The notes under the pieces: model-generated | Database searches by the model: none | Told to the model about the DNA's origin: nothing | The model's input: the letters and a program-made list of their open reading frames with translations, nothing else | NCBI GenBank assembly: GCA_029961685.1 | Contig: JARWKL010000008.1 | Coordinates: 35,031,619 to 35,095,618 of the forward strand | DNA from: Aristolochia californica | Lineage: Eukaryota > Streptophyta > Magnoliopsida > Piperales > Aristolochiaceae | Direction: 5' to 3' | DNA: 64,000 nucleotides | Part shown: positions 1 to 64,000 of the stretch, one piece after another | How the letters are laid out: the number at the start of each line of letters is the position of its first letter | How positions within the stretch are numbered: the first letter of the stretch is position 1 | Made by a program: the position numbers and the translations under genes

Positions 1-323
1 ACTCCATTCTTGCTGCAAATGATGTATAGACTATTTTTTTAATAAAATGGCACATCTTCCAATATGCCTTCATCTTCTAACATTCCCTTTCACGCTGTTG
101 CGTCCTTCCATGAGGTCCTGCTGGCATATTATAAGTGAGACTAAAAATCACTCCTAGCCGGTAAGCCATTATTTCATACTCCAGTCCTAATGCTAGAAGT
201 AGGGCACACTCCGTTTTCTATCGGTAGTGTGTCTATCGGTATTGCTCTGAAGTGTCCACCACCGTGTCCCTCCATAGGACAACGACTCTCAACTGGTAGG
301 AATCATAAAAGCCATTACAGGGA

Positions 324-346
324 GGGGGGGGGGGGGGGGGGGGGGG
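324..346. repeat. Homopolymer G tract
   Basis: About 23 consecutive G occur beside the minisatellite of the first family-alpha copy. The matching place in element D (53049-53076) is a C tract on the opposite strand, so the tract is a family feature and not a random run. Exact length is unreliable in homopolymers. Confidence 0.85.
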
Positions 347-367
347 ATAACGTAGATGTAATAATAA

Positions 368-583
368 GTTCCTCCGTCATGGTTTCCCAATCGTGATATT
401 TTTTCACAAAGACTATCATGGTTTTCCAACCGTGATATTTTTTGACAGGGTATCCTCCGTCATAGCGTCCCAACTGTGATTTTTTTTTTTGACAGGGCCC
501 ATCATGGTTTCCCAACCATGATATTTTTTGATAAGGTATCCTCCATCATGGTTTCCCAAATGTGATATTTTTTTGACAGGGTA
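368..583 (-). repeat. Minisatellite, about 45-bp unit, ~5 copies
   Basis: Imperfect direct repeats contain TCCGTCATGGTTTCCCAA-like cores followed by GTGATATTTTTTGACAGGGT-like spacers. On the minus strand the core reads as the GG.TTGGGA..CCATGA.GGAGGA motif that is single-copy in other relatives (for example 13365 and 29357). Other family members carry arrays of different unit length at the same place. Confidence 0.8.
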
Positions 584-1920
584 AAATAAATGATGATATA
601 AGGCAACCTCTTCTTTAATAATAATGTCCCCAAAGATACATAATAGCAGCAATTGTATATAACACGACCATCTTCCAACACATATAACACGAACCAAATA
701 ATAAACTTTATAAAAGAACCCATGAAATAATCCAATATAATTTTTTTTCTTAGATGCACAAGCTTCATATTTTGTGTTCCCCCTTTCTTGAATATTTTGG
801 TCACATAAACTTATTCACAACATATGAAAAAAATACCTCTTTCTTGTACTTCTTTTACTTCTCCCCCTCAAGCTGGGAGCTAATGGCAGTGATCCCAGCT
901 TGAACCAAATATCATAGATGTAGCAATAGGCCCAAATAAAAGTGATGTATAAATAAGCCCTCAAATAAGGGAGAAGTGAGATATTTTGCTGATATAACAA
1001 CTCAAAAAGTGACACAAAACAATCAGCTTAAATTCAGATTTTCAATGTAACAGAATACCAGCATGACCTTGGATTCTTCCAATGCGAATATAACTTAAAA
1101 AAATAGATCAGATTCACATGAAAATTTCTTTGTCTGAAACTAGAATTAAATAACTTTCATCCAAGTATAGCATCTCTTCATAAAATATAATTATCAGAAG
1201 ATAAATAATTTGTTAGATTTCGGTCTCTGTCATCTGGCCAAACTACGTACGGTTTCTCCTTTTTCTCCAGAATGACCATTGACACTTCCAAGATAAATAT
1301 CTCCTTATAAAAAAATCATACCGATAATTGGTTTAACTGGTAAGAAAATATACTTGCAGATATTTCTTTTGATATATAGTTCTCCATATAAAGTCTCTTT
1401 CTTTATAGCATAAAATACCTCGTAAGTTAAGGTTTCTACTGCCGCTCTAACATCTTTTCAATCTGACCTTTGCTGCTTCAAATATCGATTTATCTTTGTA
1501 GATAAATAAGATAAAAAAATGGTTGAATAGGTGAAAGAATAGACTTAAATATATTTCTTTTGATATATATTTATCCATATAAAGTCTAGTTCTTGATAGC
1601 AAAAAATACCTTGGAATCTAAAGATTTCTACTGCTGCTCGAACCTTTTTGTAATCTGACCTTTGCTCATTCAAATATCGACATCTCTCTGTAGATAACTC
1701 CGATTGGAGAAAATAATTTTTATTTGGAAACTAGACTCAAATATCTTTCCGTAAATATATAATTTTAAATATCAAAAACTTTGTATAGAAGAAAAAAACG
1801 TAAAGAAAACTACAGGTATAGGGACTAAAAAAAATAACTTCGAACCTAGACTTAGGGTTTAGGGTTTAGAGAAAAGGATCACATTACCTCCGTGAGTTGA
1901 CAAAGTCAACTCACAAAAGA

Positions 1921-1933
1921 TGCTCTGATACCA
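1921..1933 (-). other. Primer-binding site (tRNA-iMet type)
   Basis: The reverse complement reads TGGTATCAGAGCA directly next to the inner end of the LTR at 1934. This is the common plant initiator-Met primer site for reverse transcription. Confidence 0.85.
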
Positions 1934-2374
1934 TGTTGAATTTATGGAAAAGTGAAATACTTGATTGACATCAATAACTTGTTGTAATCAGAGTACATGA
2001 ACCTCTATTTATAATAGAGGAAGGTAGTAGACTCCAATTACAATAAAACTACCCTTGTCCCAATTATACCCAAAATCTAACACTTAAAGATAAGTCTTAA
2101 CATAATTAAATAACTCAATATAGATAAAAGAAAAACATAACTCAAACTAAAACTCTTCTTTGATGTGACCATAAGATCAGATACTTTTGTGAGTCCTTCT
2201 TGATCTTCCAACTGATGTGATAAGGATACAAGCTCATGGTAATCATTGTGGGTCCTACTTCTTATGGGTTTGGGCCCATCTTGTGGGCCTTCATTGGTTG
2301 TGTGACCCATCTTATAATAATCTTAGATATATGGGCCTTCCTTGGTCGTGTGGGTTTGAGCTTATCTTCCAACA
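1934..2374 (-). repeat. LTR of family alpha (5' LTR)
   Basis: A 441-bp LTR bounded by TGTTGAATTTATGG and ATCTTCCAACA on the plus strand. It contains a TATA-like CTATTTATAATAG on the minus-strand promoter and a GGGCCC-rich outer end. It is homologous to the LTRs at 5714-6118, 7951-8410, 44297-44789, 47110-47517, 49292-49717 and 53431-53871. Confidence 0.85.
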
Positions 2375-3037
2375 TATACTTCTATAGAGATATATAATAT
2401 TGTAGATTTTGGTCTCTGTAATTTTGCCGAACTAAGTACTCTTTCTCCTTTTGCCTGCATAACCATTGACTCTTCCAAGATCAATATCTCCTTATAAAAC
2501 ACTTAGATCGAGAATTGGTTGAAAAAATAATAAAATATATTTAAAAATATTTCTTTTAATAATAATTCTTCATATAAAGTCTCGTTCTTGATAGCATGAA
2601 ATAGCTCAGAAGTTGAAACTTTCTTATGTTGCTCGAACCTCTTTTGCAATCTGACCTTTACTGCTTCAAATATCAATTTATCTTTGTAGATAACTGTGAT
2701 TGAAAATGAAACCTTTTTCCTTGGAAAATATACTCGAATATCTTTTCGTCAATATATAATATGCAATATGAAAAGATCATTATAGACGTGAGAACGCAAA
2801 GCAAACAATGGGTACAGGGACAGAAAAGAGAAAAAAAAAAGATAAATACGAACCTAATCTACTAGAGATAATAGATTAGAAAAGGATCACATTACCTCTG
2901 TGAGTTGATCAAGTCAACTAATAGTATCTGCTTTGATACCATATTGAATTTATGGAAAAGAGAAATACTTCATTGACTTATTGTAATCAAAGTACATGAA
3001 CCTCTATTTATAATAGAGGAAGGTAGTAGAGTCCAAT
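2375..3037 (-). mobile_element. Family-alpha fragment (leader, PBS, partial LTR)
   Basis: This continues the leader of a second family-alpha copy, interrupted at 2374 by the element to its left. A degraded primer-binding site (minus strand TGGTATCAAAG) lies at 2931-2941. An LTR begins at 2942 but stops resembling the family near 3037, where a different repeat starts. There is no coding capacity. Confidence 0.65.
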
Positions 3038-3720
3038 TACAATTATACATAGAGAGAGATATAAGTCTCAATGGACTTAAAAGACCCAACCATGATGGAT
3101 TTAAACTCCCAACCGAAGGAAGATACAAAAGGTTGGCCCAAAGATGTATGTGAGAATCAAATAAAGGATGGTAGGAGTAATGTTGTCAAATAACCAATTG
3201 AAAATGGGTAAAAAGGAAGATAGGATGCTGAGGCCCTACTTCTTCAATAAAATAGTCTCATCCCAAGAGACACAATAGCTGCAGCTTAAATATGCCTGGG
3301 CCCATATAACACAAACGAAAATAATAAAAATCCTTGTAAAAAGATCCATGAAATTATCGGATGTGAGTTTGTACCAAATAATATGTTGACCAAGGAATAT
3401 GTTGTGAATACTTCAAAATAATAATCTAGCCAAAGAAATTGGATTGAGACGAGCCATGTTAGGTATCAACAATAATTACCACAATTATTATTGCGAGTCA
3501 AGATTCTTGATCTTCAATTTTCTTTGCTCTTTCCTGTACTTCTTTTTCTACTTCTCCCCCTCAAGTTGGGTGGTAATGGCAGTGATCCCAGTTTGAAGAA
3601 AATAACATAGATGAAAAGCATTCACATACTCATCTTTAAATTATCTTCTAAATTCGGAATTCGATAACATGAAGAAAATAAAATTATGCACTCATCTCTC
3701 GGTTTGTAATCTTGCTTCAC
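3038..3720 (-). repeat. Degenerate LTR-element internal sequence
   Basis: Bases about 3041-3600 closely match 6577-7110 inside element O (same order of phrases such as ATGATGGATTTAAACTCCCAAC). The last 100 bases resemble the leader next to the PBS of copia elements A and B. No protein domain is readable. It is best taken as decayed retrotransposon internal DNA on the minus strand. Confidence 0.55.
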
Positions 3721-5713
3721 AAAAGAGCCTTCTTTGAGTGGTGTTAGACACAATAAAGCCAAGTTGGCCAGTTAATTTGCAAAATATAATGTCTAGCCAA
3801 GTTAGCCTTCTTGACCTAGAAGACTCTGGTCCAAATCCAAGTCAACTCACCCCAGTTGTCGATCAACTTGGCAATAACCAAAACCATGAACCAAACCCAA
3901 ATATTTCATCATATAGAATTTTCTCCAATGTTAATTTGGAGTATTGAGACGTTTATATTCTTAAAATTAGAGTTTAGACTACAAAAAATGTTTGACAACA
4001 ATGTCTAAGGGAGTTGTGTGATAAGTTCCCATTTTTCTACTTCTCTCAGCTTTTTAGAAAAAAAAAAAAAAATTCTAAACTTAAACTTCGTTTCCCCATT
4101 TACCGTGGTTGTTTTAGGGGCCAAATAATTGTTGTTTTTTTTATGAAGGTTATTACTCTTAATTTTAAAGGTTCAGTGTCATTTCACTTATATTTCTATT
4201 CTAATTATCATTTTCCATGTTTTTAAAAATAATTCGGATTATTTGCTACAACTTAGGTTCGCTTATGCAACCATATCTACACAAACAATGAAAAACATTT
4301 TCTCCTTTTCTAAATTTTATATTGAAAGAAATTTCTATTAAAAAGTATCACATTTCTATTTCTATTGATGGTGTTGCAACAAAAAATAATGGAAAAATTA
4401 AATATAGTGAGCACATCTATATTTGAAATAAAATTAAAGGTTTTTTAAACATTAATAATTAGATTAGGTTTGGTTTTCCTATGATTTGCTATTGTACTAA
4501 TAGGAAACTCATTTTTTGTCCACCTACTATTTTAAAAGCAAAGGAGATACAATAAAAAAAATCACCCTAAAAGATTGAGTGTAAACACAAAAGAATTTCA
4601 GTAGTCATTTTTTTGTATAGTTTCTTGTTGGCATAAACACACCCCAGTAAGTAAATGAGTGTCTGACTATCACTTGGATTACTTTATTTTCTTTAATGAG
4701 AAGGAGAAGAGAATTTTTAATTCATTTGACATTGTTTTCTTTTATTTTCTTGTCCTTCCTTTGAAGCAATTTCTTTTACCCGTAGTGGCACAAAAAGAGA
4801 CACTTGGTTGTACAGGAAGAAGATTTTTTTTCTTCTGTTTTTTGACTACCTCACAAGAACCAAAAACAAGAAACCAACCTAACGCAAAATAAAAGCATTG
4901 GTTGTTTCCATTATACGAAGAACAATTCAGTAAATATATACATTCAAAACTGTGAAACTATTAAATTTCATAAATGAACTAGAATCCTAAGAAAAGCACA
5001 ATGTTACCGGGGCTAGTTTGGCAGTTTGGCTGCTTGAACATGAACCAGGCCTTATTAGCGGATCAAAACATTGCAAGACTTAATTGAAAATGGATAAAAA
5101 CCTTTTTGATCAACCATGTTTGTTGGTTTTATTGATGAACCAACTGACTTAGCTTGGTCAATGGGGTAATAATTATGACATAGGGTAGTTGTCCTCACAT
5201 GGTAGAGATGTAATGGGTTGGTCCCAATCTTCTCTTGTTTTTTTTTTTTTTTTTTAATAGTCCTCTCTAATGCCTACCTTAAGATTGATGGCAGAAAGGG
5301 TAAAGGCTCCTCCCCAAGTGCCACCTAGGGTGGCCCCCTCCCATGGAGATGGAAGGGGAAAGGGGGTTGTTGCCTCTATCCTTTCCCTTTTCACTTCAAC
5401 AATGGGGTTCCCTCACTTTTTTTATAAAAAGTGGTGCAACCCAACCCTTCCCTTGATTTTTTTGTTGTTGTTCTGAGCAAAAGAGTCTTTCTACTTCTTT
5501 TAGTTGTAATGAAGTTTTTGGTTTTCTAGTAATTGAGGACCTCATCATCTCTATCGCATGGAAATCCTCATTACCAAAATAAGGTTGGGTGGGTGGGGGG
5601 TTGGGGTGCAGAGTGTGGGACGCTCTGGGCTCTACCCATTCCCTCTAGAGACTGCGTTAAGGCTTGAGTTAGATGACATTACCCAAGTTCAGCCAATTGT
5701 TAAAACTAGTTGA
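3721..5713. other. Unassigned AT-rich DNA, no gene seen
   Basis: Two kilobases without recognisable coding domains, LTR ends or internal repeats. The only notable composition is a T run near 5239-5256 followed by a GC-richer stretch (5290-5370) and a G-rich patch near 5585-5610. Short open frames here have no family features. It may be old single-copy intergenic DNA into which element O was inserted. Confidence 0.4.
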
Positions 5714-6118
5714 TGTTTAATTTATGGAAAAGAGAAATACTTCATTGACTTATTTTAATTAGAGTACATGAACCTCTATTTATAATAGAGGAAGGTAGTT
5801 GAGTCCAACTACAATTAAACTACCCTTGTCCCAATTACACCCAAACTCTAAAACTTAATGATAAATCCTAGCATAATTAAATAACGTAATATAAATAGAA
5901 GACTAACGTAACTAAAATACCTTTAAACTAAAACTCCTCTATGAGACTTGCTTCCATAATAATTGTGGCTTTGTTAGACTTCTTATTGTGTAAGACTTCT
6001 TATGTCGCCTCACGTGATCATGGCGGGTCCCACATCTTACGGGCTTGGGCCCATCTTCCAACACACTTGGATGTATGGGCCTTCATTGGTCGTGTGGTCT
6101 TGGGCCCATATTCCAACA
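5714..6118 (-). repeat. 3' LTR of element O
   Basis: 405 bp, starting TGTTTAATTTATGG and ending CATATTCCAACA. The adjacent CCCCCTCAAGCTGG is the polypurine tract read on the opposite strand. It is about 55 bp shorter than the partner LTR, which carries extra copies of the GGGCCC repeat at its outer end. Confidence 0.85.
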
Positions 6119-7950
6119 TTCCCCCTCAAGCTGGGGATGAGAGAACATCATGAACTCCTAGCTTGCTACAAATGATGCATATGATCTTCTCGTATAAAAT
6201 GGCAGTCCTCCATATCTTCCAACACTCCCCCTCACGCTGGTGCTCTCTTCCATGAGGCCCAGCTAGCATAAGATAAGTGAGAGTAAAATCACTCCAAGTT
6301 TTATGAGATCATTTCATACTCTAGTCATAACCCATGCTGGAAGTAGGGCACACTCCTATCATTCTCAGGTAATGGCATTTCTATCTTTCATAGGTAGTGG
6401 GTCTATACGTAGTGCTAAGAAGTGAAGTAAAAACTCCTCCATCACTGTGTCACAACGACTCTCAAGCGATAGGAGTAATAAGCTCCTCCATCACTGTGTC
6501 CCAACCCGGGCACCGACTCTCACAGGTAGAAATAGGTGATAAATGCTTGTCATTCACAAGACAACAACAAAAGACCCACGAGTATATATATATAAGTCTC
6601 AATGAACTTAAAACACCTAACCATGATGGATTTAAACTCCCAACTGAAGGAACACGCAAAAGGTTGGCCCAAAGATGTATGTGAGAGTCAAATAAAAGAT
6701 GGTTGGAGTAATGTTGTCAAATAACCAATTGGAAATGGGTAAATAGGAAGATAGGATGTTGAGGCCATGATTTCTTCAATAATAATGTCTCATTGAAAGA
6801 GACACAATAGCTGTAGCAGAAATATGATTGAGCCCATATAACATGAACAAAACTAATAAAAATCCTTGTAAAAAGACCCATAAAATTATCCGATGCGAGT
6901 CTATACCAAATAATATGTTGACCAAGGAATATGTTATGAATACTTCAAAATAATAATCTAGCCAGAGAAATTGGATTGAGACGAGTGAAGTCAGGTGTCA
7001 CCAATAATTACCACAATTATTATTGCAAGCCAGGATTCTTGATCTTCAATATTTATTGCTCTTTCTTGTACTTCTTTTTCTATTTCTCCCCCTAAAGTTG
7101 GGTGGTAGTGGCTGTGATCCCAGTTGATGTAGAAAATTTGAAGTAGTATAGCAATAGATAATCGGTAAATGATGAAAGTCCTTAAGAATAATTAAAAGAC
7201 ATAAAATAATTCGATTAAAATTCGGATTTTTCAATGCAACAGGATAACAGCATGACCTTTGATTTTTCCAATGCGAATATATCCTTAAATATAGATCAAA
7301 TTAAATAAAATTTTTTCCTTATGAAACTATATTTAAATATATTTCATCCAAGTTTAACATCTCTTCATAAAATATACTTCTATTGAGATATAAAATCTGG
7401 TAGATTTCGGTCTCTGTAATTTGGCCGAACTAAGTACTCTTTCTCCTTTTACCAGCATAACCATTGACTCTTCTAAGATCAATATCTCCTTATAAAATAC
7501 TTAGATCGAGAATTGGTTGAATAGGTAAGAAAATAGACATATAGATATTTATTTTTGTATATAATTATTCATATAAAGTCTCGTTCTTGATAGTATGAAA
7601 TAACTCAAAAGTTGAAACTTTTTGCTACTGCTCGAACCTCTTTTGCAATCTGACTTGTGGTGCTTCGAATATCGATTTATCTTTGTAGATAATTCTGATT
7701 GCAAAAAAATAAAAACTTTTTCCTTGGAAAATAGACTTGAATATCTTTCCTTCAATATATAATATGCAATATGAAAAGCTCATTATAGAGGTGAGAATGC
7801 AAAGCAAACAACGGGTATAAGGACTGAAAAGAGAAAAAAAAAAGAAGAAGATAAATACGAACCTAAACTACTATAGATAATAGATCAGAAAAGGATCACA
7901 TTACCTTTGTGGGTTGACCGAGTCAATTCATAGAACCTGCTCTAATACCA

Positions 7951-8410
7951 TGTTGAATTTATGGAAATGAGAAATACTTCGTTGACTTATTTTAATTAGA
8001 GTACATGAACCTCTATTTATAATAGAGAAAGGTAGTAGACTCCAATTACAATTAAACAACTCTTGTCCCAATTAAACCCAAACTCTAACACTTAATGATA
8101 AGTCCTAGCATAATTAAATAACCCAGTATAAATAGAAGACTAACATAACTAAAACACCTTTAAACTGAAACTCCTCTATGAGACTTGCTTCCATAATAAT
8201 TGTGGTTCTGTTCGACTTCCTATTATGTAAGACTTCTTATGCCATCTCACATGATCATGGTGGGTCCCATATATTATGTGCTTAGGCCCATCTTCCAACA
8301 CTCTTGGATATGTGAGCCTTCCTTGGTCTTATGGGCTTGGGCCCATCTTCCAACACCCTTGGATATGTGGGCCTTCCTTGGACGTGTGGACTTGGGCCCA
8401 TATTCCAACA
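7951..8410 (-). repeat. 5' LTR of element O with internal tandem repeat
   Basis: 460 bp, TGTTGAATTTATGG to CATATTCCAACA. The outer end (about 8267-8410) consists of two to three diverged copies of a 55-65 bp unit containing TTGGGCCCATCTTCCAACA and GGGCCTTCCTTGG. On the minus strand this is the start of U3, so the LTR terminus itself has been reiterated. Confidence 0.8.
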
Positions 8411-8669
8411 ATTGAGCTATATTCGGTCAAACTTGAGACTTGTGAAAGGATTATGGAAAAATTTAGAAACAAAGTATGGGCAAGGAATTGAGTTACAACA
8501 AAAAAAAATTATAGGATGAAAACAGGATGAAGATTACCAGCTGTTGAAGACCAAATATGAAAGAGTCTTACATGACTCCCACAATAAGAAGTCTTACAAA
8601 GACAAAATTATTATGGAACCAGGTCTCACAGAAGAGTTTAAGTTTAAAAGTATTTTAGTTATGTTAGTC

Positions 8670-9026
8670 TGTTATGCACGTAATACTATTAATATTTTAA
8701 TTTTTTTTCTTTAATTTAAATTATTTTATTTCAGTTTTAGGCCATAGGGGTACTTTTGGAATATTTTCTTTATAGGGTTTTTTTGGAATATTTTATTTAT
8801 AGGGGTATTTTTATAATATTTTTTCTTAAACCCTGTGAGTGTGAACCCTATTTAAGGGATAAGAGTAATGAGAAAGAGAAACATATATTTTAGGTTAATT
8901 TTAGGTTAAACAGGCTGTGAGCTCTCCTTGACGTGTTATAGGGTTTTCAAGCTTCCCTTTGGCTTGATCTTCATCTTTCTCTTCTTCCTCCCCACGAATC
9001 CATGTGTCAGATCCGGGACTGTAACA
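8670..9026 (+). repeat. LTR, left arm of S
   Basis: 357 bp, TGTTATGCACG to GGACTGTAACA. It includes TAAACCCTGTGAGTGTGAACC and a CTATTTAAGGG TATA-like box. It is homologous, inverted, to 10004-10303 and to the minus-oriented LTR at 61871-62276. Confidence 0.75.
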
Positions 9027-9203
9027 TTTGGTATGAGAGAGGACTCCCACGTCGCGAGTTTGAATCCCCGAGGGGAGTTCCCCGGTGCGGGTGTCACGTG
9101 CCTCAGAGGTGGTGGGCGTAAGGGATTATGAGATCTTGACCCGTCCCCCATCGTTGAGTGTTAAATAGTCGTGAACGTTGGCTCGCGAAGGTGGGGTGTA
9201 CTG
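9027..9203 (+). other. GC-rich, tRNA-like internal stretch of S
   Basis: Right after the left LTR comes TGGTATGAGAGAGG (a degraded Met-type PBS, also A-box-like), then GAGTTTGAATCCCC, which resembles a Pol III B box. The stretch ends in GAAGGTGGGGTGTAC, a polypurine-like run just before TGTTATGG at 9204. It may be a SINE-like or TRIM-like piece. I cannot fold a complete tRNA from it. Confidence 0.4.
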
Positions 9204-9611
9204 TTATGGTCTTGGGGTTAAGTACCTATGACTTCCGCTCCTAACAGGCCGGTCTTTTGGATAGTATTGGCTAGGTGCTTCTGCTGGCCATGAGTGATTT
9301 TTTGAGGTCGAACCCAATTCAACCCTTATCGATGAGGTTTTGGCAGCATACCCCTCCAATTTCTGATTTTCAGGGTCCTCAGAGATTTTCAAGGTCCCCA
9401 GAGTTGGATTTGGGGTCGCACCAATATCGTCTACTACCGACAAAGTTTTGGTAGAAACCCCTGTCGATTTCCCCAAATTTTGGTCCCCACTATTTGGCTT
9501 TGGATCTCTCTACGCGGAAATATTGAAATTTTCCAAAGCATGGCCTTTCGCAGGGACCTTGGCTGGTAAACAATACAAATTTTTTAATTTTTCTTGCCCG
9601 TGTCCTGTTTT

Positions 9612-10028
9612 CTAGTTCGAGACAATGTCTGCTACCTCTTGTATGGTGCTTAATTCATGCTCGAAGACGATGAAATTTTCTACGGCAACGAGTTTCTCCC
9701 TTGCAGAACATTCAATGGAAGATGCACACCATCTTTCATTAGATGCTCTATACCATGGAAGTAGGGCTTCCAATCTGTTGTGCATGGCAATACATAATTC
9801 TTGGAATGAAGAATCACTGTTCTTTCTTGCGGTATCGAGTTTCTCCCTTGCTACAACGAGTTTCTCCATTGCAGAACGTTCAATGGAAGATGCACGCCAT
9901 CTTTCATCAAATGCTCTATCCAATGCAAGTTGGGCTTCCAATTCGTTGTGCCATAATTCTTGGAACGAAGAATCATTCATTGTGTTTCCACCCTGATACC
10001 AGTTGTTACGGTCCCTGATCTGAGACAT
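9612..10028 (-). pseudogene. gag-like N-terminal fragment in S, with internal duplication
   Basis: A 138-codon frame begins in the LTR and reads across the PBS (QIRDRNNWYQGG spans the LTR/PBS border). It is rich in Glu, Arg and Ala and probably helical or coiled-coil. It contains two tandem copies of about 53 residues sharing DSSFQEL and ER(W)..SSIE.SA.EKLV. It has no zinc knuckle and no protease motif, and stops at 9612. The leader and first codons resemble those at 60262-60300 in element T (ACACA.TGATGGATTCTTC against ACACAATGAATGATTCTTC), so S and T are one family. The gag assignment rests on position after the PBS, not on a recognised domain. Confidence 0.45.
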
Positions 10029-10303
10029 GGATTTGTAGGGAAGAAGAAGAGAAAGACGAAGATCAATCCAAAGGGAAGCTTGAAACCCTAGAACTCGTCA
10101 AGGAGAGCTCCCAAACTGTTTAACCTAAAATTAACCTAAAATCAATGCTTGTATTTTTCATTACTCTTACCCCTTAAATAGGGTTCACCCTCACAGGGTT
10201 TATGATAAAATATTACAAAAATACCCCTATGGCCTAAAACTGAAATAAAATTATGTAAATTAAAGAAAAAAATTAAAATATTAATGGTATTATGGGCATA
10301 ACA
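10004..10303 (-). repeat. LTR, right arm of S
   Basis: 300 bp from TGTTACGGTCCC to GGGCATAACA on the plus strand. It reads as an LTR on the minus strand, with the PBS (minus TGGTATCAGGGT) at 9990-10001. Shared text with the left arm includes ACCCTCACAGGGTTTA and TACCCCTATGGCCTAAAACT. Confidence 0.75.
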
Positions 10304-10494
10304 TAGTCTTCTATTTATTTTGAGTTTTTAATTATGCTAGAACTTATCTTTAAGTGTTAGAGTTTGGATGTAATTGGGACAAATGTAGTTTAATTGTAAT
10401 TGGACTCTACTACTTTCCTCTATTATAAGTAGGGGTTCAGGTACTTTGATTACATCAAATCAATAAAGTTTTTCTCTTTTCCATTAATTCAACA

Positions 10495-10506
10495 TGGTAT
10501 CAGAGC
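10495..10506 (+). other. Primer-binding site of K
   Basis: TGGTATCAGAGC lies immediately after the LTR end ATTCAACA at 10494 and matches the initiator-Met tRNA primer type. Confidence 0.85.
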
Positions 10507-12036
10507 AGGTCAACCCATAGAGATAATATGATCATTTTCTGATATATTATCTCTAGCAGTTTTGGTTCATATCTACCTTTTTTTTAAGTCCCTATACCCG
10601 TTGTTTGCTTTACGTTTTTACCTCTATATTGAGCTTTTAATATTGCATATTATATATTGATGAAGTTTTATCCTAAGAATCATCTTCTTATCTATTTTAT
10701 TTATTGTTGCTTGGTTCTTTGCCTCCGCAATTACTCGGATATACTACTTCATATTGTTTTACCGTCCAAATGCTGTTTTACTCGGATAATTTGCTGATGT
10801 TATTTTTTTCTCATTTTAATCTGCTACCCTGCTATCTTCTGGTCGTTGGTTCTCTTCTATCGTCATTTATTAGAATTCTGTTTCTTTGGTCCTCTAATAT
10901 ACTGTTGCTGCATCCCGAACCTTTAGACATTAACAACAATACTTTTGAGAGTTTCGTTAAACTCTATGGTATCAAATAACTCTGGCGTCAATACTCTGGC
11001 ATTAATTTGTTGTTCTGCTACCTTTAGTATCACATGTACCTTCATTGAATATCTATGTGTTTCATCAATCAAGATCTAATGGTATCTTTTGAGGCTGGAT
11101 TGTATATATCTAGCATGTAGTGAAAGATCATAAAGATGTAACTTGTTTTGGATAGGATTTTCTACTCCATATTCGTTGCCATCCATCTTCGTCGGAAACA
11201 CTATCATACAATTTTTTTTTTTTTGGAAAGACACTCATCGGCCAGGCATCAACCCGCAATCCGATAAAATATTTCCATTTTGAAAATCTTATCTACATCA
11301 TTTTTGGAATTCTCCTCGTTGGCACTGTTATCCAGTAGCTTGACAGAAGAATATAGCTTTTTGGCATTCTTACTGATCTGAAGTTGCTAGCTGATTGGTG
11401 TTTTTCTAGTATATCTGAGCCTTCCCGCTTCCCGTAAATATCATTGGCATCTTATCACACATGGTATATGTTCCTGTAATTGGCAGTTTATTACTCACAA
11501 AGATCATTGCTTACTGATCTTCTTTATCTCCATTGTCATCGGTATTATTCAGTTTCTGTTGTATCTCGATAATTGCTGGTAATCCCGGAAGATTTTCTCT
11601 TCTTTGGGATATTACAACTGATAATTTGGAAGATAACTCCTCTACTAATTTTTGGAAATTTCGCTGGCTCTCATCCTCTTTTTGCGGAAGATTGATTTAC
11701 TATGAAAAGCTTCTTCGGGATCTTTGGTTTGGTAGTTGCCTTTGCTGTTCCTCATACTCTCCACTTATTTTTGGAATGAAGTTGTTGGATCACTACTTTC
11801 TAGTTTTATTTTCCTTTAAGAGAGTCCAGAGTCCCAAAAAAAAAATCAAACCGTTTCTCTATTTGCCGTCGTTGGGAAGAACAAGATCTATTATTGAATA
11901 TCAAGTTTCCTAAGTTAGGAAACTTGATTTAATCGAGCGTCAGACCATACCAACCCAACCAGGACCGGGCCGAGATAACCCAACAACGTTGTCGACCCGG
12001 GCATTTTTTTTGCTTCGGTTATTCATGTCCAGGTCC
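10507..12036 (+). other. Non-coding interior of K, part 1
   Basis: About 1.5 kb of T-rich leader. Open frames up to about 126 codons exist (for example 11533-11913), but they are T-rich, Phe/Leu/Ser-dominated, lack any retroviral motif and are not conserved with other copies. I see no gene here. Confidence 0.6.
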
Positions 12037-12644
12037 TGTTGAATTTTGGACCCCACGAGTAATACTTCGAGAAAGGGGAGAGACAAAGAAAAAATAGAAA
12101 AAGAGAAAAGGTCTCGGGTAGAGAGAGAAGAGAAGGAAAATAAGGGAGATTAGAGAGAGAGAACTTCACATGAGAGAGGAGAAAAAAAGAAGTAACTTGG
12201 TTGAATAATTCCAAGTTACACTTACCTCTATTAATAGTTGAGGAGGTAATAGAGTCCATGTACATGTAATCTTAGGACTCCTAATTATACTCCAACTAGA
12301 ATTCTCTAAGATAAGCCTATCATGATAAGATTACATTATCTATTTCAGAGACTACTTTAACTCAACTTTTAACTCTTCTTTAATCACGTGAATCAAGATA
12401 GAAAGCCAACTCGTGATCTTATCTTTTTCAGTCCCACATGATCTTCCAGCTCATGTTGATAGAGATACCATATCGTAGTATCTTTGTGGGTCCCACTTGA
12501 TCTTCAAATCTTCTATTTAATTCTAGCACATGTTCCATATCTCTTAGCTCAAGCCACTTTGTATGAGGACTCTTGTTGACACCTCTCAAGCTCATGGTGG
12601 ATCCCACCAGCTTGTGTAGCCATGGTGGGTCCCACATTGTAACA
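12037..12644 (-). mobile_element. Copia solo LTR with perfect TSD
   Basis: A 608-bp LTR in minus orientation, TGTTGAATTTTGG to CACATTGTAACA, flanked by GGTCC at 12032-12036 and 12645-12649. It belongs to the same LTR family as elements A, B and M (AGCTCGTG/GTGGGTCCCAC phrases, CTCTCGGGTAGAGAG, TATA-like CTATTAATAG). The lack of internal sequence with an intact duplication points to LTR-LTR recombination after insertion into K. Confidence 0.88.
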
Positions 12645-13168
12645 GGTCCCAAGTTCTAGACCTATTTCTTCTGCAACTCGGCTATATTGGTCTAGTATTT
12701 TACTCAGCGTGACTCGGTTCTCTATCTCCAACTGAATTATTATCTTGGATCATTACTCTATTCCAACATACTATTTGGTGCAACTTTCTTATTTATTGAT
12801 GGACTCGTTGTGGAATATTTTATGTGTCCTTATTACCCTTAAGGACATCTATTATTTACTGGTTATCCACTACTATAATGCACATTTGGTACAAGTTATC
12901 TTGGCACTGGTCCATTTTCGCTACTGCTATTGTGTCTCTTTGATCGAGACTTTATTTCTCATGAAGCACTCCTCGGTTGCTTGCTTTGGGTTCATTATTT
13001 GCTGACTATTGTTGGTATTGGTTCATACATGGTGGCCTCAAAATCTTATCATCATCTTTACCCACTACCCTTTGGTTTTTTGGTAGCCTTTCTCCTACCA
13101 TTCTTTATTTGACTCTCAGATACCCCTATGGGCCAACCTCTTGTGTGTTGCTTCAGTTGGTTTACCTT

Positions 13169-13220
<52 letters not shown>

Positions 13221-13627
13221 CATATGAATATATATTTAGGTGTTTTAAGTCCATTGAGACTTTTTATATGTATTCGTAGGTCTTTTATCACCGTCTTGTG
13301 AATGACAGGCATTACCCACTTATCAGCCATTTCTACCTTTGAGAGTCGGTGTCCTGGTCCTGGTTGGGACACCATGATGGAGGAGTATATTACTACATCT
13401 ATGTTATTTGGTTCAAGTTGGGATCATTGCCATTACCTCCTAACTTGAGAGAAGGAGAGGGGGGAGAGGGAGTAATAGAAGAAGTACAAGAAAGAGATAT
13501 TTTTTATTCCATATGTTGTGGTGTTTTTAAGTCCATTGAGACTTTTTATATGTATCTTTGGGTCTTTTATCATCGTCTTGTGAATGACAGGCATTACCCA
13601 TTTATCACCCATTGTTGCCTTTGAGAG
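12645..13627 (+). other. Non-coding interior of K, part 2
   Basis: Continues the K interior after the solo LTR. It includes a single-copy form of the GGTTGGGACACCATGATGG motif at 13365, two copies of a segment near 13230-13330 and 13527-13625 (both with AGTCCATTGAGACTTTTTATAT and GAATGACAGGCATTACCCA), and a CA microsatellite. No coding domain is seen. Confidence 0.6.
13173..13212. repeat. (CA)n microsatellite, about 20 units
   Basis: A pure CA run of about 40 bases is followed by TATATATA. Likely length-polymorphic. The Thr-His frame across it is meaningless. Confidence 0.9.
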
Positions 13628-14375
13628 TGTTATGGTCCCTAGCCATGGATCTAGTAACTCGGCGAGGTATAGATGAATCCAACACGTTAAGAGGGTTTGA
13701 TTCACTGTAATGATCCAAGAACAACCTGTTCTCTTTGCTGAATTCGTTTCTCTTGAAAAGGAGTTTCCTTTTATTAATTATGGATGAAACCAGAGAATCA
13801 ATGGAGCTCCTTGATGCCCCAACGTGGAACCCCCTTTCTTATGACTCACGTCAAGGTAGGGTTTCCTCTACCATGCAATACTGGTACCTTACGTAAAAAG
13901 AAAAACAATTCTAATTTTCAATACTTGGAACAAGATTAAGGATTACCTCTTGACGTCAACACCAATCCAGCAACCAGAATTCGTCCTCCTTCCTGGTTAG
14001 CTCATGCCAACCCTTCTTCCTTTCTCGAATTTTTGTGAAAGAGAAGGTCTTCTCTTGCAGCTCGGAAGAGAAAGGTAATTCCTCTTCTTTTTCCTTCCAA
14101 GATCTCCTCAAAAACTCCCTAATGGATGCAGCAAACCCCCAAGAGAGTTCATGCCAAGAACCTAAATTACCCTAGTTTATGCTAATTCTGAACTTGCTTT
14201 ATTTCTCCGTCCTTACCCCTTAAATAGGGTAATTAACATCAACATAGGTTAGGGTTATAAAACTCAATTCTACCCCTACCTTTAAGTCTTATTACAAATA
14301 AATAAAATTTAAAATTAAAAGCAACATAAATAATAAAAGTAAAGTTGATGACTCAGTATTATTGAGTCCATAACA
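13628..14375 (-). repeat. 3' LTR of element I
   Basis: 748 bp, TGTTATGGTCCC to GAGTCCATAACA. Nearly identical along its length to 15771-16544 apart from small indels (one near 14158 removes about 20-25 bases). Confidence 0.88.
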
Positions 14376-14475
14376 TCTGCCACTCCTTACAGATCGAGCT
14401 TGTCCTCAAGCTCAGAAGTTGGGTAGACTTGGTGGAAGTTGTCAAGCCGCTCCCATGCTGCGTAGTTGTGGCCGA

Positions 14476-15867
14476 TTACTGCCCAGTAATGGCATGCAGG
14501 GAGATGTCCGGTGGTTCTTCCTCTATCATATCCTCTGTCACCTCGATATCCTCATCTTCAACCTTATCGATCAAAAACAATCTTTTACACTGATGCCCAG
14601 CCCGATATGGTTCATCATAGTTGTAACACTGATTCTTAGCCCGCCGTTCCGCCATCTCAGCACTTGTCAATTTTTTTATATAAGGAGATGTAGGATGATT
14701 AGATCTCGGATCCCCTGTCAAAGTAATACCCGGGTTGTTTCTCGGAGGAATGAGCTCCCCTTGCCCCATGGATGGAGCGCTCCGCTCCCCTGACCATGGA
14801 GGTCGTCTGTGTTGTGCCTTCTGTCGCAGTTCTAAAGCATGAGCTATATTCATAGCACTAGATAAATCAACAGGTGCATAGTGCTCCACCTCAAGCTTTA
14901 ACGCCTCAATCAGTCCTGCTATAAAAAGCGCAACCTGCTGATCCTCTTGTACCATACTGCTGGCTCATGCTAATTTTTCCTAGAACAATTTTTGATATTG
15001 CTCCACAGCCCCAGTTTGGTGTAACAAAACCAAATCTCCCAAAGGGTTGCTATAAGCCGGAGGACCAAAACGGAGAGAGCACAGTCGCTTAAATTCCTCC
15101 GAATCTACCACGTCGCTATCAACCTCAACTAGCTGGTACCACAGTTGTGCTTCCCCTAGTAAGTGGAAAACAACCACGTTGACTCGGTCATAGGCTGGGA
15201 CTTGTTGATGGCTAATTTTTTTTTTTTTTTGCATCGATACAACCATATCAAAGGGTCTTCTGACCCATTAAAGTAGGGAATTCTATTTTAGTATACCTCA
15301 GAACAGTGCCTCCCCCTGGTAGAAGTGTCCCCCCGGAATGAGGGGTCCTTGCTGTCCCAAGACACTCGTGCGCCTAGGAAATTCATCCCCCCCTCTGTTA
15401 TACGAGTGGTCCCCTCCTCTCTGATCTAGAATGAGAGGTACAATGCCTCCCCCCTGGTTGAGGTGTCCCCCCGGAATGATCTGTGAATACTCCCTCAGAA
15501 TTGGGTTCTTGCCAGTGCTCAGTCTAGTCTCCATGCTATCCATCTTTCCTTTCAAGGGTTCCAAACTGAGAGTGAACTTCTTCTCTAATGTAGCAAATTA
15601 CTTGCCAGTAGTCAGACCAGTCTCCATGCTATCCATCCTTCCCTTCAAGGTCTCCATATTGATATCAATTTTGGAGAACCTCTCTAGGACTATATCAAAT
15701 TTTCTTTCAAGCAATTCAAAGTATTCATTGGTGCTTCTCTCTGCCGGGTTACCCTGCTCTGATACCAAGTTGTTATGGTCCCTAGCCATGGATCTAGTAA
15801 CTCGGCGAGGTATAGATGAATCCAACACGTTAAGAGGGTTTGATTCACTGTAATGATCCAAGAACAA
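14476..15867 (-). pseudogene. Gypsy gag remnant of element I
   Basis: One continuous reading frame, interrupted only by stop codons (I count six between about 15597 and 14960) and by no visible frameshift. It starts inside the LTR, reads through RRVTRSMARDHNN and across the PBS, then a charged coiled-coil-like region with a duplicated M.TLKG.MDSMET motif, a Gly-rich stretch, a retrotransposon gag core (LLGEAQLWYQLVE ... LRFGPPAYSNPLGDLVLL) and a zinc-knuckle remnant (CYNYDEPYRAGHQCK, where one Cys is Tyr). It ends at ISLHAITGQ, where H continues into protease. It is not translatable as it stands. Confidence 0.82.
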
Positions 15868-16544
15868 CCTGTTCTCTTTGCTGAATTCGTTTCTCTTGAA
15901 AAGGAGTTTCCTTTTATTAATTATGGATGAAACCAGAGAATCAATGGAGCTCCGTGATGCCCCAACGTGGAACCCCCTTTCTTATGACTCACGTCAAGGT
16001 AGGGTTTCCTCTACCATGCAATACTGGTACCTTACGTAAAAAGAAAAACAATTCTAATTTTCAATACTTGGAACAAGATTAAGGATTACCTCTTGACGTC
16101 AACACCAATCCAGCAACCAGAATTCGTCCTCCTTCCTGGTTAGCTCATGCCAACCCTTCTTCCTTTCTCGAATTTTCGTGAAAGAGAAGGTCATCTCTTG
16201 CAGCTTGGAAGAGAAAGGTAATTCCTCTTCCTTTTCCTTCCAAGATCTCCTCAAAAACTCCCTAATGGATGCAGCAAACCCCCAAGAGAGTTCATGCCAA
16301 GAACCCTAGAATAGGGAGCCTAGCAAGAACCTAAATTACCCTAGTTTATGCTAATTCTGAACTTGCTTTATTTCTCCATACTTACCCTTAAATAGGGTAA
16401 TTAACATCAACATAGGTTAGGGTTTTAAAACCCTATTCTATCCCTACCTTTAAGTCTTATTACTAATCAATAAAATTCCAAAATTATAAGCAACATAAAT
16501 AATAAAAGTAAAGTAGATGACTCAGTATTATTGAGTCCATAACA
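15771..16544 (-). repeat. 5' LTR of element I
   Basis: 774 bp, TGTTATGGTCCC to GAGTCCATAACA, with the PBS on its left. A CCTTAAATAGGG TATA-like box lies near 16387, read on the minus strand. Confidence 0.88.
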
Positions 16545-16771
16545 GAGACTCGGTGCCCTGGTTGGGACACCATGATGGAGAAGCTTATTAGTACATCTAT
16601 GTTATTTGGTTTAAGCTAGGATCACTGCCATTACCTCCCAACTTGAGGGGGAGAGGTAGAAGAAGAAGTACAAGAAAGAGGTATTTTATTCCATATGTTG
16701 AGGTAATTTTTATGTGACCAAAAAATTCAAGAAAGGGGGAGCATAAAAGACAATATTTGTATCTATGAAGA

Positions 16772-17182
16772 TGTTATGGACTCTATAGCATCATGAGTTA
16801 CCAACAGGCGTAGGAATTAATTAATGTGTTTTTCAATTTCCATGTAATTGTCTTTGGTTTGGTTTTTGTCTTTGGTTTGGGTTGGTTTAGCATTTATTGG
16901 TTTGAACCATTGACCCAAGAGGTCTTTAGGGTTTTGGACGTCCTCCACCCTATTTAAGGGGACGGCTAGGGTAATGAAGAGGAGGAATTGAGTTCACTCT
17001 AGTTAACGTAAGTTAGATAAACAGGTCAAGAGCTCCTTCAAGCTCTCTTCCGAATTTCCCCAATTCTCCTTTCCGAAATTCAATCCCCTTCAGCCCTCAT
17101 TCCATCTCAACGTCAAGCAAGATAATGGAAGGAAGAGAAGAGAGGAGGGTTACAAGATCCATGGCTCGTGAGGATCCTAACA
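16772..17182 (+). repeat. 5' LTR of H
   Basis: TGTTATGGACTC to GGATCCTAACA. CTATTTAAGGGG near 16950 is the likely TATA region. The last about 58 bases are also the first codons of gag. Confidence 0.93.
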
Positions 17183-18030
17183 ACGTGGTATCAGACAGGT
17201 CCACCCTCGGTGATTCCTCTTCTCCAGAGGACATACGTCAAGTCCTTTCAGACCTTCAACAACAATCCACTCTTCAAGGTACTGAAATTTCTCACATCAA
17301 TACTACCTTACAAACTCTGGAATCATCTCTACAATCCATCCTACGACAACTTGCTGCACTTCAAGCACCAACGCCACCACCAGCAACCAATTTTCAACAA
17401 CAACCAGTTCCCCACCACCAATTCACGCCACCACCAAATCCACCCTTACGCCAACCAATGGGTTCAATGCCCACTCACGCACAAGCACCATCAACGGTTC
17501 CCAGGTACTTTAAACTTAACTTTCCTACATATGATGGCTCTAAAGATCCTTTATTGTGGTTCACGAAATGTGAACAATTCTTTTATCATCAACAAATGGT
17601 GGAAATGGACAAGGTTACTTTGGCCGCCTACCACATGCTCGATGAAGCGCTCATGTGGTTCCATCACTACCGAAATGTCCATTCCATTCAGGATTGGCTG
17701 CACTTTAAACATGCTTGCCAGTTAAGGTTCGGACCTCCAGCTAGCAGCAACCCAGTGGGGGAATTGATCAACTACAAACAGACCAGCACCTTAGAGGTTT
17801 ACCAAAAAACGTTCCAAGAAAGGTTGGCCAGAGCTAGTGAATTTGTTCCTCCTCACCTACATGTTCAGATTTTTAATGCTGGATTGACAGAGGTAGTCAG
17901 ATTGGAAGTGAAATTACTGGGTCCAACAAATTTGGACTCTGCAATGAATTATGCCAGGGCTGTGGAGCACAAACAGAGAGTTCTAAAAGAGTCTTTACAA
18001 AGAAAACCATTTTGGCAAAACAGAACATAG
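17125..18030 (+). pseudogene. gag: H gag (nucleocapsid/capsid) up to an in-frame TAG
   Basis: 301 codons. The ATG at 17125 lies inside the 5' LTR, and the frame passes through the PBS (17186-17197). Visible parts: basic start with RRVTRSMARE, a Gln/Leu-rich helical region (residues about 30-85) that could form a coiled coil, a Pro/Gln-rich linker (about 90-130), then a retrotransposon gag core (LNFPTYDGSKDPLLWFTKCE; DEALMWFHHYR; LRFGPPASSNPVGEL). The frame ends in TAG at 18028-18030, but the same frame continues directly into the zinc knuckle and protease at 18109, so this stop interrupts what is normally one gag-pol frame. Gag would assemble the virus-like particle in the cytoplasm. Confidence 0.88.
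17186..17197 (+). other. Primer-binding site of H, inside gag
   Basis: TGGTATCAGACA is four bases after the LTR end. It deviates slightly from the usual TGGTATCAGAGC. It is translated as part of gag. Confidence 0.8.
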
Positions 18031-18108
18031 GGTACTGCATTTGGTCCACGTTTTGGGTCCTCTGCCCCTAACCGAGCAGATCAGGCTACTCATGTTCCTC
18101 CACACTCT

Positions 18109-19617
18109 ATGCCACGTAAATTTTTGACTAAACAGGAAATGGATGCTCGAAAGGCAAAGGGCCTATGTTTTAATTGTGACGAACAATTCCTGCCCGGACA
18201 TACCTGTAAACGTTTATTCAGTATTGAATTATTGGAAGAAGATTCAGAAGAGCTTCTTGAAAATGAAATTGTTGAAGAGGTACAACAGGAAGCAGAGCTC
18301 TCCCTCCATGCCATGCATGGCCTGCGTAGTTCTAATACCATGCAGGTAAAGGCCAGGTTACATCATCTCATGCTACTTGTTTTAGTTGATTCGGGCAGCA
18401 CACATAATTTTATCAGTGAACCAGCCGCGCAACAGTTGGGCTTGGAAATTCAACAACAAAGGGGTCTCTCAGTTTCAGTGGCCAATGGGGCCAAAATTGC
18501 TAGCGTGGGCTTATGTGCTAACACCCCTTTCACCATTGAGGGGCATTCCTTTCAGGCAGATTTACTAGTCATTCCATTGGCTGGATTTGATTTGGTGCTC
18601 GGGGTCAAATGGCTCCAGTTATTAGGACCGATATTATGGGACTTTCAGGCTCGGACAATGACATTTTCAGCACCACAGGGCCAGATTACATTACAAGGCA
18701 TTGTGGCACAGGTCCCTTACGCACTTCACACTTTGCACATTCAACACACGGGTGATGATCAGTTAGCTCCTTTACTTACAGCATTTGCGGATTTATTTAA
18801 TGACCCTACAGGTCTACCACCAGTGCGTCATTGCGATCACCGCATTCGTTTAAAGTTGGGAACTGATCCAGTAGTGGTGCGGCCTTATCGTTACCCACAT
18901 ATCCAGAAAGATGAAATAGAACGACAGTGCATGCATATGCTCGCTCAGGGTGTGATCCAACCCAGTCGATCTCCTTTCTCCTCACCAGTGTTACTAGTAC
19001 GTAAAAAAGATAAATCTTGGAGATTTTGTGTCGACTATAGGCAACTTAACTTGCACACAGTTAAGGACAAGTTCCCCATTCCAGTTGTGGACGAGTTGCT
19101 AGATGAGTTACATGGTGCTACAATTTTTACCAAATTAGATTTGAAATCGGGCTATCATCAAATACGAGTTCACCAGGCATATGTGGAGAAGACTGCCTTC
19201 CGCACACATCATGGTCATTTCGAGTTCCTCGTCATGCCCTTCGGTCTCTCCAATGCACCATCCACCTTTCAGGCCCTCATGAATGAGGTATTTTCATCAC
19301 TTCTGCGCCACTATGTGTTAGTCTTTTTTGATGACATTCTGGTCTACAGCAAAAATTGGGAAGAACATCTCCACCACCTCCACCAGGTATTTACCATTCT
19401 ACGCTCTCATCATTTGGTTTTGAATCAATCAAAATGTGCTATGGGTACATCTGAGGTGGCATATTTGGGCCACGTCATATCAGCTGGGGGCGTTAAAGTT
19501 GACCAGAGCAAGATTCAGGCAGTTACAGATTGGCCAGTTCCCACCTCCACTACAGCATTAAAGGGCTTTTTGGGATTAGCGGGATATTATAGAAAATTTA
19601 TCCAATCTTATGGATAG
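18109..19617 (+). pseudogene. pol: H pol part 1: zinc knuckle, protease, reverse transcriptase
   Basis: 502 codons in the gag frame. CCHC-type knuckle CFNCDEQFLPGHTC near residue 22, aspartic protease LVDSGSTHNFIS near residue 92, and RT from about residue 245 with DKFPIPVVDELLDEL, KLDLKSGYHQIRV and the catalytic FFDD at residues 406-409 (19324-19335). The frame ends at TAG (19615-19617), after which the same frame continues for another about 65 codons. The RT would copy element RNA from the Met-tRNA primer inside the particle. With the stop upstream of RNase H and integrase it could give at most a truncated product. Confidence 0.9.
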
Positions 19618-20185
19618 ATAGCAGCACCACTCAACAACCTGCTAAAAAAAAATGCCTTCCACTGGTCTTCTTCAGCAGAACAGGCATTTAACCTGTTAAA
19701 GGAGGCCTTAGCCTCAGCGCCAGTCCTACAATTACCAGATTTTGAGGCAGAATTTGTGGTGGAATGTGATGCCTCCGGGGGAGGTATAGGGGCAGTATTA
19801 CAACAATTGGGGCACCCACCATAAGTTAGCTGCATATGAGAGGGAATTGATTGGGTTAGCCAAGGCTGTCCAACATTGGCGACCGTATCTTTGGGGAAGA
19901 CCGTTTCTCATTCGTACAGATCATTGCAGCCTCAAGTATCTTCTGGAACAGTGCCTCACCACATCCCCACAGCAGCATTGGTTAACTAAACTCATGGGCT
20001 TTGATTTTACGGTTCATTATAAGCCAGGTAGTTCGAATTTGGGGGCTGATGCCTTATCACGTCGGGATATTTCCACCACTCAAATTTATGCTATCAGTCA
20101 CCCACGTGCACTGCTATTAGATTCTATTCGTGAGGAAGTAAATCAATATCCGGATCTTATGTCTTTATATCAGGATATTCAATAG
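19618..20185 (+). pseudogene. H pol part 2: RNase H region with frameshift
   Basis: After the TAG, the connection and first RNase H strands (LPDFEAEFVVECDAS; catalytic Asp in CDAS) are readable to about 19822. There the frame breaks into TAA at HPP and resumes one frame over at KLAAYERELIGLAKAVQHW (about 19826). The usual strand between these motifs is missing, so a short deletion probably caused the shift. The rest (LIRTDHCSLKYLL, LGADALSRRD) is well kept. The region ends at TAG 20183-20185, again with the frame continuing beyond. Confidence 0.85.
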
Positions 20186-21589
20186 GGAACAACTGCTCCT
20201 CATTGGACGATTCAGGATCGTCTCATTCTCTACAAAAACAGGATATTTTTACATAATACATCCCCACTTCTTCACACCATCCTGTCCTCTATCCATGCTA
20301 GCACACATGAGGGTCGACAGAAAACATATTTCCGAATCAGTCGGGACTTTTACTGGAAGGGCATGAAGAGCACAATTGCTGATTATGTAGCTGCTTGTCA
20401 GATTTGTCAAAGAAACAAGGCCGAATCCTTAAGTCCAGCCGGCCTACTGCAACCGCTGCAACTACCATCTCAAATCTGGTCTGATATTTCCATGGACTTC
20501 ATTGTTGGACTTCCCATTTCATCAGGTAAATCGGTGATATTTGTCGTCGTTGATCGGTTTTCAAAATATGGGCACTTCCTTGCTTTGGCACATCCATATA
20601 CTGCTGCTCAGGTCGCTCAATTATTTATGGACAACATTGTCAGATTACATGGAATTCCCTCATCCATTATCAGTGACAGGGATGCCATTTTTACCAGTCT
20701 CTTTTGGAAGGAATTATTCAAATTACAGGGTACCCAATTGGCATTTTCGTCCGCCTATCACCCACAAACGGACAGACAAACAGAGGTTGTCAATCGCACT
20801 ATTGAAATGTATCTTCGTTGTTTTGTGGGGGACGCACCTAAAAGATGGGTGAAATGGCTTTCATGGGCAGAATTTTGCTATAACACATCTTACCACACAA
20901 CACTGGGTACTACTCCTTTCAGGGTAGTTTATGGCAGAGATCCACCTCGTTTGTTACCATATGAACCGGGGGCATCCAAAGTCGTCACTTTGGACCAAGC
21001 ATTAGCTGAACGAGATGCTATGCTCACTGAGGTACGTACACATCTTCAAGCGGCCCAACACTCTATGAAACGATTTTATGATAAGAAGCACCGGGAGGCA
21101 TCTTATTCCCCTGGAGACTATGTGTGGTTAAAACTTCAACACTACCGCCAGCTGTCCCTGACTGCAGCCAAGCGCCATAAGCTGTCTCCAAAATATTATG
21201 GTCCATTTCCAATATTGGACCAAATTGGGCCCGTGGCATACCGTTTGCAGCTCCCACCGGAAGCAAAGATCCACAATGTATTTCACGTCTCCCAATTGAA
21301 GCCCTTCCAAGGTGACTCGCCCCTACTACACACTCCACTGCCGCCACTACATGAGGGCAGAGTCCTTTCTATTCCAGCTCAGGTAATACAAGCACGCCAC
21401 ATTCAAGGGGATTGGGAAATTCTAGTCCAGTGGGCCGATGCCGATCCCAGTGACACCACATGGGAGCAGTTATCAACATTTCGACTTTTATATCCTTCCT
21501 TCGAGCTTGAGGACAAGCTCTTTCTCCAGGAGGGGGGTGATGTTATGGACTCTATAGCATCACGAGTTACCAACAGGCGTAGGAATTAA
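20186..21589 (+). pseudogene. H pol part 3: integrase with chromodomain-like end
   Basis: From the TAG at 20183 the frame runs open to 21589. It shows the HHCC zinc finger (HASTHEG ... CQICQ, about 20296-20410), the catalytic triad context (SMDFIVGLP, IISDRDAIF, TEVVNRTIEMY) and a C-terminal segment with VHNVFHVSQLK-type and ILVQWADADPSDTTWE motifs, as in chromodomain-bearing gypsy integrases. It then ends with FELEDKLFLQEGG and crosses into the 3' LTR (21541-21589) before the stop. The segment itself is intact and would make a complete integrase only if separately expressed. Confidence 0.9.
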
Positions 21590-21951
21590 TTAATGTGTTT
21601 TTCAATTTCCATGTAATTGTCTTTGGTTTGGTTTTTGTCTTTGGTTTGGGTTGGTTTAGCATTTATTGGTTTGAACCATTGACCCAAGAGGTCTTTAGGG
21701 TTTTGGACGTCCTCCACCCTATTTAAGGGGATGGCTAGGGTAATGAAAAGGAGGAATTGAGTTCACTCTAGTTAACGTAAGTTAGATAAACAGGTCAAGA
21801 GCTCCTTCAAGCTCTCTTCCGAATTTCCCCAATTCTCCTTTCCGAAATTCAATCCCCTTCAGCCCTCATTCCATCTCAACGTCAAGCAAGATAATGGAAG
21901 GAAGAGAAGAGAGGAGGGTGACAAGATCCATGGCTCGTGAGGATCCTAACA
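21541..21951 (+). repeat. 3' LTR of H
   Basis: 411 bp. Differences from the 5' copy that I can see: CAC for CAT near base 23, GGAT for GGAC near the TATA region, GAAA for GAAG shortly after, and GGGTG for GGGTT near the end. Confidence 0.93.
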
Positions 21952-22055
21952 GAAGAATTGTATTTGTGAAATTTTTTTTTTAAGCAAAGGAAAATTGAAG
22001 ACCAAGAATCATTTTCATTGCAAACTGAAGTTATAAACTCCAACTTGAGGGGGAG

Positions 22056-22341
22056 CGTTGAAGTGAAAATATGAAAATTACAGAGCCAATTATTAATAAG
22101 GAAGCAGGTCTCATAGAAGAGTTTCAGTTTAAAGGTGTGTTAGTTATATTATTCTTCTATTTATGTTGAGTTATTTAATTATGCTAGGACTTATCTTTAA
22201 GTGTTAGAGTTTGGGTGTAATTGGGACAAGGGAAGTTTAATTTTAATTGGACTCTACTACTTTTCTCTGTTATAAATAGGGGTTCATGTACTCTGATTAC
22301 ATCAAATCAATGACGTTTTTCTCTTTTCCTTAAATTCAACA
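22056..22341 (+). repeat. 3' LTR of K
   Basis: 286 bp, starting GTTGAAGTGAAAATATG (first base C for T) and ending TAAATTCAACA. TATA-like TTATAAATAG lies near 22270. Homologous LTRs lie at 29659-29973 and 58307-58563. Confidence 0.8.
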
Positions 22342-22912
22342 CAAGCAAGATGTGAACAAATACAAATTGAGTTTCAACATAAGTTTTTTTACAGGATGAA
22401 TACATGATGAAGATTACAAGAAAGATGTGAACAAGTACAATATGAATCAAAGCAAGGCAATCAAAATTTCTTTTTCAAACACACAAGTTTCTTGACCAAG
22501 ATTATTTGCAAAGTGAAGTTACAAACACTAACTTGACGGGGAGTGTTAAAAGATACCATATGTGTAGGGATGGTATGGCTAGTAAATAAAGAGAACTTCC
22601 ATAGAGATGGTATAACATTGTAATTATGTAAGTTGGTGTATATCCTTTTATGTCTTTTTTATTTCAAAGCATGCAGCCTTAAGGTCATTATAACCATTGT
22701 AAACATCTTCCCACAACTATAAATATAAACTCAAGGCAAGGGGTAGAGCATTCAAGCCTCTTCCTCTTGGCTCAAATTCATCCTTACACGTCTCTCTTTT
22801 CCTCTTCCCTCTCGCTTTGTTTCTTCTCTCCTCTCTCCCATGAGTTAGAGTTCCATTCTTCTCTCCTTCTCTTGAAATCTCTTTTGTTTATGTGTAGGCC
22901 CTAGAAATCAAC
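22342..22912 (+). mobile_element. Distal end and LTR of another LTR element
   Basis: Bases 22342-22543 are non-coding interior ending in a polypurine run (ACTTGACGGGGAG). An LTR-like unit follows from TGTTAAAAGATACC at 22544 to about AAATCAAC at 22912, with a CTATAAATATAAA TATA-like box near 22720 and a CT-rich 5' leader region. The matching 5' LTR is not identified. The right boundary is approximate. Confidence 0.55.
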
Positions 22913-22959
22913 TTATATCAAAAAATGTAAATACTCTAATCATTTCAATGGGATTATAA

Positions 22960-23990
22960 TCTGCAGAATTATGTTCAGAAACACTTAGAGTTGATGCATT
23001 GAAAAAATTACCAAGGAAACCTCCTGGTTATCTTATGTAAGTTGGAAAGAATATTTCCTCCATTTTTTTTATATAATGGCCCATCTTACTATTACTCTAC
23101 CCCAAGAAGTACTATTGTGTGGTCCAGTACAATATCGGTGGATGTACCCAACTGAGAGGTTCCTATGTAAATTGAAAATATCTGTACAAGAAAACAAGCT
23201 CATCCAAAAGGTTCAATTGCAAAAGCTTAAATTGACATTGAAGCTTTGATATTTTTCTCAATGTACTTGGATGGTGTCGAAATGAAATTTAACCTGATGG
23301 ATCGAAATTATGACAGAGATGTAGATCTTGAGAAGGACAAACTTTTGGGTTTTTCACCCACTGCATGTGAACTAAAAAAAAATTTTGATCCTTGATGCAA
23401 AGTTGTGTGACAAGATGTTGTGGGTTGTACTTAACAATTACAATAAGATCGAATAATACATCTTGCAAGTACTTGTTGAGTTCATATTGTAGGTTTAGTC
23501 ATTGAACATGATTTTATATCATTTAGAAACTTTTTTATATAGTGAACACAGAGAAGTTTTGCAAATGCAGGCTACAACTAACCTGAACCAACAACAGGAA
23601 GAAGAGTTTGTGATTTGGTGTAAACAAAAGGTTACTTATGTCAATTAACTATATAAGCTCATGATCGTTGGGTTTATTGAATATTTCTAATATCATCTAA
23701 TTTATTACAGGTCAAAACTCTAGTTACTTGTCACAAACTTGAAATTAACAGTGATATTTATCATCTTGTAATAAGAACTACTTGAGTTGTATTGTTAATG
23801 ACATGCGTATCCGCACCGAGCAACTTGAGGAAAATCATAGGACTCAAAAAAATGATGTAGATGTAAATGGGTACTATGAAGGTAAATGCCTTGATTATGA
23901 TGGGGTCATAATTGATAAATTAAATTATGATACCAAGGAAATAATTCTATTTATGTACTCAAGTGCAAGTTACTTGAAATAAGCAATAGA
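22960..23990 (+). pseudogene. CACTA (En/Spm) transposase remnant, part 1
   Basis: Degenerate coding sequence in shifting frames. GPVQYRWMYPTERFLCKLK (about 23130-23190) is characteristic of the DUF4218 segment of plant CACTA transposases, followed by FSMYLDGVE and VLNN.N. matches. After a gap, about 23790-23980 reads as the DUF4216 segment (VNGMRIRTEQ-like, YEGK.LDYDGVI). Multiple stops and frameshifts rule out function. The frame resumes at 26446 after an inserted LTR. The ends of the transposon are not recognised. Confidence 0.75.
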
Positions 23991-24048
23991 AGGCATGGTA
24001 TTAAGACAGATAAGTAGGTTATGGTGTTAATATCTTGTAGACCTGGTG

Positions 24049-26445
24049 TGTTGGATTTAGGATCCCATGATAAGGTCTTCGACCAAGGTGGTGAGTGAGG
24101 AGAGCAAAAAGAAGAGTAGAAGAAAGGAAGAGGAAGAAAGAAGAAGAGAGAAAAAGGGAAGAGACAACTAGAGAGATAGGGAGAGAAAGAGTTTGGGAGA
24201 AGAAAGAAAGCTACGGATGAATTTGAGAGAAAGGGGAAAGACTAAATGATCTACCCCATGCATTGAGCCTCTATTTATAGTTGTGTAAGGAGGTTCACAA
24301 TGACTACAATGCCCTTAGGGCTATGAGCTTTGAAAAGAAAAGACTTTATTTTGGAAGATGGGCCCAAGCCCACACATCCAAGTATGAGGAAGATGAGCTC
24401 AAGCCCACAAACCAAGGAGAAGGCCCATAGGCCTACACAGTGGTGGCATGATGGTAAATAAAGAGTCATCTTACAAAGATGACACTAATGTAAATATTTT
24501 ATGATTATGTCTCTTATTCACTCTTACTAGGGTGAAGGGTATTTTTGTAATATTAATGCTTTAGATATCTATAAATACAACTTAAGGGGGAGGGTTTGGA
24601 CAAGTCCATTACCCTATTCTTCCTCCTATTTTCTCAAAATTCGCCACTCTTCCTCTTCTCCTCCTAAAACCTTCTCTCCATAACTCTTCTTCTTCTAAAC
24701 CCTTAATCTTCTTCTACCGTGATTATACATCATGGAGTCCAACCCCATGGTGACCTTACCGCAAAGGTTGATCCACGACACAATGATTCGGGTGAGGTGT
24801 AAGGTGTTAATTAGACTCCAAAACTTAGCAGATCTTGCAAAATAGTTGTTGACTTCAAGCAAGGATCATTGACATTATCTCCCAGGTTAAGGGGGAGAAT
24901 AGAAGAAGAAGTATGAAGGATGAGCACATTGGATATTTTTTGATTTATTGATTATCAAACAACACTTGGTTCAACTTATTACTGGCAGTCTATTACTCAA
25001 GTTGACTCACTCACTGTCAAAGCTACTATCTGCTATCTACTATCAGCTATCTGCTACCGGTTTGACTCCGACTTGATTATTACTCTGGATTATTACCTTG
25101 GATTATCCTTAACTTATTATTTGGTGAAACTTCCTTATTTAAGGATGGACTTGCTGCAGATTATCTTGTGTGTCCTTATTTCTCTTAAGAACTTTTACTA
25201 CCTACTGGTTATCTACTGCTATATAATTGCCTATTTGGTATGTGTAATTTCAGCCCAGGCCCATTTCTACTGCTACTATTGTATGTCTCTGATTGAGACA
25301 TTATTATTGAAGAAGGACTTCTCGATTGTTGACTGTTGTCAACATTGGTTATTTTGATGAAGAAATGAAAGCACATGACAAAATATTATCTATCGGTGAT
25401 TACCTTTTACCCCCCTTATTTGGCATTTTTACTCCTACCATTTGAGAGTTGGTGCCGTGTAGAGGGACATCATGATGGAGGAGTTTATTATTACACTTAT
25501 AAGAAATGCCTATAGACCCACTACCTACAAATGATAGGAGTGTGCCATACACCCATATTGAGTCAAGTCTAATATACACCCAAGAGGAGTTTGTTTTAGC
25601 TACGCTGAGAAAGTGGGTAGACTTTGTGACCCATAGTAGGGCTACTTTTCGGCTTGTGAAATTGAGCGGAAATTATTTTTGACTATGACCATTTGACAAG
25701 AGTATGGACAGATGTATTACGGCTAGGACTAATTTTACTCTCTCTTATATTATGCTGACCGGGTCTCTTGAAAAAGAGCAAAGAGACCACCAGCTTGAGG
25801 GGGAGATTTGAAAGATATGGTAGGCTACCATTTTATACGGGAAGATCCTATACACCATTTGCAGCAAGCTGAACATTTATGATGTTCTCTCACACTCAAC
25901 TTGAGGGGGGAATGTTGGAAAATGGGCCCAAGCCCATACGACCAAGGAAGGCCCACACGTCCAAGTATGTGAAAGATGGGCTCAAGCCTACAGACCAAGT
26001 AAAGGGCACATGCCTACACACTGGTGACATGATGGTAAATAAAGAGTCATCTCACAAAGATGGTACTGATGTAATTAGTTTATGATTTATGTCTCTTATT
26101 CAGTCTTACTTGGTTGAAGGGTATTCTTGTAATATTAGTACTTTAGATATCTATAAATACAACTTAAGGGGAGGGTTTGGACAAGTCTGTTACCCTACTC
26201 TTCCTCTTCTCCTCCTAAAACCTTCTCTCCACAACTCTTCTTCTTCTATTCAACCCTTAATCCTCTTCTACCATTATTACACATCATGGAATCTTAAGTT
26301 TAAACACATTAGTAAACATACATCATCTTCCTTAATTACACCCTTGTGCTATCCTTATGAGAAGACCTTTTAATTACCTTTGTTGCCATCTCTTGGACCT
26401 GGGAGAGGTATTTACACTAATGCCATGTCGAGATGTCTTCCAACA
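24049..26445 (-). mobile_element. Solo LTR Q, split by element R
   Basis: Left piece from TGTTGGATTTAGGATCCC (24049) to about 24348, right piece from about 26296 to GATGTCTTCCAACA (26445), both minus orientation, inserted in the CACTA remnant with TGGTG duplications. A plus-orientation relative is at 26940-27230 (TGTTGGAAGACATCTC start). TATA-like CTATTTATAG lies near 24272 on the minus strand. No internal domain accompanies it, so it is read as a solo LTR later hit by R. Confidence 0.7.
24349..26295 (+). mobile_element. Non-coding LTR element R
   Basis: 5' LTR about 24349-24738 and 3' LTR from 25913 to about 26290 share long blocks (GATGGTAAATAAAGAGTCATC, CTATAAATACAACTTAAGGGG). The interior has no retroviral motif. 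Before the 3' LTR is the polypurine tract ACTTGAGGGGGGAA, and near 25467 the single-copy GGGACATCATGATGGAGGAG motif shared with families alpha and K. Outer limits are approximate, because the LTR tails (CATCATGGAGTCC/CATCATGGAATCT) are diverged. Confidence 0.65.
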
Positions 26446-26870
26446 TGGTGCAATGATGATCCTTTTGTATTGGCCTTTCAAACCGAATAGGTGTATTACA
26501 TGGAAGGCCCAAAACGTAGTGGTTGATGGCACATAGTTCAGAATGTGGTTGTGAGAAATGTGTTTGGTGTGTTAGAGCAACAATTATCTACACCTAATGA
26601 AATGCTGCTTACCAACAAGAATTGTGAAATATTAATCTTAATGTTAACCAAGTGGGTGAAGATGTTGTCCCAATTACAAGACCATGTGTTCCTCAAGATT
26701 GTGTGAGTGTATCAATGGTTGAGGATGAAGATAGAAAGGAGGATATAAACAAAGAAGATGAAGTTGAGGTAGAGGACTAGTAAAATGAAGAATAAGATGA
26801 AATAAGAGAATAAAAAGAATAGGTTTAAAGAGAGGGGGAAGAAAATGATAAAGATATATAATGTTGCTAG
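26446..26870 (+). pseudogene. CACTA transposase remnant, part 2
   Basis: Continues part 1 after Q: NDDPFVLAFQTE, VYYMEGPKRSG, WHIVQNVVVRNVFGVLE, then an acidic Glu/Asp-rich tail (VEDEDRKEDINKEDEVEVED). This is the usual end of the DUF4216-containing transposase. In-frame stops occur at 26490 and 26520-26530. Confidence 0.7.
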
Positions 26871-26939
26871 ACAACGATGAATCTGAATATTTTTTTCATG
26901 GGTCTATATTAGTTTTTGTAAATTTTTTAATTTGTAAAT

Positions 26940-27046
26940 TGTTGGAAGACATCTCAAAGTGGCATTAAGGTAAATACCTTCCCCACGTCAAAGAGATGGC
27001 AAAGGGTGTTAATTTACTCTCTTCTCTCAACCCCCCCCCCCCCCCC

Positions 27047-27103
<57 letters not shown>

Positions 27104-27230
27104 TCTCCATCTCCCTAGTTGCCCCTCTCTTCTTCTCCTTCTTCCTCTTATTTTCTTCTTCTCTTCTTCTTCTTTCTCCCCTCTCTCACTCTCTTAGCCA
27201 ATAACCTATCATGGGGTCCTAAATATAACA
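26940..27230 (+). repeat. LTR of Q type, with C/CT tract
   Basis: 291 bp, TGTTGGAAGACATCTC to CCTAAATATAACA, followed by a degraded PBS (TGTTATTAGAGC) at 27231. Its middle is a 27-base C run (27031-27057) then about 20 CT units (27058-27099). No paired LTR is evident downstream. Confidence 0.65.
27031..27099. repeat. Poly-C plus (CT)n low-complexity tract
   Basis: C27 followed by a CT dinucleotide run. The Pro/Leu/Ser-rich frame through it is an artefact. Confidence 0.9.
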
Positions 27231-27404
27231 TGTTATTAGAGCATTAGGTTTGGGATCCCAAGATTATGATGATGGTTAATCAAGTTCTTATCAACTCTCT
27301 CGGTTGAAAATGCGGTATTGATCAAGGTTCAGTTTTGAACCTCTTTTAGCTGACAAGATAGGTTTTTTTCTTCTCTTCTTTTCCTTGAGATGAATGTTGT
27401 AGTA

Positions 27405-27742
27405 TGTTGGAAGATGGGCCCAAGACAATACGATCAAGGAAAACCCACACATCGAAGTGTGTTAGAAGATAGGCTCAAGGCCCATAGATCAAGGAGCTCA
27501 TAGGCCCATATAGTGATGGCAAGATGGTAAATAAAGAGTCATCTCATAGAGATGACATTGATGTAATTAGTTTAAGTTTTAGGGGCATAATTTTAATATT
27601 TTAGTTTTATTAATCTATAAATTGAGATTTAGGGGAAGGGTTAGGCCATAAGTTCATAACCTCTTCTTCCTCCGATTTTCTCCCAATGAATCATTCTCTC
27701 TTTTTCTCCATGAGCTAAATCCGTGAGTCCTAAAAATCAACA
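27405..27742 (+). repeat. LTR (R-like) followed by PBS
   Basis: 338 bp, TGTTGGAAGATGGGCCC to AAAAATCAACA, with TGGTATCAGAGC at 27743-27754. It shares TGGTAAATAAAGAGTCATCTCA with R. The downstream 1.9 kb is its probable interior. Confidence 0.72.
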
Positions 27743-27754
27743 TGGTATCAGAGC

Positions 27755-29658
27755 ATTGATTTTCAGAACTTGTAGATATGGTGCCAAAAAAAAACTATTA
27801 TCTCTTTGTCTCACACCCTTGTTTTTTGTTTGGTTCTCTCCCCTCGTGAAACAATTTTTTTTACTACTATTGATTTTTTTCTAGGGGCAGTCTCATTGAA
27901 TGAGTGCCTTGTTACTAGAAAACAAGAAGAGGTTTCTGCTCTTGTGTTTGCTTCTCTCTGTCATAATGCCTTATTACTCTATTTGTGAAGGTCTTTTCCA
28001 GAAGATCAAACGAACGTTCTCTCTGCTTGGACCTGAGCCTGTGCCTCAGCCCGAGCCTGCTCTGCTTGAGCAACCATTCTCATCTTAGCATCTCACTCGA
28101 CCTTTTCTCTTGACTCAATCTCTACTCTTATTTCCGTGTCTTTGGTTTGAACATTGATATAATAAAATTGAATTAAAGACGCATATCTACCCTCTATCAT
28201 GGAAATGAAGTCTACCAACTGTACATCGACAATCTAATAACTACCCTCTTCTTACTTCATCCATGTCCAGAGCTTTCCAATATATCTCATCCTCAACAAT
28301 TTCTCGCTTCCTTTATGCTTTGGGAAGGTGGATGGGGGTGTACATGCAACCGCATCAATGTTGTAAATTAGATGTCTGAAAATCTCTTCCATCTTCATTT
28401 GACTCAAATCTCCTCTGGTGCTGACAATACTTTGTTCGTCATGAATCAGTACTCTATTGATTACTCAAATGAACAGACGGGAGCTTTCTTCCCTTCGTTT
28501 GAGCTGTGGAAGTCCGAAATGACGTCGGCTGACTTCTAGCTGTCTATTCTGAGGCTATCGCATCATGCTGGTTATTCCAACGAGCTTGCCCGTCACTGCT
28601 AATTCCCCAATTATCTGATATCTTTCTGGTTCGTGATCTCTGCTGTGAATAACTGGGGAGTTGTTGTTTCTAGAGTCTCGACAATCACCAGCGTCACGGG
28701 GAAGAAGGAGACACCGGTTCCTCTGTCTAGTGGCATCTTCCCGAAACTTGTTGGAGGTTGGCAGATTGATAACTCCGCGCAAAAAAAACTTGGAAAGTTG
28801 ATCAAACCACCAGAAATTCATATCTCATGCAACTTTGCTCGACTAGATAACTTATCTTCTAGATTGTATTTTATTGGAGGTTGTTTGGAACTTGTATCCA
28901 GATCGTATTTGGCCGAGATCTTTGGTTGGCTTATTTACTCTTTCTAGCGTCGTGAGATCATTTCGTTGTTAGTGTTTCTTTGATTACCAATGTAAAAATT
29001 TCCAGCTGGTTCATCTGTTAGCTCCTTGGTCTCCTTCGTTGGCTTAGCTTGAAGCACGAAAATATGATGGAAGATTATTTCCAAAAATTTGATTTGATTC
29101 GTATCTTCTTCTTGGCTTATTTGGATAGTTGTCTTATAATCTCTCTACTTATTTCTGGAATGAAGCTGTTGGAAGTTTTTCTATGTACATGAAGAGGGTA
29201 TTTTATCGCAGTCTTGTGAATGACATGCATTACCCACTTTAGTGATTAGTATCACTATATTTGTTTGAAATCCTTTGAGTTTGGTTTTGACTTGTGTTTT
29301 ATCACCCATTTTTATCGTTTGAAATTTTGTGTCCAGTTTCGTACTTATCCTTGGGACACCGTGATGGAGGAGATTATTACTACATCTATGTTATTTGTTT
29401 CAAGTTGAGATATTGCCATTACCTCCCAACTTGAGGGGGAGAAGTAGAAGAAGAAATACAAGAAATAGGTATTTTATTTCATATGTTGTGGTAATTTTTA
29501 TGTGACCAAAATATTCAAGAAAGGGGGAACACAAAAGACAAAGTTTTTGCATCTATGAAGAATTGTATTTGTGAAATTTTTTTTTTCAGAAAAAAAATTG
29601 AAGACCAAGAATCATTTTCATTACAAGTTGAAGTTATAAACTCCAGCTTGAGAGGGAG
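27755..29658 (+). other. Non-coding interior of an LTR element
   Basis: T-rich leader, then text shared with families K and alpha (29350-29640), ending in the polypurine tract GCTTGAGAGGGAG. Overlapping short frames on both strands at 28555-28950 have no domain. The 5' LTR (27405) and 3' LTR (29659) are of different types, so this is either a recombinant element or two joined partial elements. Confidence 0.5.
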
Positions 29659-29973
29659 TGTTGAAGAGCAAATATGGAAGAGTCTTACATGACTCTCACA
29701 ATAAGAAGTCTTACAGGGCTAAAATTATTATTGAAACATGTCTCACATAAGAGTTTTAGTTTAAAAGTGTTTTAGTTATGTTAGTCTTCTATGTTTGTTG
29801 AGTTATTTAATTATACTAGGACTTATCTTTAAGTGTTAGAGTTTGGGTGTAATTGGGACAAAGGTAGTTTAATTTTAATTGGACTCTACTAATTTCCTCT
29901 ATTATAAATAGGGGTTCATGTACTCTAATTACATCAAGTCAATGAAGTTGTTCTCTTTTCCATAAATTCAACA
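29659..29973 (+). repeat. LTR of K type
   Basis: 315 bp, TGTTGAAGAGCAAATATGG to ATAAATTCAACA, with TATA-like TTATAAATAG. Upstream interior matches the K segments on each side of H. Confidence 0.8.
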
Positions 29974-30479
29974 TTAATTATCCCCTTGCCTAAAATAATT
30001 AAGGAAAGTCAAGAATCTAGATTGATTTTCTAAAGTGGCACCTAAGATACTAAAAGAAGGTTTCCTCATTTATTTTTGGAAAGTGGTAGATTAAAGGAAG
30101 TTCTCTCTTGACTTGACTTCTTGGTAAATATACTTGGTATCTTTCCTAAGTGAACAAACATCACATGCCTTCTCTATTTGTTGATCTTAGACACCATGCA
30201 CTCTCCTTATTTAGTGCATGATTAGTTGTTGCAAAGATTTCCTTGTATTTGGATAGATCTTCCTCCTTTCCCAACTTGGTTCCAACCCCGACTGGTTAGC
30301 GCTTTCTTCCCAAGTTGGTCTTAGTTTCCTTTTTCTTGGGTTGGTTCATACACTTTGTGGTTGCCTTATTGACTTGATTCAAGGTGCTTCCCTCCATTAT
30401 TAGACTTAAAAGTATTTTTTACAAGTCTTCTTTGGTGGTTTCCTTTTGGGTTCTCCTCTTAAGTACAATTTTTTTTGTT
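29974..30479. other. No gene recognised
   Basis: About 500 bases of T-rich sequence between a K-type LTR and the start of the copia G gag homology. I see no LTR ends, coding motif or repeat unit in it. Confidence 0.4.
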
Positions 30480-30489
30480 CATCTCTAAT

Positions 30490-31380
30490 GGTGACCTTCT
30501 CAAGATTACCTCTATACCCTTGCAAGGGTTATATAATTACTTTAACTAGTCACAGTCAGTTAAAAGGTTTCTTATTACACAAAACCTCTTAGGCCATTTC
30601 ACCAAACCGGCTCCACCTATTGATGAGGGTGATACTCCTCTATTGGTTAAGAATGATACGTTGGAAATCAGTTGGTTGATCAATAGCATGGAGGAGCATG
30701 TGGCTAGTATTGTGGTCCACCTTGAGACAACCAAACAGATATGAGACACTTGTGTGAAGTTATACTCTTGCGCAATGAACCTCGATAAACTATATGATGT
30801 TATTCAGAACATGTTTAATACTAAACAAGGGGACAACCTACATGAGTTCTTGGCACGGTTTAGGGGGCTGATTCAAGAATGGAAAATTTCTCAGCCATAC
30901 TCCATTGATATATCAATTCAAGAAAAGTACCAGGAAGCCTTAACAACTGCCATTATTTTAGAAAATATCAAACCATAACATGAGGTGGCCAAGACTCAAC
31001 TTCTCAGCTCCTTGAGACTTCCATCTTTTGATGACATTAGTGCTACCTTGCTTTGGATACTAGACCATTCCTCCAACACTTACACTGGGGTATTCTCCGC
31101 CATGTATTCGGGTAATGGGGGTGCACCATTGACTACTAGAGGGCATGGTAGAAATTACAGAGGTGGCCGAGCAAGAGGTGGTTGGACTAGACTAGCTCCG
31201 GTCCTTCGAGGTATGAAAACTAGGTCTGCACTCATTGTGGAGGACATAATCATTTAGTGGAAACATGTTGGAAGCTGCATGGAAAACCAGGTTGGACCAT
31301 TGCTAACCAGGCCTCGATTCTTACTAATAAAAATGAGGATAAACCTGAGTCACACAAAGAAAGAAAAATATAATCGATGA
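30490..31380 (+). pseudogene. G gag remnant
   Basis: Readable UBN2-type copia gag: SWLINSMEEHVASIVV, then a TGA, DTCVKLYS, FNTKQGDNLHEFLARFRGLI and KYQEALTTAIILENIKP, followed by a Gly/Arg-rich segment (GRNYRGGRARGG) and a knuckle remnant near 31210-31290. Premature stops at about 30741 and 30976 break the frame. Gag of the related element B aligns over the same span. Confidence 0.7.
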
Positions 31381-31402
31381 AGATTATGAATTCTTTCAAA
31401 GA

Positions 31403-32685
31403 TTGAAGATTATGATGGTATCTTCTCCTGCATCTTCTTCCATTGATGTTGCCATTACTGCTTCAGGTTTGCTCTCTACCACTTCCTCCTCTTCATCTTG
31501 GATCATTGACTTCGGATCGTCCAAGCATCTGACAAGTAACAAAAGTCTATTACATTGCATTTCTCCCTGTTTATCAGACAAGTTTTTTACCATAACCAAT
31601 GGATTACAAACAAAAGTTCTTGGGAAGGGATCCTCCTCTATAACACCTTTGCTTTTGCTTACAATGTCCTATTTGTTCCCTAATTTCTTTTAAACTTATT
31701 GTATGTTAGTCAACTCACCAAGCGCTTCAATTGCTCCATCACCTTCTCATCCTCTTCTTGTGTTTTTCAGGATCTAACGAGGTAACAGGTGATTGGTGGG
31801 GTCATGAACATGTGGGCCTTTATTGCTTCGACTTGCCTTCGGTGATTGCAGCTTCCACTTCTCAGACAGGGGCAAGATTATGGAACAATCGGTTCAGTCA
31901 TCTATCAGCAACATCACTTCAACAATTATTTTCTTTTTTTAAAAAGATTATCTGGTTTAAACTATGAAGTATGTCAGTTGAGCAAATACCAGAGGAACAC
32001 GTAATCTCTTCGAGCTGAAATTAAAGGTGTTGCTCCCTTTTTTTAATTTACTCTGATGTATGGGGACCATTAAGTGTCTCAAGTATTTCACAAGTTAAGT
32101 ATTTTATTACATTTGTGGATGATTTTACTCGAGTCACATGGCGGTTTTTGTTCTAATATAGATCTGAGATTTTTTTCCATTTTTAAGTTGTTTCAAGCCA
32201 TGGTAAAAACTTAGTTTAGTAAAAACATCCAAGTTTTTCGTTCTGATAATGCTAATGAGTACCGTTCTGGTGAATTTCAATCCTTTTGTCAGAATCAAAA
32301 CATTATCCATCAAGTATCATGTGCCTACAACCCTCAACAAAATGGTGTAGCCAAAAGAAAAAATAGACATCTCCTTGAGGTAGCTTGTGGCCTGCTCTAT
32401 TATATGAATGTGCCCTATTTTTACTGACCTCACACCATACTTACTACATGGTTTCATATTAATCAGTTGCCTCCCTTAGTCCTTAAACATAAATCCCCTT
32501 ATTCATTATTATTTCCTAATGAAGATCTTGTCTCTCTTCCCTTGAAAGTGTTTGGATGCACATATTTTGTTCATGTCACATACCCCCCATAAGAGTAAGT
32601 TTGATCCAAAATCTCTCAAGTATATCTTCTTGGGTTACTCTCGTACCCAAAAAGGTTATTTCTACTATAATCCCTCTCTTTGGAA
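31403..32685 (+). pseudogene. G protease and integrase remnant
   Basis: Protease region WIIDFGSSKHLTS (active-site DSG replaced by DFG), KVLGKGSSSITP, pre-integrase GARLWNNRFSHLS, then integrase SDVWGPLSVSSISQVKYFITFVDDFTRVTW and NPQQNGVAKRKNRHLLEV (about 32330-32385). Frameshifts and stops at several points. Ends at SRTQKGYFYYNPSLWK. Confidence 0.72.
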
Positions 32686-33202
32686 GGTAAGATGACCATT
32701 GAGGAAGGCATTATTGACATCAAGTTGACAGAGAGGCCATCGATTGGTCACAACAAGAGATAGGACAACACGGACAGTGGTAGCCTTGATGACAGAGCTA
32801 AATGTGTGCATGTAGTCAAGACCAGGTACCCGTGTATAGCCCTTGGCAATGAGACGGGCTTTGAGAAGTTAAATAGATCCTTCGGGCAAATATTTGGTTT
32901 GAAACACCCATTTTGAACCCACAATGTTGGTGTGAATAGGTCGAGGGACCAAAATCCAGGTACGATTATTTTACAGGGCTTGAACTTCTTCATCCTTGGC
33001 AGCGAGCCAAGCAGGATTCTTAGTAGTAGATTTGAACCCTTTAGGCTCAGTGGATGTCAGTAGAGCTGAGAGAAGACTAGATGATACCAGCCTTGGCTTG
33101 TGTGAGCATATGATGAGAACCCATCGGAATGGCAGAAATAGGAGCAACAAGGAGCAGAACAGTGGACCCAATAGAAAGTGGACAAGGATATGAGTGGTGC
33201 AG
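32686..33202 (-). pseudogene. F reverse transcriptase, N-terminal part
   Basis: Reads as the integrase-RT linker and start of copia RT: PKGFKSTTKNPAWLAAKDEE, then (after a stop) NRTWILVPRP, GSKWVF, and QLDVNNAFLNGHLT at the broken end (about 32690-32735). At least two in-frame stops. The YVDD region is absent. Confidence 0.75.
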
Positions 33203-33318
33203 TGTTGAATGCTCAATAGCACACCGAGTCACCCAAAGCAGGAGGCAATGACTCACCGAGTTTATTACTTTTAAATTTCATACTTTATATTGCTTTAAGT
33301 ATAATTTTCCATTAAGCA

Positions 33319-34100
33319 GGTGCATGTAGCTCCACCTCTAACTGTAATGACTCATTAAGGCCCGCTGTAAATAAATTGGCCTGCCGGTCTACGCGAACCA
33401 TCAGGCTAGTTCTTGCCAATTTTTCCTAGAACTGTTTTTGATAGAGCTCCACTAGCCCCGTTTGTCGTAACAGTACCAAATCCCCCAAGGGGTTACTGTG
33501 GGTTAGAGGACTGAATCGTATAGTGCATAATTCTTTAAACTCTTCCCAATCCAACACTAATCTACCCGACTCAACATGATGAAACCAAAGTTGTGCTTTC
33601 CCAAGCAAGTGGAAAGCGGCCAACCCTACCATATCATTAGCTGTTGTTCTTTGATGGATAAATTTTTTTTTGCAACTATGTAACCAAATCAAAGGGTCTT
33701 CTGACCCATTAAAAGTAGGGAAATCAAGTTTTGTATACCTTGGTACCGTACCTTCTCCCTAGTTAAAGTTTCCAATCTGGCCAGGAAAACTAGTGCGCCC
33801 AGCAAACTCATCTCCCCCCCTGGTATGCAAGTTGTCCTCTCCTCTTTGTTTCGGAATTGAGTTCTTTCCAGTCGACATATTTCCCATCATCCTAGAAAGT
33901 CTCTCAATCTGAATATTCATATTAGGAATTTGCTCCATGATTTGAGCAATTTTTCTGTCAGTCTCTGCCTGACCTCTGAGCATCAATTCCCTTAACTCAT
34001 TAATGGTGTTCTCCACCGTGTTACCCTGCTTTGATACCAAGTTTCTATGGTCCCTAGCCATGGATCTAGTAACTCGGCGAGGTAATTGTGAGTCCAACAC
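33319..34100 (-). pseudogene. Gypsy gag remnant of J
   Basis: Starts with SQLPRRVTRSMARDHRNLVS reading from LTR across a PBS-like site, then a charged helical part, a Gly-rich patch, and the gag core (AFHLLGKAQLWFHHVE, LGDLVLLRQTGLVELYQKQF). It has in-frame stops near 33760 and 33425 and ends where LTR-like DNA begins near 33318. Homologous to the gag of I. Confidence 0.75.
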
Positions 34101-34907
34101 TGTAATGAAGAAAAGAACTCCCTTTCTTTACCTGTTCTTGGTAGGATTGAAAAGGAGTTTCCTTTTCTTAGTCTTCTATGTAAATAAAATACTTCTCTTG
34201 TTGTTCTTGGCTAGGAAGGGTTAACCCCTTTTTTCTGCTCACATCTAAGAGGGTAGGGACCCTCTAGAAAGGTTGCTGCTGCCCACATAGGAAAGATTAG
34301 GACTTCCTAACCCTCCCTTACTTGGTTAGAGGCTAAAGCAGCCTCTTTTAGTTGTGTTGCTCCATTAGGGAATCAAGACTTCCCTTTTCTTGCTCAGATT
34401 GAAGGGCACTTATTCCCTCTTGCTTCTGTAAATGTGGAAGAGGCTAAAGCCCCTCCTTGGACTTAGAAAACAGTAACTCAAGTCCCTCTCCCTTATCTTG
34501 GATAATCACAATGCAAAGCAGAATTCAAAGAGAGAAGAAATAAAACTCAAATCAAGAGAACCATACCTGGAGCTCGTCCAGGAGACCTCCAAACCCTCGA
34601 ACTCATCAAGGATAAATCCAAACACTTTTTAACCTAATTAAATACTTGCCTTTTCTCTACAACAACAACCTTTCTACCCTCTTAGACGTGAGCAGCAAAA
34701 AGGGGTTAACCCTTCCTGGCCAAGAACAGCAAGAGAAGTATTCTATTTATGTAGAAGACTACGAAAAGGAAACTTCTAATCAATCCTACTGAGAATAGGT
34801 TAAGAAAGGGAGTTCTTTTCTTCATTGCCATGACCAAGAACACTAATACAATGCTGAATTCACAACTACCTCGCCGAGTTATTAGATCCATGGCTAGGGA
34901 CCATAAC
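34044..34907. repeat. Inverted repeat arms (gypsy LTR/gag starts)
   Basis: Arms 34044-34283 and 34660-34907 are imperfect reverse complements. Both encode PRRV(T/I)RSMARDH outward-in and share GGGTTAACCC and TAGGAAGGGTTAACCCC. The spacer carries the rest of one LTR. Confidence 0.75.
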
Positions 34908-34908
34908 A

Positions 34909-36081
34909 TGCAAAGATGGACCTGCAAGAGAATCAACGGCCTGCAAAGACTCATCCATGGGATCAGTACAAAGAACACACGGATGGGATCCGGATTGAGC
35001 AATGTGCCAGGAATGGGGCGCAGGGGAAGATTGAGGCATGGCTGTATGAGGGAGACTTGGTTTCAAAAATTTTGAAAATTGGAGAGAGGATAGTGGTTGA
35101 GCCTGGGAAGTAGCTAGGGAAGGAAAGTAAGTCTGATCAAATTGAGCATGTCGGGTGATATATAGTCTAGAGGTAGTGGGATCAAGACAACAAAACCCTT
35201 TATAAGAGAAGTTGTATCCCATAAAGAGGGGAAATTTATTAGGCATATAATCACATAAACATGGATAAACACGACAACCAAATGGATGAAATTTTTTATA
35301 ATTTTTGGAGAAACCATAGAGAAACTCAAAATAGGACTTACCTCCAAGAAGTGATGTGGGCAAGCGGTTGATGATATAAGCTATAGTGCTAAAGGCATCA
35401 ACCCATAAGCAAGAAGAAGTGTGGGAATGAAAAAGCAAGGTCAAACCAGTTTCAATCACATGATGGTGTTTTCGTTTGGCGCGACCATTTTGGGCTGGAG
35501 CATATGGAAAAGATAGTTGATGATGAATGTCAGAGGTACGAAGGTGATTTTTAAAGCAGTTGCTAGTAAATTTTGCACCACCATCACTTTGAAATTTTTT
35601 TATACGAGCAGAATGTTGGTTTTCCACAAATTTTTGAAATTGAATAAAGGTATCATAGAAGTTAGATTTCAATTTCATGGGATAAAGCCAAGTGAAGCGA
35701 GAATAATCATCAATAAACAAAACATAGTAAACAAAACCCAAATTGGATGATACTGGTGAAGGACCCCATATATCGCAATGAATAAGATCTAACACATGGG
35801 ACGACCGTTTTTTCATTATGAGAATAAGGCAAACGATGACTTTTAGCAGGTTGGCATGTATCACATAATTTAGGAGAGGGCCATAAGGAAGTAAGATAAA
35901 GTTGTCCTTTTTTATTTAATAAAGAAATAATAGAATGATGCACATGTCCTAGGCGAGCATGCCAAAAATCATACGAAGCATGAAGAAATTTATTTTTCAG
36001 GAAAGAAATAAAAGAGAAATTGCCACACTCTAGCACATATAAGCCTCCATCACGTTTATCTGTTGCCATCACCTTTTCCAT
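34909..36081 (-). pseudogene. F integrase (GAG_pre-integrase and rve core)
   Basis: Well-preserved copia integrase on the minus strand in two overlapping frames. Pre-integrase HARLGHVHHSIISLL and LCDTCQPAKSHRLPY (HHCC finger), then LDLIHCDIWGPSPVSS, FIDDYSRFTWLYPMK, a catalytic-Asp region FQSDGGAKF and PAQNGRAKRKHHHVIE, where the usual Glu context reads Ala (A-K-R-K-H-H). It continues through VYPCLCDYMPNKF to the serine/proline linker and is cut by J at SLAGPSLH. A frameshift near 35820-35870 separates the two parts. Confidence 0.82.
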
Positions 36082-36168
36082 TTGGCGATTCTAAATAGTG
36101 AAACATCATTAGTAAATGTAACGGATAAAGAAAAAGCATTCGTTAATTTACTAATGGACAAAAGTTTT

Positions 36169-36393
36169 TCAGTGAGATGGGGGAACAACCAAAACATTTA
36201 AAAATTGACGATCGGGAGAAGGGGAAAGTTGACCAGTATGGGTAATAGGTAGGGACGCACCATTCCCTACAATCACACAATCCTTACCCGTGTAGGTGAC
36301 AGAGTGATTCAAAGATGAGTGGGCTGGAGTCATGTGGGCCAAAGCCCCTGTATCCATGAACCAGTCGGATGGTTCATTTTCAGACAGAGACAC
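36169..36393 (-). pseudogene. F protease region
   Basis: SDWFMDTGALAHMT is the aspartic-protease active-site region (DTGA in place of the more common DSGA, a conservative form), followed by VGNGASLPITHTG and FLNVLVVP. The frame opens from the gag/knuckle region and breaks before the pre-integrase domain. Confidence 0.75.
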
Positions 36394-36409
36394 GAAGCAG
36401 TGAAAGCCT

Positions 36410-37348
36410 TTGCAAGTTGCACCGAGGGTTCATGCCGAGCATAGCGCTGCCGACAACGATCGTCATAATGGCCTTCCAAGCTGCAAATCTCGCAGCGTGG
36501 TGATTGCGACTATGGTTGGGGTTGGAACGGCCCTGGCCATGACTGGAATCACTGCTCTGGCCGTGACTGGATTGGATGCCATGGCCATTTCCATGACGAT
36601 GTTTTTACGAGAAGAGCCTCCAAAACTATGAGAGGAGGACCGATTTTTAGTGAAAGCGGCAGCTGAGGTCGTCGAAGGCTCGAAAGATTTTTTAAAATTT
36701 TCAAAACTCTCAGCTTTGGACACAAGATCAGAGAAGCTGGGGAGGGGAGTTTGTGCCATTTAAGCAGAGGAGAGGCTGGAGAAATCAGGGGCGAGACCAC
36801 AAATGAACTAGGGAACTTTGTCGATTCCATCGACGGGATGACCGATAGCATGAAGCTGATCGTACAAAACCTTGAAGGCATGGGCATAGACAGTGACCGA
36901 GCAAGTGCCGCATTTCATCAATTGAAGGTCATCTTTGAGGCGAATTTCAAGGGCCTTGGAGAGGTGGTTGAAGGTGTTTTCTAGGGTGATCCATACCTCA
37001 CGGGATGTAGAGAGACCGACGGCTTCAGCCATGCCTTCCTCTAAAAGAGAGGAGAGGAGAAGGCTAAGGAGGCGCTGATCTATTGCTTTCCATGCCATAT
37101 GTTTGGTGTTTGGCATCTGAGAGGGGGGGGGGGGGGGGGGGAGAAATGGAGTGAGGGGGGTCGAATTGAGGTGGTGGCACAAGGGTGCCATCCACATGAT
37201 CCAACAAACCTTGACTGTCAAGGAGGAGAAGAAATTGACTCTTCCATACAAGATAGTTGGAGAATGAAAGGTTAATGGTAACCATGTGAATCATGGTGTT
37301 GAAGGGAAGAAGGATGGGAGAGGAATCGGGAGAGAAATCAAAGGTCAT
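36410..37348 (-). pseudogene. F gag remnant
   Basis: Copia UBN2-type gag: SFSNYLVWKSQFLLLLDSQG, HVDGTLVPPP, a Pro-rich stretch broken by a G/C homopolymer at 37123-37141, then LLSSLLEEGMAEAVGL, REVWITLENTF, KDDLQLMKCGTCSVTVYAHA. A further frame carries SFSDLVSKAESFE and the Arg/Gly/Ser-rich tail. Frameshift lies at the homopolymer and near 36760-36810. Confidence 0.78.
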
Positions 37349-37380
37349 TAAGGATCACGGGATACTAAGCCAGGTACACT

Positions 37381-37393
37381 CTGATACCATGAG
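37381..37393 (-). other. Primer-binding site of F
   Basis: CTGATACCATGAG on the plus strand reads TGGTATCAG on the minus strand next to the LTR (TGTTAAG at 37396). Confidence 0.7.
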
Positions 37394-37395
37394 AA

Positions 37396-37596
37396 TGTTA
37401 AGAAAAATCACCACCGTGATAGGGGTGAGAGAGTTTCATATTTAGAGTCATTTACAATGTGTATAACGTAATCAACGTAATTACACATAAAATTGATTAC
37501 ACAATGAATGGAAAGAATGAACTAAACAAGCTCCTATAATTGAGGGTCAAAGGTTCCATATGGAAGGCCGTAGATCAGGGCAGAGAATCCTCAACA
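37396..37596 (-). repeat. 5' LTR of F
   Basis: A short 201-bp LTR, TGTTAAGAAAAATCACC to GAATCCTCAACA. Typical size for small-LTR copia lineages. Confidence 0.75.
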
Positions 37597-37841
37597 GACC
37601 ATACAAGTTTTTTTGAAGTTTGTACACCACTTTCTCCTTTCCCTATGGTTTGAAACTCAGTGGCTGCATCATGTAAATTTATTCCTCCAAATCACCATGA
37701 AAAAAGGTTGTCTTTACGTCCAACTGCTCTAAGTGAAAGTCTTCATTTGCCACTAGTCCAAGAACAATGTAGTCGATGCCACTAGTCCAATATCAATATC
37801 TCCTACCTTCATGTACGTCTTTTATTCTGTACACCCATTTA
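37597..37841 (-). pseudogene. E reverse transcriptase fragment
   Basis: Minus-strand reading includes KGVYRIKDVHEG, LEQLDVKTTFFHGDLEE, IYMMQPLSF and KVVYKLQKNLYGL, all conserved copia RT motifs. It stops at the F insertion. Stops break the frame. Confidence 0.75.
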
Positions 37842-37846
37842 TTCTG

Positions 37847-38475
37847 TGTTGAATTTAGACCCCTTTTCCATAATCACGAGCAAAATAAAGAAGAAAGAAA
37901 AGAGAGAAAATGGGAGAAAAGCTCTCGGGTAGAGTAGAAAAAATTAAAAGGGAAAGGATGAGCTGCGCCAAGCAAGGAGAGGGAGAGAGAGAACAAAATC
38001 GGGATTGAATGTGTTGCTTGATTAATTCCAAATTACAACCTCTCTATTTATAAGAGAGAAGGAGGTAGAGTCCTTATACAAGTTGTCATTTAATCCTAAT
38101 TACATTCTAACTCTAACTCTTCAATATAAGTAAGTCTATTCAAACTAGAACTCCTAGAAGACTAATTGGTGTAGAACTAGGAGTTCTTTATTACCACGTG
38201 GGATAAGCCAGCTCGTGGCCTTATCCTAGTGGGCCCCGTATGATTCTCCAGTGCTCCTTGATAATTGTGCCAGCTCGTGAGATCTTGTGGGCCCCACTTG
38301 ATCTTCAAGTCTTCTAAATCAACTCAGCTTGTGCTTCTTGATTACTTTACTCGAGCTTGCTTTGGGAGAGGACTCTTCTTGGTGTCCCAAGTCCTCTAGG
38401 ATTCTTCTTGATGACCTATGTCCTCATGGTGGGTCCCACCAGCTTGAGTACCATGGTGGGCCTCACATTGTAACA
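37847..38475 (-). mobile_element. Copia solo LTR (A/B family) with perfect TSD
   Basis: 629 bp, TGTTGAATTTAGACCCC to CACATTGTAACA, flanked by TTCTG at 37842-37846 and 38476-38480. Inserted in copia E. Confidence 0.88.
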
Positions 38476-38480
38476 TTCTG

Positions 38481-39683
38481 AAAGGTCTTCTTCTCTTTTG
38501 GTACTCGGTCAACTACCATGTCTAATTGGATAACAGTGAATCCATCTCGTCCTTCATGACCAACTCCCACTTGGTTGATTCATCAACTTGCATGGATTCC
38601 TCATAGCACTTTGGTTTATCTTATCAGTCAACAAAATATAATTCAGCGGATGGGAGTACCTCTATGGTGGGCTGCTAATTCTAGCAAATCTTCTGAGTTC
38701 AATCATAGGAATGTTCGAATTTATTTCTAGGGATATGTTTTCCTTATCTTCCTGAACAATATTCTCCATCTCAAAAAATGGAAGATCTCTCACCTCAATC
38801 ACTTTAGACTTCATGGCTTCATCACTTGTGCTCTTAGACTCTGTTCTCAACCTATCTTTATAGAGCACACCTTAATTGAAGATCACGTCCTTGCTCTTGA
38901 TAACCTTACGACTTTGGTCATCCCTGAAGCGCCAAACTTGGTACTACCATAGCCGATAAATAAACATATATTAGATTTAGCGACCAATTCACTTTTAACA
39001 ACAAAATCAATATGAATATAAAAAACACAACCAAAAACTTTCAAGAAAGAATGGTTTACCTCTTTGCCGCTCTAGACCTCTTCTTTTATTTTACAATCAA
39101 ATGGTGTTGAGGGACCTCTGTTGATCAAATAGGCAGCGAAACTAATAGCTTCATACGAGTTGATCAAATAGGTAGTGGAGCTAATAGCTTCAAACCAGAA
39201 CATCTTTGGCAATCCCGCATGTAATCTCATGCTCCTTGCACGCTCGTTCAAATTTATATTCATCCTCTCAGCCACACCATTATGTTGAGGTTTTCCAAGA
39301 GTGATCTTCTTCATCTTGATTCCATTATCAGCACAGTACCGCTTGAAATTATCATATGTGTATTCTCCCCCATTATCTAACTACAAGCACTTCACCTTCA
39401 AATCTGTCTCATTCTCAACCATTGCTCTCCATCTCTTGAATGTATCAAAGACATCAGATTTATTTTTCAAGAAATAAACCCATACCTTTCTACTTGCAAC
39501 ATAAATAAATGTCATAGAGTAGTTAGAACCACCATAGGAAGTAACAGCTGAAGGCCCCCACACAATTGTCTGAACCAACTCCAATTTTGTTGTCTTTTGC
39601 TCCTTTTCATCCTTGGAAAAGTTAACCCTTTTTTGCTTGCCAAAAATAAAGCCTTCACACAAACTCTTGTTTACAATTTTCAA
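38481..39683 (-). pseudogene. E integrase and linker remnant
   Basis: Minus-strand integrase: LVQTIVWGPSAVTSYGGSNY, FIYVASRKVWVYFLKNKSDVFDTF, then LGKPQHNGVAERMN, ERARSMRLHAGLPKMFWFEA and STTYLIN. An in-element duplication repeats the EAISFAAYLIN segment (39110-39200). The linker toward RT (38868-38662) is frame-shifted. Confidence 0.75.
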
Positions 39684-40073
39684 CCTTGGTAGCTTTTGGA
39701 CTGAAGCATTTTCATTCCCTTCTCACTCATGTGACCGAGCCTATAATGTTACAAATCAGAATTAGTAACAACATCAACAACTGCAACCATGTCTCTACAA
39801 CTGGAAGTGATGTAAAGTGTTCTACTTTTAACTTCTCATGTAATAACCACGGCTCCCTTTGTGACTTTCCAGGAAACACCATTAAAAGTCACATTGACCT
39901 TCATCATCAACCTGCCCTACTAAGATTAGATTAAGCATCAGTTTTGGTACATGTCTCACCGTGTGAGTTTTTCTCACTGATTTGTTTGACATCCTCAAAC
40001 TGATATTACCAAAATGGATAATATCCAAAGGTTCTCCATCAATAAGATACACCTTCTCATGATCTCCAACAAA

Positions 40074-40561
40074 TTAATTCTCCATGATCTCACGGTGCTC
40101 AGTGGTGTGAAAAGAAGCTCTTGAATCTAACACCCAAGAGTCAATAGGGCTATCAACCGACAAGAGTAAAGAATCTTGTACTTCTTCAGTCACCGCATTT
40201 GAAGCAACATTTTCCTTTGTATCCTTCTTTGATGCTTTGCAGTTCTTCTTTATGTGGCAAGACTTGCCACAATTCCAGCATTCCACTTTCCTTCCGAATT
40301 TGGACTTGCTTCTACCAACCTTGACTTCCCTCTACCATTGCCCTTGTTGGAATTCCTCTCAAAGTTCTTGCCCCTAGTATCAACACTTGGGACAGAATTA
40401 GATGTCGAAGATTCTTTGGAGTCCTTTCTATGAAATTTCTTCACAAGAATGGTATCCCAAACATCATTAAAACTCAACTTCCCATTGTCTAAAAAGGTCT
40501 GACTGCAACCCTCATAGGCTCCCAACAATTTGGCAGAGACGCCAAAAGAATTAAAGCACAA
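40074..40561 (-). pseudogene. E zinc knuckle and protease
   Basis: CWNCGKSCHIKKNC is a proper CX2CX4HX4C knuckle. PIDSWVLDSRASFHTT is the protease site, where the Gly of DSG is Arg, which should destroy catalysis. A basic Asn/Gly/Arg-rich segment (NFERNSNKGNGRGKSRLVEA) precedes it in a neighbouring frame. Confidence 0.8.
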
Positions 40562-40581
40562 ACCTCATCATAAAATTTAAT

Positions 40582-40815
40582 CTAAACGGAGGTCAATTGA
40601 TTGATAATTGTGCTAAACTTATTCAAATGTGTTGCCACTAATGTATTTTTTGTCATCTTTGAATTGAAGAATTTTTTTATGAGATGTACCTTATTATTTG
40701 TGGAAAGCTTCTCATACATGTCGGACAGAATCTTCATCATCCTCGTTGTGGTTTTCTTCAACGCGATATTGTGAGCGACGTTCTTCGACCATGTTAACTG
40801 GATTACTCCCAACAC
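40582..40815 (-). pseudogene. E gag core
   Basis: KILSDMYEKLSTNNKVHLIK, FNSKMTKNTLVATHLNKFST, the UBN2 gag core of copia elements. The upstream part to the PBS at about 41011 is weakly readable. Confidence 0.75.
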
Positions 40816-41010
40816 CTATCTATCAAGGACATTTCACTCATCATCTTTGATACCTTCTGGTTCCATATCTCGAAGTGGTGAGTGTAGCTTTTTACTGTAT
40901 AGATAATCTTTGATCTGCATCCTCCAGAATGCAAAATCCATACCATTGAATTTGTTTACTCCTCATGTTGAGCCTTCTCCGCCAGCCATTGCTCTCAATC
41001 ATGAACCAAA

Positions 41011-41022
41011 GCTTTGATACCC
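41011..41022 (-). other. Primer-binding site of E
   Basis: GCTTTGATACCC on the plus strand, close to the Met-type site on the minus strand, next to the LTR start TGTTAAGAATTAG at 41025. Confidence 0.6.
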
Positions 41023-41024
41023 CT

Positions 41025-41179
41025 TGTTAAGAATTAGATGCCCTAATTTAGACCTAACGAGAGCAATAAAAATATACACAGAAGAAGGAAAAAGCAAGTA
41101 TTTCGTCTCAAGGTGAGACTATGTCCTGTCTTCCACCATTGTAGTAATCCACTATGAAGATAAAATAGTTTAGAAGAGA
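41025..41179 (-). repeat. E 5' LTR, left piece
   Basis: Starts TGTTAAGAATT. The second piece (57201-57509) ends ACAACTTAACA, giving matched TGTTAAG/CTTAACA termini. Total about 464 bp when A is removed. Confidence 0.65.
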
Positions 41180-41758
41180 TGTTGAATTTAGGACCCCTTT
41201 TCTAATATCTCGAGCAAAGGAAGAGAGAAAGAAAAAGAAGAAAAATGGAAGAAGGCTCTCGGGTAGAGAGAAGAGGAGAAGAGGAGCAAGGTGTGCGGCA
41301 AGCAAAGAGAGAGAGATTTACTCAAGAAAAATTTTTAGAACTTGATTAATTCTGAATTACAACACCTCTATTTATAGTAGAGGAAGTGATAAAGTCCTTA
41401 TACAATAAACCTTTAAGTCTCCTAATTACATTCCAACCCTAACTCTCTAAGATAAGTCTATCATGAAAGGATAATACAATCTACTAGAGCTCTAATATAA
41501 CTTGAACTCTAACTCGTCTTCCATCACGTGGACATAAGAGAGAAGGCTGGCTCGTGGTCTTATCTTTGTGGGTCCCACATGATCTTCCAGCTCATTTTGA
41601 TAAGATTACCTGCTCGTGGTATCATTATGGGTCCCACTTGATATTCAAGTCTTCTAATTTATTCCAGCTTGTGCTTCTTATCTCTTTAAGTCATTCTAGC
41701 TTGGGTGAGGACTCTTCTTGGCATCCCACATCCTCAAGGTGGGTCCCACATTGTAACA
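41180..41758 (-). repeat. 3' LTR of A
   Basis: 579 bp, TGTTGAATTTAGGACCCC to CACATTGTAACA. Next to it CTTCCCCTCAAGCT is the polypurine tract on the opposite strand. TATA-like CTATTTATAGTAG lies near 41373. Confidence 0.9.
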
Positions 41759-41779
41759 CTTCCCCTCAAGCTAGGGGTG

Positions 41780-42690
41780 AGAAAACATCGTAGATGTCTA
41801 GTTTGCTGAAGATGGTAAACATAATCTTATGAGTGACCAGCTTGGTGAGACTATCTTCAACTTGAATTTGTGTTGATATATGCTTTAGAGATTAAAGGCC
41901 CGCTTGGAAATTTTCTCGTATAAAATGGTAGTCCACTTCAATATGCTTTGTTCTTTCATGGAAGATTGGATTCAATGTAATGTGTATTGCTGCTTGATTA
42001 TCACAATGTAGATCCATCAGAGCTTATTTGTAGAATCCCAATTCAGTGAGAAGATATTTTACCCATAGGAGTTCACTAATAGTGTGTGCCATGACTCTGT
42101 ATTCTGCTTATGCACTTGACCGTGCTACTACATTTTGATTTTTGCTTCTCCATGTTAAAAAATTCCCTCCAACCATAGTACAAAATCCCGAAGTAGATTT
42201 CCTGTCATCCGGGAATCTGGCTCAGTCGGTATCTGAGAATCCTTCGATGTTGAAGTGACCATGATTTTTATAGAGAAACCTTCTTCCTAGAGCTCCATTC
42301 AGATATCGTAATATCCCTTCAAGTGCTTACCAATGACTAAGTTTTGGTTTGTATATGTATCGACTCACCACACTTACTGCATATGATATATCCGGCCTTA
42401 TTACACATAGGTAAATAAGTCTTCCCAGTAGTCTTTGATATTTTCTGATATCTACATCTTCTCCAGTACATGCACATTATTTTATATTTGAATCCATAGG
42501 AGTTTATGTTGGTTAGCATCCCCTCATTCCTGTTTCCTCTAGTAGATCAAGAGCATACTTCCTTTGGGATAGCACAATCCCATGTCTGGATTGTAATACT
42601 TCAATACCCAGAAAATATTTGTGTAGTCCAAGATCCTTTGTCTTGAATTCAGCACATATTTTTTCTTTTGTTTTTTGGATGTCCTCGGAA
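41780..42690 (-). pseudogene. A RNase H remnant
   Basis: Minus-strand reading keeps ILSQRKY-like, GSLIYL, HWQALE and YCDNQAA-type segments of copia RNase H (compare B 55521-56212, which aligns along the whole span). Frame is broken repeatedly. Confidence 0.7.
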
Positions 42691-43554
42691 TCACTACAAG
42701 TTAAAATGATATCATCAACATATACTGCCAGAATTACCTTGCCTCTAGGTGTGTTTTTAATAAATACTGAGTGATCTCCAGAGCATCTATAAAATCTAGC
42801 CCGTATGATGACTTGACTAAATTTCTCAAACCATGCACGGGGGGACTATTTTAGACCATACAGAGATTTTTTTAGTCAACATACTGACTCCCCCTCAACC
42901 ACATACCCAGGTGGTTGCATACAAAATCACTTCTTTGATGTCCCCATTCAGAAAGACCTTTTTCACATCAAGTTGATATACCTGCAAAAAAGAGTTAGCT
43001 GCTAGAGATAATGACACAAGTACTGAGTTCATTTTGGCCAATGGAGAGAAGTTTCCTCATAATCAATTCCATAACATTGTGTATAGCCTTAACAACGAGG
43101 CGAGCTTTCAACTGAGCCACGGACCCATCCGGATTGTGTTTCACTATAAACACCCATTTGCAACCGACGGGTTTCTTATCTGATGGAATGGGACTAGAGC
43201 CCATGTCTAATTTTCATAAAGTACCTGCATTTCTTCATCCATTGCTGCCTTCAACCTTGGATGTTTGAGAGCCTCCTGATAGGACTGTGGTAATACAAGG
43301 GAGGAAATAACAGAGAGAAATTGACAACATGCAAGGGACAAACGATGATGAGACACAAAATTTGATATGGGATGAGACGTGGAGGGTGTGGTGAATGATC
43401 TGGGTTCTTTTCTTTGTGAAATAGGGTGAATATCATATTGTGGACCAAAAACAACTGAAGAAGATGGACTTACATCGGTGGGATCCGTAAACTCAGTAGG
43501 TGTGGTGTCAACCAGTGTTTTTGGGGTATGAGTAATTTCTATATTACGGGGCAC
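42691..43554 (-). pseudogene. A reverse transcriptase remnant
   Basis: Linker (TPTEFTDPTDVSPSSSVVFG; QYDIHPISQRKEPRSF), then QSYQEALKHPRLKAAMDEEM, KKPVGCKWVF and KHNPDGSVAQLKARLV, and further RT blocks in other frames. The YVDD neighbourhood is recognisable around 42710 only as DNA homology to B. Confidence 0.75.
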
Positions 43555-43599
43555 AACTGGTCAAGGAGAACCTGGTATTGAAGATAAACCTAGAGGAGC

Positions 43600-44961
43600 A
43601 TTGTTAGAATAGTATGGAGAGTCTTCAAAAAATGTGCCATCCCTGGACACAAGTAAGCGCTAAAGAGTGGGATTATAGCAAACATAACCCTTTTGAGTAC
43701 GAGAGAATCCTAAAAAAATATACTTGATAGATTTAGGATCAAGTTTACTGTGTTTTGGGGAGGAAATATGGACAAAACATTGACACCCGAAGACTTTCGA
43801 GGTTAGTGAAAATAGATCATCTTTTGGTAACAATATAGAGTAAGGAGATTTATTACCAAGAACGGAAGATGGTAGATGATTTATAAGAAAGCATGTGATA
43901 AGGGTTGCATGTGGCCAATAAAAGTATGGAACTTTTATGGTATATAATAAACCTTGAGCTACCTCAAGAATAAGACAATTTTTCCATTCGTCTACACAAT
44001 TTTGTTGAGGAGTGTAGGCACATGATGTTTGATGGGTAATGCCATTTTCTTGACAAAAAGAGTCAAGGTCTTAGGAAATGTTTTCAATGGCATTATCAGA
44101 CCAAAGTATTTTTATTTTATGACCAAACTGAGCGAGTACCATAACATGAAAAGACTTAAAAATCAATGGTATCTCAGAACGCTCCATAAATAGAAACAAA
44201 CAAGTGGTACGAGTGAAATCATCAATAAATATAATAAAATACCTGACTTGAGGAATATTTGAGACGCTCAAGGGTCTCCATACATTGGTATGAATTTGTT
44301 GGAAGATGGGCCCAAGCGTACATGACCAAGGAAGGCCCACATATCTAAGAGTGTTGGAAGATGGGTCCAAGCCCATAACATATGGATCCATAGAAGATGG
44401 GCTCAAGCCCACATGACCAAGAAGACCCACATACCTAAAAATGTTGGAAGATGGGCCCAAGCATAAGATATGGGACCCACCACGATCACGTGAGGTGGCA
44501 TAAGAAGTCTTACACGATAAGAAGTCTAGCAGAGCCACGATTATTATGGAAGTAGGTCTCACAGAAGAGTTTCAATTTTAAGGTGTTTTAGTCATGTTAA
44601 TCTTTTATTTATTTTGGGTTATTTAATTATGATAGGACTTATCTTTAAGTATAAGAGTTTGGGTGTAATTGGGACAAAGATAGTTTTATTGTAATTGAAC
44701 TCTACTACCTTCCTCTATTATAAATAAAGGTTCATGTACTCTGATTATAATAAGTAAATGAAGTATTTCTCTTTTCTATAAATTCAACAAAATTAATGAA
44801 AACGGAGTAATACTCTTGACTTCTAGACGAGGTGAGTATGTACTCCTTTGATGTTTACTCATTTGACAAACTTCACAATTAAACTCTGATGTGACTTTAA
44901 AAGTAGGAAACATAGAATGAAGAGATTGTGCAGATGGATGTCCCAACCGATTGTGTCATAT
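43600..44961 (-). pseudogene. A integrase remnant, split by solo LTR
   Basis: Reads RTTCLFLFMERSEIPLIF, SFHVMVLAQFGHKIKILWSD and on to the TQKGYVCY and PSKVFGCQ-type blocks in other frames; the upstream part resumes beyond 44790 (PFSLI-like). The family-alpha LTR 44297-44789 splits it just before the first catalytic Asp region. Confidence 0.72.
44297..44789 (+). mobile_element. Family-alpha solo LTR in A integrase
   Basis: 493 bp, TGTTGGAAGATGGGCCC to ATAAATTCAACA, flanked by GAATT (44292-44296) and AAATT (44790-44794). Its first 200 bases hold three to four diverged copies of the GGAAGATGGGCCCAAGC unit. Confidence 0.85.
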
Positions 44962-45310
44962 CCTTGTTTCACATTCACTAGCGGAAACAGTATTTATTTT
45001 TGGCACGGCCAAGTAGTAGAACCTCCTTGTTCACGTCCTTCACCAATCACCTGCTCGTTATAAGATCCTGAAATACACACAAATTGGATGAAAAGGTGAT
45101 AGAGCAATTAAAATATTTTGTCAATTGACTAACATATAATAGATTCAAAGGGAAGGTAGGAACAAATACAATTTCAGTGAGCGGAAGTGGACCCTTTCCC
45201 TTGAACTTTGGTTTGAGAACCGTCAGCTATGGTAACAAAGTAATGTAAAAGACACGAAAATATAGAATGTAATAAATTTCTGTTACCTGTAAGATGTTGA
45301 GGCTCTTGAG

Positions 45311-46271
45311 TCAATTATCTAGGATGAAGATGAGGCAGATAGCATACCTGAAGCAGTGGTGGAACTCATATTCTTCATCAGTAAAAAATTTCTTTTCAGT
45401 TGATTTGGTGAGCTGATCCTCCTTTGTATCACCTACTAAGGCTTGATTAGCCTTTGTCAAGTCTGAGTTGTCCTTGGCATGATAACATATTTCTCTATAG
45501 TGACCATTTTTTCCACAGTAACTGCCTTCCTTGTAATAGCATGTATCTATAGTGTGGCCATATCTACATTCTTTCCACAATTTTTCCATGTTGTTGATTA
45601 GCCAACTAATCACAATGGTATTTTTTTTAACCATTTGTTATAAAAAAATGCCTTCTTCATCAATAGGTGGTCCACAATTGGTAAGAAACCTCTGAACCGA
45701 TGTTGGCCAACTCATAAAATTTGGTACCCTTTGTAAGGGTATAGTGGTAATTTTGAGTATATCACCTTTGTTACTCATTTTTTTATTCAGCCATAATAGG
45801 CACTTCAACGAAAACAAATCTCCAATAAATTTTAATAAAAAACCAAGAAGTAATCTTCAAAAACCTCGGTGCATGGAGAACTTTAGCATTGATGCTAAAT
45901 AATCATTATTCTAATTTTTTTTCCTGAATAATCACTCATAAGAAAATCAATATCAATCTTCTATATCAGGACAATCTTGTTCCCATAAAAAAAAAAATTT
46001 CAACAATTTTTTCATGAACTGGTCTCGATTAGACAGAATTCCAAAATGACAAAAATACTTTGATAGCTTCTTCTAGATCAAGAGGCATTCATATACATAA
46101 TCTCATAAGATGAAAAACATTCACATAATCATCTTTAACTCATCTTCTAAATTTGGAAACTAGGAACTTATCTCACACTTTTTTATCTTCCTTCACAAGG
46201 AGCCTTCTATGAGTGGCATTGATCATATCTTCTTGGAGTATTCCTTTTGATTTGGGAATCCTAAATTTAAT
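45311..46271 (-). pseudogene. A gag and zinc-knuckle remnant
   Basis: SWLINNMEKLWKECRYGHT joins a gag piece directly to a double knuckle (CRYGHTIDTCYYK; YCGKNGHYREICYHAK), so the central gag core seen in B (50520-50990) has been deleted. The protease active site is also not found. Upstream leader to the PBS at 46272 is non-coding. Confidence 0.72.
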
Positions 46272-46283
46272 GCTCTGAAACCA

Positions 46284-46592
46284 TGCTGAGTTTAGGACCC
46301 CTTGTCCAATATCCCGAACAGAGGAAGAGAGAAAGAAAAAGAAGAAAAGGGGAAGAAGGCTCTCGGGTAGAGAGAAGAGGAGAAGAGAAACAAGGTGTGC
46401 TCCTAGCAAAGAGAGTGAGATTTACTCAAGAAAGAATTGTAGAATTTGATTAATTCTGAATTAAAACACCTCTATTTAGAGTAGAGGAAGTGATAGAGTC
46501 CTTATACAATTAACCTTTAAGTTTCTTAATTACATTCCAACTCTAACTCTCGCTGATAAGTCTATCATGGAAGATAACACAATCTACTAGAG
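46284..46592 (-). repeat. A 5' LTR, left piece
   Basis: Starts TGCTGAGTTTAGGACCCC (one change from TGTTGAA). Interrupted by B at the TAGAG site. The other piece is 56918-57195. Confidence 0.88.
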
Positions 46593-47109
46593 TGTTACAA
46601 TGTGGAACCCACCATGGTGCACGAGCTAGTAGGACCCACCATGAGGATGTAGCACACCAAGAAGAGTCCTCACCCAAGCTAGCACGAGTTAAGAAGATAA
46701 GAAGTGCAAACTGAAATGAGTTAGAAGACTTGAAGATCAAGTGGGACCCTCAAAGTTACAACGAGCTGGAAACCTTATAAATATGAGTTGGAAGATCATG
46801 TGGGATCCACAAGGATAAGGCCACGAACTGGCCACCTTCCTTATATTCACTTTATTGAAGAAGAGTTCTAGTTCATTGATAGACTTATCTTAGAGAGTTA
46901 GAGTTGGAATGTAATAAGGAGATTGACAGGCTAATTGTATAAGGACTCGATCTCTTCCTCTACTATAAATAGAAGTATTGTAATTAGGAATTAATCAAGT
47001 TACACATCTCCTTCTTGAGTAAATCTCTCTCTCTTTGCTTGGCTCACATCTCTCTTTTCTTTTTTTTCTTCTCTCTACCCGAGAGTTCTTCTTCCCTTTT
47101 CTTCTTTTT

Positions 47110-47517
47110 TGTTGGAAGATAGAGCCCAAGCCCACACGACCAAGGAAGGCCCACATATCTAAGAGTATTATAAAATGGGCCACATGACCAAAGAAGGCCC
47201 AAAATATGGGCTCAAGCCCATAAGAAGTAGGACCCACTATGATTACCACGAGCAGACATCCTTATCACATAAGTTGGAAGATCAAAAAGAACTCACAAAG
47301 GCATCTTTATCTTATGGACACGTCCTAGAAGAGTTCTAGTTTAAGTTATGTTTGTCTTTTATTTATATTGAGTTATTTAATCATGTTAAGGCTTATCCTT
47401 AAGTGTTAGACTTTGGGTGTAATTGGACTCTACTACCTTCCTCTATTATAAATAGAGGTTCATGTACTCTGATTATAATAAGTCAGTGAAGTTTCTCTCT
47501 TATACATAAATTCAAAA
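47110..47517 (+). repeat. 5' LTR of C
   Basis: 408 bp, TGTTGGAAGATAGAGCCC to ATAAATTCAAAA (last CA changed). TATA-like TTATAAATAGAGG. Confidence 0.85.
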
Positions 47518-48892
47518 TGGTATCAGAGCAGGTTCTATGAGTTGATGTGGTCAACCCACAGAGGTAATGAGATCCTTTTCTCTAAACCCTAAACCCTATA
47601 TCTAGGTTCATAGTTATATTTTTTCAGTCCCTACACCTGTAGTTTGATTTGAATTTTTCACTTCTATACTGAGATTTTCATATTGAAAAATATATATTGG
47701 TGGAAATATATTTGAGTCTAATTTCCAAGGAAAAATGATTTGTTCCAAATGAAGTTATCTATACAGAGATATCAATATTTGAATGAACGAAGGTCATATT
47801 GCAAAAAGGTGCGAGCAGCAGTAGAAAGTTTCAGATTCTGAGGTATTTTATGGTAGGAAGAATGAGACTTTATATGGAGAAATATATATCAAAATAACTA
47901 TTTGTAAGTCTATTCTTGTAAATATTTAACCAATTTTTTAACTGAGTTATCTACAAAGATAAATCGATATTGGAAGCAGAAAAGGTCAAATTAAAAAGAG
48001 GTTCGAGCAGCAGCAGAAAGCTTCAACTTCCAAGGTATTTTATGCTATCAAGAAACAAACTTTATATGAAGAATTATATATCAAAAGAAAGATATGTAAG
48101 TATATTTTCTTAACTATTCAACCATTTCTTAGTATGATTTTTTTATAAGTAGATATTGATCTTGGAAGATCCTATGGTCATTCTAGAAAAAAAGGAGAAA
48201 CAATTCTTAGTTCATCCAGATGACAGAGACCGAAATATATCAGATTATTTATCTTCTGGTAATTATATTTTATGAAGTAAATTTATACTTTGATGAAATT
48301 TATTTAAGTTTAGTTTCATACGAAGAAAATTTTATGTCAATCTTATTTATATTTAAAGATATATTTGGATTGGAAGAATCAAAGGTCATATTGGTATTCT
48401 GTCGTATGGAAAATCCGAATTTATGCCCTTTGTTTTGCGTCCTTGTTTGAGTTGCTATATCAGGAAAATATCTCACTTCTCCCTAGTTTAAAGGCTTATT
48501 ACTACATCTATATTATTTGGGCTTATTGTTACATCATTCATATTTGGTTCAAACTGGGATCACTACCATTACCTCCCAGAAGTAGAAGAAGTACAAGGAA
48601 GAGGTATTTTATTCCATATGGTATGGATAAGTTTTATGTGACCAAAATATTCAATAAAGGGGGAGCACAAAAGATAAAGCTTATGCATCTAAGAAAAAAT
48701 ATTTATATCGGATTATGATTATTTCATGGGTCATTCTACAAGGTTTATTATTTTGGTTTGTGTTATACTTGTTGGAAGATGGTCATGTTACATTACAATT
48801 GCTGCTATTATGTCTCTTTAGATGAGACATTATTATTGAAGAAGAGGTGGCCTTTGGTATCTTTCCTCATACCATTATTTATTTGTCCCCGT

Positions 48893-49115
48893 AAAAATAT
48901 CAAGTGTCAATGGTTGGGATTCCATGACGGAGGAACTTATTACCCCATCAAAAATATCAAGTGTCAATGATTGGGATTCCATGACAGAGGAACTTAATAC
49001 CCCGTCAAAAATATCAAGTGTCAATGGCTGGGATTCCATGACGGAGGAACTTAATACCCCGTCAAAAATATCAAATGTCAACGATTGGGACACCATGACA
49101 GAGGAACTTATTATT
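48893..49115 (+). repeat. Minisatellite, 57-bp unit, 4 copies
   Basis: Units begin AAAAATATCAAGTGTCAATG and contain GGGATTCCATGACGGAGGAA. The 57-bp period (19 codons) leaves a repetitive open frame, which is a by-product of period length. Confidence 0.92.
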
Positions 49116-49291
49116 ACATCTATGTTATAACCCCTTGAATTGGCCAGCTGGGTCTCATGGAAAAGAGCACCAACATGAGGGGGAGTGTTGGAAGATTGGA
49201 TGACTGCCAGTTTATCAAAAAAAGATTTTATACATCATTTGCAGCAAGTTGGAAGTTCTTGATGTTCTCTCACCCCCAACTTGAGGGGGAG

Positions 49292-49717
49292 TGATGGAAG
49301 ATAGGGCCCAAACCCACACGACCAAGGAAGATCCATATATCTAAGAGTATTATAAGATGGGTCACATGACCAAAGAAGACCCATAAGATGGGTCCAAGCC
49401 CATAATAAGTAGGACCCACTATGATTACCATGAGCTGGCATCCTTATAACATAAGTTGGAAGGTCAAGAAGAAATCACAAAGGCATCTTTATCTTATGGT
49501 CACATCCTAGAAGTTTGAAATATGTTAGTCTTTTATTTATATTGAGTTATTTAATCATGCTAAGGCTTATCCTTAAGTGTTAGAGTTTGGGTGTAATTGG
49601 GACAAAGCTAGTTTTATTGTAATTGGACTCTACTACCTCCTCTATTATAAATAGAGGTTCATGTACTCTTATTATAATAAGTCAATGAAGTTTTTTCTCT
49701 TTTCCATAAATTCAACA
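49292..49717 (+). repeat. 3' LTR of C
   Basis: 426 bp, TGATGGAAGATAGGGCCC (one change in the terminal TGTTGG) to ATAAATTCAACA. Confidence 0.85.
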
Positions 49718-49774
49718 TTTTTCTTTCTCCTTTCTCTTGCTTAGAATATTAGAAAATAGATCCTAAATTCAACA

Positions 49775-49786
49775 TGGTATCAGAGC
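49775..49786 (+). other. Primer-binding site of B
   Basis: TGGTATCAGAGC directly after CTAAATTCAACA at 49774. Confidence 0.9.
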
Positions 49787-50458
49787 ATTAAATTTAGGAT
49801 CTCTAATCAAATGGAATGCTCTAAAGAAGTGATGATCAACACCACTCAAAGAAGGCTCTTTTATGAAGAAAGATCAAAAACCGTGAGATAAGTGCTTAAT
49901 TTTTTTTCCTTCATGTTACTGGTTTCTGAATTTAGAAGATGATTTAAAGATGAGTATGTGATTACTTTCCATCATATTATATTGTGGATATGCATGTCTC
50001 TCCATCTAGAAGAAGTTATCAAAACAGTTTTGTCGGTTTGGAAATTCTGCTAACCGAGACCAGTCCATGATCAGATTGTTGGAATTTGTTTTCATGGGAA
50101 AAAGAGTCCCCTAATATAGAAGATTGTTATTGAGTCTCTGATGAGTGGTATTAGAGAAAAAAAATCAGAATAATAATTTAGCATCAATGCTAAAAGTTCC
50201 CCATACATCAAGTTGTTTGAAGAATACTACTTGGTGTTATTGTTAGATTTTTTTTCTTGAAGAAGGGCCTATCAAGGCCGAAGAGAATATGAATATCAAA
50301 AGTGATATACTGAGAATTACCACTATACCCTTACATGGGGTATCAAATTTTATGAGTTGATCCACATCGGTTCAGAAGTTTCTTATAACAAAAGACCTAC
50401 TTGGTCACCTCACCACCCAAGGACCACGTATTGATGAAGATGGTATTTTTTATAAAAA

Positions 50459-51190
50459 ATGGTTGAAAATGATACTTTAGTGGTTACTCGGCTAATCAAC
50501 AACATGGAAGAACATGTCTCCAACAATCTCATTCATCTTGACACTTCTAACCAAATTTGGGAGACATGTGCTAAACTGTACTCTGGCCTGGATACTCTAC
50601 ATAGACCATATGATATTCTCCAAAGGTTGTTGAATACTAAAGAAGGAGAAAATATCCATGAGTACTTTACCCGCTTTAGAGGTTTTCTTCAAGAGTGGAA
50701 GTCAGCTCAGCTTTCAACCACATATATTTATATCCTAGACAAGCAGAAGGAAGCCTTAATTACTGCTATTTGCCTTGCAAATATTAAACCCATCTTGAGA
50801 TTGCCAAGAGTCAACTTCTGAGTGCTTCTGTTGTCCCCAAGTTTGATGATGTCTGAGCAACACTACTCCATATTCCAGACACTTCTTCCTCCACTACTGA
50901 AGTATCATCCGCTATGTATTCCGATCATAGAGGAACATCATCTAACCGCAGTCGTGGCCAAGGTAGAGGTTATAGAGGAGGTTGAGGAAGAGGTGGAAGG
51001 ACTAGTGATGGCAGAGCAGATGGGAAAGAATATACTCATTGTAAGAAATTTGGCCACACTATAGATCAATGATATTACAAGGATTACAAGGCATACAGTT
51101 ACTGTGGATAATATGGTCATTATAAAGAAATATGTTATAAAGCCAATGGATAGATAGAATTGACAAAGGCTAATCAAGCCTTTGTAAGTG
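50459..51190 (+). pseudogene. B gag and zinc knuckles
   Basis: UBN2-type copia gag: RLINNMEEHVSNNLIHLDTS, QIWETCAKLYSG, LLNTKEGENIHEYFTRFRGF, KQKEALITAICLANIKP, then a TGA at 50819-50821. A shifted frame continues through an Arg/Gly/Glu-rich segment to two knuckle-like motifs (YTHCKKFGHTIDQ, and YCG.YGHYKEICYK) with stops at key Cys-adjacent positions. Gag starts upstream of 50459: the text ITTIPLHG at about 50315 is conserved with G. Confidence 0.8.
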
Positions 51191-51852
51191 ATACAAAAGA
51201 AGACCAGCCCTCAAAATCGGCAGCACAAAATTTTTTTACTGAAGAAGAGTGTTAGCTATTTCAGAAAATGAAGACAATGCTGGATTCTTCTCCAAGTCTT
51301 TCACACAAGTTTGTTACCATAGCTGACGGATCTCAAACCAAAGTCCAAGGGAAAGGATCCACTTCTATCACACCATCACTTCTGCTCGCTGATATTCTTT
51401 TCGTTCCTACTTTCCCTTTGAATCTATTATCTATTAGTCAGGTGACAAAATATTTTAATTGCTTTGTTACCTTCTCACCCACTTCATGTGTATTTTAGGA
51501 TCTTATAACGAAGCAAGTGATTGGTGGAGGCCATGAACAAGGGGGGCTTTACTACCTGGACGTGGCAAAAATGAATATGATTTTTACTACTAAAAAATGA
51601 GACAAGGATATGTCACAATCAGTTGGGACATCCGTCTACACAGTCTCTTCATTATATGTTTCCTTCTCTTAAAGTAAGGTCAGAATTTCATTTTGAGGTT
51701 TGTCAATTGAGTAAATATTAAAGGAGTACATACTCTCCTCGTCCAGAAGTCAAAAGTGTTACTCCATTTTCTTTAATTCATACTGATGTTTGGAGGCCCT
51801 TGAGTGTCTCCAACATTTCTCAAGCAAAATATGTTATTACATTTATTGATGA
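51191..51852 (+). pseudogene. B protease/pre-integrase and start of integrase
   Basis: KSAAQNFFTEEEC leads into KMKTMLDSSPSLSHKFVTIA, where the WI(I)DSG active-site segment found in G is missing: the frame jumps over it. Then TKVQGKGSTSITPS, ILFVPTFPLNLLSISQ, a TAG, and pre-integrase remnants. Integrase begins at about 51755 (THTDVW-like) and reaches YVITFIDD before D interrupts. Confidence 0.78.
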
Positions 51853-52734
51853 TGTTGGGAGATAAGATCAAGCCCAAACGACCAAGGAAGGTATACATAT
51901 ATAAGATTATTATCAAGAAAGAGACTTTATATGGAGAATTATATATCAAACGAAAGATAAGTAAGTCTATTTTCTTATCTATTCAACCAATTCTTGGTAT
52001 GATTTTTTTATAAGGAGATATTGATCTTGGAAGAGTCAATGGTCGTTCTGAAAAAAAATGAGAAATAGAACTTAGTTCAGTCAGATGACAGAGACCGAAA
52101 ATTATCAAATTCTTTATCTTATGATAATTATATTTAATGAAGTTAAATCATACTTTTATGAAAGTTATTTAAGTCTAGTTTCAGAAGGAAACAATTTCAT
52201 ATCAATCTGATCTATATTGAAAGATATATTTGAATTGGAAGCATCAATGGTCATGCTGGTATCCTATTGTATTGAAAAATCCGAATTTATGCAGATTGTT
52301 TTGCGTCACTGTTTGAGTTGATATATCAGGAAAATATCTCACTTCTCCCTGGTTTGAGGGCTTATTTAAAAATCTCTATTATTTAGGATTATTGTTACTT
52401 CTATGATATTTGGTTCAAGCTGGGATCACTGCCATTACCTCCCAGCTTGAGGGGGAGAAGTAGAACAAGAACAAGAAAGAGGTATTTTATTCCTTATGTG
52501 TTGGATAAGTTTATGTGACCAAAATATTCAAGAAATGGGGAGCACAAAAGATGAAGTTTGTGCATCAAAGAAGAAATTTTTATATCGGATTATTTCATGG
52601 GTTCTTTGACAAAATTTACTATTTGGTTCATGTTATATGTGTTGGAAGATGGTCGTGTTATATTCAGCTACAGCTATTATGTCTCTTTGGGGACATTATT
52701 ATTGAATAAGAGGTGGCCTCATGTCATCATTTAT

Positions 52735-53020
52735 TTTACCCCGTCAAAAAGATCAAAATTGTTTGTGGTTGGGAGTCCACGACGAAGGAACTTCATCCCA
52801 GTCAAAATGATGAAAATTATTTGTGGTTGGGAGTCTACGACGGAGGAACTTCATCCCGTCAAAAAGATGAAAATTATTTATGGTTGGAAGTCCATGACGG
52901 AGGAACTTCATCCCTGTCAAAAAGATGATAATTATTTGTGGTTGGGAGTCCACGATGGAGGAACTTCATCCCCGTCAAAAAGATGAAAATTATTTGTGGT
53001 TGGAAGTCCTTGAAGGAGAA
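52735..53020 (+). repeat. Minisatellite, about 58-bp unit, 5 copies
   Basis: Units contain GTCAAAAAGATGAAAATTAT, GTGGTTGGGAGTCCACGA and GGAGGAACTTCATCCC. Related in core to the 57-bp array of C and the array at 368-583, but unit bodies differ (AAATATCAAGTGTCAATG in C). Confidence 0.92.
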
Positions 53021-53048
53021 ACTTATGATTACATCTACGTTATCCCTT

Positions 53049-53076
<28 letters not shown>
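53049..53076. repeat. Homopolymer C tract
   Basis: About 28 C directly after the D minisatellite (CTACGTTATCCC). Same relative position as the G tract at 324-346. Confidence 0.88.
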
Positions 53077-53079
<3 letters not shown>

Positions 53080-53430
53080 CTTGTAATGGCTTTTATGTCT
53101 CCTACCACTTGAGCATCGTTGTCCTATGGAGGGACACTATGGTGGACACTTCAAAGCAATGCCGATAGACACACTACCGATAGCAGTGGAGTGTGCCCTA
53201 CATCCAGCATTAAGACTGGAGTATGAAGCAATGGTTTACCGGCTAGGAGTGATTTTTACTCTCACTTATAATGTCACAGGGTCTCATGGAAGGATGTAAC
53301 AGCGTGAGGGGGAATGTTGGAAGATGAAGGCATATTGGAAGATGTGTCATTTTATACAAAAATATTTTATACATCATTTGCAACAAGTTGGAACTTCATG
53401 TTGTTCTCTCACCCCCAGCTTGAGGGGGAG

Positions 53431-53871
53431 TGTTGGAAGATAAGATCAAGCCCAAACAACCAAGGAAGGCCCACATATGTAAGATTATTATAAGATGGGT
53501 CACATGACAAAGGAAGGCCCACAAGATGGGCCCAAGCCCATAAGAAGTAGGACCCACAATGATTACCAAGAGTTGGCATCCTTATCACATCAGTTGGAAG
53601 ATCAAGAAGGACTCCCAAAAGTATCTTTATCTTAGGGTCACGACCAAAAAGAGTTTTAGTTTAAGTTATATTTTTCTTTTATGAATATTGAGTTACCTAA
53701 TTATGTTAAGACTTACCTTAAGTGTTAGAGTTTGGGTATAATTGGGACAAGGGTAGTTTTATTGTAATTGGACTCTACAACCTTCCTCTATTATAAATAG
53801 AGGTTCATGTACTCTTATTACAACTAGTTATTGATGTCAATGAAATATTTCACTTTTCCATAAATTCAACA
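53431..53871 (+). repeat. 3' LTR of D
   Basis: 441 bp, TGTTGGAAGATAAGATC to ATAAATTCAACA; TATA-like TTATAAATAGAGG near 53792. Confidence 0.9.
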
Positions 53872-53876
53872 GATGA

Positions 53877-54844
53877 TTTCACTCACACAACTTGGTTGTT
53901 TATATTTAAGGAGCGTTCTGAGATACCATTTATTTTTAAGTCATTTCATGCTATGGTACTCACACAGTTTGGTCAGAAAATAAAAATTCTCTGGTCTGAT
54001 AATGCCAAAGAATATGTTTCCAAAGACCTTGACTCTTTTTGTCAAGAAAATGGCATTATCCATCAAACATCATGTGTCTACACTCCTCGAAAAAATGGTG
54101 TAGCCGAATGAAAAAAATCGTCATATTCTTGAAGTAGCTCAAGGTTTATTATATGCCATGAAAGTTCCATATTTTTATTGGCCTCATGCAGTCCTTATGG
54201 CTTGCTTTCTTATAAATCGTCTACCATCTTCCATTCTTGGTAATAAATCTCCTTATTCTAGATTATTACCAAATGATGATCTGTTTTCAATACCTTTGAA
54301 ATTCTTCGGATGTCAGTGCTTTGTTCATAATTTATATCCTAGACACAACAAACTTGATCCTAAATCTATCAAGTGTATCTTCTTGGGATACTCGCTCACA
54401 CAAAAGGGTTATGTTTGTTATAGTCCCACTCTTCAACGTTTATTTGTGTCGAAGGATGTAACATATTTTGAAGACTCATTTTATTCTGATAGTGCTCCTC
54501 CTTGTCTATCCTCAATACCAAGTTCCCCTCGACAGGTTGTGCCCCATGATACAAAGATTATTCAACACCCACAGCTAGTGGCCGACACCACAACTACCGA
54601 GTTAACAAATCCAATAGAGGTATGTCCTTCATCCCCAATTATTTTTGGCCCTCAATATGATACTTGTCCTATTACTATAAGGAAAGAACCTAGATCATGC
54701 ACTAGAAATTCTACTTCTCATCCCATTTCAAATTTTGTGTTTCATCATCTCCTCTCACCACCTTTATGTTGTCAGCTTATTTCTTCTATTTCCTCCATAT
54801 CTGTTCCACAGTCCTATCAGGAGGCTCTACAACATCCACGGTAG
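53877..54844 (+). pseudogene. B integrase (core and C-terminal linker)
   Basis: IFKERSEIPFIFKSFHAMVL, KILWSDNAKEYVSKDLDSF, QENGIIHQTSCVYTPRKNGV then a frameshift in an A-rich stretch (about 54108-54120) right at the catalytic Glu context. The second frame (from 54120) gives MKVPYFYWPHAVLMACFLIN, RLPSSILGNKSPY, CFVHNLYPRHNKLDPKS, FLGYSLTQKGYVCY, and a Ser/Pro-rich linker to QSYQEALQHPR with TAG at 54842-54844. Confidence 0.88.
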
Positions 54845-55510
54845 AAGGCAACAATGGATGAAGAAATGAAATCATTTAATGACAATTAGACATGGTCACT
54901 GGTTCCTGTTCCAAAAAATAAAAAACTCATTGGTTGCAAGTGGTTTTATACTGTCAAACATAATCCAGATGGTTCAATTGCACAATTGATGGCTCGAGTA
55001 GTTGCCAAAGGTTATGCTCAGTGTTATGGAATTGATTATGAAGAAATCTTCTCTATAGTGGAAAAAATGAACTCGGTACGTATATTATTATCTCTAGCGG
55101 CCAATTCATCATGGCCGATATATCAACTTTGAAAAATGCATTTATGAATGGGAATATTAAAGAAGAAATTTATATGCAACAACCACCTGGGTATGTGGTT
55201 GAGGGGGAGTCAGTTTGCCTCCTCAAAAAATCTTTGTATAGTCTAAAGCATTCCCCTCGGGCATGGTTTGAGAAATTTAGTCAAGCCCTCATACGGGCCG
55301 GCTTTTACAGATGCTCTGGAGATCACTCAGTATTTTTTGAAAACACACCGAGAGGTAAGGTAATTCTAGTTGTATATGTTGATGATATCATTTTAGCTGG
55401 TAGTGATTCTAAAGGCATTCAAAAAACAAAGGAAAAATATCTGCTGAATTCAAGATGAAGGATTTTGGACTACTCAAATATTTTTTGGGTATTGAAGTAT
55501 TATAATCCAT
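54845..55510 (+). pseudogene. B reverse transcriptase
   Basis: KATMDEEMKSF, NKKLIGCKWFYTVKHNPDGS, VVAKGYAQCYGIDYEE, a frame change near 55130, NAFMNGNIKEEIYMQQPPGY, LLKKSLYSLKHSPRAWFEKF and VVYVDDIILAGSD with the catalytic YVDD at about 55375-55386. Frame breaks again at 55456. All main RT blocks are present, so decay is by point changes. Confidence 0.88.
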
Positions 55511-56212
55511 ACATGGGATTGTGCTATCCCAAAGGAAGTATGCCCTTGATCTACTAGAGGAGACAGGAATGATGGGATACAAACCAGCAGACACTCATAT
55601 GGACTCAAATACAAAATTATGTGGAGGCACTAGAGAAGATGTTGATATTAGAAAATATCAAAGACTAGTGGGAAGCCTTATTTATCTATGTGTAACAAGG
55701 CTGGATATATCATATGCAGTAAGTGTGGTAAGTCAATACATGCACAAGCCACAACTTAGTCATTGGCAAGCATTTGAAAGGATACTACGGTATCTGAAAG
55801 AAGCTCCAGGTAGAGAGCTTCCCTATAAAAACTATGGTCACTTCAACATCGAAGGATTCTCAAATGCAAACTGGGCCGGATCCCCGGATGACAAAAAATC
55901 TACTTCAGAATTTGTACGATGGTTGGAGGGAATTTGGTTACATGGAAAAGCAAGAAGTAAAATGTAGTAGCACAGTCTAGTGCAGAAGCAGAATACAAAG
56001 CCATGGCAGACACTATTAGTGAATTCCTATGGATAAGATCTATTCTCACTGAATTGGGATTCTACAAAGAAGCTCTAATAGATCTATATTGTGATAATCA
56101 AGCAGCAATACACATTACATCAAATCCACTCTTCCATGAAAGAACAAAGCATATTGAAGTGGACTGCCATTTTATACGAGAAAATTTCCTAGCTGGTTTT
56201 TTTTATCTCTAA
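55511..56212 (+). pseudogene. B RNase H
   Basis: MLSQRKYALDLLEETGMMGY, HMDSNTKLCGG, RLVGSLIYLCVTRLDISYAV, HKPQLSHWQAFERILRYLK, WAGSPDDKKSTS, a stop/frameshift near 55966, then [39 protein letters not shown] and KHIEVDCHFIREN. Catalytic acidic residues of the DDK, SSAEAEY and YCDNQAA motifs are visible. Ends at TAA 56210-56212. Confidence 0.88.
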
Positions 56213-56327
56213 GGCATATATCAATTTGTAAATATTCTCACCATGCCGGTCACTCACAAGATTATGTCTACCATCTGCAGCAAGCTGGGCATTTATGATG
56301 TTTTCTCACCCCTAGCTTGAGGGGGAG

Positions 56328-56917
56328 AGTTAAAATGTGGGACCCACCATGGTGCACGAGCTGGTGGGACCCACCATGAGGACGTGGGACACCAAGAAGA
56401 GTCCTCACCCAAGCTAGCATGAGTTAAGAAGATAAGAAGCACAAACTGAAATGAGTTAGAAGACTTGAAGATCAAGTGGGACCCACAAAGATACCATGAG
56501 CTGGCAACCTTATCAATATGAGCTGGAAGATCATGTAGAACTCACAAGGATAAGGCCATGAGCTGGCCTCCTCCCTTATATTCACGTTATTGAAGAAGAG
56601 TTCTAGTTCAACTCATATTAGACTTCTAGTAGATTGTGTTGATAAACTTATCTTAGAGAGTTAGAGTTGGAATGTAATTAGGATATTGAAAGGCTAATTG
56701 TATAAGGATCTCTTCCTCTACTATAAATAAAGGTGTTGTAATTCAGAATTAATCAAGTTACACATCTCCTTCTTGAGTAAATATTTCTCTCTCTTTGCTT
56801 GGCTCACATCTTTTTTTTTTTTTCTTCTCTCTACCCGAGAGATTTTCTTCCCTTTTCTTCTTTTTCTTTCTCCTTTCTCTTGCTCATAATATTGGAAAAT
56901 GGATCCTAAATTCAACA
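56328..56917 (+). repeat. 3' LTR of B
   Basis: 590 bp, beginning AGTTAAAATGTGG (first bases changed from TGTTACAATGTGG) and ending CCTAAATTCAACA. Confidence 0.88.
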
Positions 56918-57195
56918 TAGAGGTCTAATATAACTTGAACTCTAACTCTTCTTCAATCAAGTGGACATAAGAGAGGAGGTTGGCTTGTGGTCTGATCTTT
57001 GTGGGTCCCTCATGATCTTGCAGCTCATGGTATCTTTATGGGTCCCACTTAATCTTCAAGTCTTCTAACTTATTCCAGCTTGTGTTTCTTATCTCTTAAC
57101 TCATTCTATCTTGGGTAAGGACTCTTCTTAGCATCCCACGTCCTTATGGTAGGTCCCACCAGCTCGTGCACCATGGTGGGTCCCACATTGTAACA
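56918..57195 (-). repeat. A 5' LTR, right piece
   Basis: Continues 46592 after B: GTCTAATATAACTTGAACTC to CACATTGTAACA. Confidence 0.88.
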
Positions 57196-57200
57196 AGAGA

Positions 57201-57509
57201 AAACTCACATACTTACATGTGTTTTTCTCTAACCTTTCTCCAACTGCAACTCAAGATGCTACTTCGAATGATGATCCCCCCCCCCCCCCCCCCCTCCCCC
57301 TCTCCCCCCTAATTATAAAGAAAAAACTAGGGCAACCGCTTTACTAGAATGAAATTCCCAAATTTCCCTTAATGAAACAACAATAAATATATCTTGGACC
57401 TTTTGGGGGCTCCCTACCTCCCCCTCCAACCCCCACGGCAATCTTACTGCGAAGGTCGATCTGCCTACCGACTTAGCATAAGGCGTTGATTAGGCTCCAC
57501 AACTTAACA
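57201..57509 (-). repeat. E 5' LTR, right piece
   Basis: Continues 41179 after A and ends CACAACTTAACA. Contains a C19 tract (57276-57294). The last about 90 bases (CTTACTGCGAAGGTCGATC..) resemble the text after the R 5' LTR at 24765-24835. Confidence 0.6.
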
Positions 57510-58040
57510 CAAAATATCCAACCCAATATGCTTCAGCAAAGATTTTAACAGTGAGATGACCGTGGCACTTATATAAAAGCCCTCTTCCTGGAGCCTTCTA
57601 CAAGTATATGAGGATTCTTTCTAGTGCCTGCCAGTGAGAGATCTAAGGTTTGTGCATATATTAGCTCACAACACTAACTGTAAATGAGATATTTTTTCTA
57701 ATCACTGTAAGATAAATTAGTTTTTGGACCAGCCTTTGGTATTTTCCCACATCAACATCTTCACCAAAGCCTACACATCATTTCACATTTGTAACCATTG
57801 GTGTGTCAGTAGGGCTAGATCCCATCATTTTTGAGTCTTTGAGTAAGTCAAGTACATATTTTCTTTGTGATAGGATAACGTTATGCCTAAACAGAAGAAC
57901 TTTAATACCTAGTAAGTACTTGAGTAGTCCCAAGTCTTTTGTCTTGAATTCATTGTATATCTTTTGTTTGATTTGATTACATATCTTGAATTCACTGCAT
58001 ATCTTTTGGCACAACCCTCCTAGCATAAATGGGATTTAAC
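57510..58040 (-). pseudogene. Copia RT/RNase H remnant N
   Basis: Minus-strand copia fragment: NEFKTKDLGLLKYLLGIKVL, LSQRKYVLDLLKDSKMMGSS and PTDTPM, then RNase H start motifs toward 57510. A local duplication repeats GAATTCA.TG.ATATCTTTTG near 57950-58010. No LTR attached. It is probably the site into which E inserted. Confidence 0.7.
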
Positions 58041-58563
58041 AAAAATGGCATGATGGAGCTCCATTGCATATCTATATACCCTTTTTATTCCCAGCTTGAG
58101 GGGGAGAAATAGATGAAGAAGTACAAGAAAGAGGTATTTTATTCCACATGTTGTGGTAATTTTTATGTGACCAAAATATTCAAGAAAGGGAGAGCACATA
58201 GCATGAAGTTTTTACATCTATGAAAAAAAATTCATCAAAAGAAAATTGAAGACCAATAATCCTTTTCATTGCAAGCTGAAGTTATAAACTCCATCTTGAG
58301 GGGGAGTATTCAATAGCAGATATGGAAGAGTCTTACATGAATCTCATAGTAAAAAGTCTCACAGAGCCAAAATTAATATGGTTGAGTATTACAGGAGTCT
58401 CACAAGAGGGGGTCTCATAGAAGAGTCTCAGTTAAAGGTGTTTTAGTTTTGTTAGTCATCTATTTATGTTTAGTTATTCAATTGTTCTAGAACTTATATT
58501 TTAGTGTTCAGTTTTGGGTGTAACTAGGATAAGGGTAGTTTAGCTGCAATTGGATTCTACTTG
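58041..58563 (+). mobile_element. K-family 3' end with truncated LTR
   Basis: Interior text (TTTTATGTGACCAAAATATTCAAGAAAG, then a GAAGACCAATAATCC block) matches K and 29500-29640, followed by polypurine CTTGAGGGGGAG and an LTR from 58307 that is cut at 58563 by copia M. Confidence 0.75.
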
Positions 58564-60182
58564 TGTTGAATTTGGGACCCCACGAATAATACCTCTAGCA
58601 AGGAGAGAGAGAAAGAAAAAAAGGAAAAAGAGAAGAGCTCTCGGGTAGAGAGACAAGAGAAGGAAAATAAAAGAGAGTAGAGAGCGAACTTCACACAAGA
58701 GAGAAGAAAAAAAATAAGAAAGTTGCTTGATAAATTCTGAGTTACAATCATCTCTATTTATAGTTGAGGAGGTGATAGAGTCTATGTACAACAACTTACC
58801 TTAGGACTACTAATTACATTCCAACTAGAACTCTCTAAGATAAGACTATTATGATAAGATTATATTATCTATTTAAGAGACTAATTTAACTCAACAACAA
58901 ACACCTTCTTTAAGGACGTGAATCAAGCTAGCGAGCCAACTCTTGTTCTTATTTTGTGGGTCCCACATGATCTTCCAACTCATGTAGATAGAGATACCGG
59001 CTCGTGGTATCTTTGTGGGTCACACTTGATCTTCAAATCTTCTATTTAATTCTAGCACACGTTCCTTATCCCTTAGCTAGAGCCACTTTGTATGAGGACT
59101 CTTGTTGACACCTCTTGAGCTCATGGTGGGTCCCACCAGCTTGTGGGGCCATGGTGGGTCCCACCTTGTAACACTCCCCCTGAAGCTGAGGGTGAGAAAA
59201 CATTACAAATGCCCAGCTTGCTGCAAATGTTGGACAAAATTTTGTGAGTGACTGGTTTGGTGAGAATGTCTACAACTTGGTTCTGTGAAGATACATGCTG
59301 GAGAGATAAAATGTCGGTAGTGAATTTTTCTCGTATGCAGTGTCAATCTATTTATATATGCTTTGTTCTCTCATGGAAGACTAGATTTGATGTGATGTGA
59401 ATTGCGGCCTGATTATTGCAATATAGATTGATAGGAGCTTCTTTGTAAAAACCCAATTCAGTTAGGAGAGATCAGATCCATAGCAGTTCACTAACTGTGT
59501 GTGCTATGGCTTTGTACTCTACTTCTGCACTAGACCTTGCAACTACATTCTGTTTCTTGCTGCTCCATGTAACCAAGTTTCCTCCAACCATCGTACAATA
59601 TCCCAAAGTACATTTTCGATCATCCGGGGATCTAGCCTAGTCTACATCTGAGAATCCTTCGATGTTGATGTGTCCATGATTTTTATAGAACAACCGTCTT
59701 CCTGGTGCTCCTTTTAGATATTGTAGTATCCGTTCTAGTGTTTGCCAATGACTGAGTTGTGGTTTGTGCATATATTGACTTACCACACAGACTGCATATG
59801 AAATATTTACGTAGAGATAAATAAGTCTTTCTACCAATCTTTGATATTTTCTAATATCTACTTCTTCTCCAGCACCTGCACATAATTTTGTATTCGAGTC
59901 CATTGGAATTTCTATTGGTCTACATCCCAGCATTCCGGTCTCCTTCAGTAGGTCAAGGACATACTTCCTTTTAGATAATATAATTCCATGTCTAGATTGT
60001 AGTACTTCAATACCAAAAAAATATTTGACCAGTCTGAGATCCTTTGTCTTGAATTCAGTACATATTATTTCTTTTGTCTTTTGGATGCCCTCGAGATCAC
60101 TGCTAGTTATAATAATGTAATATCATCAACATATATGGCTAGAATTACCTTGCCCTTCGTTGTGTCTTTAATAAAGACAGAG
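58564..60182 (-). mobile_element. Copia element M, 3' half
   Basis: 3' LTR 58564-59173 (TGTTGAATTTGGGACCCC to CACCTTGTAACA, A/B family), polypurine tract (CTCCCCCTGAAGCT on the plus strand), then RNase H and the end of RT. The element is cut at 60182, where T begins. Its left flank is ACTTG, but the partner duplication is not in the window. Confidence 0.82.
59240..60182 (-). pseudogene. M RT C-terminus and RNase H
   Basis: From 60182 downward: SVFIKDTTKGKVILAIYVDD (catalytic YVDD at about 60120), a frameshift, FKTKDLRLVKYFFGIEVLQS, MLGCRPIEIPMDSNTKLCAG, GEEVDIRKYQRLVERLIYLY, SQYMHKPQLSHWQTLERILQ, YLKGAPGRRLFYKNHGHINI and GFSDVD, then a TAG and SSAEVEYKA-, YCNNQAA-type segments. Closest in the window to B. 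Confidence 0.82.
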
Positions 60183-60290
60183 TGTTATGGTCCTAGGTTA
60201 AGTACTTGGCTTTCCGCTACCTACCAGGTTGATCTTTTGGGTAGTATTGGCTAGGTGCTTAACAACTAGTATCAGAGCAGGAACACATTG

Positions 60291-60476
60291 ATGGATTCTT
60301 CAACCCAAGAGGAAATATTTGTCATACTACAGGATTTGCGGACATCAACAGGTAAGATGTATCAATATTTGCGTGAGCTGCAAGACGAGATGCATCAATC
60401 TTCCATTAAAATGGTTGCTGCGATAGATAATAAAATCGTTGTTATAGTCGCAAGAGACGTTGTCTCGGACGGGTAG
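60291..60476 (+). CDS. Short gag-like N-terminal frame of T
   Basis: ATG at 60291 just after the PBS, 61 codons, ends TAG. MDSSTQEEIFVILQDLRTST and later helical, Gln/Glu-rich residues resemble a gag N-terminal coiled coil. It is probably a truncated gag, as the same kind of sequence continues after the stop. Confidence 0.4.
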   Translation: MDSSTQEEIFVILQDLRTSTGKMYQYLRELQDEMHQSSIKMVAAIDNKIVVIVARDVVSDG

Positions 60477-60479
60477 GAG

Positions 60480-61236
60480 ACGCAAAAATTCCCAGAGCCC
60501 TCTGCCACTCCAGCGGCAATGACATTCAAAATTAGGGACACAAATCTGAAATCAGACTCCAAACTTTCAAAATCAGACAGCAGGACTCCAAACTTTCAAA
60601 ATCAGACCCGGGAAATCCAAAATTGGATGGGTATTCTGTTAAAACCTCGCAGACATTGGACGAATTGGGTAAGACCTCTGATCCAAAATTGGGGACAATG
60701 GCAATCTCCGAGCAAGGACGCCATGCGCAACAATCTCGAGCAGGGCAAGGGAACCCAGACATTCCAAAATCATGCCAACGAGGCTCACGGCAAGCCAAAC
60801 TCCTTGCCAAACAAAAGAAGGTAATATTTTCGGCGCTTCTTCCGACCAGGATGGGTTTTTGAGAGCCCTCTGTCTCAAAAAATCTCCAAGCGGTGAAGCC
60901 TCCAAGGGTTGTTGTTCAACGTCGGAGAAGGGGGAGACTCCGTTGGCTCCGTCGGACAAATATCCACTCAACCTCGCCCTCGGAAGCTCAGCGGGGAACC
61001 ATCTTCAACAAAATTGGGATAAGCTTATGAAAATTGGTCTATTTTTTGGTCAAATCGGTTGTTCCATGAGGTTGATAGGGCTCCAAGGGCCTGAGCAGCA
61101 GCAATGCTGCACGAAAATTGGGGACAGAGGCTTTCTGTTCTGTGAAGTAGAGCAACTGAGCAATTTTGATGGAACTCGGGTTTGTTTGTATGCAATGCGA
61201 GATGGAAAACTTTTGGGTTTTCTAGAAACGGTATAG
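60480..61236 (+). other. Open but unrecognised region of T
   Basis: Two overlapping frames are open. One (60519-60824) carries repeated FQNQ.R/NWM pieces built from a 36-base repeat (CCAAACTTTCAAAATCAGAC). The other (60623-60862) reads DGYSVKTSQTLDELGKTSDP, which matches LEGYAAKTSSIRVELG on the minus strand of S near 9330. The frame 60772-61236 (154 codons) has no family I recognise. Confidence 0.35.
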
Positions 61237-61383
61237 AAAATTCTATGGGTGATAATTTTTATTACGGTTGATGAGAACAGAACCAGTGTGTTTGTTCTTT
61301 TTCATTTTTCCAGCAGTAATAGTCAATTTGAACACCTTGGGTTTAATTTTTTGGATCCCATGTATGCTGCTCGGCCATGAAAT

Positions 61384-61890
61384 ATGTTTTGGATGTTGTT
61401 TGATTTTTCTACTACAGAGAACAGTAGCAATGAGCCTCTTCCAATTTCTATTGCACGCATGGATGAAGGACATGTTTCAGATTCTTTGCTGAATGGAGAT
61501 AGAATTCTTTTGAGTAGTCAAATTGATAACGGGGTGTTGTCAATTTTTCTGTGGAGGAATTATATCAATTTTTCTGGGATGAATTATCTAGTTTTGGATG
61601 AACACTGCAACAATGTGACTGTTTCGGGTCATTGTTCCAACAGTAGCAGTCCATTTCAACAGGTTGGTTTAAATTTTTTGGCTGTTATGTATGCTGCTCG
61701 TATAGATTCTGAGTTGCATTTGTCCCAAGGAACCCTTAGGGAACGAAAGGGGGAGCCACAAGATTCATACGATGATCTATTTGAACTGGGTACTGAAAAA
61801 CACTGTAACCAGACGACAGCAAATCCCCTCCAAGAAAATTCCACCACAGACTCTGAAATACATGTAGTTGTGTTACGGTCTCGGATCTGA
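61384..61890 (+). CDS. Unknown 168-codon frame in T, ends in neighbouring LTR
   Basis: Open from 61384 to TGA at 61888-61890. It contains SNSSSPFQQVGLNFLAVMYA and an acidic/polar tail with DSYDDLFELGTEKH. A diverged copy of the first motif lies just upstream in another frame (61312-61375, reading FEHLGFNFLDPMYAA). No zinc knuckle, no transmembrane segment, no known domain. The last six codons come from the adjoining LTR. The first ATG inside is at about 61459 (MDEGHVSD). It may be a decayed gag/capsid segment. Confidence 0.35.
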   Translation: MFWMLFDFSTTENSSNEPLPISIARMDEGHVSDSLLNGDRILLSSQIDNGVLSIFLWRNYINFSGMNYLVLDEHCNNVTVSGHCSNSSSPFQQVGLNFLAVMYAARIDSELHLSQGTLRERKGEPQDSYDDLFELGTEKHCNQTTANPLQENSTTDSEIHVVVLRSRI

Positions 61891-62276
61891 CACAAGGATT
61901 CTTTGGGAGGATCTGGGATCTGCCACAGGTTATGGGTCTTCCATGCATTACTGTAGGGATAGTAAGAAGACATGGGGAAGACGAAGATCAATGGAGGATG
62001 AGAGAATATGTGGGTTTTTGAGGAAAACCTTAACCTCGAGATCAAGAAGGTGATCTCAAGCCTGTTTACACTAGATTTAACCTAATTCTCAAAGCTTGTG
62101 TTTCTCATTACTCTTACCCCTTAAATAGGGTTCACCCAGTTAGGGTTTAATATAAATATTACAAAAATACCCCTATAAATAAAATATTCCAAAAAAATAC
62201 CCCTGTGGCCTAAACTGAAATAAAATAAAGTAAATTAAATAAAAAATAAAATAATAATGTTATTGTGTTCATAACA
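61871..62276 (-). repeat. 3' LTR of gypsy-type element U
   Basis: 406 bp, TGTTACGGTCTCGG to GTGTTCATAACA, homologous to the arms of S (shared TACCCCTTAAATAGGGTTCACC, TACCCCTGTGGCCTAAACTG). To its right is a polypurine tract on the minus strand (AGTGGGGGTGTAA) and a pol C-terminus, so it is a 3' LTR whose element extends rightward off the window. Confidence 0.82.
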
Positions 62277-62427
62277 TTACACCCCCACTAGAAGAACGAG
62301 CTTGTCCTCAAGCTCAAAGTTAGGTCTACGTGCCCGTGCCGAGGTCTCCATCCTTTCTCAAGCGTCAACCACAGTATCTGTGGCAGCCCTCTGGCTTACA
62401 AAACTAAAACATCCACCTAGAGAAGCA
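62277..62427 (-). pseudogene. Gypsy pol C-terminal codons and PPT of U
   Basis: Minus strand TARARRPNFELEDKLVLLVGV-like end; the segment PNFELEDKL is the same pol terminus seen in H (FELEDKLFL) and I (ELEDKL). One TGA lies upstream (near 62370) in the frame that reads ATDTVVDA. The tract AGTGGGGGTG before the LTR is the plus-strand primer. Confidence 0.72.
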
Positions 62428-62440
62428 TTTTTTTTTTTTT
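62428..62440 (-). other. A13 run, possible captured poly(A) tail
   Basis: T13 on the plus strand, i.e. 13 A on the strand that encodes the chimera, 42 bases after its last stop codon and before the gypsy pol sequence. Fits a short mRNA tail copied during capture. A random A run is the alternative. Confidence 0.5.
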
Positions 62441-62482
62441 GGATCTCCCTCTTGCAGTTTTATGTTTCGCTGCTAGACCTCC

Positions 62483-62857
62483 TCATCCCCAGGTGGTAGT
62501 AATTTCAAAATACCTAGGGCGACGATTGACTAAGAGCACAACTATCCTATAGTTGGAGAGTGGTCCAGCCCATATCGCAAGATCTCCCTCCATGCGAACT
62601 GTCTTAGCTTGAACACCAAGATGATCTTGGTTCACTGCTACCACTTCCTTATTGCCAATAATTTGCAAGGTTTCCTTGGTGGCATTCCACACATCACATC
62701 CGATTAGGAGAGGTGCCTTACAGGTAACCCATAAATTGAAGTGTGTGATGTATTCATCATTGGTCATACCTCCATTTCCTACCTCAAGCATGTATGGATC
62801 ATACCAACCACCAGGTCGTGCAAGCTCAGCATACACTTTCTTCATATCAACGCTGGA
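62483..62857 (-). pseudogene. Alpha-galactosidase (GH27) fragment
   Basis: Begins [18 protein letters not shown] and continues [78 protein letters not shown] and VVLLVNRRP, the conserved C-terminal half of the GH27 barrel and start of the beta domain in plant enzymes. The consensus WNDPDM reads WYDPYM here. The catalytic nucleophile and acid/base Asp of the family lie N-terminal to this segment. It is cut short of the usual C-terminus. Confidence 0.9.
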
Positions 62858-63919
62858 GACCATGCCCTCTTCAACTTTTCTAGCACTCCGCAAAGCACTC
62901 AACCCCGGTTCTTTTGGCCTCTCCAACTCCTTAGCACAGCCCTCCGGATCATGAGTAGCAATCCCAAGGAAGTGCCCAAGACCATGAAGCATGAAAACAG
63001 CACCCAATCTCTCAGCCATCATATCATCAACATCACCATTAATTAAGCCACCAGCCACCAATGACCCAAGAATAACTTTCTCTGCTAGCTTGTGCATGTC
63101 CATCCAGCTTACTCCAGATCTCATTGTAGAGACAACGTCATTATGGGCCTTAATGACTGCATTATAGATAAGAAGTTGATCACTCGTAAATTTACTATTC
63201 ACAGGAAAAGAACAAGTTATGTCAGAACCATAAAAATGGTATTCAGCTCCCATATCTAGAAGTGTCATGTCACCATCGTGTAAGATCCTGTCATTTGGAG
63301 CAGCAGCATGCCCATAATGAAGAACAGAGCTACTTTCACTAGTAGCACATATGCATGTGTATGAACAATATCTACTGCCTCCATACATGTACATAGGATG
63401 GAGAAACATGATCCCCAACTGATACTCTTTCATGCCCAATTTTGTTTTGAGCATAACCTCAATATGAGCCTCCAAACTTATATCATTACCATACTATATG
63501 AGTTCAAGCTCCATTCCCGACTTAAATATACGGCATTCAGTCAAGAAAGGATGCAATGTACTACAGTCTATTTCAAACTTCTCCATTTCCTCAAGCTCTG
63601 CAGGTTTGGAAAATTTGTTGCTATCAGTATTAAGCCCGTACAAGAGAAACAAGAATGGCTTTCCCAATCCTTGGTAGTGATCATAAAGCACCTTCACCAT
63701 CTGATCAGTGTAGCAAACCATGTTGACCATGTATCTTTGGTTGAAGTATGATAAGGGCTTTATTTCTCCCAGCCAAACAACATAATCAACAATCAACCTG
63801 GGAGCAAAGAGGATGGATTTTCCAGAAGCAATGTTTATTGCCCCATAAAATTCAGGTTCCCTTACTCCAATTAGGTAAGCAAAATAACTCTCTTGCCTGA
63901 AGAGTATGACATTCATAGT
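62858..63919 (-). pseudogene. Prolidase (Xaa-Pro dipeptidase, M24B) fragment
   Basis: Most of a plant prolidase. N-terminal domain: ILFRQESYFAYLIGVREPEF, WLGEIKPLSYF, YGLNTDS, FEIDCSTLHPFLTECR. Then a TAG at 63494-63496 in LELI*YGNDIS. Pita-bread domain: [47 protein letters not shown] (two metal-binding Asp kept) and [11 protein letters not shown] (metal-binding His kept, preceding Pro changed to Leu). It ends at RKVEEGMV, just before the stretch that carries the two metal-binding Glu, so the dinuclear Mn site cannot form. Confidence 0.92.
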
Positions 63920-64000
63920 ACACCTCTTTGCACACTTAGGGGTGGAATACACAGGTTCACAACCCGGATGTCCACAACCAATGTCATCACAATAAGGGTC
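63920..64000 (-). pseudogene. Cathepsin B-like cysteine protease fragment
   Basis: 27 codons at the window edge: DPYCDDIGCGHPGCEP and VYSTPKCAKRC. The Cys-rich GC.HPGCEP.Y.TPKC..KC pattern is characteristic of the region around the occluding loop of plant cathepsin B (peptidase C1A). The fragment joins prolidase at about codon TMNV (63919-63908). Its 5' continuation is outside the window. Confidence 0.85.

Follow-up and report, generated by a model that had tools for sequence, protein, structure and literature searches.

Introduction

The closest described system is Bs1 of maize, an LTR element in which pieces of a plasma-membrane ATPase, a xylan endohydrolase and a beta-1,3-glucanase form one chimeric gene, according to the accessible part of the source (PMC13317346). 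The family described here, found in Aristolochia californica, resembles Bs1 in being an LTR element that carries segments of several host genes, spliced in the case of prolidase and alpha-galactosidase, and differs from it in that 15 host gene families appear in several combinations, together with recombination between mosaics and no sign of selection on the protein. Bs1 is therefore the precedent, and what is new is the serial, combinatorial capture across a many-copy family. Moreover, host gene capture by LTR elements has been described genome-wide in a published survey, as far as its accessible sections go; the same process was found in A. californica, here within one LTR family with serial multi-gene mosaics. 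A jump between co-packaged RNAs was proposed by Sabot and Schulman for the LTR chimeras Veju and BARE-1 (available sections of PMC13317346 and PMC1950507). The mechanism proposed below is the same, while the acceptor templates in A. californica include many host mRNAs. Pack-MULEs and Helitrons are DNA elements without LTRs, and they usually keep introns. Host gene pieces are also combined by Pack-MULEs and by capturing Helitrons (accessible part of PMC13317346). Unlike them, the A. californica family has LTRs, and two of its gene pieces have no introns. In the open-access literature that was searched, no LTR family was found that occurs in many copies and has captured several genes serially, either in Aristolochia or elsewhere.

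In the following, a locus of A. californica and its relatives are described, for which the preferred reading, given a probability of nearly nine in ten, is that an LTR family repeatedly captured spliced host gene pieces and multiplied and recombined the resulting mosaics by template switching, with the pieces as neutral cargo.

Architecture of the element

The window, i.e. the whole stretch of 64,000 bp analysed, corresponds to G000:C500:35031619-35095618 in the 660-Mb genome that was searched (G000), and positions given as window-equivalent continue its numbering beyond 64000. The contents of 61866-64000 (minus strand) are the 3' part of a probably non-autonomous LTR retrotransposon of about 4.6 kb. 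The 3' LTR (61871-62276, minus strand, TGTTATG...CGTAACA) was 95.6% identical over 405 aligned sites to a 5' LTR of 408 bp, found by reading beyond 64000 (window-equivalent 66039-66446). Thus, the LTR that the initial annotation had placed next to the gene pieces was present and could be specified as the 3' LTR of the same element, and the 5' LTR expected to the right of 64000 lay within element length. The 3' target-site duplication (61866-61870, minus strand) read CAACT vs. CAGCT at the 5' end, with one mismatch. From 5' to 3', the element was composed of the 5' LTR, a PBS-like site, a leader, pieces of beta-xylosidase, cathepsin B, prolidase and alpha-galactosidase, a gypsy-like tail, a polypurine tract and the 3' LTR. 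The PBS-like site (ACTGGTATCAGAGC-like) appeared after the 5' LTR and presumably matches the initiator tRNA, while the polypurine tract (AGGGGGTGTAA-like) appeared before the 3' LTR. The features expected of an LTR retrotransposon were hence found, namely a pair of LTRs with TG...CA ends, bounded by a 5-bp target duplication, on the one hand, and a PBS-like site with a polypurine tract, on the other. The divergence of the LTR pair (K2P 0.046) corresponded to 1.8 or 3.6 My at two assumed rates; all the ages given for these elements hinge on the substitution rate assumed.

The 3' tail (62277-62482, minus strand) comprised an A-run, a short stretch resembling the end of a Ty3/gypsy pol (FELEDK...) and the polypurine tract GTGGGGGTGTAA. 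In particular, it presented a short match (63 bp, 81%) to the 3' end of the gypsy element found in one of the sibling copies (c07), and the tails of the copies matched that same end over 40-68 bp at 80-90%. The end of the c07 gypsy element bears Ty3/gypsy-type integrase C-terminal domains. Neither reverse transcriptase nor integrase was seen by eye in a three-frame read-out of the window copy, and the search for an autonomous partner with the same LTR yielded only this short 3'-end similarity to another gypsy element.

Other sequences of related type were observed in the window. On the opposite strand, some 0.7 kb past the 3' LTR of the chimeric element, the stretch 60733-61204 (plus strand) resembled the leader of the family (75% to c08 and 78% to c03 over part of it), and by this similarity it appears to be the remains of a second family member. 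Furthermore, an inverted pair at 8670-9026 (plus strand) and 10083-10304 (minus strand) showed 74-88% identity to LTRs of this family and enclosed pieces resembling the leader. The stretch 57778-60122 (minus strand) contained ORFs that, by their motifs, we take to be Ty1/copia reverse transcriptase and RNase H.

Gene pieces and their parents

Four host gene pieces were found in the element. The alpha-galactosidase (GH27) piece occupied 62483-62857 (minus strand; Pfam Melibiase_2, 5e-13; PDB, 1e-39), with the parent exons aligning contiguously, and bordered on the prolidase (M24B) piece at 62858-63911 (minus strand; PDB by phmmer, E-values of 3e-74 and 1.7e-31; Pfam M24, 5.8e-35, and AMP_N, 2e-16). 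The cathepsin B (C1A) piece filled 63912-64000 (minus strand), being recognisable to 63920, and extended to the right up to window-equivalent 64204, with 89% identity in the window copy. The fourth piece, a GH3 beta-xylosidase, was located at window-equivalent 64325-64808. Moreover, the Pfam profiles Peptidase_C1 (2.6e-21, cathepsin B) and Glyco_hydro_3 were both found in the sibling copy c02. Among the matches listed, the best one to the fused frame was the A. californica prolidase P0001. These searches bore out the cathepsin B, prolidase and alpha-galactosidase pieces that the initial annotation had read on the minus strand, as well as its suspicion of more gene pieces beyond 64000. The pieces are joined head to tail as it had described, but an in-frame TAG stop in the prolidase piece (63494-63496, minus strand) splits what had been taken for one frame. 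Of the two joins then placed at 62858 and 63919, the former agreed with the prolidase/alpha-galactosidase join at 62857/62858, where at least 5 bp (ATGGT) are common to both sides (the prolidase side of this overlap being deduced from the protein P0001), while the cathepsin B/prolidase join lay a few bases off, at about 63911/63912. The join between alpha-galactosidase and the tail reads into a stop. That account did not contain the fourth piece; it also lacked the stop codon, the 19 additional loci mapped here and the wider family with its other gene combinations. In addition, the window copy has a 57-bp tandem duplication within its beta-xylosidase piece (window-equivalent about 64746-64866; 7620-7740 in c01), which was present in c02 and c12 and absent in the relative m2.

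The prolidase and alpha-galactosidase parents were intron-split. Exon matches to prolidase spread over about 30 kb (C46:6044485-6074298), and those to alpha-galactosidase appeared at C500:136789-137405, with a more distant paralogue on C13 (35.61 Mb). Four parent exons of prolidase and the alpha-galactosidase stretch were compared with the copies, in which they follow one another directly and the introns are gone. Therefore, the prolidase and alpha-galactosidase pieces derive from spliced RNA, these being the two genes for which intron loss was shown directly. Identity between the 20 loci described below and these parents was 93-96% over up to 705 sites. For beta-xylosidase, a candidate parent was found as split matches at C500:39.35 Mb (80-83% protein identity), and for cathepsin B as split matches at C221:48.31 Mb. 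As the prolidase and alpha-galactosidase parents were separate intron-containing genes, with no old fused gene, and an LTR did lie to the right of 64000, the capture of host genes by a plant LTR retrotransposon, as initially suggested, is supported.

Sibling loci and the wider family

A total of 20 loci, including that of the window (c01), were picked by similarity to the prolidase-alpha-galactosidase ORF and mapped by tblastn; at least one further alpha-galactosidase fragment (C13:26697573) lies outside this set. The alpha-galactosidase piece was present in all 20 loci and the prolidase piece in 19, and every host gene piece mapped was in sense orientation. The combination beta-xylosidase-cathepsin B-prolidase-alpha-galactosidase appeared in c01, c02 and c12. 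An ILR1-like M20 hydrolase and a piece called unk preceded prolidase in c04, c06, c08, c10, c16 and c18, and GRP94 was found upstream of ILR1-like, unk and prolidase in c03, c07, c11, c13, c14 and c17. One locus (c20) presented a PMT methyltransferase, unk and a longer alpha-galactosidase piece without prolidase, while c05, c09, c15 and c19 were shortened or atypical. The HSP90 and M20 pieces, which we take to be GRP94 and ILR1-like, respectively, were recognised by Pfam, with M20 just below the cut-off and M20_dimer above it in the relative m5. Six-frame reading of unk gave no identity, and a protein search with its region returned a single protein, a gene model of A. californica whose match lay on the PMT side. 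The 13 copies with both LTRs showed LTR identities from 88% to 97% and 5-bp target duplications that were exact in nine cases and had one mismatch in four, that of c05 being read under the assumption of a changed LTR start.

Some of these loci presented particularities. In c07, a gag-prolidase fusion was considered as a capture and ruled out, as a gypsy element flanked by a TACAG duplication has inserted into the prolidase piece. This element (L015, oriented 3789-9005) has a 1539-aa frame and repeats 99.76% identical over 412 bp; it is young, and its gag start is in frame with prolidase by accident. In c09 (L017 and L037), the 3' end of the prolidase-alpha-galactosidase core meets a different gypsy-like LTR, suggesting that the core moved between LTR families. 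The locus c08 (L016) sits within a long tandem-repeat array with units of about 0.5 kb.

Searches with the mosaics as queries returned at least the following additional arrangements: beta-xylosidase-cathepsin B without prolidase, beta-xylosidase alone, GRP94 without an adjoining ILR1 match, and PMT with unk without an adjoining alpha-galactosidase match. Five relatives (m1-m5), chosen partly for their long open frames, all matched the LTR family of the window (71-91%), with an LTR on both sides in four of them, while m4 runs into an N stretch. An unnamed gene, beta-xylosidase and a cathepsin B tail (by eye) were read in m1, for whose first gene Pfam gave nothing beyond GH3 and PDB gave no name. 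By Pfam, m2 combined beta-xylosidase, cathepsin B and PDI, m3 combined PMT, GH1 and calreticulin, and m5 combined ILR1-like, kinase, GH1 and QWRF within a single frame of 864 aa, together with a short stretch that resembled calreticulin by eye; m4 carried GRP94 (tblastn). An LTR-only search gave 3469 first-look candidates, and the sample drawn from it leans to LTRs near that of the window, as only 40 of them were scored. From these, 16 loci were sampled, leaving out matches adjoining known gene-bearing loci. The polypurine-tract end was found in 11 of the 16, and recognisable host gene pieces in seven of those 11, a count that excludes L053, L058, L060, L061 and L062 for having no such end. 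The seven were L050 (GRP94 with VSR and xylose isomerase), L056 and L057 (VSR, by eye in L057), L052, L054 and L065 (PRMT, by eye in L054 and by 92-93% identity to L052 and L054 in L065) and L059 (PDI); no recognisable gene was seen in L051, L055, L063 and L064. A weak BRCT match in L054 (E-value of 0.0018) was below the cut-off. Overall, 15 host gene families were captured according to Pfam or PDB matches, in several combinations across copies.

In L059 (oriented about 654-1250), some 40 residues of a gypsy gag shared a reading frame with the C-terminal region of PDI, followed by the gypsy-like tail; this may be a trace of primary capture or a product of genomic recombination. Moreover, two A. 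californica proteins at NCBI, P0121 (557 aa, uncharacterized) and P0122 (501 aa, 'probable methyltransferase PMT24'), have the make-up of mosaics from this family, which is a warning for annotation.

Recombination between mosaics and phase of the joins

The internal region of the window element was 89-92% identical to m2 up to cathepsin B, and 88-95% identical to the ILR1 and GRP94 types from prolidase on, so that both kinds hand over at the cathepsin B/prolidase border. By these identities, two older mosaics seem to have recombined to give the window element, and a single template switch between two co-packaged element RNAs would be the simplest reading. In the tree of the prolidase-alpha-galactosidase core, Type I copies formed a clade with 100% bootstrap, while the other types were intermixed, mostly with low support. 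Among the 20 loci, type differences sit 5' of the common end of the alpha-galactosidase piece. This pattern would be expected of minus-strand synthesis that begins at the 3' end and switches template before it has arrived at the 5' end. In m2, m3 and m5, the 3' end also varies between lineages.

The count of in-frame joins was biased upward, since joins were judged from open frames. The least biased were those from copies for which resemblance to the prolidase-alpha-galactosidase ORF was the sole ground of selection, where all four joins were in frame (chance of 1/81): beta-xylosidase/cathepsin B, GRP94/ILR1-like and, both through unk, ILR1-like/prolidase and PMT/alpha-galactosidase, each scored in a copy without a frameshift between the pieces.

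Proposed mechanism and alternative explanations

For the repeated capture proposed here, we infer that a related Ty3/gypsy element would provide the particles in trans and that, during reverse transcription, the enzyme would jump from the element RNA to a host mRNA packaged with it and then return. Later captures in the prolidase-alpha-galactosidase lineage would replace the part 5' of the jump, and mosaic RNAs packaged together would recombine through the same kind of jump. The left half of the window element, up to cathepsin B, would thereby come from an element like beta-xylosidase-cathepsin B-PDI, and the right half from the prolidase-alpha-galactosidase lineage. The pieces, as neutral cargo, would keep an internal region between the cis signals. 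Against template switching stand the A-run of the 3' tail, for which it offers no explanation, and the failure to find an autonomous partner; some joins could be the result of later genomic recombination. This family indicates that LTR elements are capable of the combinatorial, serial gene shuffling usually credited to Pack-MULEs and Helitrons, and its many copies, whose joins can be dated, provide a natural record of template switching by reverse transcriptase.

It is very unlikely that a new chimeric gene is under selection, with the fused frame giving a useful protein, as has been proposed for Bs1. Long open frames (1127 aa in c08 and the one in m5), mosaics annotated as proteins by NCBI and joins judged mostly in frame, albeit by a biased reading, would be compatible with it. 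However, at least one stop appeared in 13 of the 20 loci within the part examined, i.e. prolidase-alpha-galactosidase, to which the whole selection analysis refers. The median pairwise dN/dS was 0.95 (153 pairs, 18 copies), with values of 1.00-3.40 for the pairs including the window copy, although those including c03 were lower (0.54-1.00). The ratio of non-synonymous to synonymous changes was 3.03 for changes in a single copy (230/76), 4.67 for those in two copies (42/9) and 3.22 for those in three or more (29/9), compared to a neutral expectation of 3.33 under the same mutation spectrum. Hence, purifying selection on the chimeric protein was not detected in this part by either of these two tests (pairwise dN/dS and the N/S spectrum). 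From parent to copy, the pooled pN and pS were 0.0475 and 0.0771, respectively, and single dN/dS values were 0.39-0.95, which favour constraint but include the constrained branch of the parent. Among the 90 shared changes, one stop was found vs. about four expected, a deficit that was not significant. The substitutions thus fit neutrality, and the gene pieces look like passengers.

Joins made at the DNA level, either by successive single-gene retrocopies inserted into LTR elements or by Pack-MULE or Helitron capture, are very unlikely. Nested insertion is known in the family from the young gypsy element in the prolidase piece of c07; however, the captured pieces come from the interior of coding regions and run in the sense direction, and at the two joins that were read closely the pieces abut with no target duplication or poly(A) of their own. 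The prolidase and alpha-galactosidase pieces have lost their introns, and the whole unit is bounded by LTRs and 5-bp duplications in place of terminal inverted repeats or Helitron ends. Lastly, nothing was found in favour of a single retrocopy of an old fused host gene, which is exceedingly improbable given the separate intron-split parents of prolidase (C46) and alpha-galactosidase (C500) and the different gene combinations of the mapped copies. Moreover, among the 120 matches listed out of 2651 to the fused ORF (from 5.8 billion proteins), none was named or domain-annotated as such a fusion.

Captured genes and the secretory pathway

A tentative extension of repeated capture, about which we are rather doubtful, is that the family acts as a continuing exon-shuffling machine that would draw mainly on ER-translated mRNAs, because particles would assemble at the ER, with an RNA-level filter that would favour in-frame joins (e.g. 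through escape from nonsense-mediated decay) and would not act on protein function. Eleven of 16 named captured genes, i.e. the 15 recognised by Pfam or PDB plus the weak BRCT match, counting named pieces only, are presumably secretory, ER, Golgi or vacuolar (GRP94, PDI, calreticulin, cathepsin B, beta-xylosidase, alpha-galactosidase, GH1, ILR1-like, PMT, VSR and xylose isomerase). The binomial chance of at least 11 of 16 was 0.0003 at an assumed background of 25% and 0.019 at an assumed 40%, for a non-random gene sample in which expression level is a confounder. In yeast, Ty1 RNA is translated at the ER, and this translation nucleates the sites of particle assembly, according to the available part of the source (PMC3945221). 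If the secretory bias were true, the captured genes would report where plant retrotransposon particles meet cellular mRNA. The three genes captured by Bs1 presumably also encode secreted or membrane proteins.
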